64,000 nucleotides of DNA, from NCBI GenBank assembly GCA_946902875.1, contig OX336340.1, forward strand, positions 4,175,739-4,239,738, written 5' to 3'. The notes under the pieces are model-generated. The model saw only the letters and a program-made list of their open reading frames with translations, ran no database searches and was not told where the DNA came from. Made by a program: the position numbers and the translations under genes. This DNA is from Nematopogon swammerdamellus (lineage: Eukaryota > Arthropoda > Insecta > Lepidoptera > Adelidae). Of the stretch, positions 1-64,000 are shown in pieces. Positions within the stretch are counted from its first letter, which is position 1; each line of letters starts with the position of its first letter.

Positions 1-330
1 CCCCGTAAATTTTTTACTTTTTCTTATTTTTATTTATTATTTGTTGTTATATCGGCCATAATAACACAGATTCAGATTCAGATTCAGATATTTATTTCGC
101 CATAAAGAACACACAACAATAACAATATTTCATTGAGGCATATGCATATTCAGTATGGTTCGTCATAATTTTTTTGGTCATGTTTCACATATTCTGTGAA
201 AATTTCAACGGTCTACCTATTACGGTTCAAGAAATACAGCCCTCGGACATACAGACAGACAGACAGACAGACAGGCGGCGGCGTAGGCTTTGTAATAGGG
301 TCCCGTACGACGGATACGGAACCCTAAAAA
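1..330 (+). repeat. Family A repeat, interrupted
   Basis: The left part is cut by the window edge. It shows the family's TCGGCCATAATAACACA segment, the (GACA)n core near 250-275 and the end GGATACGGAACCCTAAAAA. About 117 bp (69-185) interrupt it between two CACA copies. That insert starts with GATTCA repeats and looks like a short retroelement tail in minus orientation. No coding capacity. The repeat class is not established. Confidence 0.75.
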
Positions 331-625
331 TTGTACTCTCTATCTTAACATAGGACGGAATATTTTCTTTAATAATCATTTTGGCGATGTGAAGACTGGC
401 AGAAGGAAAGGAATTTGCAATGAGCTGCCTAGTCCGATCAAAATAGCGTAAGTACTGACGCATGACATGACTGACGACGCCCCTTACGCGTCGCCGAGCC
501 GCGCCGCCCGTTCTAATGGGGCTGGTCAGGGTCACGGAAGAAACAGCTGACTAGGTCATTTATTATTATGTAGGAAGCAAGTATTAGTACTTAGTAGTAT
601 TTTAGCAACAAAATTTTGTTTTGTC

Positions 626-890
626 AGCTTCTGTAACTGGGTGGTGCGATGCGTCGTCGTCGTCGGCGTTCGATCGTTGAAGTTAAGCACACAGGGCGCG
701 GACGGACTTTGGATGGGCGACCGTCCGATGTGAAAGCACTGATATGGTATCTAGTTCAAAACAAAGGTAAAGCGAGGCACTGAGATCCCATCGGCCGTGT
801 CGGCTACACTGAAATGGGTCTGTATTCGCGGAAATCCGCATTGAGCTGGATTCAGACTAGACTCAGTCGCTGAGACTAGTCTGACCTGAC
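626..890 (+). repeat. Divergent 5S-headed SINE fragment
   Basis: The stretch GAAGTTAAGCACACAGGGCG, followed by TTTGGATGGGCGACC, resembles the internal control region of 5S rRNA. It starts with GTCAGC like the better-preserved head at 905. A 14-bp hairpin with one mismatch and a TCG loop lies at 853-883. Not a functional 5S gene, because both end helices are missing. Confidence 0.5.
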
Positions 891-902
891 ATGTCTAATT
901 TT

Positions 903-1172
903 TTGTCAGCCTCGGTAGCTCAGTGATGCGGTCGGTCGACTGTTGTTAAGCATAGATACCTGGGCGCGGTCAGTACTTGGATGAGTGACCGCTAGACCGT
1001 TGGGGGCTGACCGTGGTTCGGATTCGACGTAAAACTGTAGGCCCCTTCCCTTCTCGCCTTACTATAGTTGGTAGAGTGGAGTTTATCCCGCCCGGGTTGC
1101 TACCACCGCACTGCATGAAAAGTCGGTCGAAACGGCTATGTTAAATAGTTGGTGTTTTCCATCCAGTTTATA
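903..1172 (+). repeat. Family S SINE, tRNA/5S chimeric head, 3'-truncated
   Basis: The head begins GTCAGCCTCGGTAGCTCAGT, containing TAGCTCAG, a tRNA box A match. It continues with the 5S-like GTTAAGCA...GGTCAGTACTTGGATGAGTG, then a tRNA box B-like GGTTCGGATTC. The shared core follows: ACTGTAGG, CTTCCCTTCT, then GCTACCACCGCACTG. The poly(A) tail module is absent. Confidence 0.75.
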
Positions 1173-1326
1173 CGTGTCTATCCTCTTCATACGTGCAAAC
1201 GAACCGGATATCAAAATGACAAGTTCTAGAGAGGATGCGCAGTTTTGAGGTATCTGTCACTCTTGCATAGGTTTTGGATAGATTCGTACTGAGATACACA
1301 CACACTAGCTATGTTATGTCCCACTT

Positions 1327-1535
1327 GTACCGTGTGGGGCCGGTACTCAAAAAGAATAGGCCCACTGCATCTCTCCCCGTGCATGTCGTAAAAGGCGACT
1401 ATAGGGATAGGGGCGAGATGCCGTGCTATAGTGCGACAGGCTAGCCACCTCTCACCTTGGCACGGTGGTTCCACCAAGTCACGCAGCAGGTGGGTCTGCG
1501 TGCCTTACTTGCCATTGATGTTATCTTGCCCGAAC
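1327..1535 (+). repeat. Family C repeat
   Basis: Starts with CCGTGTGGGGCCGGTACT, then CCCCGTGCATGTCGTAAAAG and the CACCTCTCACCTTGGCACGG block seen in other copies. It ends before the internal hairpin. Open frames through it are incidental. Confidence 0.65.
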
Positions 1536-1689
1536 TATTGAGAGATCACAATAGATCTATCTAGGTCACAGTGATAATAGGGATCAGGGGCCCTAAATCT
1601 CAATTTCAAATGATAAGTATGCCCCACTTACGATTTACGTAGGAGTTGCCTCTGAAATAGACATATGTACTAGCTGTAATACTACGTCT

Positions 1690-2036
1690 AAAATAGCTGA
1701 GCGCGGTCAGTACTTGGATGGGTGACCGCTCCATCGTTGGAGGCTGACCGTGGTTCGGATTCCACGTAAAACTGTAGGTCCCTTCCCTTCGTACTTTACT
1801 AGGTGGTAGGGCTTATAACCCGGCCGGGTTAGTGCCACCGCACTGGGCGAAACGTCGCGCGTCGGTCGAAACGGCTATGTACAATGGTTCGTGTTTTCCG
1901 TCCAGTTCAGTGTAGCCAACATGAAATGAAGTTAAGCACTGACATGGCACTTAGTTCACCCGGCGTTATGGGCTGACATCACGGATGTTGTAGGAGATGT
2001 AGCCGATCATGTCAGTATCCATAAAAAAAAAAAAAT
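1690..2036 (+). repeat. Family S SINE with 5S head remnant and poly(A)
   Basis: Begins inside the 5S-like segment (GCGGTCAGTACTTGGATGGG). It continues through box B-like GGTTCGGATTCC, the core and the complete tail (TTCACCCGGCGTTATGGGCT), and ends in a 13-nt A run. Only the first ~60 bp of the head is missing. Confidence 0.8.
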
Positions 2037-2279
2037 AGCTTACCCAAAACAGTGTACGCTGTCCGTCAGCTTGTCGCCGTGCCGGCTTCTATCCTGTAAC
2101 AAGATAACAGCTCGGATTAGCACCACTGTATTTCATTTCGCCGTTGATAACAAAAATGTGCAAAAGTTTTCGGGGGCTTAGCTATCTCTAGTTCAGTTCA
2201 CTTCAATTTATTGGTTCAATTTGAGTATTTTACAGTGAAACAATGTAGCACTTAATACTATAGATTGTGATTTTCCTTA

Positions 2280-2505
2280 TACCTATAATAAAATCCAACG
2301 TCTGCTTTCTGTCTGAGTGTCTGAGTGTATGTCTGTCTGTCCGCTTATAACTCGAGAACCACTGAACCGCTTTTAATAAAACAAAATTCTACGGATAGCT
2401 TGATTCTTCCCATCAACTATAGGCTACTTACTATCACGCTAAATGGCTTATGAGGTTAGCAGTGAAGTCAAATATGAGAGCGGGCGGAGCCGCGGGCACA
2501 GCTTG
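2280..2505 (+). mobile_element. Helitron-like non-autonomous element (family H), degenerate
   Basis: Contains the phrase TCGAGAACCACTGAACCG, typical of lepidopteran Helitron-like repeats. It ends in the GC hairpin GCGGGCGGAGCCGCGGGC followed by ACAGCTTG. The expected terminal CTRR is degraded to CTTG, so the right border is uncertain. Confidence 0.45.
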
Positions 2506-2980
2506 TATGTTTATAATTTCTATACAATTAAAAATATGTGAGAGAGAGATTTTGTACAATTTTAAACCCTAGTTAAATATTAATTAATGGTACAAAACAT
2601 GTCTTCGAATAAAATATACAAGAACATTAAAATATATTTTACGAATTTTCGAAATCGAGGCATAGTTAGGTTTTTCAGATCACAGGTTCAAGATACACAA
2701 AACAGTTGCACAAATATGTTTAACAATACACAATCAATCAAAACGTATTTTTATCATAGAGAACGTTTTCGAGGTAAAAAAATGGCTTAAGTGAAAGTTA
2801 GCTCAAAATATTATTTTTTTATTTTAGTGCTGATCACGGATTTTTGAAGAAGTAGCCCGTGATTACTACACTAAAGGCTAATATTTATAATCTAAAGGCT
2901 AAAAACTACTGCAAAATATAGAACAAATTCTTTGTCTACCGAACACACATTTTTGGTTGTAAAATATTATCATTTTAATA
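2506..2980. other. AT-rich spacer, nothing recognised
   Basis: Includes a 67-codon frame at 2587-2790 without recognisable domains and with AT-driven composition. I see no gene here. Confidence 0.5.
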
Positions 2981-2987
2981 TAGGTTT

Positions 2988-3180
2988 TTATATATTTATT
3001 TATTATTATTTCTTTTATAGTTTTAGTTTTAGGTAATTTTAATTTAGGTAGTTTTAGTTTTTATGTTGTTTGTTTTAAGTTTAGGGAATTTTTATTTTAG
3101 GTAGTTTTAGTTTTTATGTTGTTTGTTTTAAGTTTAGGTAATTTTAATTTAGGTAGTTTTAGTTTATATTCATAGTTGTG
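2988..3180 (+). repeat. 52-53-bp tandem repeat, about 3 copies
   Basis: The phrase GGTAGTTTTAGTTT recurs, with unit starts near 3031, 3083 and 3136. It resembles the AT-rich 3' tail after family F retroelement ends (near 8985), so this may be an amplified retroelement 3' end. Confidence 0.6.
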
Positions 3181-3189
3181 GACATGCAA

Positions 3190-3965
3190 GCATCACAATG
3201 TTACCTATAATTTAGAAATAAAGATTTTAGTGTTCATTTTAATATACAAACTATGTATACGGTAACCAAATGTCGATTTTTTCTTCAGCGTGAACTTTGA
3301 AGACTTGATCTCAGAAACTAAAGAGAATTTGAATGGATTTTTTATGACGCCATTTGTTTTATCTATCGATCACACGCTTTTCAAAGTGCGAAGGATCGAA
3401 ATTTATGAAACACCCCCCATACGCGCTACTCGGCGCCTTAAGATTATATAATATCCGTACCGATTGCAAAAAAGACCGATTTCAACATTCTATAAGCTGA
3501 TTCGTCAAGTAAAAATAAAAATCCAATAATCTCAAACTAGTTAAAAAATAAATTTTGCAGATAAAAAAAAAACACACACACACACAAAGGCCAAAGTAGT
3601 TCGTGTAAACTCCAGAATCAGCTTACAATTTATTAATGGTAGGCATTGCTGCAAGTTTTTTTTTAAGCGAAAAATTCACCGAATTAATATTGATGTGATC
3701 ACGTGCCCACCGAACGCCAGTTGCGATACGACTCGGCTTGCCATAATTGTGTATTTAGTTTAAGCAAAGCAACAAGCAATGTAGGCCCAAGCCTTGCTAT
3801 GCTTTCGCTTTCGACTGGGGCCTGCGTCCGAGCTTCTGTCGAAACGAAAACGAGAGTAAATTGCTGTATAGAATACAAGTGAATTAAATGTATATGTAGG
3901 TAGGTAGTAGCATTGTTTATTATTTTTTTCATTGAACATTTCATTAAACCAACCTAACTTATAAA
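3190..3965. other. Unassigned spacer
   Basis: AT-rich with short frames in several phases on the minus strand (3699-4023). They show no domain, and overlapping frames in the same DNA argue against coding. Nothing supported. Confidence 0.4.
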
Positions 3966-3973
3966 TAAAAAAG

Positions 3974-4197
3974 CGGCCAAGTGCGAGTCGAGCTCGCGTG
4001 GAGTGGGATCTAAATTCGTTCAATTACGCTATACGTGCGTGATCGGGTAATCAAACTCTATCTACAAAATTTCAACTTTTTTCTTCCCGTAGATTCGGAG
4101 AAAATAAAGTGTGACAGACGGACAGACAGACACAAGAGTAATCCTATAAGGGTTCTGTTTTTTTCCTCTTTTGAAGTGCGGAACAGAACCCTAAAAA
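3974..4197 (+). repeat. Family A repeat, divergent subfamily
   Basis: Starts CGGCCAAGTGCGAGTCGAGC, has GACAGACGGACAGACAGACA at about 4111 and ends GGAACAGAACCCTAAAAA. The middle differs from the standard copies (AAGGGTTCTG then GCGGAACAGAACCC). Confidence 0.6.
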
Positions 4198-4507
4198 TCT
4201 CCTCCATGTCTCCCGATTCAACCATGGTTCCTAGGACGCTTTTCCAGACTTATGCAAGATTTTAACCCTGAATTGCACAGAAAAAATATACTTGTGCGTG
4301 ACGAAATTTATTTAGCACTTGTTGCCAACGTTACTAAAATTTGCTAAACGTTGCTTAAAGTTGCTAACGTATTGATTTAAATTTCAAAACTACATACTGA
4401 ACAGGCCCACAAATAATTGAAAGCTTTTTAATAAAAAATTGGGCATAATATTTTTTTTTTTGTAATTTCAAGCAAATATTCTGTCTTGCTGCGATAAATA
4501 CGGAATA

Positions 4508-4531
4508 TAACCTGGGACCGGCCCCACACGG
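4508..4531 (-). repeat. Family C head fragment
   Basis: A lone ACCGGCCCCACACGGTAC segment, the reverse complement of the head shared by family C and some SINEs. Too short to assign further. Confidence 0.4.
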
Positions 4532-4844
4532 TACAGACCTAATTACACATGCTTGTAATTTTCTTCCCCACACGGAAACCTACAAGGTTGTGACATTCTT
4601 CCGTAGAGTATTGCCTGGTTTGCATTTTCGTTCGTCATCATGAAAAAGCGCGTGGCAATCGCTTGCATTATGCATTGTGCATATTTTAAAAGCCCAATTT
4701 ACATTTTATGGAAATTATGTAGTGACAATATCGTCGCCACACCATTTTCGTTGTCCTTTTACAATTTTGCGATTGGTTAATTACAAATTAATTGCGCGAG
4801 GAGATAGGTACAGACAGTTGGATATAGGTAATAGCTAATAGTTA

Positions 4845-5545
4845 GTTGGGTAGGATTTAACCTGTCCGAACTGGTACGCATCGTACTGAATTTCCCTTGT
4901 CTGATAGTAGAGTCGGGTTTAACACGTCCGGACTGGTACGCATCGTACTGAATTTCGCTTGTCTGATAGTAGAGTAGGGTTTAACACGTCCGGACTGGTA
5001 CGCATCGTACTGAATTTCCCTTGTCTGATAGTAGAGTAGGGTTTAACACGTCCGGACTGGTACGCATCGTACTGAATTTCCCTTGTCTGATAGTAGAGTA
5101 GGGTTTAACACGTCCGGACTGGTACGTATCGTACTGAATTTCCCTTGTCTGATAGTTAAGTAGGGTTCAACACGTCCGGACTGGTACGCATCGTACTGAA
5201 TTTCCCTTGTCTAATAGTTGAGTAGGATTTAACACGTCCGTATTGGTACGCATCGCACTGAATTTCCCTTGTCTAATAGTTTGGTAGGGGTTGACACGTC
5301 CGGACCGGTACGCATCGTACTGAATTTCCCTTGTCTAATAGTTTGGTAAGGGTTGACACGTCCGGACTGGTACGCATCGCACTGAATTTCCCTTGTCTAA
5401 TAGTTGAGTAGGGTTTAACACGACCCGACTGGTACGCATAGCACTGGTTAAAAGGTTCGCCGAAGCGGTTAATGTATGCGTTCGTGTTTTCTGTGTTCAG
5501 TGTAGCTGGCAAGACCAACTGGCGGCATGGCATGGTGTTTTAAGA
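4845..5545 (+). repeat. SINE-derived 62-bp minisatellite (10 units)
   Basis: Unit starts at 4859, 4921, 4983, 5045, 5107, 5169, 5231, 5293, 5355 and 5417, an exact 62-bp period. Each holds CGTCCGGACTGGTACGCATC or a close variant, plus GAATTTCCCTTGTCT. The unit resembles the SINE core (GGGTTTAACCCGCCCGGGTT, then GGTACCACCGCACTGAATG). The DNA after the last unit continues into the SINE's TTCGTGTTTTC and TTCAGTGTAGC segments. This is a SINE whose core was amplified in tandem. The minus-strand frame across it is incidental. Confidence 0.85.
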
Positions 5546-7080
5546 CTAAATCAATAAAACTTCATTACCGTAACATCGTCATCGTAATTTCAACAGGTTT
5601 TTTTATCGAACCATACATGGTCCTATCTTAGGATGTCGGCACATTACTTTTTCCTGACGTATGTATATTAGTGCTTCCCTTTCGAAACAGATCAACGAAT
5701 ATTCCATCGCATCGCAACGGACAATGACAAACTTTCGCGAAAGTATTTTCATAATAAATTTAATATCATCTTGCATGTTGTATGTATGGGTAATACGTGC
5801 GCGTGCGCTTCTGAATGAACTGGTTATTATCTCTCATCTCGTCGTTATTGTTCGCGCGCCGCCGCAGTGGACTTTCCGGATACTGCAGCCAGTTCTGCTT
5901 TGTAATTAATTACACTGTCTATCCATCCACGTGCGATTGAAGAATGAATACATACCTACAACGCAGATTTATGTGAAACTGTTACACATTGTATGATTCG
6001 GTCCGTTTGAAATTCACAGACCTCATGCATTACATGACCCTCGGGTACATTGAAAATTACTTTTAGGGCGTATTCAAATATAAAAATTGACAAAAAAATT
6101 TCAAAATACAATTAAAAAATTAAAATTCTTAATTTTCAAGTGCTTACACGATCATATATGCATACACGAAAACCATTTTAACTACTCACACTGTTAACAA
6201 CAAACTTTGACAATTGGATACACTTTGTATCATTAGATTTTGATTATGATTTATTACATTTCTTTGTAATAAACTTGTAATAAACGTGAACTAATTTTTT
6301 TTTTATTTGACTTGATAATATCAATTATCAATTATATTATAATATGAAGTATCAAAATTTACGATGGCACTATACACCAGATATAGGTAATTTAAATAGG
6401 CAGTGTGGTCTGATTCTTGAGTATTTATGTTTATGCTTGTCTTATGAACTTGTAACTCGATACTTCCCTCTGCCTGCACTGCCGGCACAATTGCACTGTG
6501 GCGGCACAAAACAACCTGCACTGCACTACAATGCGGTTCAGAAAATTTTTATGAATTTTTTAAAGAGTTTGACCTAAGCTAGAGTCAACACGAAACATTA
6601 ACGGAACAAACATCTAACGTTCTAGTCTAGACCCATTCTTCCAAGTAAGCTGAAAGGTAAATATTGAATCTTTGAAAAGACTGCATGGCCAAAAAAATAT
6701 AATATAATATGACATGCAATATGCATGTCATTTAGCTCGATAAAATTATTTAGCTCGGATTTTGGCTTTTTTTTTACTTTTATGTGTCTACTGGTTATTC
6801 ATCTATACAGGTGCATGAAACTATAATTACCTGCACGCAATTTCTTCCAGTCAGCATTATCTCATTAAACTTCTTGAAATCTAATAATAACACACGAGCG
6901 ATTGTTTTAAGTGACAATTTGTTCAAACCCGATCGAGTGGGGCCATCGCTTTGAAAAGTTTTGAAAGGCGATTTTAAAATATACCACAATGAACCACTTA
7001 ATGGTTTAGAACCAAAAACAATTAAATAAAAATGTTATAAAACTCGACTACGAAAAGCTCTTAGAGAGCAGTAGAAAATG
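5546..7080. other. Unassigned AT-rich region
   Basis: No recognisable gene or family. Short frames at 5661-5909, 6321-6577 and 6795-6989 overlap on opposite strands and show no motifs. Confidence 0.4.
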
Positions 7081-7134
7081 CTGTCTTTCGTTTTCCGTAT
7101 GGTCGGGTTTTATGAAATTTTTATTTATTTTTTA

Positions 7135-7476
7135 TTAGCTTTTGCCCGCGGCTTCGCTCGCGTGTAATTCGTATTTAAAAAAAGAAAGTAAGTAAGCAAG
7201 AAAGAAGGCCGAGCTACGTTCCTGCGTTACCTTTATTTCGGCGCGCGGCGTAACGGGTATTGTGTTTTATTTATCCTATCCTGTGTCCTAAGTTTCATTG
7301 AATTCGGATGATCGGTGTAAGAGTTATAGAGGAACATACATACATAAAGAAAAGATTTATAAAAACCGCCAATTTAGTTTTACTATCATACATAGAGTCT
7401 AAAAACGCAGTATGTCATCATAAAACAAAGTAACTTACTCCATGACCATCCCTTACAGATTTATTATTAGTATTGA
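7135..7476 (-). mobile_element. Helitron-like non-autonomous element (family H)
   Basis: Read on the minus strand it starts TCAATACTAATAATAAATCT, preceded by A. It ends GCCGCGGGCAAAAGCTAA followed by T, fitting Helitron rules (5' TC, 3' CTRR, A/T target). The terminal hairpin pairs CGCG-A-GC with GCCGCG around GAA (one bulged A). It carries a single copy of the GGCCGAGCTACGTTC unit that is expanded elsewhere. Confidence 0.75.
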
Positions 7477-7852
7477 TTTATTTGTCGATGCACAAGAGTG
7501 CGAGCAATAGATCGCCCCAGACTCCAGCGCAGCTCGCTCGCGGTATTCTGCTCACGCGACGCATACCTACCGCTTGTCGCTCTTGTGAAAGTGTCATCAC
7601 TCGAATAGTCTTGTAGCAAGATGTAGCTGTTTCTGTTGAAGATTATCTTTGAGAAACTGGTATTTTATTTAAAGAAAAGGGTTAACTTATTAATTAATTA
7701 ATAAAATATAAAAAAAAATAATACAAATATTCTTACAAAGATTACTTACACACCACTCTACACTCTACGGATCCTCCGAGCGGGGTGAATTTGGCTGAGC
7801 CTGAGACTTCGATCTCGGGCACAGCCACCCAGTTCGAAAACAATAAAAAAAA

Positions 7853-8131
7853 CCACACGCTGTATCCCGACAATCGGATTAAGTAGAGTAATCGGAGTTG
7901 TGCTGCAGGTAGTCTTGTAAATTACAGTACAACACCGACCACCGCGTTTATATCCAAAGTATGCGGACAAGATAACTATCAAGCAGCAAGTAAGGCACGA
8001 AGACCCACCTGGCTGCATGACTCGGTGGAAGGGCCGTTCCAAGGTGAGAGGTGGCTAACCCGTCACCCTTTAGCACGGTATCTTGTCCTTATCCCTTAGT
8101 CGCTTTTTACGACATCACGGAGAGAGATGCA
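7853..8131 (-). repeat. Family C repeat
   Basis: The reverse strand shows GTCGTAAAAAGCGACTAAGG, the CACCTCTCACCTTGGAACGG block, the hairpin half GGTGTTGTACTG with CTGCAGCACAACTC, and ends TCGGGATACAGCGTGTGG. The open frame at 7758-8042 recurs in other C copies because this GC-rich phase lacks stops. Confidence 0.7.
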
Positions 8132-8164
8132 AATATTACTTCTCTTAAATTATTAGATAGATAA

Positions 8165-8800
8165 TAAATAACGGATACACAGAATGGGTGTCTGTGCAGG
8201 TAATTTTGATTAGATTAATCTATGATTTCAATCAGCTGAATTTTCCATTCAGTATGCTCTATAAAATTGAGAGATATCTACTTAATATATACCTACACAC
8301 ACACACGTTAATTAATTACACGTGATTAAATGTATTATTATTAATCAAACCAAAATAAATGTCACTAATTAATCACAATAAAACCTTAATATTGATTGAA
8401 TGTTGATACTATAATTCGATAATTTTTTATTTACTAGATAATATCGTCATTCTGAAATGACGATAGCGAATAATTAATATGTCTGATATGATTATAGTGC
8501 GTTTATTTTTACAAATGATACAATCTAGCAATACGAAGGATTATACCTACCTAAATAGATTTATCGACTTATTGAATGCAAAAAAAAGTGTATATTTAGA
8601 CCGTAGGAAAGTTAAAATACCTTTGAAACCGAGATTACATTTACGAATTACCATTGCGATGGGATTTTTGTTGTTCGAAAACAATACTGTTGAAAATGAG
8701 ACGACTCCGAATTACCGCACCGACGACAGTACCGACACGTAAAATCAATCCAAAATCACCATGAAAAAGAACATCTTAGATTCTTGCAAAGTTCTGTCTA
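8165..8800. other. Unassigned region with an unrecognised 87-codon frame
   Basis: A plus-strand frame at 8479-8742 begins MSDMIIVRLFLQM and ends in NYRTDDSTDT. I recognise no domain, and no promoter or splice context is visible. It could be a chance frame. Confidence 0.2.
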
Positions 8801-8809
8801 CAGTTGAGC

Positions 8810-9050
8810 AGTGAAGCCAAACACTTTTTGAAGTGGCATGGCCCTCTGCTGGTGGACGCAACTGACGTCCCGCAATCAAGGGCCTACTTAAATTCAAAGG
8901 GTTAAAGTCTTGCTATCCAGCGAAGTACTTAATGCCGCAAGTGTTCTTAGAGCTTTTGAATACACCCCTTCGATTTGTATTAGGTAGTTTTAGTTATTTA
9001 GTTTTTTAATTATTTGTATTTCTTTTTATATTGAAATACATATTATTTAG
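8810..9050 (+). pseudogene. Family F retroelement tail, decayed
   Basis: Contains AGCAGTGAAGCCAA, GTGGACGCAACTGACGTCCC, CTTGCTATCCAGCG and AATGCCGCAAGTGTTCTTAG, the conserved 3' coding end of family F, followed by its AT-rich tail. Frameshifts and deletions leave no continuous frame. Confidence 0.55.
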
Positions 9051-9752
9051 TGAAGTCTACATAATAGTGTCACGAATATAAACTCCAATGTAGCGTATCA
9101 CATATTTATTCACTTGTCTCGGTTAATCAATTCTACAAACAATATCTAGTACACTATCGTCTTCTTCGTCGATCCGTCCACACGACCGCCTGCCAGCCAG
9201 CCAGCCGCAATCTGCCCTCTCTTCCCGCTCCCCTCCACTACTCGCTCCCCACTTCTGCATCCTCTCTTCTTATTGGTGTTCGTTACACTTCACAAATTCA
9301 AACCAACCAATTAGGAGCGACCATGAGTGTTGCCTGTTTGTTACTAAAGTACTCCCGGAAATGAAATATTAAAATTAAAACTTATACGAATCATGACAAT
9401 AGGCTAGTTAAAGCGGTTAAAAAAATATGAACAATTTGAATTTGAAAAAAAACATTTTTAAAGTAATTAAGGAAGTGACTAACTTTTTTATTCCGGCATC
9501 ACTCACTTCAAAGTCTTTTCGGTAAGTCGGACCTTCAGCTCTATGTGAAATAAAGCGTTACTAAAAGTGACGCGCTTAGTAGTAAAATAATCTTACGACC
9601 GACATACGCTAGCCTAATGTTATGAGAAGATATTTGTGGGCAAATCAAAGAAGCTTTTCATAATATAATGAAAATATTAATAGGACACAAACTTACTTAC
9701 TGGAAATTACATTCCAAGTTTATTAGAACCGCCTGGCTTATGTCATGACGAT

Positions 9753-10165
9753 GGAAAGCGGCCCGATGGCATGACGTTGACCCCGTGGAGCAAAGGGAGG
9801 GCGTTGGTGTGGGACGCAACGTGTGTGGACACCCTTGCCCCCACTCACATTGTTGGTTCCTCCATCTCTGCCGGGTCTGCTGCTCTCGGGGCCCAAAATT
9901 TGAAGAAGAGCAAATATTCTACGCTGTGTTGCTGCTTTGAGTTTTTAGCCTTCGCCGTGGAAACCCTTGGCGTGTGGTCGCCCGACGCAAAATGCTTTTC
10001 TGATCAGCTCGGAAAGCTGTTAATAGAAAAGTCGGGCGACCGCCGCGCCAAATCCTTTTTCCTCCAGCGAATAGGGCTGGAGATTCAAAGGGGCAACGCG
10101 GCTAGTGTTTTGGGTACGGTGGGGGAGTCGGCGGAGATGGATGAAATTATTTTTATTTAATAGGT
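9753..10165 (+). pseudogene. Retroelement ORF C-terminal domain (W-D-A-T family), 5'-truncated
   Basis: An open frame of about 135 codons reads GKRPDGMTLTPWSKGRALVW, then DATCVDTLAPTH, ETLGVWSPDAK, GDRRAKSFF and QRIGLEIQRGNAASVLGT. I know this pattern as a TE-encoded C-terminal domain in many invertebrates. The RPD...WDAT layout could be a nuclease-like fold, but that is inference. The upstream polymerase is missing, consistent with 5' truncation on insertion. This is the least damaged of the window's F copies. An AT-rich tail follows. Confidence 0.6.
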
Positions 10166-10282
10166 GTTAATTTTAGTTTTAGTTTTTTTTTCATTGTTAT
10201 TGTGATTTTCTAATAAGTGAATTTGTACATTGTAATATTGAATTAAAGATAGATAAAAATTACTGGAAATAAAAAGGTCAAT

Positions 10283-10462
10283 TTAGGTGGTAGAGTTTCA
10301 TGCGTCCGAATTGGTACGACGAAGCGTCAATGAAAGCAGTTCGTGTTTCCCGTCCAGTGGGACTCACTGACATGGCACCTAGCTCGCCAAGGTTCGAGCT
10401 AACATCACGGGTGTGTAATAGATGATATTGCCAATCATGTCAGGTTCCGTAAACAATAAAAT
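10283..10462 (+). repeat. Family S SINE, degenerate core and tail
   Basis: Shows AGGTGGTAGAGTTTC, TTCGTGTTTCCCGTCCAGT, CACTGACATGGCACCTAG and ATCATGTCAGGTTCCG, all family S landmarks with many substitutions. The head is absent. Confidence 0.6.
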
Positions 10463-10464
10463 TT

Positions 10465-11145
10465 TCTCTATACTACCATTGCCTCGTCGATTGCATCAAC
10501 AGGTAATGATTAGAAACTTTCCACCAGTCTACATGAGCTACCACGAACCCAATTTCATCAGTAAGATCTCGCAATTTAATCTACACTCGGCCGTCTCACA
10601 TCGCTTATAAAATTCTGCAACACACCATTATAGATCGTTGCACAGACTCTATGACTACCGAGTCACTGGCTACCTAGAACAAAATGTACACGAGGCCAAT
10701 CCGCTAAGAAATAAATCGAAAATCGAGTACAATATTCGAGTTCATAAAATAAATACAATTTATACATAATTACGGAATATTGCTGCTACCTAGTCGGACC
10801 AATTTCAGCTGAACACGTACGGATTACGTATAGATACATACATACATTCAATAATGCACGTACAATTAATAAAGAGAAGAACCTAAAAATTTTTTTACAT
10901 ACCTTAATGGACAAGTATCTTTGTATATTTGTGTATTATCTTAGATATTTAATAATTAGTATGTATTCACACCTATAAATAGGCGTGAACAAAACCTATA
11001 GTACCTATAGGTTTTATTCAACTAGCATGTACTTACATGTATTATTTGTAAGTATTTTTAAATTAATTGTTCTATCTTCAATTCTCGCACTCAACTATTT
11101 TGCTACCACTTACATTTCACTATACTAATCGACTCTCAAACCTCT
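10465..11145. other. Unassigned AT-rich region
   Basis: No gene or repeat family recognised. The short frame at 10422-10610 starts inside the SINE and is not convincing. Confidence 0.4.
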
Positions 11146-11149
11146 AAAG

Positions 11150-11278
11150 GTTTACAGGAAGAAATATCTGTAAAGGATAAGTCCGCCTTTGCGCCTCGTG
11201 TAAATCTTCAAATGTTGTAACTTTTAAATGTTCCTTGGAGCAATAACGTGTTTTCTATCTATCTATCTAATATCATGA
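11150..11278 (+). repeat. Family G LINE 3' end
   Basis: GGATAAGTCCGCCTTTGC, CTTGGAGCAATAACG and a terminal TCTATCTATCTATC run match the tails at 42251 and 54693 on the other strand. The tetranucleotide tail is characteristic of some non-LTR retroelements. Confidence 0.6.
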
Positions 11279-12295
11279 ATACTGTAGCGAGATAATCTCA
11301 AGTTTGTTTAGCATCCTACAGTTGATCGAAGTCTTCTCGGCTGAGTGCGACTACCTGAAAAAGAGCGCTTTACGTACTGACGGGTTTTTTATTTCGACAT
11401 CGTTATTTTTGGAGCTCGGTCACTTCGACCGACTCCTTTCGGGAATTTGTGCTGTTTCTCTATGTAAATGTGAATAATGAATCGAAACGCAGTATCCATT
11501 TCATTCAAAATATGGTAGACGTACTAGGTTTCAGATTTACGTACTTGGTGGATAGGCCTCCTTAGCAACTATGTTGAATAAAAATAATCATTACTTGCTA
11601 AGTCTTAAATCATTACTGACAAATTAATCATAAACATACTCTGACAATGAATCCTATTGTCTGTCAATATTGCGTTCGATATTAAAAAAGATAATGTTGA
11701 CGGAATACTCGCTTTTGAGATAATCTTTTCCGCGGCGGCGCGGTGTGGCGCTGATATGTCATTTCATTTTAATTAATGATTATAAAAAATATTAAACATT
11801 ACCAGACTATTAACCCCGCAGGACAGCTTTGAAATTGGAATTCTATAGCCATCGTGCGTGTACTCGAATTACAATCCTCCTCTATGGAAAATGAAAAACC
11901 ATTATGATAATAGATCACAGGCTCGTATAATGGATTTTCACATTTGTCGACCAGACGGTTTTTCGATCGATGTCGAAACTTGACATTAAGTAATTTAGAA
12001 ACCGGTTGCTATGTTATTAACTCCGTCATCAAAAGCGGTGTGACAGCAATTCGAATAATCATTATGTAACATATTTTGTGCAATCAATACCAATCATACG
12101 ACAGGAAAAACAAGTTGGAAAAGGCGCTAAATATTGAATATACAAGTTTTAAAAATATATGTCAAGATGTGGTTAGTTAGTTAGAATTTTCAGTGAAATA
12201 TTCATTGTTAATTTTGTTCTCAAACTGTATGTAGATAAACTTTAAGCGGTTTATAGTAAGTATTAAAATATTTACTAAATAATATTTATAAAGAA
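11279..12295. other. Unassigned AT-rich region
   Basis: I see no coding frame of note, no RNA gene and no match to the other families in the window. Confidence 0.4.
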
Positions 12296-12299
12296 AAAA

Positions 12300-12938
12300 A
12301 CGGCAAAGTGCGAGTCGTATCCGCGCACCGAAGTTTCCGTAAGACCACGTAACTGGCCGGTATTTTACTCTAGAGTTTCCACTATAATCACAGAATTTCA
12401 AGTTCACTTTCTTTGAAACTTTGAAAAAAATCACTATTCTTGTATGGAGACAGCCTTATTTTTTAACTTTTTTTTTATTATTTGTTAGAATATCTGCCAT
12501 AATAATTAATAACACCGCCGCCGTGCAGTCCGGAGGATACGGAGCTCTCCGAGATGGGGGTGGTGGTGGCCTACGTGTCTAGTACCACCACCTATCGCTC
12601 GTAGCTTGCCTCGCGTCGTCCCGGAGAGCTCCCTAGCCACGGCCTGCACCCGCCGGTGCGCTTGGAGGCCTGTCTCCCGCCGCCGGCGGTATTACCGTTT
12701 TTGTTTTTTGTGTTTATATTAATTTTGTATATTTTTAATTTGATTATCTATATATGGAATTAATATAAATATTGTATCATAGAAACGTGAAAATAAAGAA
12801 ATAACACATATTCTGTGAAAATTTCAAGTGAAGGTTCAAAAGATACAGCCCTCGAACAGAAAGATGGACGGACAGGCAGGCAAATCGACGGCATAGGCTT
12901 AGTAATAGGCGTCAGTATGTATACGGAAAACTAAAAAA
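12300..12938 (+). repeat. Family A repeat split by a TSD-flanked insertion
   Basis: Left part: CGGCAAAGTGCGAGTCGT to AATAACAC (12515). Right part: from ATAACACATATTCTGTG (12801) to the degenerate end ATACGGAAAACTAAAAAA. The interruption is described separately. Confidence 0.7.
12516..12800 (+). mobile_element. Retroelement 3' end inserted in family A
   Basis: A GC-rich first half (near 12520-12690) is followed by an AT-rich 3' UTR ending GTGAAAATAAAGAA, close to a polyadenylation signal. AATAACAC flanks both sides, consistent with an 8-9-bp target-site duplication. The clade is unclear; a 5'-truncated LINE is likely. Confidence 0.55.
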
Positions 12939-13344
12939 CAACTGTGAAAAATTCAAGATATCCATATTAATGCTCAATAAACAATATACAACAAATGTAA
13001 ACTTCGTGTTAATCCTAATATGGAATACAGACTTTCATCGTAATTGTACTAACGAGTGTCTTTGTTACACGTACAAGCAAAATCAATCTTCTCTTAATTA
13101 CTGCAAGCACTGACGCGGAAATTTAACGACTGTGGCCGAGATGACTTCACTGGATGAGTACGGCTGTTGTTCTTTGCGTTTGTAAACTCATTGCATTCAC
13201 TGACACTTTAAATCTACTACCTATTCGAAACAAATCATTGTTTGCCATGAAATGCTATCTATTCTTATTTTATCATTATATAAATTGCTATTCCTGTTTT
13301 ATATTATTTTGTAAGAAAGAACTGATTGAACAAACATCTATACA

Positions 13345-13670
13345 TATAATAAAATCGTAGAGGTAAGAAAGTCTGTACATTGAATGTATTCGGAAAAAAA
13401 CTAACCAGGGTGGCTTAAAATGAGATACTGAACATGTTAGAACAGTTTTTAAAATTTTTGTTTGTTTGTTTGTTTGTCTGTACGCGCATCACGCAAAAAC
13501 CACTGAACGGAATTAGACGAAACTTTGTATAGTGGCAGTTTATATGCCGGGTTAACATAATACGTAAAAAAAAATAACAAAAATAAAAAAAAATTAACAA
13601 ATAAAAACATTATTGCGCGTTTAAAATCACGTAGTCCAAAGTGCATAATTATATCTTGAGAACTGTCAGC
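13345..13670 (+). repeat. Dispersed repeat copy 1 (TACGCGCATCACGCAAAAAC)
   Basis: ATAATAAAATCGTAGAGG, a GTTT microsatellite, then GTACGCGCATCACGCAAAAA, CCACTGAACGGAATTAGACG and TCACGTAGTCCAAAG. The same order recurs at 13795. It resembles Helitron-like lepidopteran repeats, but the ends are not defined here. Confidence 0.55.
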
Positions 13671-13794
13671 AAATACAATTTGAATAAAATATTCATTCGA
13701 AATTTAAAAATAAGTAGATACAACGAAAATGACAGTTCTTCTTTTTTATAACTTGAACACAATAGTCTATACATATCTATTCTTTCTATACATA

Positions 13795-14030
13795 TCATAA
13801 AATCGTAAATGCAAAAATGTCTATTTGTACGCGCATCTCGCAAAAACCACTGAACGGAATTTGACGAAACTTTTTATAGTGACAGTGTATATCCCGGATG
13901 AACATAATAATTAGAAAATATAATAAAAATCACGTAATCCAAAGTAAAGGTAAAAAACTATTTTAAATGTCATGTTGATAACGGAGAACTGTCATCTCGA
14001 CGTGAGCTGGCCGGTGACAAATTGTTTGAT
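13795..14030 (+). repeat. Dispersed repeat copy 2
   Basis: ATAAAATCGTAAATGC, GTACGCGCATCTCGCAAAAA, CACTGAACGGAATTTGACG, ATCACGTAATCCAAAG and GAGAACTGTCA parallel copy 1 in the same orientation. The microsatellite is missing. Confidence 0.55.
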
Positions 14031-14096
14031 AAATAAAAATAATAATTGAAAGTCGAAGTTATGTCGCTGTCATTGGTGCAATAAAATTTATATATC

Positions 14097-15631
14097 TGTT
14101 GCCCGCGGCTTCGCTCGCGTGAAATTCGTATTTAAAAAAAAGAAAGTAAGTAACTAAAGGCGGGCCCGAAGGCTGATCTGCGCTCACGTAAACGATATTC
14201 TTTCTCGATGAAAGTAACTAAGGGCGAGGCGGAAGGCGGAGCTGAGTTCAGGAAGAAGAAAAACATTCTTGAAGAAAGTAAGTAACTAAGAGCGAGGCCG
14301 AAGGCCGAGCTCTATTCTGGAAGACCATAAACCTTCTCGAAGAAAGTAAGTAACTATGGGCGAGGCCGCAGGCCGAGCTGCGTTCAGGAAGAAGCTAAAC
14401 CATCTTGAAAAAAGTAAGTAACTAAGGCGAGGCCGAAGGCCGAGCTACGTTCGGATAATTGAAAAACCATCTCGAAGAAAGCAAGTAACTAAGGGCGAGG
14501 CCGAAGGCCGAGCTGCGTTCAGGAAGAAGCTAAACCATCTTGAAGAAAGTAAGCAACTAAGGCGAGGCCGAAGGCCGAGCTACGTTCTGACAAATGATAA
14601 ACCATCTCGAAGAAAGCAAGTAACTAAGGGCGAGGCCGAAGGCCGAGCTGCGTTCAGGAAGAAGCTAAACCATCTCGAATAAAGTTAATTAATATTAAGA
14701 TTGAGTTAATTTAATTTAAATTTTATTATAAAGGCCACGCTTCTAACGGCAAATATACAGTGCATCCTAGAACCTCGCGGTTATTCCCGGCTGGATGGAA
14801 AGACGCCCGATGCTATCACCTTAGTGCCATGGACTAAGGGTAGTTCTTTGATGTGGGACGCCACTTTTGTTCTCACATTGGCTCCAAGTCACGTTAGGAC
14901 ATCTTCAAGAGCGGCTGGCGCGGCCGAGGCTGGGGCGGAGAGCCTCAAACGCAGCAAATATAGAAATATGATTCAAGATTTCGAATTTGTTGCGTTTGCG
15001 GTTGAAACCCTCGGTCCGTGGAGCAGTGAAGCCAAAAGAGGCTTGAGCTGGTTGACGCAACTGGTGTCCCGTCATCAAGGGCTTATGTACTTCATTCAAA
15101 GGGTAAGCCTTGCCATCCAGCGGGGTAATGCCGCAAGTGCTCTAAGAACATTTGAAAATGCCCGTTTTGATAGTTATTTTAATGTTTGTTAGGTAGGTTT
15201 AATTCTTTAGTTATTAATATTACTTTTTTATTTTTATGAAATAAATAGATTGAGTAAACTATATTATATTCTATCGAAGAAAGGAAGTCTATAAGGGCGA
15301 GGCCCGAAGGCGGAAGAGGGTTTTTGGTTTACCCGAACGCAGCTCGGCCTTCGGCCTCACACTTAGTTCCTTCCTTTCTTCCAGAAGGTTTATCGTCTTC
15401 CTGAACGCAGCTCGGCCTTCGGCCTCGCCCTTACTTACTTCCTTTATTTGAGAAAGGTTTATCGTTTACCTGAAAGCTGCTCGGCCTTCGGCCTCGCCCT
15501 TAGTTAGTTACTTTCTTTAAGAAGGTTTATCGATTACCTGAACGCAGCTCGGCCTTCGGCCTCGCCCTTAGTTACTTACATTCTTCTTTGGAATACGAAT
15601 TTCACGCGAGCGGAGCCGCGGGCTCAGCTAG
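14097..15631. mobile_element. Foldback Helitron-like element with 67/68-bp minisatellite arms
   Basis: Both ends are the family H 3' terminus, pointing outwards: the left reads GCCCGCGGCTTCGCTCGCG and the right ACGCGAGCGGAGCCGCGGG...CTAG (15628-15631). The left arm (14130-14690) holds GAGGCCGAAGGCCGAGCT units starting at 14294, 14362, 14429, 14497, 14564 and 14632. The right arm (15270-15600) holds the inverted units. A family F tail occupies the centre. Confidence 0.75.
14803..15250 (+). pseudogene. Family F retroelement C-terminal domain, 5'-truncated
   Basis: The frame reads TPDAITLVPWTKGSSLMWDA, then LTLAPSH, FVAFAVETLGPWSSEAK and QRVSLAIQRGNAASALRTFE, ending in a stop at 15190-15192. 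It is homologous to the frame at 9753 and open across about 130 codons. It lies between the inverted arms of the foldback element, so it probably inserted there. No polymerase domain precedes it. Confidence 0.6.
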
Positions 15632-15639
15632 TGTTATAT

Positions 15640-17340
15640 AAATCTTTATCATATTAAGATCTTACCGCAATTTTAATAAACAGGTTTTATGGCGTCGCCC
15701 CCGTGAGATTTCTATCTCCGAAGGCATATTATTTCTTACTTTGGTATTAAGTTCTAATTTTATTAACTTTTCTTATGAATGTACCTAACGACGATATTTT
15801 CGAAAAATACTAAGGACTCCTTCTGTTTTAATAATATTCTTGCGTTGCAGTTAAAATTATATCTCCAGAGATAGCATCTAAATTTTTGCAGAAATATCTA
15901 CATCTTCCAGTAAACGAGTCGATTGCTTTCAATTTGTTCACAATTTGAAGTATCATCGTGAATTTAAATTAGTTATTATAGTAATACTTCATTGTTGACC
16001 TCCCTCGAACTAAAAATGGCGAGACAAAAGGTCACATAGGAGGTCAATTCTCGAACAGGTAAATTGAGAATCGAGTACGATATTTCGAGGAAAAGTAAAT
16101 TATTCATTATTAAGTATAATCCATATTTTTTTATTCAGTTGGTTATTAATTATGTTGCATTGCTGAGTAAATCTTTATAGAAATAACCAATTTAAGTATA
16201 AAGATCATTTGTTTGTAGTTCCATGAATTAAAATATTTCACAAATGTAAATTTATGCCAAAACTAGTAGAACACTTACAGTAGCACTAATCTAGCCAGTT
16301 GACTAAACTAATAAATAAAGTGGAAAATCGGTAACGACCTATGCGATCGATTCTAAGTTCGCTTATGTCGAGAAATACCTACTCAATCAATTCGCATGGA
16401 GTTCTAACTTAGGTACGTTTTCTGACACATCTAAGGACGGTTAATGGTTATAGGATTTCAAAGTAATTAAGAAATAGTGAATAAATTGTTAAAATACAAT
16501 TTCAATTCCTTCCGATTCCCGGTATTTACATTCAGAAGGTCCTCTTTCTGGAGTCCAACCACTACGCCTATCGAGATATAGCGCGTTTTCTCTATATAAA
16601 TGTCCCTACATAATTACAATATCTTAATTTTATGGTCTACGCCTTCTACTTATAACCAGTGAAAAGCCAAAATGTATTAACTCCATTTACATACTTTTAG
16701 GGCTTTTCGCTAATCGAAATATCGTACTCGATTCATAATTTTTCTGTTGAATTGACCTCCTGGTCAAAACTTAAAACGAAGAGCTAGCACATGATCAGAA
16801 ACTTTCCCACACAGTCTAAGTCAAGGTTACTCCGTTGATTCGGCGAATGTCGCCCCTCCAACACTCGTGGTGTTACAAGGTTACCGTGTATAAATTCGAC
16901 GATTGTTTTTGCAGTCAGGTTTGTGTAACTAACACTTGATGTGTCTGTCTTCTCCGAGTGTTGGTTAGGCATTTATAGGTGTGGAGGTGGATGACTTATC
17001 GATTAGATTATTCAACAATGTCCATCTAATGACAACAAGCCGGTGCATTATCTCAAATATAAACCTGTTTATTATACTAAAGTAATATAACGATCCTTCA
17101 AAATTGGATGGTTCCCATTTGAACTATATTTTCCCGTTTGAATGTTTGACACAGGGCAACAAATTTACTTTATATCTACTTGTCTACTCACGCTCTGTGT
17201 CTCTGTTGAAACCATCTAATTAAACTATAGTTATATCAAAAATAATTTTATTGAATTATTTTATAACTTAAAAAACAATACTAATAAATATCTATCTATC
17301 CACTGTGAAACAACTAAACAATTAAAACTACCTAACACGC
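15640..17340. other. Unassigned AT-rich region
   Basis: No recognised gene. A 62-codon minus frame at 16784-16972 has no motifs. No family landmarks seen. Confidence 0.4.
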
Positions 17341-17349
17341 ATGAAAATA

Positions 17350-17575
17350 ACTACTATCAAAAGGGATGTTTTGGAAAGTTCCTAGAACGCTTGCGGCATT
17401 ATTACTGTGAATGGCAAGGTTTACTCTTTGAATAAAGTAGGCCCTTGATTGCGGGACCCCTCCGCCGCCACCGCCGCGCCCGGTGCGGTAGCGTCCACCA
17501 ACAGAGGGCCAAGACTCTTCAAGAAGCTAGTTTTTACGCAACAAATTCGAAATCTTGAAATATATCTTTTTAATT
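17350..17575 (-). pseudogene. Family F tail, decayed
   Basis: The reverse strand shows GAATTTGTTGCG, AAGAGTCTTGGCCCTCTGTT, GGTGGACGCTACCG, AATCAAGGGCCTACTT, AGTAAACCTTGCCATTC and GCCGCAAGCGTTCTAGG. It carries a GC-rich expansion (CCGCCGCCACCGCCGCGCCC) and frameshifts. Confidence 0.55.
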
Positions 17576-17617
17576 TAATATCTTTAAGATTTGTTCCTAT
17601 ATAGATGTTTACGTACA

Positions 17618-17935
17618 TACATACCACACACGCTGTATCCCTACGACAATCAGGGTAAGCAGAGTAATCGGTGTTGTGCTGTAAGAACTCTGGAAAATTG
17701 CAACACAACATCGACCACCACGTTTAGCACAGTATTCGGCCAAGATAACTATCAAGCAGCAAGTATAAGGCACAAAGACCCACCTGCTGCACGGCACGAC
17801 TCGGTGGAAGGACCGTGCCAAGGTGATAGGTGGTAAGCCTATCGCCCTTTAGCACGGCATCTCGTTCTCATCCCTTAGTCGCCTTTTACGACATGCACGG
17901 GGAGAGACGCAGTGGGGCTATTATGTTTACGCTTG
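17618..17935 (-). repeat. Family C repeat
   Basis: The minus strand runs from AATAGCCCCACTGCGTCTCT through GTCGTAAAAGGCGACTAAGG, CACCTATCACCTTGGCACGG and a GTTGTG/CAGCACAACACCGATTAC hairpin region to a tail with ACAGCGTGTGTGGTATGTAT. Confidence 0.75.
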
Positions 17936-18192
17936 GCACAAATTGTTTTGAAGTGATTCAAGGGGCCTCAACCATCACAATATGTCTTCCAGTCAACCTT
18001 TAGAAGCTTGGGACGTGCGCGCGCGCCTATAGTGAGAGATACACATATATACGAGTATGTTATGTATTTTTATATCAGTGTTCGCTGTGTTACCTACTAA
18101 TGCATACGTTCATCGACCTAGATCTCCTATTGACTGAGTCTCGGTAGCGCGGGCGTGTCTGCGCAAAGGTGACACTGCTATCATCTTCATAA

Positions 18193-18696
18193 TTTTTAGG
18201 GTTCCGTACGTACGGGACCATATTACCAAGCCTACGCCTTCTGCCCGTCCGTCCGTCTGTCTGTCCGCAAGGGCTGTATCTTTTGAACTGTAACAGGTAG
18301 CCGGTTGAAATTTTCACAAAATATGTGCCTATTATGTGCATATTATGCCAAATATCGTGTCGCGGATATCCTAACAAAGAAAAAAAAAGTAAAAAAGCTA
18401 AGGGATCCCCATACATGAAATGTGTTTTTCAACGTCTTATCGTAGAAACGGTAATACCTACTTACCTACATACAAGCGTTAAACTTGGTGTGATTATATT
18501 GCAAAAGTCTAAAATAAAACAACAAATAATAAAAACCAGCCAAATGTTTTTTCAGCCAAAATTCGGGCTCGTGCCCGAATCACATTTGGTGCTCGCGTCC
18601 TCGATGAAAGAAATCAATGATTTTTTTGGTAAAATAATATATTGTGTCGTGGTACAGAACCCTAGAGGCGCGCGTCCAACTCGCGCTTTGTCGGTT
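18193..18696 (-). repeat. Family A repeat, long subfamily
   Basis: Begins TTTTTAGGGTTCCGTACGTA (reverse of the family end), has a GTCCGTCCGTCTGTCTGTCC core and ends at CTCGCGCTTTGTCGGTTTTT. The extended middle (CATACAAGCGTTAAACTTGG) matches 36935-37300, defining a subfamily. It abuts the next copy head to tail. Confidence 0.65.
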
Positions 18697-19042
18697 TTTA
18701 GGGTTCCGTATCCGTTGTACGGGCGGGACCCTATTACTAAGCCTACGCCGTCTGTCTGTCTGTCCGACGGCTGTATCTCTTGAACTGTAATATGTAGCCC
18801 GTTGAAATTTTCACAGAATATGTGCTATTATGGCCGATATAACAACAAATCATAAAAATAAGAAAAATTAAAAAATTCACGGGAGTCCCCATACAAGAAA
18901 CTAAAAAGTGTATGCGCGCTATCTACCGAAAAGAGTGTGAAGCTCTTTAACTAATACATAGATGGCGTGAGTGGCGCTGACCATGACATGGCGATACGGA
19001 ACCCTCGGTGCGCGAGTTCGACTAGCGTTTTGTCGGTTTTTT
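18696..19042 (-). repeat. Family A repeat, complete
   Basis: Runs from TTTTTAGGGTTCCGTATCC through the GTCTGTCTGTCTGTCC core, GAATATGTGCTATTATGGCC, GTGGCGCTGACCATGACATG and CGGTGCGCGAGTTCGACTAG to TCGGTTTTTT. Good reference copy for the family in this window. Confidence 0.8.
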
Positions 19043-19049
19043 ATCATCT

Positions 19050-19690
19050 CCTATCATCGTCTGACGGCGCGCCACGTGTTATGTACGGTTGATAAAATTG
19101 AGTATCTTACGAAATAGATTACGCATTACTACTACGAACGTTCGAACATAAATTACTCAGTTTATTGTTATTTTAGATTAGATAAATCTTACATTTCGAT
19201 CGACTTTAAACCAACGAATAAAACTTATCGGGAAGTGGCATACAACGCACCGAATTGAGGCGCGCTATTTGTGAGCATTCAGCACACTCTCCAATCGTTG
19301 TCTCCCTTATACGTATCAAATTGTCATTTAACCGTCTTACTCTATCGACGTTCACAGAGCGGAAACGTAACGTGATGTATGAGGCGCTCGCGCACTTACG
19401 CTGTTTTAAATATTGGCAATATAAAGAAGAACTCCAATCGCACCTTTCTACCGGTAAAATGTATGACGAGGGCCCGTCCAGAAAGTAGAATGTCGTTGCT
19501 TTAAACATTACGTTTGCCCTTTTCGGAAAAATGTATTATATAGAGCTGCGAACTGCACAGTGGTTGACGATCAAATATTTTTTGACGACCAATGGGCGGT
19601 CTTCGAAGTAGCTGTTATTATTTCATTACTTAGTGAAACGAAAATTACTCTGAGTATGCTTCAGTCCGGATTCAGTTACTTAGATAGTTA
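19050..19690. other. Unassigned region
   Basis: Overlapping frames at 19206-19508 (minus) and 19255-19488 (plus) share the same DNA and show no domain I recognise. Coding status unknown and probably none. Confidence 0.25.
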
Positions 19691-19693
19691 ATT

Positions 19694-19900
19694 GTCAGCC
19701 TCGATAGCTCAGTGGTGCAGACAGTCGACTGTTACTATTGATTGTTGCAGCAATGCTGGGCGCGGTCAGTACTTGGATGGGTGACAGCTCGACCGTGGTT
19801 CGGATTCCACTTAAACTGTAGGTCCCTTCCCTTCTTACATACCTTACTAGGTGGTAGGGTTCAACCCTCGGGTTGGTACCACCGCACTGAATGAAAGGTA
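19694..19900 (+). repeat. Family S SINE, chimeric head, tail lost
   Basis: GTCAGCCTCGATAGCTCAGT (box A), the 5S-like GGCGCGGTCAGTACTTGGAT, box B-like GGTTCGGATTCC and the core with GGTTGGTACCACCGCACTGA. It stops after the core. Confidence 0.8.
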
Positions 19901-20194
19901 CCTAGTAATATAAGAAGGGAGTCATATTCCTATGGCTATTCTTATAACTCGAGAACCAATTTATCGATTTACATACGATTTTCACTGTTACAATCTGTCA
20001 CTTCACTCAACGATGGTTTTAGGCTATAAATAATAACGCTAAGTTATCAACGGCCTATGTTGTCAGCAAAAGGTCACGCGAAGCGAATTCGCTGACAAAA
20101 TCTATACACTAATTAAATAAAAAATAAAATAAGATATTTATAAAACCTGATTACGAAACCCGAAGGAAAGCTGATCGAAAATGCTGTATTGAGT

Positions 20195-20552
20195 GTAGTC
20201 GCTATTGAATGTTAAGCAACGCTGGGTGCGGTCAGTACTTGGATGGGTGACCGCTGACCGTTGGAGGCTGACCGAGGTTCGGATTCCTCGTAAAACTGTA
20301 GGTCCCTTCCCTCCTAATCTTACTTGGTGGTAGGGTTTAACGCGCCCGGGTTGGTACCACCGCACTGAATGAAACGTCGGTCTAAACGGCTATGTAAATA
20401 GTTTGTGTTTTCCGACCAGTTCAATGTAGCCGGCACGATCAAAGGGGGAAGCACTGACATGGCACCTAGTTCACCCGGTGTTATGGGCTGACATCACGGA
20501 CGTTGTAGGTGATGTAGCCAACCGTGGCAGTGTCAATAAAAAAAAATAAAAA
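20195..20552 (+). repeat. Family S SINE with 5S head and poly(A)
   Basis: Starts in the 5S-like part (GTTAAGCAACGCTGGGTGCG, then GTACTTGGATGGGTGACCGC) and continues through box B-like, core and full tail to a run of A. ATTGAGT occurs just before the copy (20182) and after its poly(A) (20553), a possible short TSD. A LINE tail follows directly. Confidence 0.8.
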
Positions 20553-20554
20553 AA

Positions 20555-20988
20555 AATTGAGTCACAGACGATTTGTGGGTTCGCTTAGTCTGTTTTACAG
20601 ATACTATCACGGACGCTGCTCTGCGGAACTAGCATCCCTTATTCCCTGCCACCCGTCCTATCTCCGCATGACTCGTCGCAGAGAGACTCAGCACCATTTT
20701 GTTGTTGACATTGGGCTTCTGAGAACCCATCAGTTATCTAAATAGTTTCTTTGTTGCACCGCTAGAGTGTGGAACTGTCTTCCGGCGAGTGTATTTCCTG
20801 GATCCTTTAACCTGGGTGTCTTCAAGCGTCGTATTAACGGGCTAGACAGCCTAGCAACAGTCCGCAAATCTGCTGGCATGGCACCTAACTGAGCGTGGTT
20901 TCGCGAGGAGAGGTGATTTTGGCTCTGTCGACTGCACCATTGGTCCCTCGGCACAGCCAACAATGCTGGTTTACATAAAAAAAAATAT
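20555..20988 (+). pseudogene. Jockey-like LINE ORF2 C-terminus and 3' end
   Basis: The translated end reads HRRFVGSLSLFYRYYHGRC, then a stop where the 58-kb homologue has Ser, then FLCRTARVWNCLPASVFP and FNLGVFKRRINGLDSLAT. This is the usual C-terminal tail of jockey-clade reverse transcriptases. The 3' UTR carries GGAGAGGTGATTTTGGCTCT and CGGCACAGCCAACAATG before poly(A). Truncated at the 5' end and inactivated by the nonsense codon at about 20742. Confidence 0.8.
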
Positions 20989-21269
20989 TGGAGCGTGTAG
21001 AAGGATTCGAATACTACAGTATTTTCGATCAACATGCCTTGTTATTTCCTTCGGGTTTCTTTGTCGTTTTTTTTGTTTCCCTTTTATTTTTGTCCACGTT
21101 CATGATTATGAGACCTTTCGCCCTCCTCAAACAATACATTAATTATGAAGAGTTTGTGGCGACTGAGCTAGCCCGTCATAGTTTGTACACATAGACATAG
21201 ATCTTGTCAACTTGAAAATGACGCGTCCTTACAGGACGCGAAACTACGACGACCTTTGCTAACTTACAC

Positions 21270-21548
21270 ACACACACACACCACACGCCGTATCCCGACA
21301 ATCGGGGTAAGCAGAGTAATCGGTGTTGTGCTGAAAGTGTTCTGGTACATACAGCACAACACCGACCACCACGTTTAGCAAAGTATTCGGACAAGATAAC
21401 GCGCCCACCTGCTGACCGTGCCAAGGTGAGAGGTGGCTACCCTGTCGCCCTTATGTACGGCATCTTGTCCTTATCCCTTAGTCGCCTTTTACGACATTCA
21501 CGGGGAGAGATGCAGTGGGGCTATTCTACCGGCCACACACAGTATGTT
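21270..21548 (-). repeat. Family C repeat
   Basis: Minus strand: CACTGCATCTCTCCCCGTG, TCGTAAAAGGCGACTAAGG, CACCTCTCACCTTGGCACGG, the GTGTTGTGCTG/CAGCACAACACC hairpin and TCGGGATACGGCGTGTGGTG. The part with GCAAGTAAGGCACG is deleted. Confidence 0.7.
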
Positions 21549-21604
21549 CATTTATTTTCTATTTTCTACTCTATATATAAGTATTCCTTTTTTTTTTGTA
21601 GTCC

Positions 21605-21960
21605 GATACGGGTGGGTGAGCCAGAAGCACATGCATGCGGTAGGTGCCATAACGGAGACTTCCCTTTTGAATAGCTCGCTATGATGGACTAGAGGAGAAC
21701 ACAGCCGAGGCTGCTATGCGGCCATCTTACATCCAGTACGGTGATACCAACCCAGTCGGCTACAATTTGAGCCTACCGCCTAGTAAGGGGCAAGGGAAGG
21801 GACCTACAAGTCTTACAACAGTTCCGAAAGTGAAGCAGCAGGTGTAGGTGTACACGTACAAAAAATCATTGGTAGACGCCGCCGACCGGACTCGAACCTC
21901 GGACCTCTCGCAAAGAGACCGACGACGCCCAGACCACACGGCCAGCCGCCGCCGCCGCTT
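21605..21960 (-). repeat. Family S SINE with tRNA-like head
   Basis: On the minus strand the head carries TGGCCGTGTGGTCTGGGCG and GAGGTTCGAGTCCGGTCGGC, a tRNA-like box A/box B pair. The shared core (TAGGTCCCTTCCCTTGCCCC, GGGTTGGTATCACCGTACTG) and a tail with GTTATGGCACCTACC follow. It matches the copy at 34228-34628. Confidence 0.7.
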
Positions 21961-22001
21961 GAATGATGAATTCGACTCCGCAAAATGTTAAGTGCAGTGA
22001 C

Positions 22002-22399
22002 TAGTGTCCGACCGAAAGTGCACTTTCACTTTCGGCCGAAAGCCGTAGCCGAATTTCGGCAAAATTCTACTTTCGGCAGAAAGCCGAAAGCCGAAACCGA
22101 AAGTTAGTTAGTTATGCATTGTTTAGGTAGAAGGATATGCAAGTGACAATAAAAAAGTTATTTATAATTATGAGATTTTTTTTATTTAATGCATAAAACT
22201 ATAATGCACAATTATTAACACCATTATTAATAATGAAAAATCAAACAAAGCGGTCGGTCGGTTTGTCTGTCTAACAAGTTTCGGTTGGGCCGAAAGTGGC
22301 CACCACTTTTGGCCGAAACCGTTAGTTTGCCGAATGTGGCAAATATTGGCCGAAAGGCCGAAAGCCGAAAGCCGAAACCGAATATTCGGTCGGACACTA
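22002..22399. mobile_element. hAT-like MITE with GCCGAAA repeats
   Basis: TIRs TAGTGTCCGACCGAA (start) and TTCGGTCGGACACTA (end). Flanks GCAGTGAC (21994-22001) and GCTGTGAC (22400-22407) are an 8-bp TSD with one mismatch. The interior is rich in GCCGAAA/TTTCGGC repeats near both ends. No transposase. An 8-bp TSD with a T/CAGTG-type end is hAT-like; the assignment is inference. Confidence 0.8.
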
Positions 22400-22561
22400 G
22401 CTGTGACACCTTATGGTTGACGAACTACACTACTAACCGTGTTGCAGAAAACGGCCTTGTGTTATTATCTGTTAGTGTCGTGTGTTGATGAATTACCAAT
22501 GTTAAGGTAGCTAAAGCACGATGCGACATTTGCTCGAAGATACGATACCTTTTATTTTTTT

Positions 22562-22893
22562 ATTCTTTTTTTATGGTAACTGACACGGTTCGCTACATCA
22601 CCTACAACATCCGTGATGTCAGCCCATAACACCGGGTGAACTAGGTGCCATGTCAGTGCTTCCCTTCGGTCGTGCCGGCTACACTGAACTGGACGGAAAA
22701 CACAAACTATTTACATAGCCGTTTCGACCGACGACGTTTCGTTCAGTGCGGTGGTACCAACCCGGGCGGGATAAACCCCTACCACCTAGTCATATAACAA
22801 GGCAGGCATATCCCTTAGTCGCCTTTTATGACATACACGGGGAGAGATGCAGTGCGGCTATTCTTTTAAAGTACTGGCCCCACACGGTACAAG
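22562..22893 (-). repeat. Family S SINE with ACCGTGTGGGG head
   Basis: The minus strand starts GTACCGTGTGGGGCCAGTAC, then TCATAAAAGGCGACTAAGG, joins the S core at CTAGGTGGTAGGGG and proceeds through the complete tail to poly(A). The head is that of family C, not the 5S head. Confidence 0.8.
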
Positions 22894-23172
22894 TTTACAA
22901 TATTTCTGCCTGAATAAATATTTCGTAAACTACATTTACGGTGCATATTTACCCTACACAAATGAACATCGTGTTCTATGTAGATTAAACCATTTCTCAA
23001 GGGAGTACACCGCGCTCCTAGGTAACGTAACGAACAACTGACCTACGAATGTTAAGTAACCAAAGAAAGTCACGATAGTACCTCAACCTAGCTAATATAT
23101 CATTAGGTAGAGTCTAACAATCGTAACTTGTTGTGAATATGCGAATCCAATTTTTTTTCATCGCTGTGTATT

Positions 23173-23372
23173 TATAGGGTCCCGTAACTGTCTGTCTGTC
23201 TGTCCGTCTGTATCTCTTGAACCGTAATTGGTAGCCAGTTGAAATTTTCACAGAATATGTGTTATTATGGCAATATTATGGCCGATATGACAACAAATGA
23301 TCAAATTAAGAAAAAGTAAAAAAATGCACGTTGGTCCCCATACAAGAAACTAAAAATGACTCACAAAAAAAA
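23173..23372 (-). repeat. Family A repeat, partial
   Basis: TATAGGGTCCCGTAACTGTC, the GTCTGTCTGTCCGTC core, TTGAACCGTAATTGGTAGCC and CAGAATATGTGTTATTATGG. The hairpin end is missing. Confidence 0.7.
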
Positions 23373-23649
23373 ATCTTTAAATGCCTCTTTAGTGAAAGAC
23401 GTTGATTTTGTGATTGTGTAGTGGCAAGTTTTATTGCCACTATCACAAAATCAATATACGTGCAATGTAGCTAGCGATAACCTAGGCATACTTTCCACTC
23501 TAAAACCAGGTCAAAGAGTGGAGTAAGTAGGTAGTTTCATTTGGCATCGAAACTTATGATTAACAGTATGCAAATTATAATATAATTTGGCTAAATTATG
23601 CGCACTGGCCGTCACGAAAATGTGCAGGTTTAAATTTAACATGGAGTCG

Positions 23650-25176
23650 CAGAGCATGAAAGTCACGGCGGCGCCCCTACTAGAGGCGCCGTGAGCGCGA
23701 TTTCTCTACAACGGCGCTGAAGCCTGTGGGCGTGGCCTATGACTTACATATGTGTGTTGTGCGTGTGCATTTGTTTTGTGCGTGTGCCTAACTTGCTCCT
23801 CTTTGTGTGTAGTGTCGATACTAGCACACACACCAGAGCTGCGCTTCGTGCGCACGAAGCGAATGAACGCGGTAGTCTCGGCCGGCCGAGCACGCCGCGC
23901 CGTGCGATGGACCGGCGCGGAGACATGTGCAGAGTCGTGCGGCATGGACATTTCGTACAAGTCGGCGCCGACTTGCACGAGTGCACGAAATCGGTGAATG
24001 GATGATGTAATGCAGAGAAGTTTAAATTTGTAACTATACTTCTCTATACAAATATTTACGTTGATGGCTACTATTATATTATAGTATAGAGTAGAAAAAA
24101 ATTTAAAAATGTCATGTACCTATTCTCAAAATGTATGGAGAAAAATATTTTTTTTTTCTTCAAATTAAAAAGTCGTAGAACAAAAGTTGTTCCATTTCAT
24201 GTGCAGAATCACCCCCTTTCGGGTTTTATGGTTGGGGTTGCAACACCGTGTACATATACCTACCCTACCATGCTCTATCATTTTAAAATAAAAAAAATGG
24301 ATACAGTCACGCATGTTAGCTCCTATAAATAAATAAACATATTTTTCCTTTAAACCGCGGAGGAAAGGATAGGTAGGACGCGCGCGGGGCGGCGCGACGT
24401 ACCACCGCGCTGCTGCGCCACGCCACGCACGCACGATGGCCATTGGCCGCGCGCGCGCCTTTGATCTGTGTCGAAAACCCGACGCGCGTGCCGCGTGTCG
24501 GCTGGACTGTCGGCACGGCTTTCATGTCTCTTTGTTCGTACCGCCAAGCCGCGCCGCCCGCTACCGAACAGTGCGCTGCTTGCTTATATGAATATTTTGC
24601 CAGGAAATTTTTAATTTTACAATTTGAACTTAAGGTTAAAATTTGAACCTTACAATCTCTACTGTGCTGTGCTGTGCATTGTGAGTGCTGCATGCTTCAC
24701 TCGTCCTTGGCGCGTGTTGGCAAAGTCCGCCTTCTGCATCGCAGTAAAGTCTATAATATTTATTTACCTAGGTACTTATTCATTTAAAATGTCTGGCAAA
24801 GATTATTTAATCTTAGACATTGAGGGATACATACATACTTTAGTTGAAGATCTTATAAAATAATAAAGTGAAATGTACAAACACGCTGAACTAAAACCAA
24901 GACAGTTTGCATAATGCAGTCAAAACGTGCAAGTTTGTGCTACTTCGTGCGCGTTGGACAATCGTGACACGAACTGCACGAGACTGTCCATCGTGCGAGC
25001 ACAGCACAGCAGTACAGAGATGTGCGCTGTACGAAATCGTGACACAAACCGGCACAAAAGCGCACCTCTGACACACACACACATACGAAGCGCTAGCAGC
25101 TCAGCGTACGGTCAAATATCATCACTTAGGGCGCCTCTAGTAGGGGGCGCGGGCGGTAGGTATTTGATGCTCTGTG
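23650..25176. mobile_element. TSD-flanked TIR DNA transposon, about 1.5 kb, non-autonomous
   Basis: CATGGAGTCG occurs at 23640-23649 and 25177-25186, a direct flanking repeat. Inside, the ends are inverted: CAGAGCATGAAA...GCGCCCCTACTAGAGGCGCC on the left, and the reverse of GGGCGCCTCTAGTAGGGGGC...TTTGATGCTCTG on the right. The GC-rich subterminal DNA has perfect palindromes at 23842-23861 and 23958-23975. Open frames on both strands are composition-driven; no transposase seen. The superfamily is uncertain (a hAT-like 8-bp TSD is possible). Confidence 0.65.
24112..24252 (+). repeat. Right end of a TIR MITE (ACACCGTGTA)
   Basis: TATTCTCAAAATGTATGGAG, ACAAAAGTTGTTCCATTTCA and TTGGGGTTGCAACACCGTGT match the right half of the MITE at 52804-53069. 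The left end is missing. It lies inside the 23.6-25.2-kb transposon. Confidence 0.65.
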
Positions 25177-25264
25177 CATGGAGTCGACATTATTATGTTG
25201 TAATTTTTTCTCGGTTAAGTCAGAGTGTGTACTAAAGTTTCAGTAATTTTTCATAATGTTTGAA

Positions 25265-25460
25265 TTATTTTTATAGAAAGCGCCACATGTGGCGCCGAGC
25301 CACACATACGGTGTCTAACGACGCACACGTACATTTAGTCGCTCTCGGGGGTTGCGAATGCCATGCCATGCCGGCCTGACAGGTGCCTATTCACGCCTCT
25401 CTTGAAGGACCGAGACTGTACTTGGATAGAAATATGTGGGCAAGGAGAGCGTTTCAGAGT
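25265..25460 (-). pseudogene. Jockey-like LINE 3' end
   Basis: The reverse strand shows CAAGTACAGTCTCGGTCCTT, AAGAGAGGCGTGAATAGG, CACCTGTCAGGCCGGCATGG and GGCGCCACATGTGGCGC, matching the LINE end at 38230-38572. The frame is broken. Confidence 0.65.
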
Positions 25461-25521
25461 TTACCAGTAAACTTAAGCCTCACTCTCGAAATACCTACGT
25501 GCTTTCAGAAAGTTTTAATAA

Positions 25522-25987
25522 TCAATACTAATAATAAATCTGTAAGGGATGGTCATTGAGTAATAAATAAGTTACTTTGTTTTATGAGATACTGAGTTTG
25601 TAGACTCTGTGTATGATACTAAGACTAAATTGATGATTTTTAGAAATATTTTCAGTATGTATGTATGTATGTATGTATGTCTGTATGTATGTACGTATGT
25701 ATGTATGTAAGTATGTATGTATGTATGTATGTATGTATGTATGTATGCATGTATGCTCCTCCATAACTCTTAAACCGATCACCCGAATTCGACGAAACTT
25801 AGTACAAGTACATTTTACTATACGGGACACACGATAGGCTATATAATTCAGTTCCGGTTACGCTAAGATGTGACTCTCATACAAACCAAATAATTATTGC
25901 TCCACGCGTCAAAATAAAGGTGCGGTAGCGGGCTTACTTACATTCTTCTTTGAATTTCACGCGAGCGAAGCCGCCGGCGAAAGCTAG
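25522..25987 (+). mobile_element. Helitron-like element (family H) with GTAT microsatellite
   Basis: Starts TCAATACTAATAATAAATCT after A and ends ACGCGAGCGAAGCCGCCGGC...AGCTAG before T. Contains a ~100-bp (GTAT)n tract (25655-25757), CCGATCACCCGAATTCGACG and TCAGTTCCGGTTACGCTAAG. No Rep/helicase coding, so non-autonomous. Confidence 0.75.
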
Positions 25988-25989
25988 TT

Positions 25990-26720
25990 TAGAAATATAA
26001 CTGTTTCTTGGAGAAACTACCTAGCTAATCCATCGTCATTTAATAAGTAAGCCCACAGGTCGGAGTTCGGTGCCTACAGTCGTATCGCGTGCGCACAACA
26101 CAACGATGTAGGAGACGTTGGATATAATAATATATTTTTAGTTCCCTTTTTGAAATTGAGTAATCAGATCCGTTAGACCTTTCTATTGAACATACTTAAT
26201 ATTATAGGTATTAAACTTACATTATATAACAATAAGGATATTATTTAAACATATTATTTTTTATTTTAAGTTTTAAAGATACTGAGACAAATGTATAATA
26301 TTGATAAAATTAACCTAATAAATAAATAAAAAAACTAAATACTAAAATGTAAAATATTTTAAATAATTTAAATATCACTCAAAAATAAATTAAATTAAGA
26401 TGTACATAAAATAAACTTACAAATTAAATTTCAAATAAAGATTATAACCATTTAATTCTAAACTAAGTAAATCTAAAATATATTTCATTTATAACACAAA
26501 GAAAAAAATTATAATGTTTTGATATGGCAATATTAATATATATTTAATATGAACATATTTAGGTATTGATTTTCAAGCACAATGAAAATATCGCCGGCTC
26601 CTTTACAAATCCCCAGTGATGAAAATACCTATGTAGGTACTTCGTATCACTTCCCTGTCGTAAGTAAAAAACCCAAGAAATTTCCTTTTTTATTTCGCGT
26701 TGTTTCATTAGTATTCATAA
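25990..26720. other. Unassigned, very AT-rich
   Basis: Low-complexity AT-rich DNA, notably 26210-26480. No gene or family landmark. Confidence 0.45.
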
Positions 26721-26722
26721 TG

Positions 26723-26854
26723 TGAAGGTGCACCTAGCCGGCCGACATGGTATTCGCAGCAACCGTAAATACCCGAAAGCCCCGTGGGCGCCGTCGGACT
26801 ACACCTCTGCGTTAGTCTGGCGCGTGCCATATGTCGTGCTTCCCATAAAAAAAA
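26723..26854 (+). repeat. LINE 3' end
   Basis: GTGAAGGTGCACCTAGCCGG, CGACATGGTATTCGCAGC, GGGCGCCGTCGGACTACACC and a short A run. Nearly identical to 36725-36862. The wording parallels jockey-like tails (GGTGCACCT...GGCATGG...GGGCGCCGT). Confidence 0.65.
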
Positions 26855-26855
26855 G

Positions 26856-27074
26856 TTTAATTACAAATTAACCCCGACCCTTAAAAAGTCAAAAATAATT
26901 TCCGTTGACTTACTTAAACGAGTCGGTGGACAGCTAAGTAAATTCCCGCACAGCTCTTAGTTTTTTTTTATACTTTATTTACTTAGCGTTCCCCCGACTC
27001 CTTTAATAAGTAAGTCAACGAAAATTATTTTTAACTTTTTAAGGGTCGGGGGTTTTTTAAATTTGTAATTGAAC
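26856..27074. mobile_element. Foldback MITE
   Basis: The left arm starts GTTTAATTACAAATTAACCC, and the reverse of the right end starts GTTCAATTACAAATTTAAAA. Both arms contain CCCCGACCCTTAAAAAGT and CGTTGACTTACTTA. The arms are about 85-95 bp and imperfect. No coding. Confidence 0.7.
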
Positions 27075-27245
27075 TTTTATTTCAAGCTTTAAAAAAAAAA
27101 ATATTTGCCGTTCCACATCTCCTTTATCACCCGGCGGCCTCTTGGCGCCAATGGTAGGTGCTGCATTTTTCACATTACTGCACTATTTTGCCTCGATGCA
27201 GGGCATACAACTCGTGTACAGTACGCGGCGGAAAATAATGTACAT

Positions 27246-27361
27246 CGGGCTTTAGAAAGAAACAATCTGAATGTAGAGCGTCGTCCCTGTCGCACGAAAT
27301 CGCGCGTCTCTGTGCGACAGAGACAACGCTCTACAACCCGATTGTCTCTTTCTAAAGCTCG
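27246..27361. mobile_element. Small foldback MITE, 116 bp
   Basis: Left arm CGGGCTTTAGAAAGAAACAA to CCCTGTCGCAC; the reverse right arm is CGAGCTTTAGAAAGAGACAA to TCTCTGTCGCAC. Arms of about 50 bp, 85-90% matching by eye. Frames over it (27105-27497) are by-products. Confidence 0.75.
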
Positions 27362-27428
27362 AAGGTAGATAAGTACTTTTTTTTTTCATTCTTAATATAA
27401 TACATAGTACAAACAAAGTGAAAAAAAA

Positions 27429-27750
27429 CGGCCAAGTGCAAGTCGAACTCGCGCACCGAGGGTTCCGTATCGCCATGTCATGGTGAGCGCCACTCACGCC
27501 ATCTATGGATTAATTAAAATGCTTCATACTCTTTTCGGTAGATGGCGCGCATACACTTTGTAGTTTCTTATTTTTCTTATTTTTATTATTTGTTGTTATA
27601 TCGGCCATAATAACACATATTCTGTGAAAATTCAACGGGCTACCTATTACGGTTCAAGAGATACAGCCCTCGGACAGACGGACAGACAGACAGACAGACG
27701 ACATAGGCTGAGTAATAGGTTCCTGTACGACGGATACGGAACCCTAATAA
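27429..27750 (+). repeat. Family A repeat, complete
   Basis: CGGCCAAGTGCAAGTCGAAC, GAGGGTTCCGTATCGCCATG, the GACAGACAGACAGACAGACG core and GACGGATACGGAACCCTAAT. Confidence 0.8.
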
Positions 27751-27977
27751 CAGAACTTTTAGTAAAGCTGGCACATACTTTTAAAAGCTTATTTTCTCTT
27801 CACGAGACTTTTTTAAATTTTTTTTATTTATTATGGAAAAACAAACAGACATGTACATAAAATAAAAAACAATAGCAAACATAATAACAAAGAATAAATG
27901 CATGTCCAGCAGCGTTTTTCAAAAAGAAAATTAGGACGTCTTGAAACTAGTTCAGCAATAATTTCTTATCTCCACTT

Positions 27978-28233
27978 TTTTATGGAAACTGACACCGTCG
28001 GCTACATCACCTACAACATCCGTGATGTCAGCCTCATAACACCGGGTGAATTAGGTGCCACGTCAGTGCTTCCCTTCATTTTCATGTCGGCTACACTGAA
28101 CTGGACGGAAAACACGAACTATTTACATAGCCGTTTCGACCGAAGTTTCATTCAGTGCGGTGGTACCAACCCGGTCGGGATAAACCCTACCACCTAGTAA
28201 GGTAAGAAGGGAAGGGACCTACAGTTTTACGTG
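27978..28233 (-). repeat. Family S SINE, core and tail
   Basis: Poly(T), then ACATCCGTGATGTCAGCC, AACACCGGGTGAATTAGGTG, GTGCGGTGGTACCAACCCGG and AAGGGAAGGGACCTACAGTT. The head is missing beyond the core start. Confidence 0.8.
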
Positions 28234-28523
28234 TTTATTAAAAGGCAAACCATTTTGACTGCGACCTAGAATTCTGCGTAATTTGTGGCATACTCTCTCT
28301 ATGGACATTGTGGTAGGCGAGAAAATCGCGTCCATTGTATAAAGACGGGGTTGTTTTGTGTCAAAAAACACATCTGCAAATTCAATGAAACATACGCCGA
28401 GCTATCCTATCCAGTCACTTCGACTCGTGGCCGGACTTTTTTTATTTTAAGAACTTAAATTGTCGTTTTCAACATGACCATTGCTTATTGCTACCACAGA
28501 TAATAAGTAAAACCTACCTACTT

Positions 28524-28890
28524 TTTACCCGACTGCGCGACGCAAAGGAGGGTAATGTGTTTATCAGCCTATGTATGTATGTATGTTTGTTCCTTTGTGG
28601 CACACTAGAGACCAAACGCGTGGGCCGATTTTGATGATTCTTACGTCAATCGATTTGTCTTAATCTTGCGAGTGTCACTGAAGACATGACAGTAATCAAA
28701 ATTCAATATGGCGACAACTAGGTGCCATATTGTGAAAAAGAAAAAAATGAAAGTTGACTAACTATGTTAAGTGGGGTATCGTTGAATAGGTATTTGAAAA
28801 TCATCTTTAGGTTTCTCTTATCATTTTTCATTTCGAATTACCATTTAGGATCTATAACGATTTAAAGTTGGTTAGCAACCATTCTCACTC
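28524..28890 (+). repeat. Family E repeat
   Basis: Begins TTACCCGACTGCGCGACGC, then GGAGGGTAATGTG, a GTAT tract, GGGCCGATTTTGATGATTC and ATATTGTGAAAAAGAA...GTGGGGTATCG. An inverted relative is at 48255-48527. Right border uncertain. Confidence 0.55.
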
Positions 28891-28923
28891 TTATAATAAT
28901 AGAGCTGTGATAAAGTTCTTATT

Positions 28924-29390
28924 ATACAGGGTGTTCGGCACATCGACCGACAATTTTTTTTTGTAGATAAGTGGGGTCATTTGCAACGTTTTGACCCAAC
29001 ATACCTTTTGTCAGGTGTCACGTGGTATCGAGATACGATTTTTTTTTCTTTATTTTTGAAAATTACCAAAATCCCAGCTTTAAACCCTTGTAATTTCTTT
29101 GTTCATGGTTGTATCAGCACGAAATAAAATTTATTGAATTTTACGATGTATCCTCGCGAACGGTACATGTTCTAAATTTGAAAATGCTCCGGAAAACGCT
29201 CTCAGTACAAGAAGCGACCACCGATAAGTAAGTGGCCCTGTTACAAAATGCCCGTGTTGTCGTTCTATTCTGGTCTATGTCCCTAATTTTGACCACATAG
29301 TGAATTATTTTTATGACATTTGGTATACCGTTGGAAAGGGCGTAAATTTGTGAACTTTTTAAAAGAAAATGAGGGGGGAAGCGGAGCGAG
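28924..29390. other. Left end of a TIR MITE plus unassigned DNA
   Basis: TACAGGGTGTTCGGCACATC resembles the TIR of the element at 34894-35354 (TACAGGGTGTTGTAACGG), but no matching right end is visible. The remainder is AT-rich; the minus frame 29141-29437 has no recognised domain. Confidence 0.4.
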
Positions 29391-29397
29391 GCGAATA

Positions 29398-29540
29398 TGT
29401 ATGTATGAATTTCCTCCATAAAATTTAAGCCGATCATCTAAATTTGATTAAAATTAGTACACGCAGTAGTAGTAGCTATACGAGACACAGGATAGGCTAA
29501 ATAAAATTCAGTTCCGGTTACGCTAATAGGTGGAATATTT
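29398..29540 (+). repeat. Helitron-like interior fragment
   Basis: TCCTCCATAAAATTTAAGCC, CCGATCATCTAAATTTGAT, ACACAGGATAGGCTAAATAA and TCAGTTCCGGTTACGCTAA match the middle of the family H copies at 25.5 and 48.8 kb. Confidence 0.6.
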
Positions 29541-29594
29541 TACTTAGTTAGGTAGTATTTGATTTATAACTGAAGTTTCTTATTTTAATATCGA

Positions 29595-30946
29595 TAGCTT
29601 TATCCCGCGCATTCGCTCGCGTGAAATTCGTATTTCAAAAGAAGAAAGTAAGTAACTTAGGCCAGGACCGGAAGGTCAACTGGATTCAGATAAACAATAA
29701 ATTAAGTAACATACTAAAGGCGAGGCCGAAGGCCGAGCTGCGTTCAGGAAGAGTATAAAGCTTTTCGAAGAAAGTAACTAACAAAGGGCGCGGCCGAAGG
29801 CCGAGCTGCATTTAGGAAGACTATAAACCTTCTCGAAGAAATTAAGTAATTGAGGGCGAGGCTGAAGGCCGAGCTGCGTTCAGGAAGACTATAAACCTTC
29901 TTGATGAAAGTAAGTAACTGAGGGCGAGGCCGAAGGCCGAGCTGCGTTCAGGAACACGATAACCTTTTCGAAGAAAGTAAGTAACAGAGGGCGAGGCCGA
30001 AGGCCGAGCTGCGTTCAGGAAGACCATAAACCTCCTCGAAGGGAAGCACTGACGTGGCACAAAGTTCATCCGGTGTTATGGGCTGACATCACGGATGTTG
30101 TGGGTGATGTAGCCAACCGTGTCAGTTTCCATAAAAAAAAGTAAGTAACTAAGGGCGTCGCCGAAGGCCGAGCTGTATCCTGGAAGACGCTGACAGTAAG
30201 TAACTATGGGCGATAGTTACATACTTTCTTCAAGACGGTTTATAGTATTCCTGAACGCAGCTCGGCCTTCGGCCTCGCCCTCAATTACTTGATTTCTTCG
30301 AAAAGATTTATAGTCTTAATGAACGAAGCTCGGCCTTCGGCCTCGCCCTTAGTTACTTACTACTTGCTTCGAGAAGGTTTATGGTTTTCCTGAATGCAGC
30401 TCGGCCTTCGGCCTCGCACTCTGTTACTTACTTTCTTCGAAAAGGTTATCGTCTTCCTGACCGCAGCTCGGCCTTCGGCCTCGCCCTCAGTTACTTACTT
30501 TCATCAAGAAGGTTTATAGTCTTCCTGAACGCAGCTCGGCCTTCGGCCTCGCCCTCAATTACTTAATTTCGTCGAGAAATTTTATAGTCTTCCTGAACGC
30601 AGCTCGGCCTTCGGCCTCGCCCTTACTTACTTACTTTGTTCGAGAAGGTTTATGGTCTTCCTGAACGCAGCTCGGCCTTCGGCCTCGCCCTCTGTTACTT
30701 ACTTTCTTCGAAAAAGTTATCGTCTTCCTGAACGCCGCTCGGCCTTCGGCCTCGCCCTCAGTTACTTACTTTCTTCGAGAAGGTTTATTGTCTTCCAGAA
30801 TGCAGCTCAGCCTGAAGCCTCGCCGTTAGTTACTTACTTTAGTTGAGAAGGTTTATTGTTTACCTAAACGCAGATCGGCCTTAGTTACTTACTTTCTTCT
30901 TTTGAAATACGAATTTCACGCGAGCGAAGCCGCGGGCAAAAGCTAG
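29595..30946. mobile_element. Foldback Helitron-like element with minisatellite arms
   Basis: The left end (TATCCCGCGCATTCGCTCGC) and the right end (ACGCGAGCGAAGCCGCGGGC...AGCTAG at 30943-30946) are outward-facing family H 3' termini. The left arm has GGCCGAAGGCCGAGCTGCG units near 29722, 29788, 29858, 29926 and 29993. The right arm (30200-30890) has about ten inverted units. Peptides such as VFLNAARPSASPSVTYFL repeat on both strands because of the array, not because of a gene. A truncated SINE sits between the arms. Confidence 0.8.
30039..30140 (+). repeat. 5'-truncated Family S SINE tail
   Basis: Only GGGAAGCACTGACGTGGCAC to the A run; about 100 bp. It interrupts a minisatellite unit between CTCCTCGAA and GTAAGTAACTAAG, so it is younger than the array. 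Confidence 0.8.
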
Positions 30947-31100
30947 TAATCAATAAAATTATCAGTAGTTTACACCACCGCTAGCTACTTAATAATCCCC
31001 ACGATATTAACTTTCTCAATGAAATGACAAGATTACAAAATTTACGGTCTTATAATCCTAACTAAAAAGTGTAAAATAAAAAAAGTTAATTTTACAAAAT

Positions 31101-31512
31101 AAAAAAACCCGACTGCGTAAAAAATTAACTTTAAATAAAAACTGAAAAGAAAAAAACAAGTCCAGTAGTCTAGAAATTTGTTAAGTAATATTGAATAACT
31201 ACACCATTGAAATAGTTTCATTATCGATACACACATATAATATAAAACAAATAATAAACTCTAATGCGGAACATAGCGACTTTAACAGTCGGGACCCATT
31301 GAAATTTTCCCAATAATGGGTCCCGACTGTTAAAGTCGCTATGTTCCGCATTAGAGTTTATTATTTGTTTTATTATATGTGTGTATCGATAATGAAACTA
31401 TTTCAATGGTGTAGTTATTCAATATTACTTAACAAATTTCTAGACTACTGGACTTGTTTTTTTCTTTTCAGTTTTTATTTAAAGTTAATTTTTTACGCAG
31501 TCGGGTTTTTTT
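31101..31512. mobile_element. Near-perfect foldback element, ~200-bp arms
   Basis: Left arm 31101-31300 begins AAAAAAACCCGACTGCGTAA, loop 31301-31314, and the inverted right arm ends TTACGCAGTCGGGTTTTTTT. I see one 2-nt indel. Both arms encode the same chance peptide (MCVSIMKLFQWCSYSILL) on opposite strands. A family A copy abuts its right end. Confidence 0.85.
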
Positions 31513-31787
31513 TAGGTTTCCGTACCCCGTAGGGAAGCTTATTACTAAACCTACGCGCACCGTGCCTGTCTGTCTGTCCTACAGCTGTATCTTTGGAATC
31601 GTTATAGCTAGCCAATTTTCATTTTCACAGAATATGTATTATTATGGCGGATATAACACAAAAAATTGAAAAAAAATAACATAAAGGGGGTCGATCGCCA
31701 TACAAGAAACGTCTTTTTTTTTACTTTTTTGTTGTTGTGCGGAAACCTCGGTGCGCGAGTCCGACTCGCAATTGGCCGGTTTTTAAC
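31507..31787 (-). repeat. Family A repeat, TTTCCGTACCCC subfamily
   Basis: AGGTTTCCGTACCCCGTAGG, ACTAAACCTACGCGCACC, CTGTCTGTCTGTCC and TGCGCGAGTCCGACTCGCAA to GGCCGGTTTTT. Shares its left-end wording with the copy at 57881. Confidence 0.75.
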
Positions 31788-31799
31788 GACTTTTCGCCC

Positions 31800-32160
31800 G
31801 TTTGCCACCCCATAATACACCACAAATCTAGGACGTACTCTACGCCAAAAAGAAGAAGAATTGTGATACCTGCCCAATGCACACCTGCGTAATTCCGGAA
31901 AGCCGGCGGCGGCGGCGCATCCCAGATTACGGAATGTCAAAAGATAAGATCTGAAGGCTAATCGACCATTGAGTCGAGTAAGGAAATTGCTAAAGATCCG
32001 TGTCCGGGCTTCATCATCCGTCATTCAAGATCGTAGTGGCGACGACCTAATGATAGGTCGACAAATTATTTTCCTAAATATATTAGGTCGATATTCGAAC
32101 CCAAGAGGTCAACAAAATGACTTAAATGTTTGTGTTTGCGGAGTTATTTGGAAATAATAG
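31800..32160. other. Unassigned, possible TE coding debris
   Basis: The stretch 31840-31940 (AAGAAGAAGAATTGTGATAC...CCGGCGGCGGCGGCGCATCC) looks like retroelement debris, but I cannot place it. A 138-codon minus frame (31608-32024) runs across repeat borders and is not credible. Confidence 0.3.
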
Positions 32161-32164
32161 AATA

Positions 32165-32905
32165 AATAAATAAGTTTAATTCATTTGTTCTTATAAATAA
32201 TAATAATGATCTTGTAAGCGGTAGTATGTAGGTAGGTGCTAACAAAACATTGTGACTCACGAAGTTTGTTTGACAGTTTTTCTTTGCATCGAATTAGAAC
32301 TGGCGGAATTTTCAACGTATCTAAGAGTAGGTAGGTTACCTAGGTACCTATGGATGAAATTTAACAATAACAGTAATAACAATAACATTAACACAAGCAG
32401 GCATATATAGTCAATTTATCGTAACTGAATTTTTGATAGAACAAAACAACCGCAATAAATTTACTGAGCTCGTTTTTAATAAATATTTTATTAAAATTTG
32501 TTTTATTACCTAATTACCTACTCTTGCATTACTTTCAAAACGTTATCAGTATTTTTTTCTTTCTATTTATTTAAATATTAATTTTATAAAATTTTTACCA
32601 AAGTTCATTTTGTGAAATCACAACAATATTTGTAGATAGGTCGAAAGATGACCTAAAGAATCCCGCGAAAGAAATTCCATTGCACACAACAATGCAGGCA
32701 TCGAACACGCACTAACCTTGATCTTAAGATAATTACATTGTAATAAATGCAAATGGCCACTGATGATATTTCATACTGTTGTTCATTTGTAATTAATATG
32801 CAGCAGTATTGTTGAATCTAAAATGGCCATAATTTGAGCTGTGAGTGTCTTTTTAAAGGCATTCATACATAAGTATTTTTTTCCGGTAAATAATTCTCAC
32901 ATTGT
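32165..32905. other. Unassigned AT-rich region
   Basis: No gene or known family; long A/T runs and short simple repeats only. Confidence 0.4.
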
Positions 32906-32910
32906 ACGTT

Positions 32911-32965
32911 GATGCTGTATCCCAACAATCGGGGTAAGCGGAGTAATCGGTGTTGTGCTGAAAAA
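32911..32965 (-). repeat. Family C end fragment
   Basis: The reverse strand reads CAGCACAACACCGATTACTC and CCCCGATTGTTGGGATACAG, the 3' end of family C. Confidence 0.6.
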
Positions 32966-33021
32966 ACTCAGAGGCTCGATTATGAGATTTTTTTTTGACA
33001 TTCCGTTGCGCACAACCAAGC

Positions 33022-33148
33022 AAAATTTCAACGGGCTACCTATTACGGTTCAAGAGACACGGCCCTCGGACAGACAGACGGACAGACAGATAGACAGAGG
33101 CGTAGGTTTAGTATTAGGGTCCCGTACGACTGATACGGAACCTTAAAA
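33022..33148 (+). repeat. Family A repeat, 3' half
   Basis: TTCAACGGGCTACCTATTAC, GACGGACAGACAGATAGACA and GACTGATACGGAACCTTAAA. The left half is missing. Confidence 0.75.
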
Positions 33149-33316
33149 AACATCCCTCAGCAAAACAACAATGCGGTGCGAACAAAACAGTAGATTGTAT
33201 TCCTACAGGTCCTATGGCTGGATTTTGAAGATTTCGACTATACTCGCGGTTTAAAGGGCTTCAGATTGTTAATTTGCTCTCTGGGCTTTCCTCCTAATGC
33301 TTTATTTACTTTAAGT

Positions 33317-33643
33317 ACCGTGTGGGGCCGGTACTTTAAAAGAATAGCACCACTGCATCTCTCCCCGTGCATGTCGTAAAAGGCGACTAAGTGATATGAC
33401 TCCCTTCTTATATTACTAGGTGGTAGGGTTTAACCCGCCCGGATTGGTACCACCGCACTGAATGAAAGGTCGGTCGAAACGGCTATGTAAATAGTTTGTG
33501 TTTTCCGTCCAGTTCAGTGTAGCCGGCACGACCGAAGGGAAGCACTGACGTGGCACCAAGTTCACCCGGTGTTATGGGCTGACATCACGGATGTTGTAGG
33601 TGATGTAGCCAACCGAGTCAGTTTCAATAAAAAAAAAAAAAAA
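33317..33643 (+). repeat. Family S SINE with ACCGTGTGGGG head, full length
   Basis: TACCGTGTGGGGCCGGTACT, TCTCTCCCCGTGCATGTCG and AAAAGGCGACTAAGTGATAT join the core at ACTAGGTGGTAGGGTTTAAC. GAATGAAAGGTCGGTCGAAA, CACCCGGTGTTATGGGCTGA and AACCGAGTCAG follow, then ~15 A. Best reference copy for this head type (~325 bp). Presumably Pol III transcribed; its promoter boxes are not obvious. Confidence 0.85.
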
Positions 33644-33790
33644 GTGAGCTATTATTGTACAGTATAATAGGTTTTTCGGAAACGGATCTAACGATTTGGA
33701 TGCAATTTTATATTTAAATAATGTTTTATTTTCCAAATTTATCTAGCTAGGCGTCATCTCTAAGAAAATCCATTTTCACGCAAAAAAAAA

Positions 33791-34110
33791 AACCGGCCAA
33801 GGGCGAGTCAAACTCGCACACCGAGGGTTCCGTATCACCATGTCATGGTCAGCGCCACCCACGACATCTATGTATTAGTTAAAATGCTTCATACTCTTTT
33901 CTCGTTTCTTGAATGGGGACCCGTGAATTTTTTACTTTTTCTTATTTTTCTTATTTGTTGTTTTACCGGCCATAATAACACATATTGTGTGAAAATTTCA
34001 ACGGGCTACCTATTGCGGTTCAAAAGATACAACCCTCGGACAGACAGACAGACATACGGCATAGGCTTAGTAATAGGGTCCCGTACGGTACGACGGATAC
34101 GGAACCCTAC
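33791..34110 (+). repeat. Family A repeat, complete
   Basis: AACCGGCCAAGGGCGAGTCA, TCATGGTCAGCGCCACCCAC, TTTTACCGGCCATAATAACA, the GACAGACAGACAGACA core and GGATACGGAACCCTACAAAA. Confidence 0.8.
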
Positions 34111-34227
34111 AAAAGACGCCGAGCGAAGGTCAGTTGCCGAGATATTAACATTAAAGAGCTCTGAGAAAACTCTTAGATACTTCTCAAATCACTACCACAT
34201 TACATAAGTCTCGCACTGATTTGTTTT

Positions 34228-34628
34228 TTTTTATGTTATCCGGTATGGGTGACTGTGTCGGAGGGGCCAAAGTACATGCTCCGACCAGCCAATATCACCT
34301 CCGAGAAGGTAGGTGCCATACCGGAGACTTCCCTGGATTGCAGGCTATACTGGACTAGAGGAGAACAAAACCGAGGCTGCTATGCGGCCATCTTACATCC
34401 AGTACGGTGGTACCAACCCATTCGGCTACAATTTGAGCCTACCACCTAGTAAGGGGCAAGGGAAGGGACCTACAGTTTTACACCGGTTCCGAACGGTGAA
34501 GCAGCGGGTGTAGGTATGCACGTAAATTTTTTCGTCAGAAAAAACTCATTGGTACACGCCGACCGGATTCGAACCGAGGACCTCTCGCATGAGAAGCCGA
34601 TGCCCAAACCACTCGGCCACCCGCCGCT
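34228..34628 (-). repeat. Family S SINE with Leu/Ser-tRNA-like head, full length
   Basis: On the minus strand GGTGGCCGAGTGGTTTGGGC (box A), an anticodon-arm-like CGGCTTCTCATGCGAGAGG and TCGGTTCGAATCCGGTCGGC (box B) form a tRNA-like head. The core follows: TAGGTCCCTTCCCTTGCCCC, GGTTGGTACCACCGTACTGG. The tail GAGGTGATATTGGCTGGTC...CTCCGACACAGTCACCC runs into poly(A). The tail resembles the LINE 3' end at 58232-58330. Probably Pol III transcribed and LINE-mobilised (inference). Confidence 0.8.
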
Positions 34629-34893
34629 TCACTTCTGATTCGCGCTGACTCATCCGGGGTGCACAACGCGGGGGAACTCCGAAGCGCAGGAGCTGAGTCG
34701 TGTACACATTCGCGATTCAGTTCACGGCTGCTTAATATGGTATTATTGTGTGTACCGGCGTCGCATCAACAACGCGGCATACCAAGCTAGAATTCATAAA
34801 CAAATGCTCGGCGCCTTTCTGTGAAGACTGAAGAACAAAGGTGGACTTAGGTACTTCCTATAGCTAAGCAGTTATGGCGAGCAAAAATATCTA

Positions 34894-35354
34894 TACAGGG
34901 TGTTGTAACGGTGAGTACATTAATTTCGCCAGCGCAATCCTCACGTTTTTCCGAGAAAAAAAGTAAATAAAGTTTTTCTCTAAAGTGTCTAGTTTTCGAG
35001 ATATTTATTTTTGAAATTTATATTTTCGGCAAGTATAATTTGACGCGCGCAGGGCGCAGGGGGAGGGTGCTGGCGCGGGAACGGTAGGGTTCGACAACTC
35101 ACGCCGTGAATCCGCCGCGCATCTCCTCTCTCTGCGCACTCGTCCCTGCTCGCTCATTCACCGCGAGCCTTTCATTCCCACGTTCGTTCGGATCATTAGA
35201 TCCTTTTTACACTTAATAAATGAATTAGTTTGTATGAAAACTGTAACTTTTTAATTAAAGGGAATTCAGAAAAAAGTTATTAGACTTTTTTGTTACTATT
35301 GATGCCAATAATCATTTCCTAAATTTAATGTACTGGCCGTTACAACACCCGGTA
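34894..35354. mobile_element. TIR MITE (TACAGGGTGTTGTAACGG)
   Basis: The left end TACAGGGTGTTGTAACGGTG and the reverse of the right end TACCGGGTGTTGTAACGGCC share TIRs of ~28 bp, both reaching AGTACATTAA. TATA borders both ends. The interior has a GC-rich patch (35040-35170). No transposase. Confidence 0.7.
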
Positions 35355-35361
35355 TAAGTTG

Positions 35362-35447
35362 ACACGACTACTGGCTACATCACCTACAACATCCTTGATG
35401 TCAGCACATTACACCGGGTGAATTAGGTGACATGCCATGCCATATTA
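35362..35447 (-). repeat. Family S SINE tail fragment
   Basis: GGCTACATCACCTACAACAT, GATGTCAGCACATTACACCG and GGTGAATTAGGTGACATG. About 85 bp of the tail only. Confidence 0.65.
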
Positions 35448-35458
35448 GTTAGCTATTC

Positions 35459-35730
35459 ATGATTAGTTAAAATGCTTCATACTCTTTTCGGTAGATGGCG
35501 CGCATACACTTTTTAGTTTCTTCTATGGGGCCACGCGTGAATTTTTTACGTTTTCTTATTTTCATTATTTATTGTTATATCGGCCATAATAACACATATT
35601 CTGTGAAAATTTCAACGGGCTACCTATTACGGTTCAAGAGATACAGCCCTCGGACAGACAGACAGACAGACAGACAGACGGCGTAGGCTTAGTAATAGCG
35701 TTCCGTACGACGGATACGGAACCCTAAAAA
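35459..35730 (+). repeat. Family A repeat
   Basis: TAAAATGCTTCATACTCTTT, TATCGGCCATAATAACACAT, a (GACA)6-type core and GACGGATACGGAACCCTAAA. The hairpin end is missing. Confidence 0.8.
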
Positions 35731-35964
35731 AGGGGTACTGTATGTTTTGTCAGGTCTGCCTTTGAGGCTGATGTTCAGAATCCTTCTGAAAACGAAGAAA
35801 ATCGAAGAGTCAGACATCCAGGGCTTTGACTTTTGTAGTAATAATTTTTTCAGTAAGTAGGTAATTAAGTTCTTTCGATTATTTAAAAAAATCTGTTCTT
35901 TCGATTATTTAAAAAAATCTGACCTAAAAAGTGTATATGATTTGCGATCGCCGCGGAAATGAAA

Positions 35965-36430
35965 TTGCTACAGAACCCTCTGTGCGTGAACAACTTCCAA
36001 CGTCTGTGGAATCAGCTCCCCGTCAATCTCCGTCTCTCTTCTTCCATTCACACATTCAAAATTCTTTTAAAGAAGCACTTTTTGTCAACTAAATTTTTCT
36101 GATCCAAAAGTATGTCTCTCATGTTCAGAGTTAGTAAATATATATGATATATGTAAAAACTAAGTATATTTAGTCTATCTTATGTATATATCTGGTATAT
36201 AGGTATAGTATTTAATTATTCATATTTAAGTTTATCTATCTTTTGTATTCCCGTACATCTGTCATACCATAATATTTCTGTCATACCATACAATTTCTCT
36301 TTCCGCCACTCACCTAGCAGTTATCATACCCCAAAGGTACCCTGTTAGAAAATGCCTAGAGGCATTAAGTGTTACCTTTTGCCCATATTCTATTTGAGTG
36401 CAATAAATATATACAAACAAACAAACAAAC
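35965..36430 (+). pseudogene. CR1/L2-like LINE C-terminus and 3' end
   Basis: The frame reads NFQRLWNQLPVNLRLSSSIH, then TFKILLKKHFLSTKFF and a stop. This RLWN-LP-LR pattern is typical of CR1/L2-type RT C-termini. The 3' UTR ends AGAAAATGCCTAGAGGCATT, TGCAATAAATATATAC and an ACAAACAAACAAAC tail. Only the last ~40 codons remain. Confidence 0.65.
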
Positions 36431-36724
36431 TTTGGCACTTTTTTTGTTAATTCTTTGGTTACACATAGTTTTCTGATAGTAATCAATTTATCGATTACTT
36501 GTAACCCCGCCATCAGATAATGCGACTTGAATCATTTCCGGGAACGATATATTCGTACAATCAAACGTTTCCCTGTAATCACTTAACCCGATTGGTTGTT
36601 GATTTTTTATTGGAATCAACGTAAAAAGGTCCTCGATGTTATTGTAATAGGGGAAAATAATTATTGTTAGTAATAATCATAGCTGCATCCTTTCCTCTAA
36701 TGTACATTCTGGGGTCCTTCAAAC

Positions 36725-36862
36725 ATAATGTGAAGGTGCACCTAGCCGGCCGACATGGTATTCGCAGCCCTCGTAAATATCCGAATGCCCGTGGGCGCCG
36801 TCGGACTACACCTCTGCGTTAGTCTGACGCGAGCCATAGGTCGTGCTTCCTATAAAAAATGT
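36725..36862 (+). repeat. LINE 3' end
   Basis: GTGAAGGTGCACCTAGCCGG, CCCGTGGGCGCCGTCGGACT and CCATAGGTCGTGCTTCC before TATAAAAAA. Sister copy of 26723-26854. Confidence 0.65.
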
Positions 36863-36934
36863 GGATTAAATTTATATAATTATATGCCTACTCATAAAAC
36901 ATAGGAGACTTTCATACAATATTAATTTTTGTTT

Positions 36935-37300
36935 TAGGGTTCCGTGTCCGTATCGGATCCTATTACTAAGCCTACTCCGTCTATCCGTCCGTCTGACCGT
37001 CCGTCTGTCCGTTCGTCTGTCTTTTGAACCTTAATAAGTAGCCGGTTGAAATTGTCACAAAATATGTGTTAAGGCGGATATACTAACAAATAATTGAAAA
37101 AAAATAATAAAGGAAAATAATTAAGGAAAGTCACCATACAAAAAGCGTGTTTTTTTCAAAGATTTTTTTTGTTTGTTTTTACTCCATCGTAAAAACGGCT
37201 ATACATGCAAGCGTCAAACTTGCTGTTATTATAGTGCAAACTCTAAAATGTAAAAATAATAAAAACCTGCGAATACGTGATTGTGCGGTACCATCGGTCC
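36935..37300 (-). repeat. Family A repeat, long subfamily
   Basis: TTAGGGTTCCGTGTCCGTAT, the CCGTCCGTCTGTCC core, AAATATGTGTTAAGGCGG and GCAAGCGTCAAACTTGCTG, the last shared with 18193-18696. The hairpin end is degraded near 37300. Confidence 0.65.
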
Positions 37301-37461
37301 GCGCCCAACAAACAAATTGGTAACGGCAAGTTTTTTAGATCTTAAATTGGATTAATATAACGCGTCACTACTGTAGAGCTCTTGTCCCACCCTTATAGCA
37401 CTTACTAACGCTATTGTAAAGTCACTAAAGAACCTTAACCTGTATAAGAATGGGCCTCTAT

Positions 37462-37795
37462 TAAACAGGATGGGTGACCGCTGACCGTTGGAGGCTGACC
37501 GAGGTTCGGATTCCTCGTAAAACTGTAGGTCCCTTCCCTGCTAATCTTACTTGGTGGTAGGGTTTAACCCGCCCGGGTTGGTACCACCGCACTGAATGAA
37601 AGGCCGCTCGAAACGGCTATGTAAATAGTTTGTGTTTTCCGACCAGTTCAGTGTAGCCGGCACGATCAAAGGGGGAAGCACTGACATGGCACCTAGTTCA
37701 CCCGGTGTTATCATAACACCGGGTGAACACTGTTATGTGGGCTGACATCACAGACGTTGTAGGTGATCTAGCCAAACGTGTCAGTTTCGCTAACA
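37462..37795 (+). repeat. Family S SINE with internal 33-bp palindrome
   Basis: Begins GGATGGGTGACCGCTGACCG (end of the 5S-like head), then box B-like, core and tail. At 37696-37728 the tail word GTTCACCCGGTGTTAT is followed by one base and its exact inverse. The copy ends at GTGTCAGTTTC without poly(A). Confidence 0.8.
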
Positions 37796-37827
37796 ATAAC
37801 GCTTGTCTTAACACCATAATGTTAGTT

Positions 37828-37860
37828 CGAGTCCGACTCGCACTTGGCCGGTTGAATTTT
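37828..37860 (-). repeat. Family A hairpin-end fragment
   Basis: TTCGAGTCCGACTCGCACTT, then GGCCGGTTG. Only the terminal hairpin remains. Confidence 0.5.
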
Positions 37861-38228
37861 TTTATGGACTTAGCTTCTTAAATACGCGCTCTACCGATAT
37901 AAACTTCAAAAGCTATTGCACACTTTCTTACTGCCTCCACTGTGTCAAACACAGCATACATAAATGATATGAACGTATATTCACATCTGTGTGTGTGTGT
38001 GCAATACCTTGCTAAATAAACAAGGCCTTTTACGAAATTATCACACGCAAACTTGTTCTTAGAGAAGATATTGAGACCGGGGCATTGTAACGCGAGATTG
38101 CACAGCATGTTATCGTCTCTGATGTCATCTAATTAATCGTTAAATTTTCTGGTTCTGCCAGTTCGTATAGCGGCGAAGGCACAGATCAGAGAAAGAATAA
38201 CGTCTCGTCAAAATCTTCAAAAGTCGTG
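37861..38228. other. Unassigned region
   Basis: A minus frame at 37878-38108 (76 codons) has no recognised motif. A short GT tract lies at 37990-38002. Confidence 0.3.
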
Positions 38229-38229
38229 T

Positions 38230-38572
38230 CAATAAATATTAAACGACGTATACAACCGTGTGTCAGCCAAGTTAGCAAAGCAAAAGGGCGACACACCGGC
38301 CGTGGGTTATATTACACGAACCATCTACCATACTAATCGATTCTGCAGATCTTTCCTCTACAGAACCGGTAAACTCTGGAACGCTCTCCCTGCTCATATA
38401 TTTCCCCCTAAGTACAGTCTCGGATCCTTCAAGAGGGGCGTGAATGGGCACCTGTCAGGCTGGCATGGCATTCGCAACCCCCGCATACGATCGAATGTCC
38501 ATGGGCGTCGTTAGACACCTTATGGGTGGCTCGGCGCCATATGTAGCGCTTTCAATAAAAAAAAAAAAGAAA
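38230..38572 (+). pseudogene. Jockey-like LINE ORF2 C-terminus with poly(A)
   Basis: The open frame 38260-38514 carries RTGKLWNALPAHIFPPKYSL, then GSFKRGVNGHLSGWHGIRNP. This is the RT-terminal pattern of jockey-clade elements. The 3' UTR GCGCCATATGTAGCGCTTTC precedes ~13 A. Upstream RT and endonuclease are absent (5' truncation). Confidence 0.75.
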
Positions 38573-38573
38573 T

Positions 38574-38990
38574 AAATCTAGGGCCACTTTCGACCCAAAT
38601 AATTAAAATGAGTTTGAACTACACATTTGAAATTTCGCAAGAACAAAAACACTTGCAAGATAAGCACACTCGGATAACGGCTTCGCTAATAAAAGAAGTG
38701 AGATCTAAGTGGATACCAAGTTCTCGAAATTCCTTAAATCATAGCTCCTGTTATGCATAAAGTTCTTCAGTTACTTTAAAAGAAAATTTGTTATGTTCTT
38801 TGCTGATCAATAGGGCGACTTGGCAAGTTTTCTCTTATTCTTAATTATCTAATTGAACTAGTTCTTTGCCAATGAAATACTTGACAAACATTTTCTCAAA
38901 CTCAAAGAATATACATACTTTAGAATGAAATAATAATGAAAAAAAGCGGACGCTTTTATAGTCAGCGGAAGTTTAAAACCTTCCCGCGGA
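38574..38990. other. Unassigned spacer
   Basis: No gene or family landmark. It leads into the minisatellite through GCGGACGCTTTTATAG. Confidence 0.4.
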
Positions 38991-38992
38991 CA

Positions 38993-39244
38993 AGAAAAGC
39001 GGACTTTCCGCAGTAAAAGCGGACTTTCCGCAGTAAAAGCGGACTGTCCGCAGTAAAAGCGGACTTTCCGCAGTAAAAGCGGACTTTTTGCAGTAAAAGC
39101 GGACTTTCCGCAGTAAAAGCGGACTGTCCGCAGTAAAAGCGGACTTTCCGCAGTAAAAGCGGACTTTCCGCAGTAAAAGCGGACTGTCCGCAGTAAAAGC
39201 GGACTTTCCGCAGTAAAAGCGGACTGTCCGCAGTAAAAGCGGAG
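38993..39244. repeat. 20-bp minisatellite, 12 full units
   Basis: Unit GGACTTTCCGCAGTAAAAGC repeats without a length change from 39001 to 39240. Units 3, 7, 10 and 12 have TGT for TTT, and unit 5 has TTTTTG. Because 20 is not a multiple of 3, all three minus frames stay open (38858-39291) and give RFYCGKSAFTAESPLLL-type peptides. Not a gene. Confidence 0.9.
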
Positions 39245-39590
39245 ACCTGGCAACCCAGGTCAAAACGGATCATTGTTCGATCGTCATGCATGATAGACCT
39301 TTTAAGTGGCCTATGTATTTAAGTATATGACCGTCGTCGCCGTGCACCTACAATATATATTCAAAGAGAAAATTACCGAGTTGGTGGTCATAAACACGGC
39401 TAATTTAAAATTATAGCTAATAGGAGATTCAATTAGGATTAATTTTGAAAAACAATTGCCTAGCGCCTAGACTGTCGTAAGAGTCACATTTAAAATAACT
39501 GGAAAACTTTATTTTCAATACAAATTCCAATTATACTTAATTTACTTAACACACACCCTCACACCCTAGGTACACTAAAAATTATTGCAA
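39245..39590. other. Unassigned spacer
   Basis: AT-rich; nothing supported. Confidence 0.4.
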
Positions 39591-39591
39591 T

Positions 39592-39780
39592 TGGCGCTGC
39601 GTTCCACAATCAAGGGCCTACTTCATTCAAAGGGTAAGCCTTGCCATCCAGCGGGGTAATGCCGCAAGGGTGTAATGTTTGTTAGGTAGATTTTAATTAT
39701 TTGGTTATTTGTATTATATTTTATATTTTATTGATTAAATGTTTTTATATTTTATTGATTAAACTTAATTCTCCTGAAAC
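39592..39780 (+). pseudogene. Family F tail
   Basis: GGCGCTGCGTTCCACAATCA, GGGCCTACTTCATTCAAAGG, AAGCCTTGCCATCCAGCGGG and TAATGCCGCAAG, then the AT-rich tail with TTTTATATTTTATTGATTAA twice. About 80 bp of coding remnant. Confidence 0.6.
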
Positions 39781-39967
39781 TTAATTTAATTCAATTAAGA
39801 ATCAGCAACAAGACACTAGCCTAAGGACAAACAAGACACACAGACAAGGAATCCCCACTAAAGCTTGGAAGTTTTCTATCTACTTACATCTATTACCTGG
39901 CATGAAAAGATGTATAAAAAAAAAAATAAAAAATTACGGCGCACAATACAAAAGTGTATTTTTTCAA

Positions 39968-40302
39968 AGTATCCGGTACGGGACCCTATTCTGTCTGTCC
40001 GAGGGCTGTATCTCTTGAACCGTAATAGGTAGCCCGTTGAAAATTTCACAGAATATGTGTAATATAACTAAATATAAGAAAAATAAGAAAAAATAAAAAA
40101 AATCAGGGGGTTCCAATAGAAGAAATCAAAAAGTGTATGCACGCGCGCCCTCTACCGAATAGAGTATGAAGCATTTTAACTAATCATGAATTTTAACTAA
40201 TATGAAGCATTTCATAACACACCATAGATGGCGTCATTGGCGCTAACCATGACATGGCGATACGGAACTCTCGGTGCGCGAGTCCGACTCGCACTTGGTC
40301 AA
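39968..40302 (-). repeat. Family A repeat, complete
   Basis: GTATCCGGTACGGGACCCTA, a short GTCTGTCC core, CGTAATAGGTAGCCCGTTGA and GGTGCGCGAGTCCGACTCGC. The microsatellite core is contracted. Confidence 0.75.
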
Positions 40303-40309
40303 TGTTGAT

Positions 40310-40685
40310 TTTTTTTTATAACTTACATACTAAAGTTTATTTACCTTAAGGAAACATACAACAATATCTAAGCAATAAAAAATATCCACCAACCTCGACG
40401 ATCGGATCAAAGAGTCCGACCGCATTCGACGTCGTTTACCTTCAGTAATTTCTCACCGGTACATAGCACAACCGAGCTACCGACGTTTGATGGTTCGAAA
40501 TTCGAATGTCCAATTGTTCGTGTCATTTCAAACCGCGCTACAGCTACAGGCGTTGAGGCAACCTAATGAGCAGCTATTTAGATAATAAAGCACGCATTTG
40601 AAACATCAGCTATTGGCTGTACGTGCGTTTGTCTCGACGCAACCGTTTGACAGCGCGCCTCTAGGCACGCACGCGAATAAAAAAA
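40310..40685. other. Unassigned, moderately GC-rich
   Basis: The stretch 40390-40670 is richer in CpG than its surroundings and unique in the window. I cannot identify a gene or splice structure. Confidence 0.3.
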
Positions 40686-40688
40686 AAT

Positions 40689-41001
40689 CCGGCCAAGTGC
40701 GAGTCGAACTCGCGCACCGAGGATTCCGTATCGCCATGTCGTGGTCAGCGCCACTCACGCCATCTATGGCGTGTTTATGAAATGCTTCATATTAGTTAAA
40801 ATTCATGATTAGTTAAAATGCTTCATACTCTTTTCGGTTTGATGGCTCGCGCGCATACACTTTTTAGTTTCTTCTATGGGAACCCCGTGATTTTTTTTAT
40901 TTTTCTTATTTGTTGTTTTATCGGCCATAATAACACATATTCTGTGAAAATTCAACGCGTTACCTATTACGGTTCAAGAGATACAGCCCTCGGACAGACG
41001 G

Positions 41002-41040
<39 letters not shown>

Positions 41041-41109
41041 TAGAGACAGACACACAGACGGCGTAGGCTTAGTAATAGGGTCCCGAACGACGGATACGGA
41101 GCCCTAAAA
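40689..41109 (+). repeat. Family A repeat with expanded GACA tract
   Basis: CCGGCCAAGTGCGAGTCGAA, TCGTGGTCAGCGCCACTCAC, a ~65-bp (GACA)n tract (40993-41058) and GACGGATACGGAGCCCTAAA. Longest GACA core in the window. Confidence 0.8.
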
Positions 41110-41277
41110 ACACCCTCACACACACATACATACACACCCTCGCACGCACGCACGCACTCACTAGGTACACTGAAAAAATTATTTTATTTATTTGGAAAAT
41201 CAACAGTTTATATATACATATTATCTATGTTGCCAGCGGTTTTTAACATAAATTCCTAAATCAGTAATAGATACATA

Positions 41278-42193
41278 GGGCACACTAAAAGTTTCCGGAA
41301 TTGGCCACTTACATAAACAATATTTAAAAAGTAATTACAACATTTGAAAATGGAACTCTTTGGCTGTAGAATGCAGTTTGTTTCATCTGACTGTCAATTG
41401 TTTTTACATTGTGGCGCCATTTTAAAAATTGCGTGTCTACATTAACATAAATTTAACCCGGGAAAATTTTCGTGGTATGATTTTCTACGATTTTAAGTGT
41501 AATTTTACAGCTCATCAGAGCCTCGCTCGGCTTCAATCTGCTTTTGGCGATGAAGCACCATGCAAGACGACTATTTATTGCTGGTTTGCAGAATTCAAGC
41601 GCGGTCGTGTCAATCTCAGTGACGAATCTCGGGATGGTCGCCCGTTCACCGCTGTGAACAACAAAAACATCGATGCTGTGCGCCGTATGATCGAAACAGA
41701 CAGGCATGTGACCTACCATGAGATTCGGGCATCCTTAGACATAGGCATGAGTCAAATACAATCAATCCTACACAAACATTTGGGTGTGAGAAAGCTGTGC
41801 TCGCGGTGGATCCCACACAATTTGACCGAGGCTCAAAAAACGCACCGCGTCACTTGGTGCAATGCCATGCTTACCAGATTCAACAAAGGCGCCTCAAATT
41901 TGGTGTGGGACATAGTAACAGGTGACGGCACCTTGTGACTTTTTTCTGTTCCCAAAAATTAAGAACCAATTACGCGGTCAACGATTTTCATCACCAGAAG
42001 AGGCTGTCGAAGAATATGAAAAACACGTTTCTGAGGTCACCACGGAGGAGTGGCACAAAAGTTTTCAAAATTGGTTTAATCGTATGAAAAAGTGCATTTA
42101 CGCAAAGGGAGAATATTTTGAGAAACAATAAATTCATTTTTGACCTTTAATAGTATTTTATTCTTATTAATTCCGGAAACTTTCAGTGTGCCC
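41278..42193 (+). mobile_element. Mariner element with internal deletion
   Basis: The 5' TIR GGGCACACTAAAAGTTTCCG matches the inverted 3' end AGTTTCCGGAATT with one mismatch (CACTGAAAG). TA precedes the element (41276-41277); CA at 42194-42195 is a likely mutated TA duplication. Length 916 bp against about 1.3 kb for intact relatives, so roughly 0.35-0.4 kb is missing. Confidence 0.9.
41429..42131 (+). pseudogene. Mariner transposase, internally deleted
   Basis: The N-terminal part (41429-41938) contains the DNA-binding helix-turn-helix region (LARLQSAFGDEAPCKTTIY, then CWFAEFKRGRVNLSDESRDG). It also has the WIPHNLTEAQ linker (WVPHEL-type) and the start of the catalytic domain (LVWDIVTGD). 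After that first catalytic Asp the sequence jumps to APCDFFLFPKIKNQLRGQRF and ends YAKGEYFEKQ. The segment with the second and third catalytic Asp is gone and the frame shifts at the join (about 41934). Inactive; could persist only by trans-mobilisation through its TIRs. Confidence 0.9.
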
Positions 42194-42250
42194 CACGTAT
42201 TTATGTAGATAAATTTCTGTATACCTAATTGCTCATTTCTTCCTTTCCTA

Positions 42251-42670
42251 TGTTAGATAGATAGAAAAATCTTTATTGCTCCAGTAAACATTAAACTGTA
42301 AAACACACGTTAAACTGTAGGTCCCTTCCCTTCTTACCTTACTAGGTGGTAGGGTTTATCCCGGCCGGGTTGGTACCACCGCACTGAACGAAACGTCGGT
42401 CGAAACGGCTATGTAAATAGTTCGTGTTTTCCGTCCAGTTTAGTGTAGCCGACATGAAATGAAGGGAAGCACTGACATGGCACCTAGTTCACCCTGTGTT
42501 ATGGGCTGACATCACGGATGTTGTAGGTGATGTAGCCAACCGTGTCAGGTTCCATAAAAAAAAAAAAAACATTAAACAGTAAAAAATACATTTACATAAG
42601 GTGCAAAGGCGGACTTATCCCTTACAGAGATTTCTTACAGTCAAGCTTTATGTTTAGTATGTAAATTGGT
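42251..42670 (-). repeat. Family G LINE 3' end, split by a SINE
   Basis: The left part GATAGATAGAAAAATCTTTA...TAAACATTAAACTGTA and the right part AACATTAAACAGTA...GGCGGACTTATCCCTTACAG together form the G tail (minus). The duplicated AAACATTAAACTGTA-like word is the TSD of the inserted SINE. Confidence 0.8.
42303..42573 (+). repeat. Family S SINE inserted in a LINE tail
   Basis: Begins near TAAACTGTAGGTCCCTTCCC, has the complete core and tail and ends GTCAGGTTCCATAAAA in poly(A). Flanked by a ~14-bp TSD (AACATTAAACNGTA). Confidence 0.85.
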
Positions 42671-42674
42671 TATA

Positions 42675-42965
42675 GTCAATGAAATCTGTAATTTGCTGTT
42701 TTTTTGTTTTGTTTATATAATATTAGTTACGTATTTGTGTAATGCTGTCGATTTAAAATTAAATAAACAAATAAATAAATAAGACATCTAATTTGAAAAT
42801 AGCCCGACTGCTATAATAGTGGTCACACAATTGAATATTGTGTATGTATACAATTTTAATACTGTGGCATTCGTGCGAAATACACAATTGTTTCAGTTGG
42901 AAACAATAGAGATATCACAATGCTTCGGTACTATCGTAATCTCATCTCTATCAACAATATACTAT
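42675..42965. other. AT-rich spacer with a CCCGACTGC remnant
   Basis: TAGCCCGACTGCTATAATAG at about 42801 resembles the CCCGACTRCG terminal motif of nearby foldbacks. The frame 42819-43007 has no recognised domain. Confidence 0.35.
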
Positions 42966-44857
42966 AAAAATCGTTTAAATAAAAAAAAAATAGTTATAAA
43001 AAACTAAAACCCGTCTACGAAAAAGCAAATTATGAAAATAGTTTAACTATAACTAAAAATAACAAAATAATATTTTCCATATAATTTATCAGATACAGCA
43101 TTTCTCTTTTTATATTGATTTTACCTTAGCACTAACTCTATAAATTTTGATAAATTTATTATTTTTAACGTTCTAAATATAGAGCCGTGGTCGGGCGTTC
43201 TTCGTTCAACAAGACAAGTGAGACCGTCGTTGTGCATTATAGCCGTTGACGTTCGGTATGTACCTATGTATCTACTTATAATAATTTTAGATTGGCTCTG
43301 ACTGATCTTACAAAAAGATGCCAGTATGACACAATGGCGATGGCCGTCCTAAGTTCCGCGCTCTAATAATGCACGACGAGGGCCTCACTTGTCTTGTTGA
43401 ACGAAGAACGCCCGACCACGGCTCTATATTTAGAACGTTAAAAATAATAAATTTATCAAAATTTATAGAGTTAGTGCTAAGGTAAAATCAATATAAAAAA
43501 AATAGTTATAAAAAACTAAAACCCGACTACGTAAAAGCTAATTATGAAGATCGTTTAAATAAAAAAAAAATAGTTATAAAAAACTAAAACCCGTCTACGA
43601 AAAAGCAAATTATGAAAATAGTTTAACTATAACTAAAAATAACAAAATAATATTTTCCATATAATTTATCAGATACAGCATTTCTCTTTTTATATTGATT
43701 TTACCTTAGCACTAACTCTATAAATTTTGATAAATTTATTATTTTTAACGTTCTAAATATAGAGCCGTGGTCGGGCGTTCTTCGTTCAACAAGACAAGTG
43801 AGACCGTCGTTGTGCATTATAGCCGTTGACGTTCGGTATGTACCTATGTATCTACTTATAATAATTTTAGATTAGCTCTGACTGATCTTACAAAAAGATG
43901 CCAGTATGACACAATGGCGATGGCCGTCCTAAGTTCCGCGCTCTAATAATGCACGACGAGGGCCTCACTTGTCTTGTTGAACGAAGAACGCCCGACCACG
44001 GCTCTATATTTAGAACGTTAAAAATAATAAATTTATCAAAATTTATAGAGTTAGTGCTAAGGTAAAATCAATATAAAAAGAGAAATGCTGTATCTGATAA
44101 ATTATATGGAAAATATTATTTTGTTATTTTTAGTTATAGTTAAACTATTTTCATAATTTGCTTTTTCGTAGACGGGTTTTAGTTTTTTATAACTATTTTT
44201 TTTTTATTTAAACGATCTTCATAATTAGCTTTTACGTAGTCGGGTTTTAGTTTTTTATAACTATTTTTTTTATATTGATTTTACCTTAGCACTAACTCTA
44301 TAAATTTTGATAAATTTATTATTTTTAACGTTCTAAATATAGAGCCGTGGTCGGGCGTTCTTCGTTCAACAAGACAAGTGAGGCCCTCGTCGTGCATTAT
44401 TAGAGCGCGGAACTTAGGACGGCCATCGCCATTGTGTCATACTGGCATCTTTTTGTAAGATCAGTCAGAGCCAATCTAAAATTATTATAAGTAGATACAT
44501 AGGTACATACCGAACGTCAACGGCTATAATGCACAACGACGGTCTCACTTGTCTTGTTGAACGAAGAACGCCCGACCACGGCTCTATATTTAGAACGTTA
44601 AAAATAATAAATTTATCAAAATTTATAGAGTTAGTGCTAAGGTAAAATCAATATAAAAAGAGAAATGCTGTATCTGATAAATTATATGGAAAATATTATT
44701 TTGTTATTTTTAGTTATAGTTAAACTATTTTCATAATTTGCTTTTTCGTAGACGGGTTTTAGTTTTTTATAACTATTTTTTTTTTATTTAAACGATTTTC
44801 ATAATTAGCTTTTACGTAGTCGGGTTTTAGTTTTTTATAACTATTTTTTTTATTTTA
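42966..44857. repeat. Giant near-perfect palindrome built of nested hairpins
   Basis: The symmetric part is 42966-44799 (1,834 bp) around a 161-bp centre (43803-43963). The left arm is 837 bp and the right 836 bp. Each arm contains an inner hairpin (GTGGTCGGGCGTTCTTCG with its inverse) around the same ~160-bp loop, and CCCGTCTACG and CCCGACTACG words. Sequence variants also mirror: the outer arms have AAAATCG, the inner arms AAGATCG. A 58-bp extra piece follows on the right. No coding. Confidence 0.9.
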
Positions 44858-44917
44858 GGCTTTTTTAAAAACTGTTTGCATACTTTAAATGTTGTATGTA
44901 ACTCGTATATTGATTTT

Positions 44918-45210
44918 TTTTTATGGAATCTGCCACATCACCTACAGGCTACAACATCCGTGATGTCAGCCCATAACACCGGGTGAACTTGGTGCCACGT
45001 CAGTGCTTCCCTTCGGTCGTACCGGCTACACTAAATACATAGCCGTTTCTACCGACCTTTCATTCAGTGCGGTGCGGTGGTACCAACACGGGCGGGTTAA
45101 ACCCTACCACCGAGTAATATAAGAAGGAAGTCATATCCCTTAGTCGCCTTTTACGATATACACGGGGAGAGATACAGTGGGGCTATTCTTTTATATAAGT
45201 AGCGGCTTGA
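44918..45210 (-). repeat. Family S SINE with ACCGTGTGGGG-type head remnant
   Basis: Poly(T), GCTACAACATCCGTGATGTC, ACACCGGGTGAACTTGGTGC, TTCAGTGCGGTGCGGTGGTA, then ATCCCTTAGTCGCCTTTTAC and GGAGAGATACAGTGGGGCTA. The segment CACATCACCTACAGGCTACA shows a small duplication. Confidence 0.8.
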
Positions 45211-45219
45211 TACTATCCG

Positions 45220-45555
45220 TCCGTTTATTTGTCGTGATCTCTATTTGAAACTAAAGTTTTCTGCAAATAGCGCATGAGTGAGTACCTACATATATATACA
45301 AATTATGTATAGTTGAACGATGTAGTCTTGAAGTAAAATGAAAAGTCAGTCAGAGCAAGACCGAAGACTGAGCTGTGTAAGTACACGATTTTCTTTGTCT
45401 ATGTAAGTATATATATCTGGCTGGGGTGAAGCAGATTCGGTAAGTAAGTAAACCAATCAGTTCAAGGTCCAAGACCGAGGGAGGTTTCAGGTTGTACATA
45501 GTTGAATAATGTACTCACTCGAAGCAGGTAAGCCACTAAGGCGAGGCCAAAGCTA
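45220..45555. other. Degenerate repeat debris
   Basis: GAGCAAGACCGAAGACTGAG, CAAGGTCCAAGACCGAGGG and AAGGCGAGGCCAAAGC look like decayed GAGGCCGAAGGCCGAG minisatellite units. Nothing else identified. Confidence 0.35.
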
Positions 45556-45559
45556 CTGA

Positions 45560-46180
45560 TATTATTTTTATAGTAAGCGCGACATGTGGCGCCGAGCCAC
45601 CCATAAGGTGTCTAGCGATGCCCATGGACATTCGGTAGCATGCGGAGGCTGCGAATGCCATGCCGGCCTGACAGGTGCCCAGGTTGAAGGACCCGAGACT
45701 GTACTTGGGGGAAAATATTTCTCTCTGTTTGTATTTCAACAGGCTCTGATTTAGCTATGTATTCCTACGGAGTTGCAGTGGTTTTAGATCGCGGGACATT
45801 TGGGAGTCACCTACTATTCGCACGGCTCGACGCTGGATCGAGTCCAGAGGCGCCAGCTGGTATTTGACTGAGCCATCCCATAGGTGCGAGCAGTACCGAA
45901 TCTGCGATTTATACGGCCTTGCCCTCGATGTCACGCCGGAAGTTTAGATCGTGCGAAAATTCGACTCGGAGGACCCCGAGGTGGTCGCAAAATTTAAGTG
46001 ACGTGCCTTGGTAGGAAGGAGCTGGTGTGAACGCCGCTCTCTTCGCACTGAACGCGCAAACTTGTATCTTGGAGGTATTTAACTTGACCAACTTGCTACG
46101 GCCCATTCGGAAATAGAGCCGAGTGTTTGCTCAAGTTCAGACACAAGGCTTCGCCTCTTCTCATCCACATCCCGCCTAGT
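45560..46180 (-). pseudogene. Jockey-like LINE RT C-terminal region
   Basis: Minus-strand translation gives EQTLGSISEWGRSKLVKLN, TSKIQVCAFSAKRAAFTPAP and LGVLRVEFSHDLNFRRDIEG, the region after the RT active site. Further on come YSLGSFNLGTCQAGMA and the 3' UTR with GCGCCGAGCCACCCATAAGG reversed. Frameshifts and internal loss separate the parts. Confidence 0.7.
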
Positions 46181-46184
46181 TGAA

Positions 46185-46540
46185 GGGTATCTGGTGTAGA
46201 ACCCGTGTTCCGTACTCTCGTATGTATAACAATGATATGTTGCCCCCTGAATGCTACGCCCACGCCTTCAACGTTAGCAAGGCTCAGTGCTGCGCATTAT
46301 CTGCGAAGGTCGATTTGAAGGTCCTTTTGCTTTCCAAGCCAGTTTCTAAGTCAGCGTCATACCTGTCTGGAAGCACCTGAACCTCCTGGGCACCGCCATT
46401 TCCAAAGGCGTAGGTTTCCGGCAACTAATCGAGTCTAGGGCTAAAACTGCACCCAGAAAATTGGGAATACTTTTCCGCAATCGGCGGTTCTTCTCTTCCA
46501 CAATATCCCGCTTAGCTGAAGGGTAACTTGCATCCGAAAA
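46185..46540 (+). pseudogene. Second jockey-like RT fragment, opposite strand
   Basis: Frames include LNVSKAQ-type AFNVSKAQCCALSAKV, then LLGTAISKGVGFRQLIESRA and APRKLGILFRNRRFF, homologous to SKAKLASRKLGILYRCRRFF at 58 kb. Several frame changes. It meets the minus-strand fragment tail to tail near 46180. Confidence 0.65.
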
Positions 46541-46569
46541 TATTGTAGGTATTAGGTATATTTAATGTA

Positions 46570-47035
46570 CCTACCTTTTTTTTTATGGAAACTTGACACG
46601 GTTGGCTACATCACCTACAACATCCGTGATGTCAGCCCATAACACCGGGTGAACTAGGTGCCATGTCAGTGCTTCCCTTCATTTCGCGCCGGCTACACTG
46701 AACTGGACGGAAAACACGAACTATTTACATAGCCGTTTCGACCGACGTTTCGCTCAGTGCGGTGGTATCAACCCGGCCGGGATACACCCTAACACCTAGT
46801 AAGGTAAGAAGATATATAGGTTCCTTACCTATTGTCTCTATTGGACAAAGGGGGAAGCACTAACGTGGTATCCGAACCACGGTCAGCCTCCAACAGTCGG
46901 GCGGTCATCCATCCAATAACTGACCGCACCATTAAGCTGCCGAGGCTGACGATCCCTTAGTCGACTTTTACGACATGCGACGGGGAGAGATGCAGTGGGG
47001 CTATTCTTTTTAAGTACCGACCTCACACGGTACAC
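46570..47035 (-). repeat. Family S SINE with two heads in series
   Basis: Reading the minus strand: GTACCGTGTGAGGTCGGTAC head (47033-46951), then GTCAGCCTCGGCAGCTTAAT plus a 5S-like GCGGTCAGTTATTGGATGGA head (46949-46870), a disrupted junction, then core and tail (46810-46570) with poly(A). It also holds a short inverted GGGGGAAGCACTAACGTGG piece. Confidence 0.75.
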
Positions 47036-47039
47036 CTAC

Positions 47040-47930
47040 ACTACATATTATGCTTACACTAGGTACCTACATGGACATTTAATACCAATTTATTTTAGCA
47101 TAGTACTGTATCTAATAATAATATTATATATCTATATAAAATTTGCGGTAGATCAGTGAGTAAGTATGTAGGTAGGTATATTACCAACAATACCATCACA
47201 GAATAGAAAAGAGTACTCCGTACAGAAGCTGCTCTGTACAAACACTCACAAAGAAATAGCTACTCTGCGACGACGCGATAAAGTACAAATTGACTCGCCC
47301 AGAGCTGCATGCCTAACCACGATAATTGCCTACATTTCGCTTCTCTTTCTGTCGTGTAACTCTATCTCGAAAGCGCGCCGTTCAGCGCGTTAAGGGCTGT
47401 GTCTTTGTGCTGTCTTATTGTGAGGAATAAAATGAAGATGATACCTACCAACTTTTATCGTTCTAGCTACCAACGATATGATATTTAGCTACGGCAAATT
47501 CATGCGAACAAATTCATGCATGCGTTAGCGTCACAATTAGTTTCTCACATCGAAGCGTGCATTGCGTGCAACCTTCCAGTGATAGTTTTGTTTGATCAAT
47601 AAATTTAATGATCAATGATCATCTACAATGTACCTATTATCCTTATACGAATTAGGCCATACACACCACGCTGTTCGGCGTACTAATGTTATTGGCAATA
47701 TAATAATATCATTTTAAATCAATGACCTCCTACTATATGAATAAATAAATTACTAGAAATAAATCAAAATGCTACTAAACAAAATACTTACCTTTCTTCG
47801 TCTCTCGGCAATGAAAAAAAAGACAAGTTTTCATTTGTCTGTTGACTTTTGCACCCGTCCACTGCACAATAATTACGTGATTTCGACATTTTCTAAATTC
47901 GAAAGCGCCACACGCCCGGTCTGGCTGGAT
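47040..47930. other. Unassigned region
   Basis: Mixed AT-rich and CpG-containing unique sequence. The frame 47769-47960 has no known domain. No repeat family recognised. Confidence 0.35.
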
Positions 47931-47934
47931 AGCG

Positions 47935-48200
47935 ACAGCCCACTGTTAATTGTACATTAGTCGGTACGCCAAGCGGTAGGCATTTAACTCGCGACCTTGA
48001 GCGAGTGACGAAGGCCTGATACCATGTCGCTTCTTCGCGTCGCGTCGTCGCGTGTCGTCGCGCGTCATGGGCGTATGTAACGTACCGAAACCGCGGGGGG
48101 CGCGCGGCGCGGTGCGCGGGCGACTACGTTTCATCGCGAATAATCGCGATTCGTACATGCGCCACACATTTTGCTCTATTTCTCTGTACACGTAAGTTTA
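47935..48200 (+). promoter_or_regulatory. GC-rich, possible first-exon region
   Basis: A CpG-dense block (GCGTCGCGTCGTCGCGTGTC, CGCGGGGGGCGCGCGGCGCG) stands out from AT-rich flanks and ends at CTGTACACGTAAGTTT, a good splice-donor match. It could be a 5' untranslated exon of a host gene read to the right. No coding or downstream exon is identified. Confidence 0.2.
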
Positions 48201-48254
48201 ATAGATAGCAAAGTATATATTTTCGGAATCGTAATTTAATTATCTTTAATTTGA

Positions 48255-48527
48255 TACCCCACTCAATATATTTTGAAAAACTAATTTGACATTTTGAGGC
48301 CGTGCGTCCGCCATTTTGAATTTTGAAAATTGTTATATAGCCTATGACACTCCCGTGAATAAGACAAATCCACTGGCATAAGAATTATTCAAATCGGCCC
48401 AGTACTTTAGGCTGTAGAGTGGAATATAGATAGTCACATACATACATACATACATACATACATACATACATACATACACGCCAAACTCATAACCCTTCCT
48501 TTTTTGGCTTCGCCGTAGTCGGGTAAA
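48255..48527 (-). repeat. Family E repeat
   Basis: The reverse strand begins TTTTTACCCGACTACGGCGA and has GGAAGGGTTATGAG, a GTAT tract (48435-48478), GGGCCGATTTGAATAATTC and GAGTGGGGTATC. Inverted relative of 28524. Confidence 0.55.
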
Positions 48528-48787
48528 AAGGTCTTTCATTAGTAGGTAACGATACGCCAAGGGGTGTATGTGTATCAGATACTGATCACGTTCCCATAAA
48601 ATATAACTTCCCATAAAATTTTACGATATAAAAAAACGTCTTATTAAGGTGAAATACGCGCACTTCACGTATTAAATTTGAGGAGTAAGTTTTTTATATT
48701 GTAAAAAAAATATTGTATGCGAACGTGATCAGTATCTGATACACATACACCCCTTAGCGTATCGTTACCTACTAACGAAAGACCTTA
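48528..48787. mobile_element. MITE with ~66-bp near-identical TIRs
   Basis: The left arm AAGGTCTTTCATTAGTAGGT...TCAGATACTGATCACGTTC recurs inverted at 48720-48787 with about two differences. Interior ~125 bp AT-rich. Sits between a family E and a family H copy. TSD not resolved. Confidence 0.8.
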
Positions 48788-48789
48788 TA

Positions 48790-49209
48790 ATACTACTAAT
48801 AATAAATCTGTAAGGGATCGGATGGCCATGGAGTAAGTTACTTTGTTTTATGAGATACTGCGTCTGTAGACTCTATGTCTAAATTGATACTAACTACTCT
48901 ATACTAAAACTAAATTGATGATTTTTAGAAATATTTTCTGTATGAATGTATGTATGTTCCTCCATAATTCTTAAACCGATCATCCGAATTTGATGAAACT
49001 TAATACAAGCACATTTACTTATACCATACACAGGATAGGCTAAATAAAATTCAGTTCCGGTTACTCTAAGATGTGGCTCTCATACAAAGCGAATTGTTCC
49101 GCGCGCCGAAATAAAGGTAACGCAGGAACGCAGCTCGGCCTTCTTTCTTACTTACTTACTTCTTTTTAAATAAGAATTTCACGCGAGCGAAGCCGCGGGC
49201 AAAGGCTAG
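48790..49209 (+). mobile_element. Helitron-like element (family H)
   Basis: TACTAATAATAAATCTGTAA at the start; CCGATCATCCGAATTTGATG and TCAGTTCCGGTTACTC inside. Ends ACGCGAGCGAAGCCGCGGGC...GGCTAG followed by T. Same family as 25522 and 7135. Confidence 0.75.
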
Positions 49210-49671
49210 TTTCTTATAAAAGGGAACGGTCTGTCTGTATGTATGTTTGAGGTAAACTCCGGAACCACTGAACATATTTTAATACGGTTTACACTAATGG
49301 AAAGAGTCGTTCTTGCAGCTCCCTATATGCTATATAACATCACGCCAAATAGCATTAGGAGTGAGCAGTATCAAAGAAAGTATAGTATGGAACGGAGAGA
49401 GAGATAATATAAGAGAAGCGATCGTTTATTAGCATATTTCCGTTTAAATCGGATTTCCTATTAAACATAACCTACCCCGAGCGTAGCCACGGGCGCATAT
49501 TTCCAAGGTCTAGTATGCGAGTTGATCTGATTAGTCGTTCTCAACTTTGGCGGGAAATATAAATTTCGGAAGTATTTCCGAAAATAAAGTTTTCTTAGGT
49601 GGTTATAAAAAAAATAACCATACTTAACCTAATTTTAACACCCTAACATTACTTTAAAAAAAAAAGTAAAA

Positions 49672-49764
49672 CAAAACAAATTTTGACAAACGGGGCATGA
49701 ACCCATGGCCGAGATCGAAAAAATAAAAACTCTACACTCTACCACTGAGCCACCAAAGTACATA
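49672..49764 (-). repeat. tRNA-like domain in TIR element copy 1
   Basis: The minus strand reads TGGTGGCTCAGTGGTAGAGT (D-arm/box A) and later CATGGGTTCATGCCCCGT (T-arm/box B with 5-bp stem and 7-nt loop). No anticodon arm can be folded, so it is not a working tRNA. Confidence 0.6.
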
Positions 49765-49853
49765 TGCGACCAAACGAATATCGCATTCAGTAGGTTCGCT
49801 GGGGGTGCCGGAGGCGGAGCCAGACTCGTCTCTCCACCAATCAGAGCAACTCG

Positions 49854-50125
49854 TTCTAAATCGTTCTAAATCGTTTCTTTGTCGCACCGCTAGAGTGTGG
49901 AACTGTCTTCCGGCGAGTGTATTTCCTGAATCCTTTAACCTGGGTGTCTTCAAGCGTCGTATTAACGGGCTAGACAGCCTAGTAACAGTCCGCAAATCTG
50001 CTGGAATGGCACCTAACTGAGCGTGGTTTCGCGAGGAGAGGTGATTTTGGCTCTGTCGACTGCACCATTGGTCTCTCGGCACAGCCACCCATGCTGGTTT
50101 ACATAAAAAAAAAAACAAAAAAAAA
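49854..50125 (+). pseudogene. Jockey-like LINE 3' end inserted in the TIR element
   Basis: Coding remnant NRSKSFLCRTARVWNCLPAS, then VFPESFNLGVFKRRINGLDS, stop after GMAPN. The 3' UTR GGAGAGGTGATTTTGGCTCT and a long A run follow. Near-identical to 20740-20988 but without its nonsense codon. AACTCG flanks it on both sides. Confidence 0.8.
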
Positions 50126-50176
50126 CTCGCATACTAGACTTTGGAAATATGCGCCCCAGGCAAAAGCTAGTAGGTA

Positions 50177-50297
50177 GATTTTTTTTTTTATGGAAACTGA
50201 CACAGTTGGCTATATCACCTACAAGGTCCGTGATGTCAGCCCATAACACCGGGTGAACTAGGTGCCATGTCAGTTCTTCCCCCTTTGATCGTGCCAT
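50177..50297 (-). repeat. Family S SINE tail only
   Basis: Poly(T), GGCTATATCACCTACAAGGT, ACACCGGGTGAACTAGGTGC and TTCCCCCTTTGATCGTGCC. 5'-truncated copy of about 120 bp. Confidence 0.8.
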
Positions 50298-50299
50298 GG

Positions 50300-50537
50300 T
50301 AGGTATATAAATTTTGGAAGAATGGATGTCAAAAGACAATGAAGGAAATTTGTGGAGCGAATGTGAGAGGAAGAGTCGGGAAGGGTCGCCCTAGACGCAT
50401 GTACCTGGACCATATCGGGCGTGTGCTCAAAGAGAGTCAAGTGCGTAGTACCCGTAACCGACGAGCATGTATGAAGAACATTATTATGAGAGTGGAAGAG
50501 GCGGCAGAGGTGTCTCAGGATCGACCACCCGTGCTGT
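50300..50537 (+). pseudogene. Endonuclease/reverse-transcriptase-type retroelement C-terminal fragment
   Basis: The open frame 50339-50539 reads CGANVRGRVGKGRPRRMYLD, then HIGRVLKESQVRSTRNRRAC. The GR-G-GRPR-YLD-I pattern is familiar from C-terminal parts of RTE-like or related reverse transcriptases. No other RT motif nearby. It runs into a family C end. Confidence 0.5.
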
Positions 50538-50628
50538 AATTTACGAGATTACTTGCAGCACAACACCAATTACTCTGCTTACTCCGTTTGTCGGGAACCG
50601 AATGTGGTATGTAAGTATGTATTTTTTT
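50538..50628 (+). repeat. Family C 3' end
   Basis: CTGTAATTTACGAGATTACT, GCAGCACAACACCAATTACT, TCTGCTTACTCC and GTGGTATGTAAGTATG. Confidence 0.7.
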
Positions 50629-50639
50629 TCCTCTCCTGT

Positions 50640-50930
50640 AATTGTTTAAATGTGTATTTTAATTATTATTTCCTTGTTGTTATTTCTTTAATTGTTTTGA
50701 TTGAAATGTGTGTTTTAATATGTCATAAATAATCATATATATTGCTGTATAAATATAAATATATTGTATATAAATATTTCTTATTTCGTATTCAAGATTT
50801 AATTTTTAACACATTTCCAGGTTAAATGAAAACAGTGAAATAAGATGCAATTAAGTCACAAACAGTGAAATTTATGATAATGAAAGTACAGTTGCCTCCA
50901 AAAATAGAAATATCACTGAAGAACTTTGTC
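50640..50930. other. AT-rich spacer
   Basis: Nothing recognised. Confidence 0.4.
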
Positions 50931-50934
50931 AATG

Positions 50935-51087
50935 CTGCCCACCTATTTCGCTCCTAGTACAGACTCGGAACCTAGGGGCGTAAAATAACTTCAGTGCGAC
51001 ATGGCATTTCCGACTGCCATGAATGCCCATGTTGACGGTCGTCGTTGAAACGAAAGGACAATATCGCGCTTACTATAAAAAATATTT
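50935..51087 (+). repeat. Jockey-like LINE 3' end, degenerate
   Basis: CACCTATTTCGCTCCTAGTA, CAGACTCGGAACCTAGGGGC, GACATGGCATTTCC and GCGCTTACTATAAAAAA parallel the tail at 38400-38570 with many changes. Confidence 0.5.
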
Positions 51088-51244
51088 CTACTTTTGTACC
51101 GGACTGTAGTAAGTTGTGTAAGTATTTTATGAACTGACACATTCTTAATGAAATACATAATTTAATAAAAAAAAAGTTCATCCAATTTCTTGGTTGCTTT
51201 CTTACGCGTGCCTTGTTGGTTAAATATAATGCTGAACTGGTTAA

Positions 51245-51640
51245 TTGGTTTAACGCGGGTTCACTCGCGTGAAATTCGTATTAAAAAAGAAGAAAGCAAG
51301 TAACTAAGAGCGAGGCCCAAGGCGCAGCTACGTTCACATAAACGATATTCTTTCTCGAAAAAAGTAACTAACTAAGGGCGAGGCTGAAGGCCTAGCTGAA
51401 TTCTGGAAGACAATAAAACTTCTCGAAGAAATTAAGTCACTAAGGGCGAGGCCCAAGGCGGAGCTACGTTCACATAAACTCTCGATAATAAGTAACTAAC
51501 TAAGGTCCTAGCTCAATTCTGGAAGACAATAAAACTTCTAGAAAAAGTAAGTCACTAAGGGCGAGGCCCAAGGCCGAGCTGCGTTCAGAAAGATGATAAA
51601 CCTTCTCGAAGAAAGTAACTAAATAAGGGTGAGGCCTACC
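51245..51640 (-). mobile_element. Helitron-like 3' end with minisatellite units
   Basis: TAACGCGGGTTCACTCGCGT is the inverted H terminus. It is followed by about five GGCGAGGCCCAAGGCGGAGC-type units interleaved with GAAGACAATAAAACTTCT. One arm only; the opposite arm is absent. Confidence 0.65.
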
Positions 51641-51644
51641 GGGC

Positions 51645-51700
51645 CAACATGGGGCCACCCTCTGCTCTGAACCTCCAGCCCTATTCGCTGGAGAAAAAGT
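51645..51700 (-). pseudogene. Family F fragment
   Basis: The reverse strand reads CTTTTTCTCCAGCGAATAGG and GCTGGAGGTTCAGAG, matching QRIGLEIQRG coding at about 10066. Only ~50 bp. Confidence 0.5.
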
Positions 51701-51741
51701 ACCGTGTGGTACTTTTTTTAACGTTTTGTTACGTAAAAGTT

Positions 51742-52055
51742 CTTGAAAAGAATAGCCCCACTGCGTCACTTCCGTGCATGTCGTAAAAGTTGACTAAGGA
51801 ATAAGGATAAGATGCCGTGCTAACCTCTCATCACACCTCTCACCTTGGCACGGTCCTTCCACCGAGTCATGCAGCAGGTGAGTCTTCGTGCCTCACTTGC
51901 TGCTTGATAGTTATCTTGTCCGAATGCTTTGCTAAACGTGGTGGCCGGGTGCTGTGCTGTAATTTAACAGAGTTGTTGCAGCACAACTCCGATTACTCTG
52001 CTTACCCCGACTGTCGGGATACAGCGTGCGGTATGTATGTACGTATGTATGTAAA
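51742..52055 (+). repeat. Family C repeat, nearly complete
   Basis: AGAATAGCCCCACTGCGTCA, CGTGCATGTCGTAAAAGTTG, CACCTCTCACCTTGGCACGG, GGTGCTGTGCTG...GCAGCACAACTCCGATTAC and CGGGATACAGCGTGCGGTAT. The 125-codon frame 51817-52194 is a by-product spanning two repeats. Confidence 0.75.
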
Positions 52056-52074
52056 AGAGGATCTTTATATTGTT

Positions 52075-52130
52075 AGGGTTCCGTATCCGGTACGGGACCC
52101 TATTACTAAGCCAACGACATCGGTATGTCT

Positions 52131-52161
<31 letters not shown>

Positions 52162-52469
52162 CGAGGGCTTTATCTCTTGAACCGTAATAGGTAGCCCGTT
52201 GAAATTTTCACAGAATATGTGTTATTATGGCCGATATAACAACAAATAATCAAAATAAGAAAAAGTAAACAATTCACGGGGGTTCCCATAGAAGAAACCA
52301 AAAAATGCGCGCGCGCCATCTACCGAATAGATTATGATATTATGAAGCATAGCTAATATGAAGTATTTCATAACACGCCATCTAGATGGCGTGAGTGGCG
52401 CTAGCCATGGCATGGCGATATGGAACCCTTGGTGCGCGAGTTCGACTCGCACTTGGCCGGTTTTTTTTA
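52075..52469 (-). repeat. Family A repeat, complete
   Basis: AGGGTTCCGTATCCGGTACG, the GTCTGTCTGTCCGTCCGTCC core, ATGGCCGATATAACAACAAA, GTGGCGCTAGCCATGGCATG and GTTCGACTCGCACTTGGCCG. Near full length. Confidence 0.8.
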
Positions 52470-52479
52470 CACGCGGCGG

Positions 52480-52800
52480 TGTTACTGCCTCAAATATTGT
52501 TTTGTAAGTATATACTATATTATTTATTGTTGGTTGTTTTCGCAATAATCTCAAGCGAGTAACTCTCTCTATCTCTTTCTCTCGTGTAGGAATGATCACT
52601 TTCAGTGAGAGAATTTGCGCCTACGCTATGTCGGCCGGCGCATGCGCGCAAAGTGTATCGGAGCGTGAAGGTGCGTTGCCGTTCGCGTTCACCCGACTGC
52701 GGTGTCGTTAGAGTACCAACAATGTACCTACCTACTTATGTATATCTGCGGAAAAATATCAGTAAAGCGTGTACATTTTTGTGCTGAAAATATCAATCTA
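52480..52800. other. Unassigned region
   Basis: Partly GC-rich (52610-52700). No gene recognised; the frames 52605-52787 and 52702-52986 lack motifs. Confidence 0.35.
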
Positions 52801-52803
52801 TGT

Positions 52804-53069
52804 ATACACGGTGTTGCAGTTGCCCCCGTAATATTTATATGTGAAACTAAACAACTTCTGTGGCGAAAAGAATTTTTTTTAAACAAAAAAATTTTTTTTA
52901 AACAAAAAAATTTTTTTTTTTCCTTACAAATTTTAAATACCTATTCTCAAAATGTATGGAAAAAAAATTTTTGTTCTCCAAATTAAAATTCGTAGAACAA
53001 AATTTGTTCCATTTCACGTACAGAATCACCCCATTTCGGGTTTTATGGTTGGGGTTGCAACACCGTGTA
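52804..53069. mobile_element. TIR MITE with TA TSD
   Basis: TIR TACACGGTGTTGCA and its inverse TGCAACACCGTGTA, TA on both sides (266 bp). The A-rich interior has TTTTTTTTAAACAAAAAAAT repeated and TAGAACAAAATTTGTTCCAT. The 24.1-kb fragment belongs to the same family. Confidence 0.75.
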
Positions 53070-53209
53070 TAAAAAAAATGTGTACTTAAATTACAAACGA
53101 GATTACCTCATATACTATTAGGTAAAATAATGAATGATAAATGATTGATTGATTGCTGAACGGGACAAAACAAAAACGATGACGAACCACTGTTTTTCGA
53201 AAACCGCAA

Positions 53210-53430
53210 GTCAACGCGGGCGAGGCCGAAGGCCGAGCTACGTTCGAATAGAAGATGTAGGTACTTAGTTTTTCGAAGAAACAGAGTTTAAGAGAAGAAA
53301 GCGTTTAGATAAATGTATGAATACATAAAGTAAGTCAATTAAGGCCAACTCGAAGGCCTAAGTGAATGTGGTATGATACGGAACCCTCGGCACGCTAGTC
53401 TAACTCGCACTTTGCCGGTTTTTTTTTAAT
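53210..53430. repeat. Decayed minisatellite unit and family A hairpin end
   Basis: GCGAGGCCGAAGGCCGAGCT at 53220 is a lone H-type unit. GATACGGAACCCTCGGCACG...CGCACTTTGCCGG (53376-53420) is a family A end on the minus strand. Confidence 0.55.
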
Positions 53431-53840
53431 GAACTCTAGTCACAAATATTTTTAATACAAATAAGTAAATCTTTAAAATTGTTGATTTATGTAAAATTGT
53501 GTAAGCACACGTAATACTTATTTAATTTATAATAATATGTTTATTTATTTCATGATTTTTTTTATGTGTGATTCCTTCAGATTCGCCCGATGCCCGATCA
53601 AAAAATCAACAGTAATTGCATATTTGTTTAATAATTTATTTTCTCAAAACATGCAAAGATAAATTACAAGTGAACATCGTCTCGGAAGATTTGGTGAATT
53701 TTAATCTGAATAATTAAATTGGCCGAAAACTTAAGTGTTATCAGGGTTCATGACACTTTAATCGATAAGGTAGACACCTAAGTGTAGGGTTCTCAAAATC
53801 GTTTCTCACTTCTGCGCTGGGATGTGGAACTACCTTTTTT
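53430..53840. other. Unassigned AT-rich region
   Basis: No gene or family landmark. Confidence 0.4.
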
Positions 53841-53845
53841 TTATT

Positions 53846-54215
53846 CTTTTTTTTTTATTGGAAACTGACACGGTTGGCTACATCACCTACAACATCCGTG
53901 ATGTCAGCCCATAACACCGGGTGGAACTAGGTGCCGTATCGGTGCTTCTCTTCGGTCGTGCCGGCGCTACACCAAACTGAACGAAAAATACTAACATTTA
54001 CATAGCCGTTTCAACCAAACTTTCATTCAGTGCGGTGGTAGCAATCCAGTAAGGTAAGAAGGGAAGGGACCTACAGTTTTACGGTGCGCATTCCGCACCA
54101 CGGTCAGCCTCCAACGGTGGAGCGGTCACCCATCCAATTACTGACCGCGCCCAGGTGTGCTTATGATCACGACCAAAAGTCGACTACCGCAACCCCTGAG
54201 GTTCCGGAGCTGACA
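53846..54215 (-). repeat. Family S SINE, 5S head, full length
   Basis: Minus strand: GTCAGCTCCGGAACCTCAGG, the 5S-like GGGCGCGGTCAGTAATTGGA, GGAGGCTGACCGTGGTGCGG, the core with AACTGTAGGTCCCTTCCCTT, then tail and A run. About 370 bp. Box A is more diverged than in the 905 and 63.7-kb copies. Confidence 0.85.
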
Positions 54216-54590
54216 AAGAGAGGTGGCACGCCAGCCAGATGTTGCATGACTGTCTAGTCATAATAATACGTTTGAAGATTTGCCCTCAGTATGTTGAAAT
54301 TAATCGTGACATGGCAAGTAAGAATAATTGACATATACCACTCCTAGCCAGGGGGTTTTCACGTTAGAAACACGTATCGGTAATGTAAAACCACAAAATC
54401 TCCATTAACTAGGATCATAAGTTAATTTGACATTTAATTTCAACTGTATATTATACGAATAGCTAATTTGTTTGTAATGAATTTGTTATTATAAAATTCA
54501 TTATGTTTTAATATTTTACAGATCTTACATCTCACATCGTGTGGTATCACGAACTCTGTAGTTGAGTAAAACTAATTAAATAAATGTAAC
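54216..54590. other. Unassigned spacer
   Basis: No landmark or convincing frame. Confidence 0.4.
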
Positions 54591-54595
54591 CTAAT

Positions 54596-54692
54596 AAATA
54601 ATGACATAAAATGGCTAGCCCTATTCGCTGAAAGAAGAAAGTCTTGGCGCGTCGGTCACCAGACTTATGGATAAGGAGCTTTCCTAGGTATT
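54596..54692 (-). pseudogene. Family F fragment
   Basis: Minus translation LGKLLIHKSGDRRAKTFFFQ, then RIGLAI, closely matching LGKLLIEKSGDRRAKSFFLQ at about 10012. About 30 codons. Confidence 0.65.
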
Positions 54693-54865
54693 TTAGATAG
54701 ATAGATAGAAAATTCTTTATTGCTCCAGTAAACATTAAACAGTAACAAATACATTGGAAAATTTACATAAGGTGCAAAGGCGGACTTATCCCTTACAGAG
54801 ATTTCTTACAGTCAACCTTTGGATGTTTGAGATTCGATAATATAGTGGAATGTAAGTAGGTAGTA
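54693..54865 (-). repeat. Family G LINE 3' end
   Basis: GATAGATAGATAGAAAATTC, CTCCAGTAAACATTAAACAG, GTGCAAAGGCGGACTTATCC and GATTTCTTACAGTCAAC. Uninterrupted version of the tail at 42251. Confidence 0.75.
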
Positions 54866-54920
54866 GCAAAAGAGTTGCGTGACAATTGAAGATAAAAATA
54901 ATAATAAGAATACTTATTAG

Positions 54921-56052
54921 CAGCGGCGACTCCTCTCAGTTGGCGAGGTTGGCGCCGCCAAACCAAATAAAATGAATGACACCATTAATACAGAAGTATC
55001 AGGCTAAAATAAATGTGAAAAAATTTCGGAGTTATATTATTTATGTCATATAATCCACGATTAAATAAGATAAAACGTCAATCCCGTACCCGTTACATAA
55101 TTTGAAATTTCGCGCGCGTCAAACGCGGGCGACGACGAATGACGACACATCAAGGCATTCATTGGCCGGTTGGCTACATTTTGAAGCGCCATCGTATTCC
55201 ATACAAGGCGGAAGCGACCGATGTCCCCCCCGTCCCGCGCGGACCCGCTGATCAGCCTTTCGAGTTGGCGCAGCGGGGAGTGCATTTAGTGACGCGGTAG
55301 CAAGTAGAGCGAGCTAGGTGTGTGTGTTGCGTGTGCGGGTGTGTGCGCGCTGCGTCCACACGACGAGTATTCTTGTGCTGTGCGAAGTGCGATGCGATGC
55401 GACTAGCGAGCTAGGCTAGGTGTGTTGTGTGCGCGTGTGTGTGCGCATTGGCTCGCGAGTTGATAGCTGCATATATTCCTTTATGTAGGTATGGACTTTA
55501 GATGGATGAATCCTGTGCAGTGTTGTTAAATTTAAAGTGATTTATTGGTAATTATAATGGCAAACTCCTACCGAGCTATCTACGGAGCACTCAAGGACAA
55601 GAGAGACTCAGTAATTTGGCACTCTTACATATCTGTGGAAAAGGAGTTGCTAACAAAATTGAGGAAGAAAGAAGATTTTCACGATCGAGTCATCGAAAAT
55701 TTCTTGTCTGTGGAACGAAGAGTGGACTTCATGTACAAATAAAATGTAACAATTCAAGCTTGTATGCCTGTCTCGTCGTCGTCGTGCCAGAGGAGACGTC
55801 GCTGTTGTCGGCTGCAACTCGACAGCTTTGACACAACCAGTAGGTACCTATCTACAGACAAATAAATCGTAAGTGAGCAAAATAAATCATTTAAACTAAA
55901 TATTATAAACTATCTATATCGTAATCGTCTTTCAGTTTTTGAACTCATTGTGGTAGAAATAAATTAACGCGTAGGTACCTAAGTTATGAAATTATGAAAA
56001 AAAAAACCTTAGCCAGAGCCAACCCAATATTCAGGACCAGGAGTCGCCGCTG
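54921..56052 (+). mobile_element. hAT-like DNA transposon, 1,132 bp, perfect TSD
   Basis: Ends CAGCGGCGACTCCT and AGGAGTCGCCGCTG, 14-bp perfect TIRs of the hAT CAGNG type. CTTATTAG flanks both sides (54913-54920, 56053-56060), a perfect 8-bp TSD. The interior has GC-rich DNA (55090-55480), a 61-codon frame and AT-rich DNA. No recognisable transposase, so mobilised in trans or a remnant. Confidence 0.9.
55557..55742 (+). CDS. Unrecognised 61-codon ORF inside the hAT-like element
   Basis: ATG at 55557, preceded by ATTATA (weak start context), reads MANSYRAIYGALKDKRDSVI, WHSYISVEKELLTKLRKKED and VIENFLSVERRVDFMYK to a stop. Charged, helix-prone and not low-complexity; no zinc finger, signal peptide or membrane segment. 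It follows a GC-rich stretch that could act as promoter or leader. It could be an exon of a lost transposase or captured host sequence. I do not recognise the family. Confidence 0.3.
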   Translation: MANSYRAIYGALKDKRDSVIWHSYISVEKELLTKLRKKEDFHDRVIENFLSVERRVDFMYK

Positions 56053-56342
56053 CTTATTAGCAATACATATAAGTACATGCTAGTAAAATATAAGCCATAC
56101 ATGTTTAATACATATAAATTACTAAATATATAGAATATTATATACAAATAAATATACATACATACATACTTGTCCATCCAGGTAAGTATGAAACAAAAGT
56201 GGTTTTTGTTTTTTATATAGTGTAATATTATTTCTTCATCATTTTTTTTGAGTTTCCGGCACCTTAGTGCCAATCACAGAGTCCGACTTGTTCCCGGCCG
56301 CATAATATATCCAAAGTCTATATAGGGTGAGTTGCTCTGATT

Positions 56343-56415
56343 GGGTAAGCCTTACCATTCAGCGGGGTAATGCCGCAAGTGTTCTAGGAACATTTGAAAA
56401 TGCCCCTTTTAATGT
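56343..56415 (+). pseudogene. Family F fragment inside a TIR arm
   Basis: GTAAGCCTTACCATTCAGCG, GGGTAATGCCGCAAGTG and TTCTAGGAACATTTGAAAAT, the last coding bases of family F without the AT-rich tail. It splits GATTGG from GGTCGATGCC of the TIR. Confidence 0.65.
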
Positions 56416-56515
56416 AGGTCGATGCCAGTTTGGCGGGAAATTTAAATTTCGTCTGGCTCCGCCTCCGGCACTCCTAGCGAACCTACTGAACCCGATATTC
56501 GTTAGGTCGTTTATG

Positions 56516-56586
56516 TGATTTCGTGGCTCAGTGGTACGGTGTAGGGTTTGTATTTTTGGACCATGGGTTCAAGTCCCACAAAAATT
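56516..56586 (+). repeat. tRNA-like domain in TIR element copy 2
   Basis: CGTGGCTCAGTGGTACGGT is a box A/D-arm match and CATGGGTTCAAGTCCCACA a box B/T-arm match (TGGG-TTCAAGT-CCCA). About 70 nt, but the anticodon arm is not foldable. Homologous to 49672-49764. Confidence 0.65.
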
Positions 56587-56730
56587 TTTTTGTTTTTTTT
56601 TTAAGCAATGTTAGGCTGTTTAAATTTTTTTAAGGTGTTTATTTTTTTTATAACCACCTAAAAGCTTTATTTTCGGAAATAGAAACGTAACAAAAACGAC
56701 ATGCGCCGCCTCAACATTAGGTTAGGGTTA

Positions 56731-56772
56731 AATTATAGAAGATGCGTCGCTAGCGACGCATCTTCTATAATT
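56731..56772. repeat. 42-bp perfect palindrome without spacer
   Basis: Each 21-nt arm consists of AATTATAGAAGATGCGTCGC plus T, meeting at GCT|AGC; the second half is the exact inverse. It lies inside the TIR element, next to its right arm. Confidence 0.95.
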
Positions 56773-56844
56773 GCCAAACTGGCATCGACCAATCAGAGCA
56801 ACTCACCCTATAGATAGACTTTGGAAATATGCTTCCCGGCCAGG

Positions 56845-57480
56845 GGCCTCCCGGGAAAAAGAACAAGTGTACATTGAAATGTTATAGTATTCTTGGAGCT
56901 CTGGTCTATTGATCTTCTGTTTGATTTAGTTCTTCCAAATATCCACTCATAAATTTCGACATAGTTTTTGTGCTATGTATAAAGCCGCCTGCTTTTGTAG
57001 AATTTGCATCTTTATATCGGCCTTCAAAATGTCTATAATATATTGTTGTGCAGTTTTGAAATAATTCGTATTATACATATATACTTGTTCGCCTGCTATA
57101 CTCATCCCTTGTCCCAAAGATTAGTTAGAATAGAATGCCTCAAGGCATTAAGCTCACACACATAATTGTGCTTAATTTGTATAAGTTGGTTATATAAAAT
57201 AATATTTTTTCCTTAACCATGCTTTGATCACGTTACGTCAAATACGTATTTATAATAAAATTCTGAGACATATCCCATTTTATTTCTATCCAGCGAAGTT
57301 AATTAACTAATGAACTTTTACATACATTAAAACTGAATATGTCAGGTCAGTAATATCGATGTCAAGTCTTGTTAATAGTCGACTTGGAAAATCGAACTTC
57401 AAACTTCTCACCTTAATGATATACTTTTTCACTCTGCACTTTACACAGCGCGGTGATAAAGCGTGTTATCTTTGGGAAGA
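56845..57480. other. Unassigned region with a LINE-tail trace
   Basis: TAGAATGCCTCAAGGCATTAA (about 57130) resembles the CR1/L2-like 3' end at 36345. The remainder may include upstream sequence of the candidate promoter. No gene recognised. Confidence 0.4.
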
Positions 57481-57490
57481 ACCAAACGAG

Positions 57491-57571
57491 AGATAAAAAT
57501 AAACTGATTCAAAATATCATCAGCTGTTCGACAGTTATAAAAGGCTGAAGCGGACGGACGACTCTTCCAAA
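57491..57571 (+). promoter_or_regulatory. Candidate core promoter with TATA box
   Basis: TATAAAAG at 57536-57543 lies 36 bp before an ATG. A second AT-rich box (AGATAAAAATAAA, 57491) lies ~30 bp before TCATCAGC, an initiator-like word. GATA-type words (GTGATAAAG, GTTATCTTTG, GAGATAAAA) cluster upstream at 57450-57500. Plausible for an insect cuticle or secreted-protein gene, but not proven. Confidence 0.35.
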
Positions 57572-57581
57572 ATGCTTCTCA
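57572..57581 (+). CDS. Candidate coding micro-exon (MLL-)
   Basis: ATGCTTCTCA is followed immediately by GTAAGTATTTT, a strong 5' splice-site match. An initial exon coding only three to four residues is a common layout in insect cuticle-protein and other secreted-protein genes, where the rest of the signal peptide lies in exon 2. I cannot find exon 2; downstream DNA is repeat-rich, and the next 30 bp (GGCGTATGTCCAGCAGTGGA) is itself repeat-like. If the TATA box is used, the leader would be only ~5 nt, which argues against it or for the upstream start. Confidence 0.3.
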
Positions 57582-57880
57582 GTAAGTATTTTCAGAGGCG
57601 TATGTCCAGCAGTGGATACATAAATGCGACTGACTGACTGTATAATAAATACAAGAAGGTTGTTATTCTATCGGCTTATCTTAATATTTTTACCTGCATC
57701 TGATGCATAGAAGTAGAGGTTATTGCAGCATTCGATTTCTAAAATTATTTCAACACTCGATAATTAATGCAATCTTACTCTCAACGCTCTAGTGGTTATA
57801 GTAGCGTGTTTTTTGTAACGAATTTCTTACATAATTAATTCATCTTTTTAATAGCTTACAATTTTGCATACGTTTTTTTT

Positions 57881-58165
57881 TTAGGTTTCCGTACACCATA
57901 CGGAAGCCTATTACTAGACCTACGCCGCCTGTCTATCTGTCTTGTTTGTCCTACTGCCGTATCTTTTGAATCATAATAGTTATCCGGTTGAAATTTTCAT
58001 AAAATATGTGTTATTATGTCGGATATAACAACAAATAATAAATAAAACATAGAAAAAGTAAAAGTACAAGAAACCAGTTTTTTCAACTTTTTTTTCCCTT
58101 GTGGAGCTTCTTGTGGAACTTCAGTGCGCGATCCGACTCGCACTTGGCCGGTTTCTTTTTTTTTT
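57881..58165 (-). repeat. Family A repeat, TTTCCGTACACC subfamily
   Basis: AGGTTTCCGTACACCATACG, ACTAGACCTACGCCGCC, CTGTCTATCTGTCTTG and GATCCGACTCGCACTTGGCC. Same subfamily as 31507. Confidence 0.75.
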
Positions 58166-58228
58166 GTTTACGGACAGATAATTTCTGCGGTGTACCATTT
58201 TCCTTATTATTTTAAAATTTATTTGCCT

Positions 58229-58231
<3 letters not shown>

Positions 58232-58262
<31 letters not shown>

Positions 58263-58963
58263 TGTTTCCGAACTAGCTGGCTGTGTCCGAGGGCGCAGCC
58301 AATATCACCCCCGAGGAGGTGCCAGTCCGGCTTGGAGGTGGACTAATGTCGCTGGGGAAAGGCTATTTACCCGCGATTTGAAGATCCGTGGATTGTAGGA
58401 GTGGGGAAAGATATTCCCCGGAAGCCCGTTCCACACCTTTGCAGTGCGGCACAAGAACGATTTAGAGAATCGTGCCGTTCGAAGTACTCGTCTGTCCACT
58501 ACAAAGGGGTGTTCCGCGAGAGTATGGCGGGTTTGGCGAAGGCGAACAGGAGGAGGAGGGATAAGGGAAGCAATTTCGTCAGAGCAGCGGCCATAGTAGT
58601 ACCGATAAAACAGGCTCAATGACCCAACGATACGTCTGTGTTTTAGAGGTTGAAGGTCCTTTGTGAGTACAGAGTCGCCAATGAGGCGAATGGCTCGTCG
58701 TTGGATAGAATCCAAGGCTGAAAGAAGGTACTCAGGGGAACCCTCCCAAAGATGACTGCAATATTCCATCACCGGTCTTACTTGTGCTTTATAGAGTGTA
58801 AGCAATTGGACCGGTGTGAAAAATCGCCGACATCGGTAGAGTATCCCTAATTTTCGAGATGCTAGTTTCGCCTTGGATTCTATGAACGATCGAAATCCAA
58901 CGTCCCTGGACACCTCTATACCCAGGACGCCCAGACTACCATCATTGGGGACTACCATCATAC
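58232..58963 (-). pseudogene. Jockey-like LINE ORF2 C-terminal third with poly(A)
   Basis: Minus frame 58961-58305, 218 codons, uninterrupted. It reads SLGVLGIEVSRDVGFRSFIE, SKAKLASRKLGILYRCRRFF, TPVQLLTLYKAQVRPVMEYC, SHLWEGSPEYLLSALDSIQR, HRRIVGSLSLFYRYYYGRCS and FLCRTAKVWNGLPGNIFP, then SYNPRIFKSRVN and a stop. This is the thumb and C-terminal tail after the RT active site in jockey-clade LINEs. The catalytic domain and endonuclease are missing (5' truncation). The 3' UTR GGGGGTGATATTGGCTGCGC and TCGGACACAGCCAGCTAGTT precede ACAATAAA and ~29 A. The open frame suggests a fairly recent insertion. Confidence 0.9.
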
Positions 58964-58969
58964 TCGTTT

Positions 58970-59785
58970 ATTATCATAAAATACAAATTAATTTCACACT
59001 AGATTAACTTAATTACTTATTTACTTGTTTAGATTAAATTGTTTTATTTTTAGATCTTTACATTGTTTACTTCTCTCACGCGTGGTCGCCTCACTCCCAC
59101 GTCCCACAGGTTAGCTAGAATAAATCTGCCTTATTTGTACCTACTAACATTTAATGTAAAATGTTTTTGTACAATAAAAAGTATTTACCTACTCACTGGC
59201 AAAATTTACATTTACTAAGGAAACTATATTCTTGCCTGCTGACTGCTTCGATCATAAAACACACGATTAACTGCCGCTCATTGAGAAAATTTTCACAATA
59301 AGCAGCGTCGTTGTTGCCTCTAGAATTTCACAGTTCATAGACAAGGACCGCTAATGAAGTCAACTCTTGCATAATATTTAAACATCACCTTTGTGTACTC
59401 ATTACCAGTTGACTTTGCAGATAGCTGATCGTGGAACTCGAGATCACAAACAGTATGGACCTTGATTAGATCAAGACGGTTCTTGGAATTGTGAGCGACC
59501 CTTTTAAGCGCATCAAAGACGGTGGAGATACTATAATATTTATTCTTAAGATGCCCTCAGATGAAATGTTATCTTATTACTTTAAGTGAGCTAAACTTGA
59601 TTAGCGGCAGCTTTTGAAACCTGTACATTCTCATAAGAGGCTGCCGACCGGGTAATCATTACCGCAGGATTTATGCAGACTTATAACAAGTTAACATAAT
59701 GTTCTTGTTTTTCAATCTACAGGATCATCTCTAGAGTGAACTAGTTAATAAAAAAGAAGTAATACAAATAACTAAAGAATTAAAA
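58970..59785. other. Unassigned AT-rich region with a possible LINE 3' end
   Basis: GGTTAGCTAGAATAAATCTG...TTTTGTACAATAAAAAG (59110-59180) resembles the end of a CR1/L2-like LINE. No gene found. Confidence 0.35.
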
Positions 59786-59789
59786 CCTA

Positions 59790-59905
59790 CCCAACAAACA
59801 TTAAAATAACTATCAAAGGGTGCGTTTTCAAAAGTTCCCAGAACACTTGCGGCATCGCTCCGCTAGATGGCAAGCAAGACCCTTTGAATAAAGTAGACAA
59901 AGCAA
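59790..59905 (-). pseudogene. Family F tail
   Basis: The reverse strand reads CTTTATTCAAAGGGTCTTGC, TTGCCATCTAGCGGAGCGAT and GCCGCAAGTGTTCTGGGAAC. About 100 bp. Confidence 0.6.
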
Positions 59906-60400
59906 TAAATAACGTTATTGAAGCACCAAACATAAACACATTCCAAAATAGGCTCGTGTCAAATAAAAATATATTTGAGCATAAAAACGCATTCGTGACC
60001 ACTAAAAACCACGTATTAGCTCTCATGAAGACAACAACACTAATATGTTTCTTTACACACACTGCACTGATGTGTCATATTCACTCAGCAAGTCGTGCCG
60101 AACTTTACACGCATTTTTGTCGCATTCCCTCGAATCGTCTCACCAAACATTTATTCACAACTCACGAATAATGTGATCACTTCACTTAGCGAGCTCTCAG
60201 CACTTCCGTCGGTGAAATGCCGAGTTGCACAACACCCGGAGACTTCGGCGACCATGACCCCAATATACGTTTTGCAATTAGATGACACTTCTAGGTAGCT
60301 CGGCAGTGCGACAAATGTAAACATTTGCAGGCCGCAGCCGCGCTAGCCACCAAGGTTCGTCGTACGTGGACGATGCGACCGACTCTTACGACCTCAGCGT
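59906..60400. other. Unassigned region
   Basis: Overlapping frames on both strands (59787-60062 minus, 59884-60171 plus, 60095-60298 plus), none with a recognised domain. Coding status unknown. Confidence 0.25.
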
Positions 60401-60404
60401 TTGA

Positions 60405-60960
60405 CCTTCCAGGATGAGAGGTGCCGTTCTGACCTTCGAGAGATAGACCTTCTTTTAAGAGACTGTGCTTTTGGAGTGGTGGTGGCTTTAAAGGAGAGAC
60501 TTTAGGATTTTGAGATGATACTTTAGATATGAGAGTGATATACTTTGTGATAAAGGGCGACAGGAATAGCCACCGAGTCATGCAGCGGGCAGGTCTTCGT
60601 GCGTTACTTGCTGCCTGAATGTTTGATAGTTATCTTGTCCTAATACATTCCTAAAAGTGATGGTCGGTGTTGCGCTGTAATTTACAAGAGGACTTGCAGC
60701 ACAACACCGCTTACTCTGCTTACCCTGATTGTCGGAATACAGCGTGTGGTATGTATGTATGTATGTATGTAGAGTAGATATATTTTAGGCTTCAGAGGGA
60801 GACATAAGGCTAAGAAAGAGACTTTAGGATCAGAGAGGGATAATTTAGGCTTCAAAGGGATACTTTACATCTGAGGTGACTTTTGGTTTTAGAGGGATGT
60901 TAGGCTTCAGAGGAGGACTTCAGAAGTAGGGGTGGGGGTCTAGGTTTCATAGAAGGGATT
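60405..60960. repeat. Degenerate purine-rich tandem repeat split by family C
   Basis: Words such as GAGACTTTAGGATTTTGAG, GATACTTTAGATATGAG, AGAGACTTTAGGATCAGAG and GATAATTTAGGCTTCAAAG recur every ~20-25 bp on both sides of a family C copy (60565-60775), which must have inserted into the array. Confidence 0.6.
60565..60775 (+). repeat. Family C repeat, 3' two-thirds
   Basis: CACCGAGTCATGCAGCGGGC, AGTTATCTTGTCCTAATAC, GGTCGGTGTTGCGCTGTAAT, GCAGCACAACACCGCTTACT and GGAATACAGCGTGTGGTATG plus a GTAT tract. Confidence 0.75.
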
Positions 60961-60964
60961 TTTA

Positions 60965-61285
60965 GTAGGTTTAATAGCATTGAGGGTCGAGTAAATACGA
61001 CGGGATCAGAATATTCCAGAAGATTTCAATTTAAGATGACTGAATCAAATGTAATCGGATCAGAATCGCGTGCTTAACTTTGAATCAACGATAACTCCTT
61101 TCGGTGGATATGTTGTAAGATGAAAAACGGCTTTCTTGATTTTCTTTTTTTTTTTACTTTCTCTGCGTCGTAAATATAACAAAGCATACCGCATACAATC
61201 GTAAATTCATTTCGCACCTCACTTGTCAACATAACGTCATCGACGGATCGATCATTCTCACTTTTCTAAGAGGAAACTTTATCAT
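60965..61285. other. Unassigned spacer
   Basis: No landmark seen. Confidence 0.4.
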
Positions 61286-61286
61286 A

Positions 61287-61496
61287 CTACCTAGGAACTA
61301 GGCGTGCGTAAACATTTTGTTGGCTGTACCAATTGGTACGACGGTTCCAAGTAGCACGGGCAATGCCGCTCTCATCGCGAATCCACAGCCAGAGATCAAT
61401 GTCAATGTTACGGTGGGCGTGGAGTAAATGACCACAAGTCATGTTTATCCTGTCATATTTGGGCATTACGTAGTCTTGTACCAGATTTATTTGCAT
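61287..61496 (-). CDS. Unrecognised 69-codon ORF
   Basis: Reads MQINLVQDYVMPKYDRINMT, CGHLLHAHRNIDIDLWLWIR and DESGIARATWNRRTNWYSQQ before ending NVYARLVPR. Amino-acid composition is balanced and Trp/His-rich, unlike AT-driven chance frames nearby. No matching family comes to mind. It could be an exon of a host gene or a TE piece. No splice sites or promoter assigned. Confidence 0.25.
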   Translation of the reverse strand: MQINLVQDYVMPKYDRINMTCGHLLHAHRNIDIDLWLWIRDESGIARATWNRRTNWYSQQNVYARLVPR

Positions 61497-61845
61497 AGGC
61501 CCACCGGCCGAACCGGTAGGTGCTTATAAAATGAGGTACTTAATGTGTTGTATTTGCATATCCAATCTTAGAAATTCGAGCTCATCCAACAGAGCCTCGT
61601 TCCAATCTTAATGTTTTTCCAAACTCCTTCGAGTACCCGGTTTTCATGTCCCCTCTGCTGTTATGAGCCCCAAAACGAGTTCCTTGCTCTCGCCGACCAC
61701 GATCGTTTGACGTCAATGAAACTGGATTTTGCAATAAAAGCACCCAAATCTGAAGTAACCAATAAATTTTACAGCAATGTGGGCTCTTTGGACGTCATAA
61801 TAAAAAAATTACCATATCCACTCAGTCGGGGCTCGTCGAAATGAG

Positions 61846-61975
61846 AAAACTGTCCAAACAGTTAAGAGGGACGTGAATGCGAGTACCTGTCAGGCCAGCA
61901 TGGCATTCGCAATAGCCGCATTAGATACCTTATGGGTGGCTGACCGCCAGATATCGCGTTTTATTTAAAACAATC
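61846..61975 (+). repeat. Jockey-like LINE 3' end
   Basis: AAGAGGGACGTGAATGCGAG, TACCTGTCAGGCCAGCATGG and ACCTTATGGGTGGCTGACCG match the tail at 38430-38560 with substitutions. Confidence 0.65.
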
Positions 61976-61979
61976 TATT

Positions 61980-62380
61980 TGAGGTATGAAGGTGGCAACG
62001 CAATTTTTTAAAATTCTGAATGGATATTTCAGACACGTAGCACATTTTTATCTTAAATATACGATTTCAAATGCTCGAAGTAGGCAACATTGAAACACAA
62101 TAGACAAACTGGTTCAATGACCTGCAGACATATTTCTGAATGGCGGCCGAGTGTCTGCTCAGGAATTCATAATATCAAATTACCTTGTCGGTCGCCCAGA
62201 CTTTGCGGTTTACATCACGAACAGGAGTCCTCTCCCACTGTCGATATCTTGGGCGTATACGACTATGTTTTCTGCTGCAAAGCCAATGCTTTCACCGTTT
62301 CGTACAGATCCGGTCAGATTTCACAGTCCTGTGTTAGCGTGAGCTGTACCGTATGTGGCTCCGTACATACTTGAAAATAC
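61980..62380. other. Unassigned region
   Basis: Frames 62090-62374 and 62151-62342 have no recognised domain. Confidence 0.3.
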
Positions 62381-62384
62381 GTCT

Positions 62385-62515
62385 TGTCCTAATACGTGGT
62401 GGTAGGTGTTGTGCTGTAAATTAACTCCAACTCTTGCAGCACAACACCGATTGTTCTGCTTATCCAGATTTTCGGAATTCAGCGTATGCATTGTGCATAT
62501 GCCATGTATGTCTGT
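62385..62515 (+). repeat. Family C 3' end
   Basis: CTTGTCCTAATACGTGGTGG, GGTGTTGTGCTGTAAATTAA, GCAGCACAACACCGATTGTT and CGGAATTCAGCGTATGC. The hairpin is intact. Confidence 0.7.
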
Positions 62516-62519
62516 GTTA

Positions 62520-63165
62520 GCAGTGGACCCATCATATTGGGCAGTGGCAGCGATATTGAAGAGTTTAGTAGCAGCCGTAGGCTGGGGACGATCATCTGGT
62601 TCTATGTACGGTGGCCTTACGTCAACTGCGCGCCTCGCCACGCCGACGCGGCCGGCGATGCGATTGGAATACTAACGGCGCAACTCGGATCCTTGGCTTC
62701 AAAACGCTAACCATTCTGAGGCGACACGTATCCGCCGATGCCACCCACCGGTATAGAAGCGTATATCACAATCCAACCAGCTCGCACGAAATAAACAAAG
62801 GCTTTGTGGGAAACTCGCGGCCGAGTTACTTTTTTTCCGAGAGCTCTCTGCGGAATTCTGATGTTCTGTGTCTTCTATTATTCCGACCGATATATTATTG
62901 TTGTGTCTGACTCGGAAACTCATGAATGCTTCGCCGGGAGCTACTGAACTCCAATAATAACCTGACAAATCGTACGCGCCCATTAAGATACCTCTGGACA
63001 ATGGAGCTATCTAAACTGATGATGGGAATGACTGGTGCGGCCGTGTGGATGTACCGGAGAGGGCGTTTAAGTGAGTGGAAGTGTACCGTTGGACGGAAGC
63101 CGCGCGTCCCGCCGCCGCTAGAGGCATTGACACGTAATATCATCTCGTACCTATACGGACGTACT
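62520..63165. other. Unassigned, CpG-containing region
   Basis: Several overlapping frames (62611-62910, 62699-63001, 62926-63234), none recognised. Not matched to the families above. Confidence 0.3.
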
Positions 63166-63168
63166 GTG

Positions 63169-63255
63169 TACCGCGTGGGGCCGGTACTTAAAAATAATAT
63201 CCCCACTGCATCTCTCCGTGCATGCACGTCGTAAAAGGCGACCAAAGGATAAGAA
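63169..63255 (+). repeat. Family C / SINE head fragment
   Basis: ACCGCGTGGGGCCGGTACTT, CCCCACTGCATCTCTCC and GTCGTAAAAGGCGACCAAAG. Only the head remains. Confidence 0.65.
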
Positions 63256-63349
63256 CGTTCGGTCGCATAATTTAATGAAATATTTGTAATTGAAAAATTT
63301 AAGGGTCCCTTGATTTCGGTTTTTTTTATCAGTACCATCTGACAACGCT

Positions 63350-63720
63350 GGTTTTTTTTTATGGAAACTGACACGGTTGGCTACATCACCTACAACATCC
63401 GTGATGTCAGCCCATAACACCGGGTGAACTAGGTGCCATGTCAGTGCTTCCCTTCATTTCATGTCGGCTACACTGAACTGGACAGAAAACACGGACTATT
63501 TACATAGCCGTTTCGACCGACGTTTCTTTCAGTGCGGTGGTATCAACCCTGGTTGGATAAACCTTACCACCTAGTAAGGTAAGAAGGGAAGGGACCTACA
63601 GTTTTACGTGGAATCCGAACCACGGTCAGCCTCCAACGGTCGAGCGGTCACCATGGTCAGTACATGGTTGCTTAACAACAGTCGACCGACCGCACTGCTG
63701 AGCTACCGAGGCTGACAAAA
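63350..63720 (-). repeat. Family S SINE, tRNA/5S head, full length
   Basis: Minus strand: GTCAGCCTCGGTAGCTCAGC (box A), GTCGACTGTTGTTAAGCAAC, TGACCGTGGTTCGGATTCC (box B-like), ACTGTAGGTCCCTTCCCTTC, GGTTGATACCACCGCACTGA, GCACTGACATGGCACCTAG, AACCGTGTCAGTTTCCAT, then A run. The 5S-like centre carries a ~25-bp deletion. Confidence 0.85.
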
Positions 63721-63724
63721 GGTA

Positions 63725-64000
63725 TCATTCGATTTTGCCGGTGGTCAGGTCTAACATTGTCGCTGATGATGACCCAGGCGGCAATGCGCGGTGTCGCGCC
63801 TAGCTCTTGAGGTCGCCGGGTTAATCGTCTGGCCTTTTTTCTCAAACGATGGAATTATACGAAGGTCAGCCGCCGCCGTCGACTTACTAATTGACTTATT
63901 ATAATAAGGATAGACGTGATTATGTAAAGCGTAGAAATCGCTGATTCATCGAGAATATCTTCCGGCCCTTTTTTCACCTTCGCAATATTTTCTTCATCAA
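63725..64000. other. Unassigned window end
   Basis: GCGGCAATGCGCGGTGTCGC and CAGCCGCCGCCGTCGAC give local GC richness. No feature supported. Confidence 0.35.

What the first reader, a model, noticed from the sequence alone, without database searches (positions are those of the whole stretch)
42966..44857. 1.83-kb near-perfect palindrome with mirrored internal variants
The arms are 837 and 836 bp around a 161-bp centre, and each contains its own hairpin. Small variants mirror exactly (AAAATCG outside, AAGATCG inside; outer loops share a G where the centre loop has A). This means the second half was copied from the first as a unit, or that arm-to-arm gene conversion operates. It could form a cruciform or long dsRNA and be a small-RNA source.
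Basis: seen in the sequence. Interest (0 to 1): 0.75.

Follow-up and report, generated by a model that had tools for sequence, protein, structure and literature searches.

The report
Transposon end hairpin copied into palindrome
The palindrome is three copies of the long hairpin that ends one kind of jumping DNA in this genome, apparently made when the hairpin's end folded back and copied itself; a similar habit may keep the two sides of the hairpin matching in other copies.

Summary
The palindrome is real: 836-bp arms without a mismatch (42967-43802 / 43964-44799), 858 bp with stem mismatches, round a 125-bp loop. It is not free-standing. It is the 3' end, in triplicate, of a ~3.6-kb non-coding repeat whose body runs on to 48529 and which is abundant in the window's own 699-Mb genome. 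The repeat looks like a non-autonomous Helentron (HINE); its autonomous partner was not identified. In 27 of 32 loci read with flanks it ends in one hairpin; here in three. A variant found, as an exact 24-mer, nowhere else in the genome sits in both arms of the middle unit: one arm was copied from the other. In 38 single hairpins the outer 202 bp of the arms differ 0.17% within a copy and 1.7% between copies; the loop-proximal stem shows the reverse. Loop orientation varies between copies, one locus is a whole-element inverted dimer, and shortened 3' ends lie at T-runs. Best reading: the 3' end folds back, self-primes and copies itself. No reads were checked; the small-RNA idea is untested.

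The parts
42963..43106 (+). Unit 1, outer arm s1 (S positions 44-187); left end of the structure; a T-run on the element strand (CGATTTT) lies at the end; true start probably 42967
43107..43499 (+). Unit 1 hairpin: stem X 43107-43240, loop 43241-43365, stem X' 43366-43499
43490..43510 (+). Junction J1: end of X' (AATATAAAAA) joined to a hairpin tip (AAATAGTTAT); mirror image of J2
43500..44266 (+). Unit 2, the middle hairpin, complete: S 43500-43686, X 43687-43820, loop 43821-43945 (centre of the palindrome), X' 43946-44079, S' 44080-44266; carries GAAGATCG in both S arms
44257..44276 (+). Junction J2: hairpin tip T-run joined to X (ATATTGATTTT)
44267..44857 (-). Unit 3 hairpin, next to the body: X 44267-44400, loop 44401-44525 (opposite orientation to units 1 and 2), X' 44526-44659, S' 44660-44846 and a short A/T stretch to 44857
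44858..47196 (-). Body of the host element (first part), 99.9% identical to copies on C19 and C20; no open frame of 150 aa or more
47197..48018 (.). Stretch absent from the other full copies compared, i.e. an insertion; ATACCAT at 47190-47196 recurs at 48019-48025
48019..48529 (-). Body of the host element (rest) with (ACAT)n microsatellite 48436-48478
48514..48529 (-). 5' terminus of the element on the minus strand: TTTTT then ACCCGACTACG (5' sub-terminal inverted repeat, 48514-48524); a 22-mer holding it has 868 exact matches in the genome

Best explanation
The host is a non-autonomous, probably Helentron-type (HINE) rolling-circle transposon of ~3.63 kb on the minus strand: 5' end at 48529, 3' end formed by a ~770-nt hairpin S-X-loop-X'-S'. 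Its 3' end can fold back on itself and serve as primer on its own proximal arm. Copying outward from the inner stem rebuilds the distal arm, so the outer arms stay alike; the new 3' end is then joined to the target at a run of T. At this locus fold-back copying went through one hairpin more than usual: a molecule that already had two hairpins side by side (through a nested copy inserted near the S/X boundary, as on C19, or through the T-run of the tip priming on the A-run at the X'/S' boundary) folded round the loop of the middle unit and copied the right half, giving unit 1 as the mirror of unit 3. Shown: the element, its single hairpin in most loci read, the three units here, the mirrored unique variant, the arm pattern of the sampled copies. 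Inferred: the fold-back priming, the stage at which it happens, and the Helentron enzyme.
For: (1) In the 20 loci one side of the hairpin is the conserved body, the other differs from locus to locus after a T-run (L026 runs into another copy). (2) GAAGATCG: 2 exact matches of a 24-mer in the genome, one in each arm of the middle unit; 836 bp of arm without a mismatch. (3) 38 single hairpins: positions 1-202 differ at 12 of 7235 sites within a copy and 1.7% between copies; in 29 distinct ones 12 mismatches against 106 +/- 9.6 when arms are re-paired (0 of 2000 as low); positions 261-321 differ 5.1% within and 1.2-1.4% between same arms of different copies. Copying that starts in the inner stem and runs outward gives this. 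(4) C18:21197064-21204347: inverted dimer of the whole element round the loop, 6 mismatches in 3560 aligned bases, the halves closer to each other than to a sister copy (14 sites against 5 and 1), both ends at the 5' terminus within the shared T5/A5. (5) C6:19263000 (L042): the distal arm runs about 70 bp past the tip into mirrored body and stops at a T8 run. (6) Loop in both orientations relative to the body: 30 and 8 of 49 hairpins. (7) 10 of 10 listed shortened tips or tip junctions lie at or within four bases of a run of four or more T.
Against: No reads, intermediates or enzyme data. The stage (transposition intermediate or chromosomal repair) is not resolved. Gene conversion between the arms would also make them alike, though it does not by itself predict the unmatched inner stem. 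Selection for pairing could contribute. The copies are related, so they are not independent observations. The 202/203 limit was set after seeing the data, and a distant copy (C12, not in the 38) has mirrored differences out to about position 224, so the limit is not sharp. Mirrored variants also occur in single copies (13 outer positions), which conversion after insertion would explain as well. The tree behind repeated loop flips is weak and does not exclude one origin. The loop A also occurs in one distant copy and says nothing. No autonomous partner: 2 of 11 Helitron_like_N matches on C1-C4 lie within 15 kb of a listed 5' end, both in frames with stops (read off).
Confidence: 0.6

Rival explanations
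1. Nested insertion plus chromosomal repair: copy B inserted near the S/X boundary of copy A's hairpin; a later break in B's body was repaired by fold-back or gene conversion using A's hairpin, which removed B's body and created unit 1. No role for the transposition intermediate. (It overlaps with the best explanation, which allows a nested precursor, so the confidences do not add to 1.)
For: C19:16063827-16068111 shows such a nested pair, with A's S arm on the far side of B's 5' end. C14 (hairpins from 7208528) is another nested copy, with 1 mismatch and 1 gap in 3119 bp to its host. The loop of unit 2 is opposite to that of unit 3, as expected for a head-to-head insert.
Against: Needs the complete loss of B's body and 5' end; the left end of the window structure already looks like a 3' end at a T-run. 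It does not explain the arm pattern of single-hairpin copies or dimer C18.
Confidence: 0.25
2. Ordinary gene conversion or replication slippage between long inverted repeats in the chromosome homogenises the arms and occasionally multiplies the hairpin; nothing special to this transposon.
For: Inverted repeats near a break give fold-back inversions in yeast (PMC10622511, abstract and passages). 13 outer positions carry a mirrored variant in only one sampled copy.
Against: Variants shared by several insertions (positions 55, 95, 153, 182, 202) are mirrored in each copy that has them, so matching arose in the transposing lineage; no mirrored variant was seen at positions 203-321 of the 38 hairpins.
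Confidence: 0.2
3. Assembly artefact: palindromic read or mis-joined repeat.
For: No reads could be examined; 836 bp of the arms are identical.
Against: Outer flanks are not mirrored; the 125-bp loop and unit-specific variants are kept; the structure is shorter than typical long reads (recalled) and the assembly has 39 contigs for 699 Mb.
Confidence: 0.05
4. Selection for a long double-stranded RNA or DNA hairpin keeps the arms complementary.
For: Near-perfect stem of ~320 bp; folding z-score -61.
Against: Selection for pairing should hold the inner stem too, but position 312 is mismatched in all 38 hairpins and 304 and 307 in most.
Confidence: 0.05

Closest known systems
HINE / DINE-1-like non-autonomous Helentrons (PMC4067079, passages)
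   Same: Sub-terminal inverted repeats, the 5' one close to the terminus and the 3' one further in; small palindrome by the 3' terminus (here TAGTT-TTTTAT-AACTA); microsatellite; variable T-runs at the ends; T-rich targets, no clear target duplication.
   Different: The 3' end is a ~770-nt hairpin with ~320-bp arms carrying tandem 68-bp repeats of the terminal sequence, not a short stem-loop; the autonomous partner is not shown.
Helitron2-type FoHeli elements of Fusarium (PMC5148889, passages)
   Same: Asymmetric terminal inverted repeats; 3' repeat ~20-40 bp from an ATTTT terminus in one group.
   Different: Short hairpins; a circular intermediate is proposed there, and no inverted dimers appear in the passages seen.
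Parvovirus terminal hairpins and rolling-hairpin replication (flip/flop recalled; rolling hairpin and head-to-head forms from abstract starts in a listing)
   Same: Works alike: self-priming 3' hairpin, loop in two orientations, inverted dimers.
   Different: A chromosomal repeat with one hairpin end; no viral gene was seen, and none was searched for. Not filed as a member.
Foldback / Galileo elements (PMC4168063, passages)
   Same: Very long inverted repeats.
   Different: Galileo has terminal inverted repeats and is placed in the P superfamily; here both arms lie at one end of the element.
Fold-back (inverted-duplication) rearrangements at double-strand breaks in yeast (PMC10622511, abstract and passages)
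   Same: Intra-strand annealing of inverted repeats, fill-in synthesis, hairpin cap, inverted duplication.
   Different: There a chromosome-break product, studied in nuclease-deficient cells; here recurrent and linked to a transposon end.

Membership tests
Helentron / HINE | Inverted repeats near both ends at unequal distances from the termini | tested here: met
   ACCCGACTACG 5 nt from the 5' terminus, the same repeat about 21-26 nt from the hairpin tip (read)
Helentron / HINE | Short palindrome close to the 3' terminus | tested here: met
   TAGTT-TTTTAT-AACTA just before the terminal T-run, read from the sequence; the right half varies in some copies
Helentron / HINE | T-rich targets, variable number of T at the ends, no target duplication | tested here: met
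   20 loci for the 3' end, 5 full copies for both ends; two natural empty-site comparisons (C19, C14) without clear duplication, within the ambiguity of the A/T runs
Helentron / HINE | Microsatellite in the element | tested here: met
   (ACAT)n 48436-48478
Helentron / HINE | Autonomous partner coding Rep/helicase (with endonuclease) and sharing the ends | tested here: inconclusive
   86 Helitron_like_N matches in the genome, none tied to these ends; only C1-C4 could be compared, because one search lists 100 of 868 places; flanks not fetched
Canonical Helitron | 5' TC and 3' CTRR | tested here: not met
   Ends are TTTTTACCC and ...CTATTTT; definition from passages of PMC4067079
Foldback / Galileo (P superfamily) | Long inverted repeats at the two ends of the element | tested here: not met
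   Both long arms are at one end
Parvovirus or endogenous parvovirus | NS1 / capsid genes | not tested
   No open frame of 150 aa or more in the element in the window; no search for parvovirus genes was run

The most novel reading that the evidence does not exclude
A eukaryotic rolling-circle transposon whose 3' end is a self-priming hairpin: transposition rebuilds the distal arm from the proximal one, can flip the loop as in parvovirus flip/flop, ends at any T-run, and sometimes runs on to make whole-element inverted dimers or, as in this window, multi-hairpin palindromes. That would be a hairpin-primed replication step in a Helitron-group transposon.
Probability: 0.4. Interest if true: 0.78.

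Novelty: new variant of a known kind. Interest (0 to 1): 0.56.

Why it matters
The 3' hairpin of Helitrons has been proposed to be a stop signal (passage of PMC3789558); how the 3' end is really made is, to my knowledge, open. Here natural copies (45 loci looked at) record a process: matched outer arms, unmatched inner stem, loops in both orientations, a dimer, T-run ends. If right, a 3' hairpin can be a primer and repair device and not only a stop, and such elements are a ready source of long, near-perfect palindromes in this genome (unnamed; probably an insect, my guess from its repeats).

Tried and rejected
Rejected: free-standing palindrome (body and copies elsewhere show a transposon end). 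Rejected: canonical Helitron (ends). Rfam: no match at gathering thresholds in the window. One exact 22-mer in IMG/VR: 0 matches, a narrow test. C22:19164951 as a run-on dimer: the far match is a shared interspersed repeat, by reading the sequence. Descent of the middle unit from C12:20354425, which shares the loop A: rejected, it has 30 substitutions and 10 gap breaks. Simple tandem duplication of one hairpin does not explain the opposite loop of unit 2. Papers: the listings (titles and starts of abstracts) showed none describing such a hairpin in a Helitron-group element; that says nothing beyond those listings. Not followed: C9:22088208, the one other match of the J1 pattern; the short body stub left of the two hairpins at C28:10597433; the tip of L060, which starts at S position 13 and was outside the list.

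Selection of data: the 38 single hairpins are 27 fetched as best matches to the window's hairpin or to its S-X piece, or met beside them, plus 11 of 12 from a second subfamily list (L058 dropped, arm cut off by the fetched stretch). Hairpins of five multi-hairpin loci (window, C14, C18, C19, C28:10597433) were left out of the arm test; L042, whose distal arm runs on, was kept. Position 281 counts as one-armed in two copies, once in each arm. Fisher tests: 15 and 2 against 0 and 7 (4 one-armed plus 3 fixed differences) p = 1e-4; block 131-135 counted once p = 5e-4; also without the fixed ones p = 0.006. Orientation counts are not frequencies, since most loci were chosen by likeness to the window.

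Full report
Observation. The window holds an inverted repeat with arms 42963-43820 and 43946-44803 round a 125-nt loop; the arms match without exception from 42967 to 43802. It is built from three hairpin units of 580-bp period. I write S (187 bp, with two 68-bp repeats), X (134-bp stem) and L (125-bp loop). The order is s-X-L-X' | S-X-L-X'-S' | X-L(reversed)-X'-S', then 44858 onward.

Surroundings. The middle unit (767 bp) searched in the window's own genome (699 Mb, 39 contigs; window = C8:4175739-4239738) gave 578 candidates, of which 40 were scored; these are 98-100% identical over nearly the whole length. In the 20 loci shown one side is conserved; the other differs from locus to locus after a T-run, except that L026 runs into another copy. 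The conserved side is the sequence that follows the palindrome in the window at 44858. Comparison of the window with five long copies shows an element of ~3.63 kb that ends at 48529 in the window; there it carries an 822-bp stretch, 47197-48018, absent from those copies. Of 32 loci read with about 0.5 kb or more on each side, 27 have one hairpin and five more than one: window, C14, C18, C19 and C28:10597433. Some were fetched because a table suggested two, so this is no frequency.

What the element is. Read on the minus strand it starts TTTTTACCCGACTACGGCGAAGCC, has a tetranucleotide microsatellite and no open frame of 150 aa or more in the window, and ends ...CGTAGTCGGGTTTTAGTTTTTTATAACTATTTT. 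Sub-terminal inverted repeats at unequal distances, a small palindrome by the 3' end, T-runs of varying length and no clear target duplication agree with the description of HINE/Helentrons (PMC4067079, passages) and of Helitron2-type FoHeli (PMC5148889, passages). Two nested copies give natural empty sites: at C19 the target CTCTTTTTATATTGA is split without clear duplication, and at C14 TTAAAAATAATA. A 22-mer of the 5' end occurs 868 times. The autonomous partner is not shown: of 11 Helitron_like_N matches on C1-C4, two lie within 15 kb of a listed 5' end, both in frames with stops.

Arm-to-arm copying here. A 24-mer with GAAGATCG is found twice in the genome, once in each S arm of the middle unit. 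The outer units have GAAAATCG; GAAGATCG was absent from all 32 other fetched stretches checked. Unit 3 agrees with the hairpins of L009-L012 at the sites compared; unit 2 differs from them by the mirrored pair (positions 50 and 718) and one loop base; unit 1 differs from unit 2 at the same sites and at one base of its outer edge. The junctions J1 and J2 are mirror images; a pattern for them returned both and one further place, C9:22088208, not followed. The right half is continuous with body and 5' end, so the left half is best seen as the copy (inference).

Arm pattern. For 38 single hairpins both arms were projected on one reference. At positions 1-202 the two arms of one copy differ at 12 of 7235 sites (0.17%), arms of different copies at 1.7%; re-pairing arms among 29 distinct hairpins gives 106 +/- 9.6 mismatches against 12 observed (0 of 2000 as low). 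At 261-321 it is the reverse: 5.1% within, 1.2-1.4% between same arms; 203-260 hardly varies. Re-pairing over 203-321 gives 96.9 +/- 0.6 against 96 observed (332 of 2000 as low), i.e. no matching there. Substitutions present in two or more copies are mirrored at 7 outer positions and one-armed at 2; in the inner part 0 are mirrored and 7 one-armed. Variants seen once: outer 13 mirrored and 8 one-armed, inner 0 and 6. The Fisher values are given under Tried and rejected. A distant copy fetched for another purpose (C12) has nine mirrored pairs of differences as I read, out to about position 224, so the limit is not the same in every copy.

Other traces. Loop orientation relative to the body: 30 one way, 8 the other, 2 with body sequence on both sides and 9 undetermined of 49 hairpins. 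A tree of 42 body sequences (25 different; one label, L073, rests on hit orientation) needs 3 changes, 3-4 in bootstrap trees; most forks are weak and one origin is not excluded. C18:21197064-21204347 is an inverted dimer of the whole element centred on the loop, 6 mismatches in 3560 aligned bases, both ends at the 5' terminus; on its right it abuts a shortened hairpin arm of another copy. At C6:19263000 the distal arm runs about 70 bp past the tip into mirrored body and ends at T8. C28:10597433 has two hairpins joined at GCTTTT|ATATTG, again at the S/X boundary. Ten of ten listed shortened tips or tip junctions lie at, or within four bases of, a run of four or more T; 37% of S positions 10-149 lie in such runs; flanking T blurs some borders.

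Mechanism. The most economical single process is fold-back priming of the element's 3' end: the end lies in, or is trimmed back to, the inner stem; it pairs with the proximal arm, copies outward (outer arms matched, inner stem not), and is joined at a T-run. Longer copying yields dimers, and reopening of the hairpin can flip the loop. For the window, a two-hairpin precursor folded round loop 43821-43945 and gained unit 1. Whether the precursor arose by nested insertion, as at C19, or by T-run priming at the X'/S' boundary, which the junction letters also allow, I cannot decide. Fold-back inverted duplication is shown in yeast (PMC10622511, abstract and passages); its role in this transposon is inference.

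Verdict. New variant of a known kind.

Noticed in passing
40000-40992: Another inverted-repeat element (several pairs of arms, 77-98% complementary) next to a GACA microsatellite; by eye part of it resembles the left flank of the C18 dimer.
   Followed up: no
47197-48018: 822-bp stretch inside the element body, absent from the other full copies compared, with ATACCAT at both borders.
   Followed up: partly
41426-41938 (+): 170-aa open frame matching Pfam HTH_48 (HTH domain in Mos1 transposase), E = 2e-9: probably a mariner remnant.
   Followed up: partly
14140-14685 with 15314-15585; 29719-30041 with 30215-30882: Pairs of 68-bp minisatellite arrays in opposite orientation a few hundred bp apart, two such pairs.
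   Followed up: no
L037/L038 (C14:7198000-7217800): An element inserted into the hairpin of a copy from which it differs by 1 mismatch and 1 gap in 3119 bp: perhaps insertion of a daughter into its own parent.
   Followed up: partly
4843-5446: 62-bp tandem repeat, 9.7 copies.
   Followed up: no
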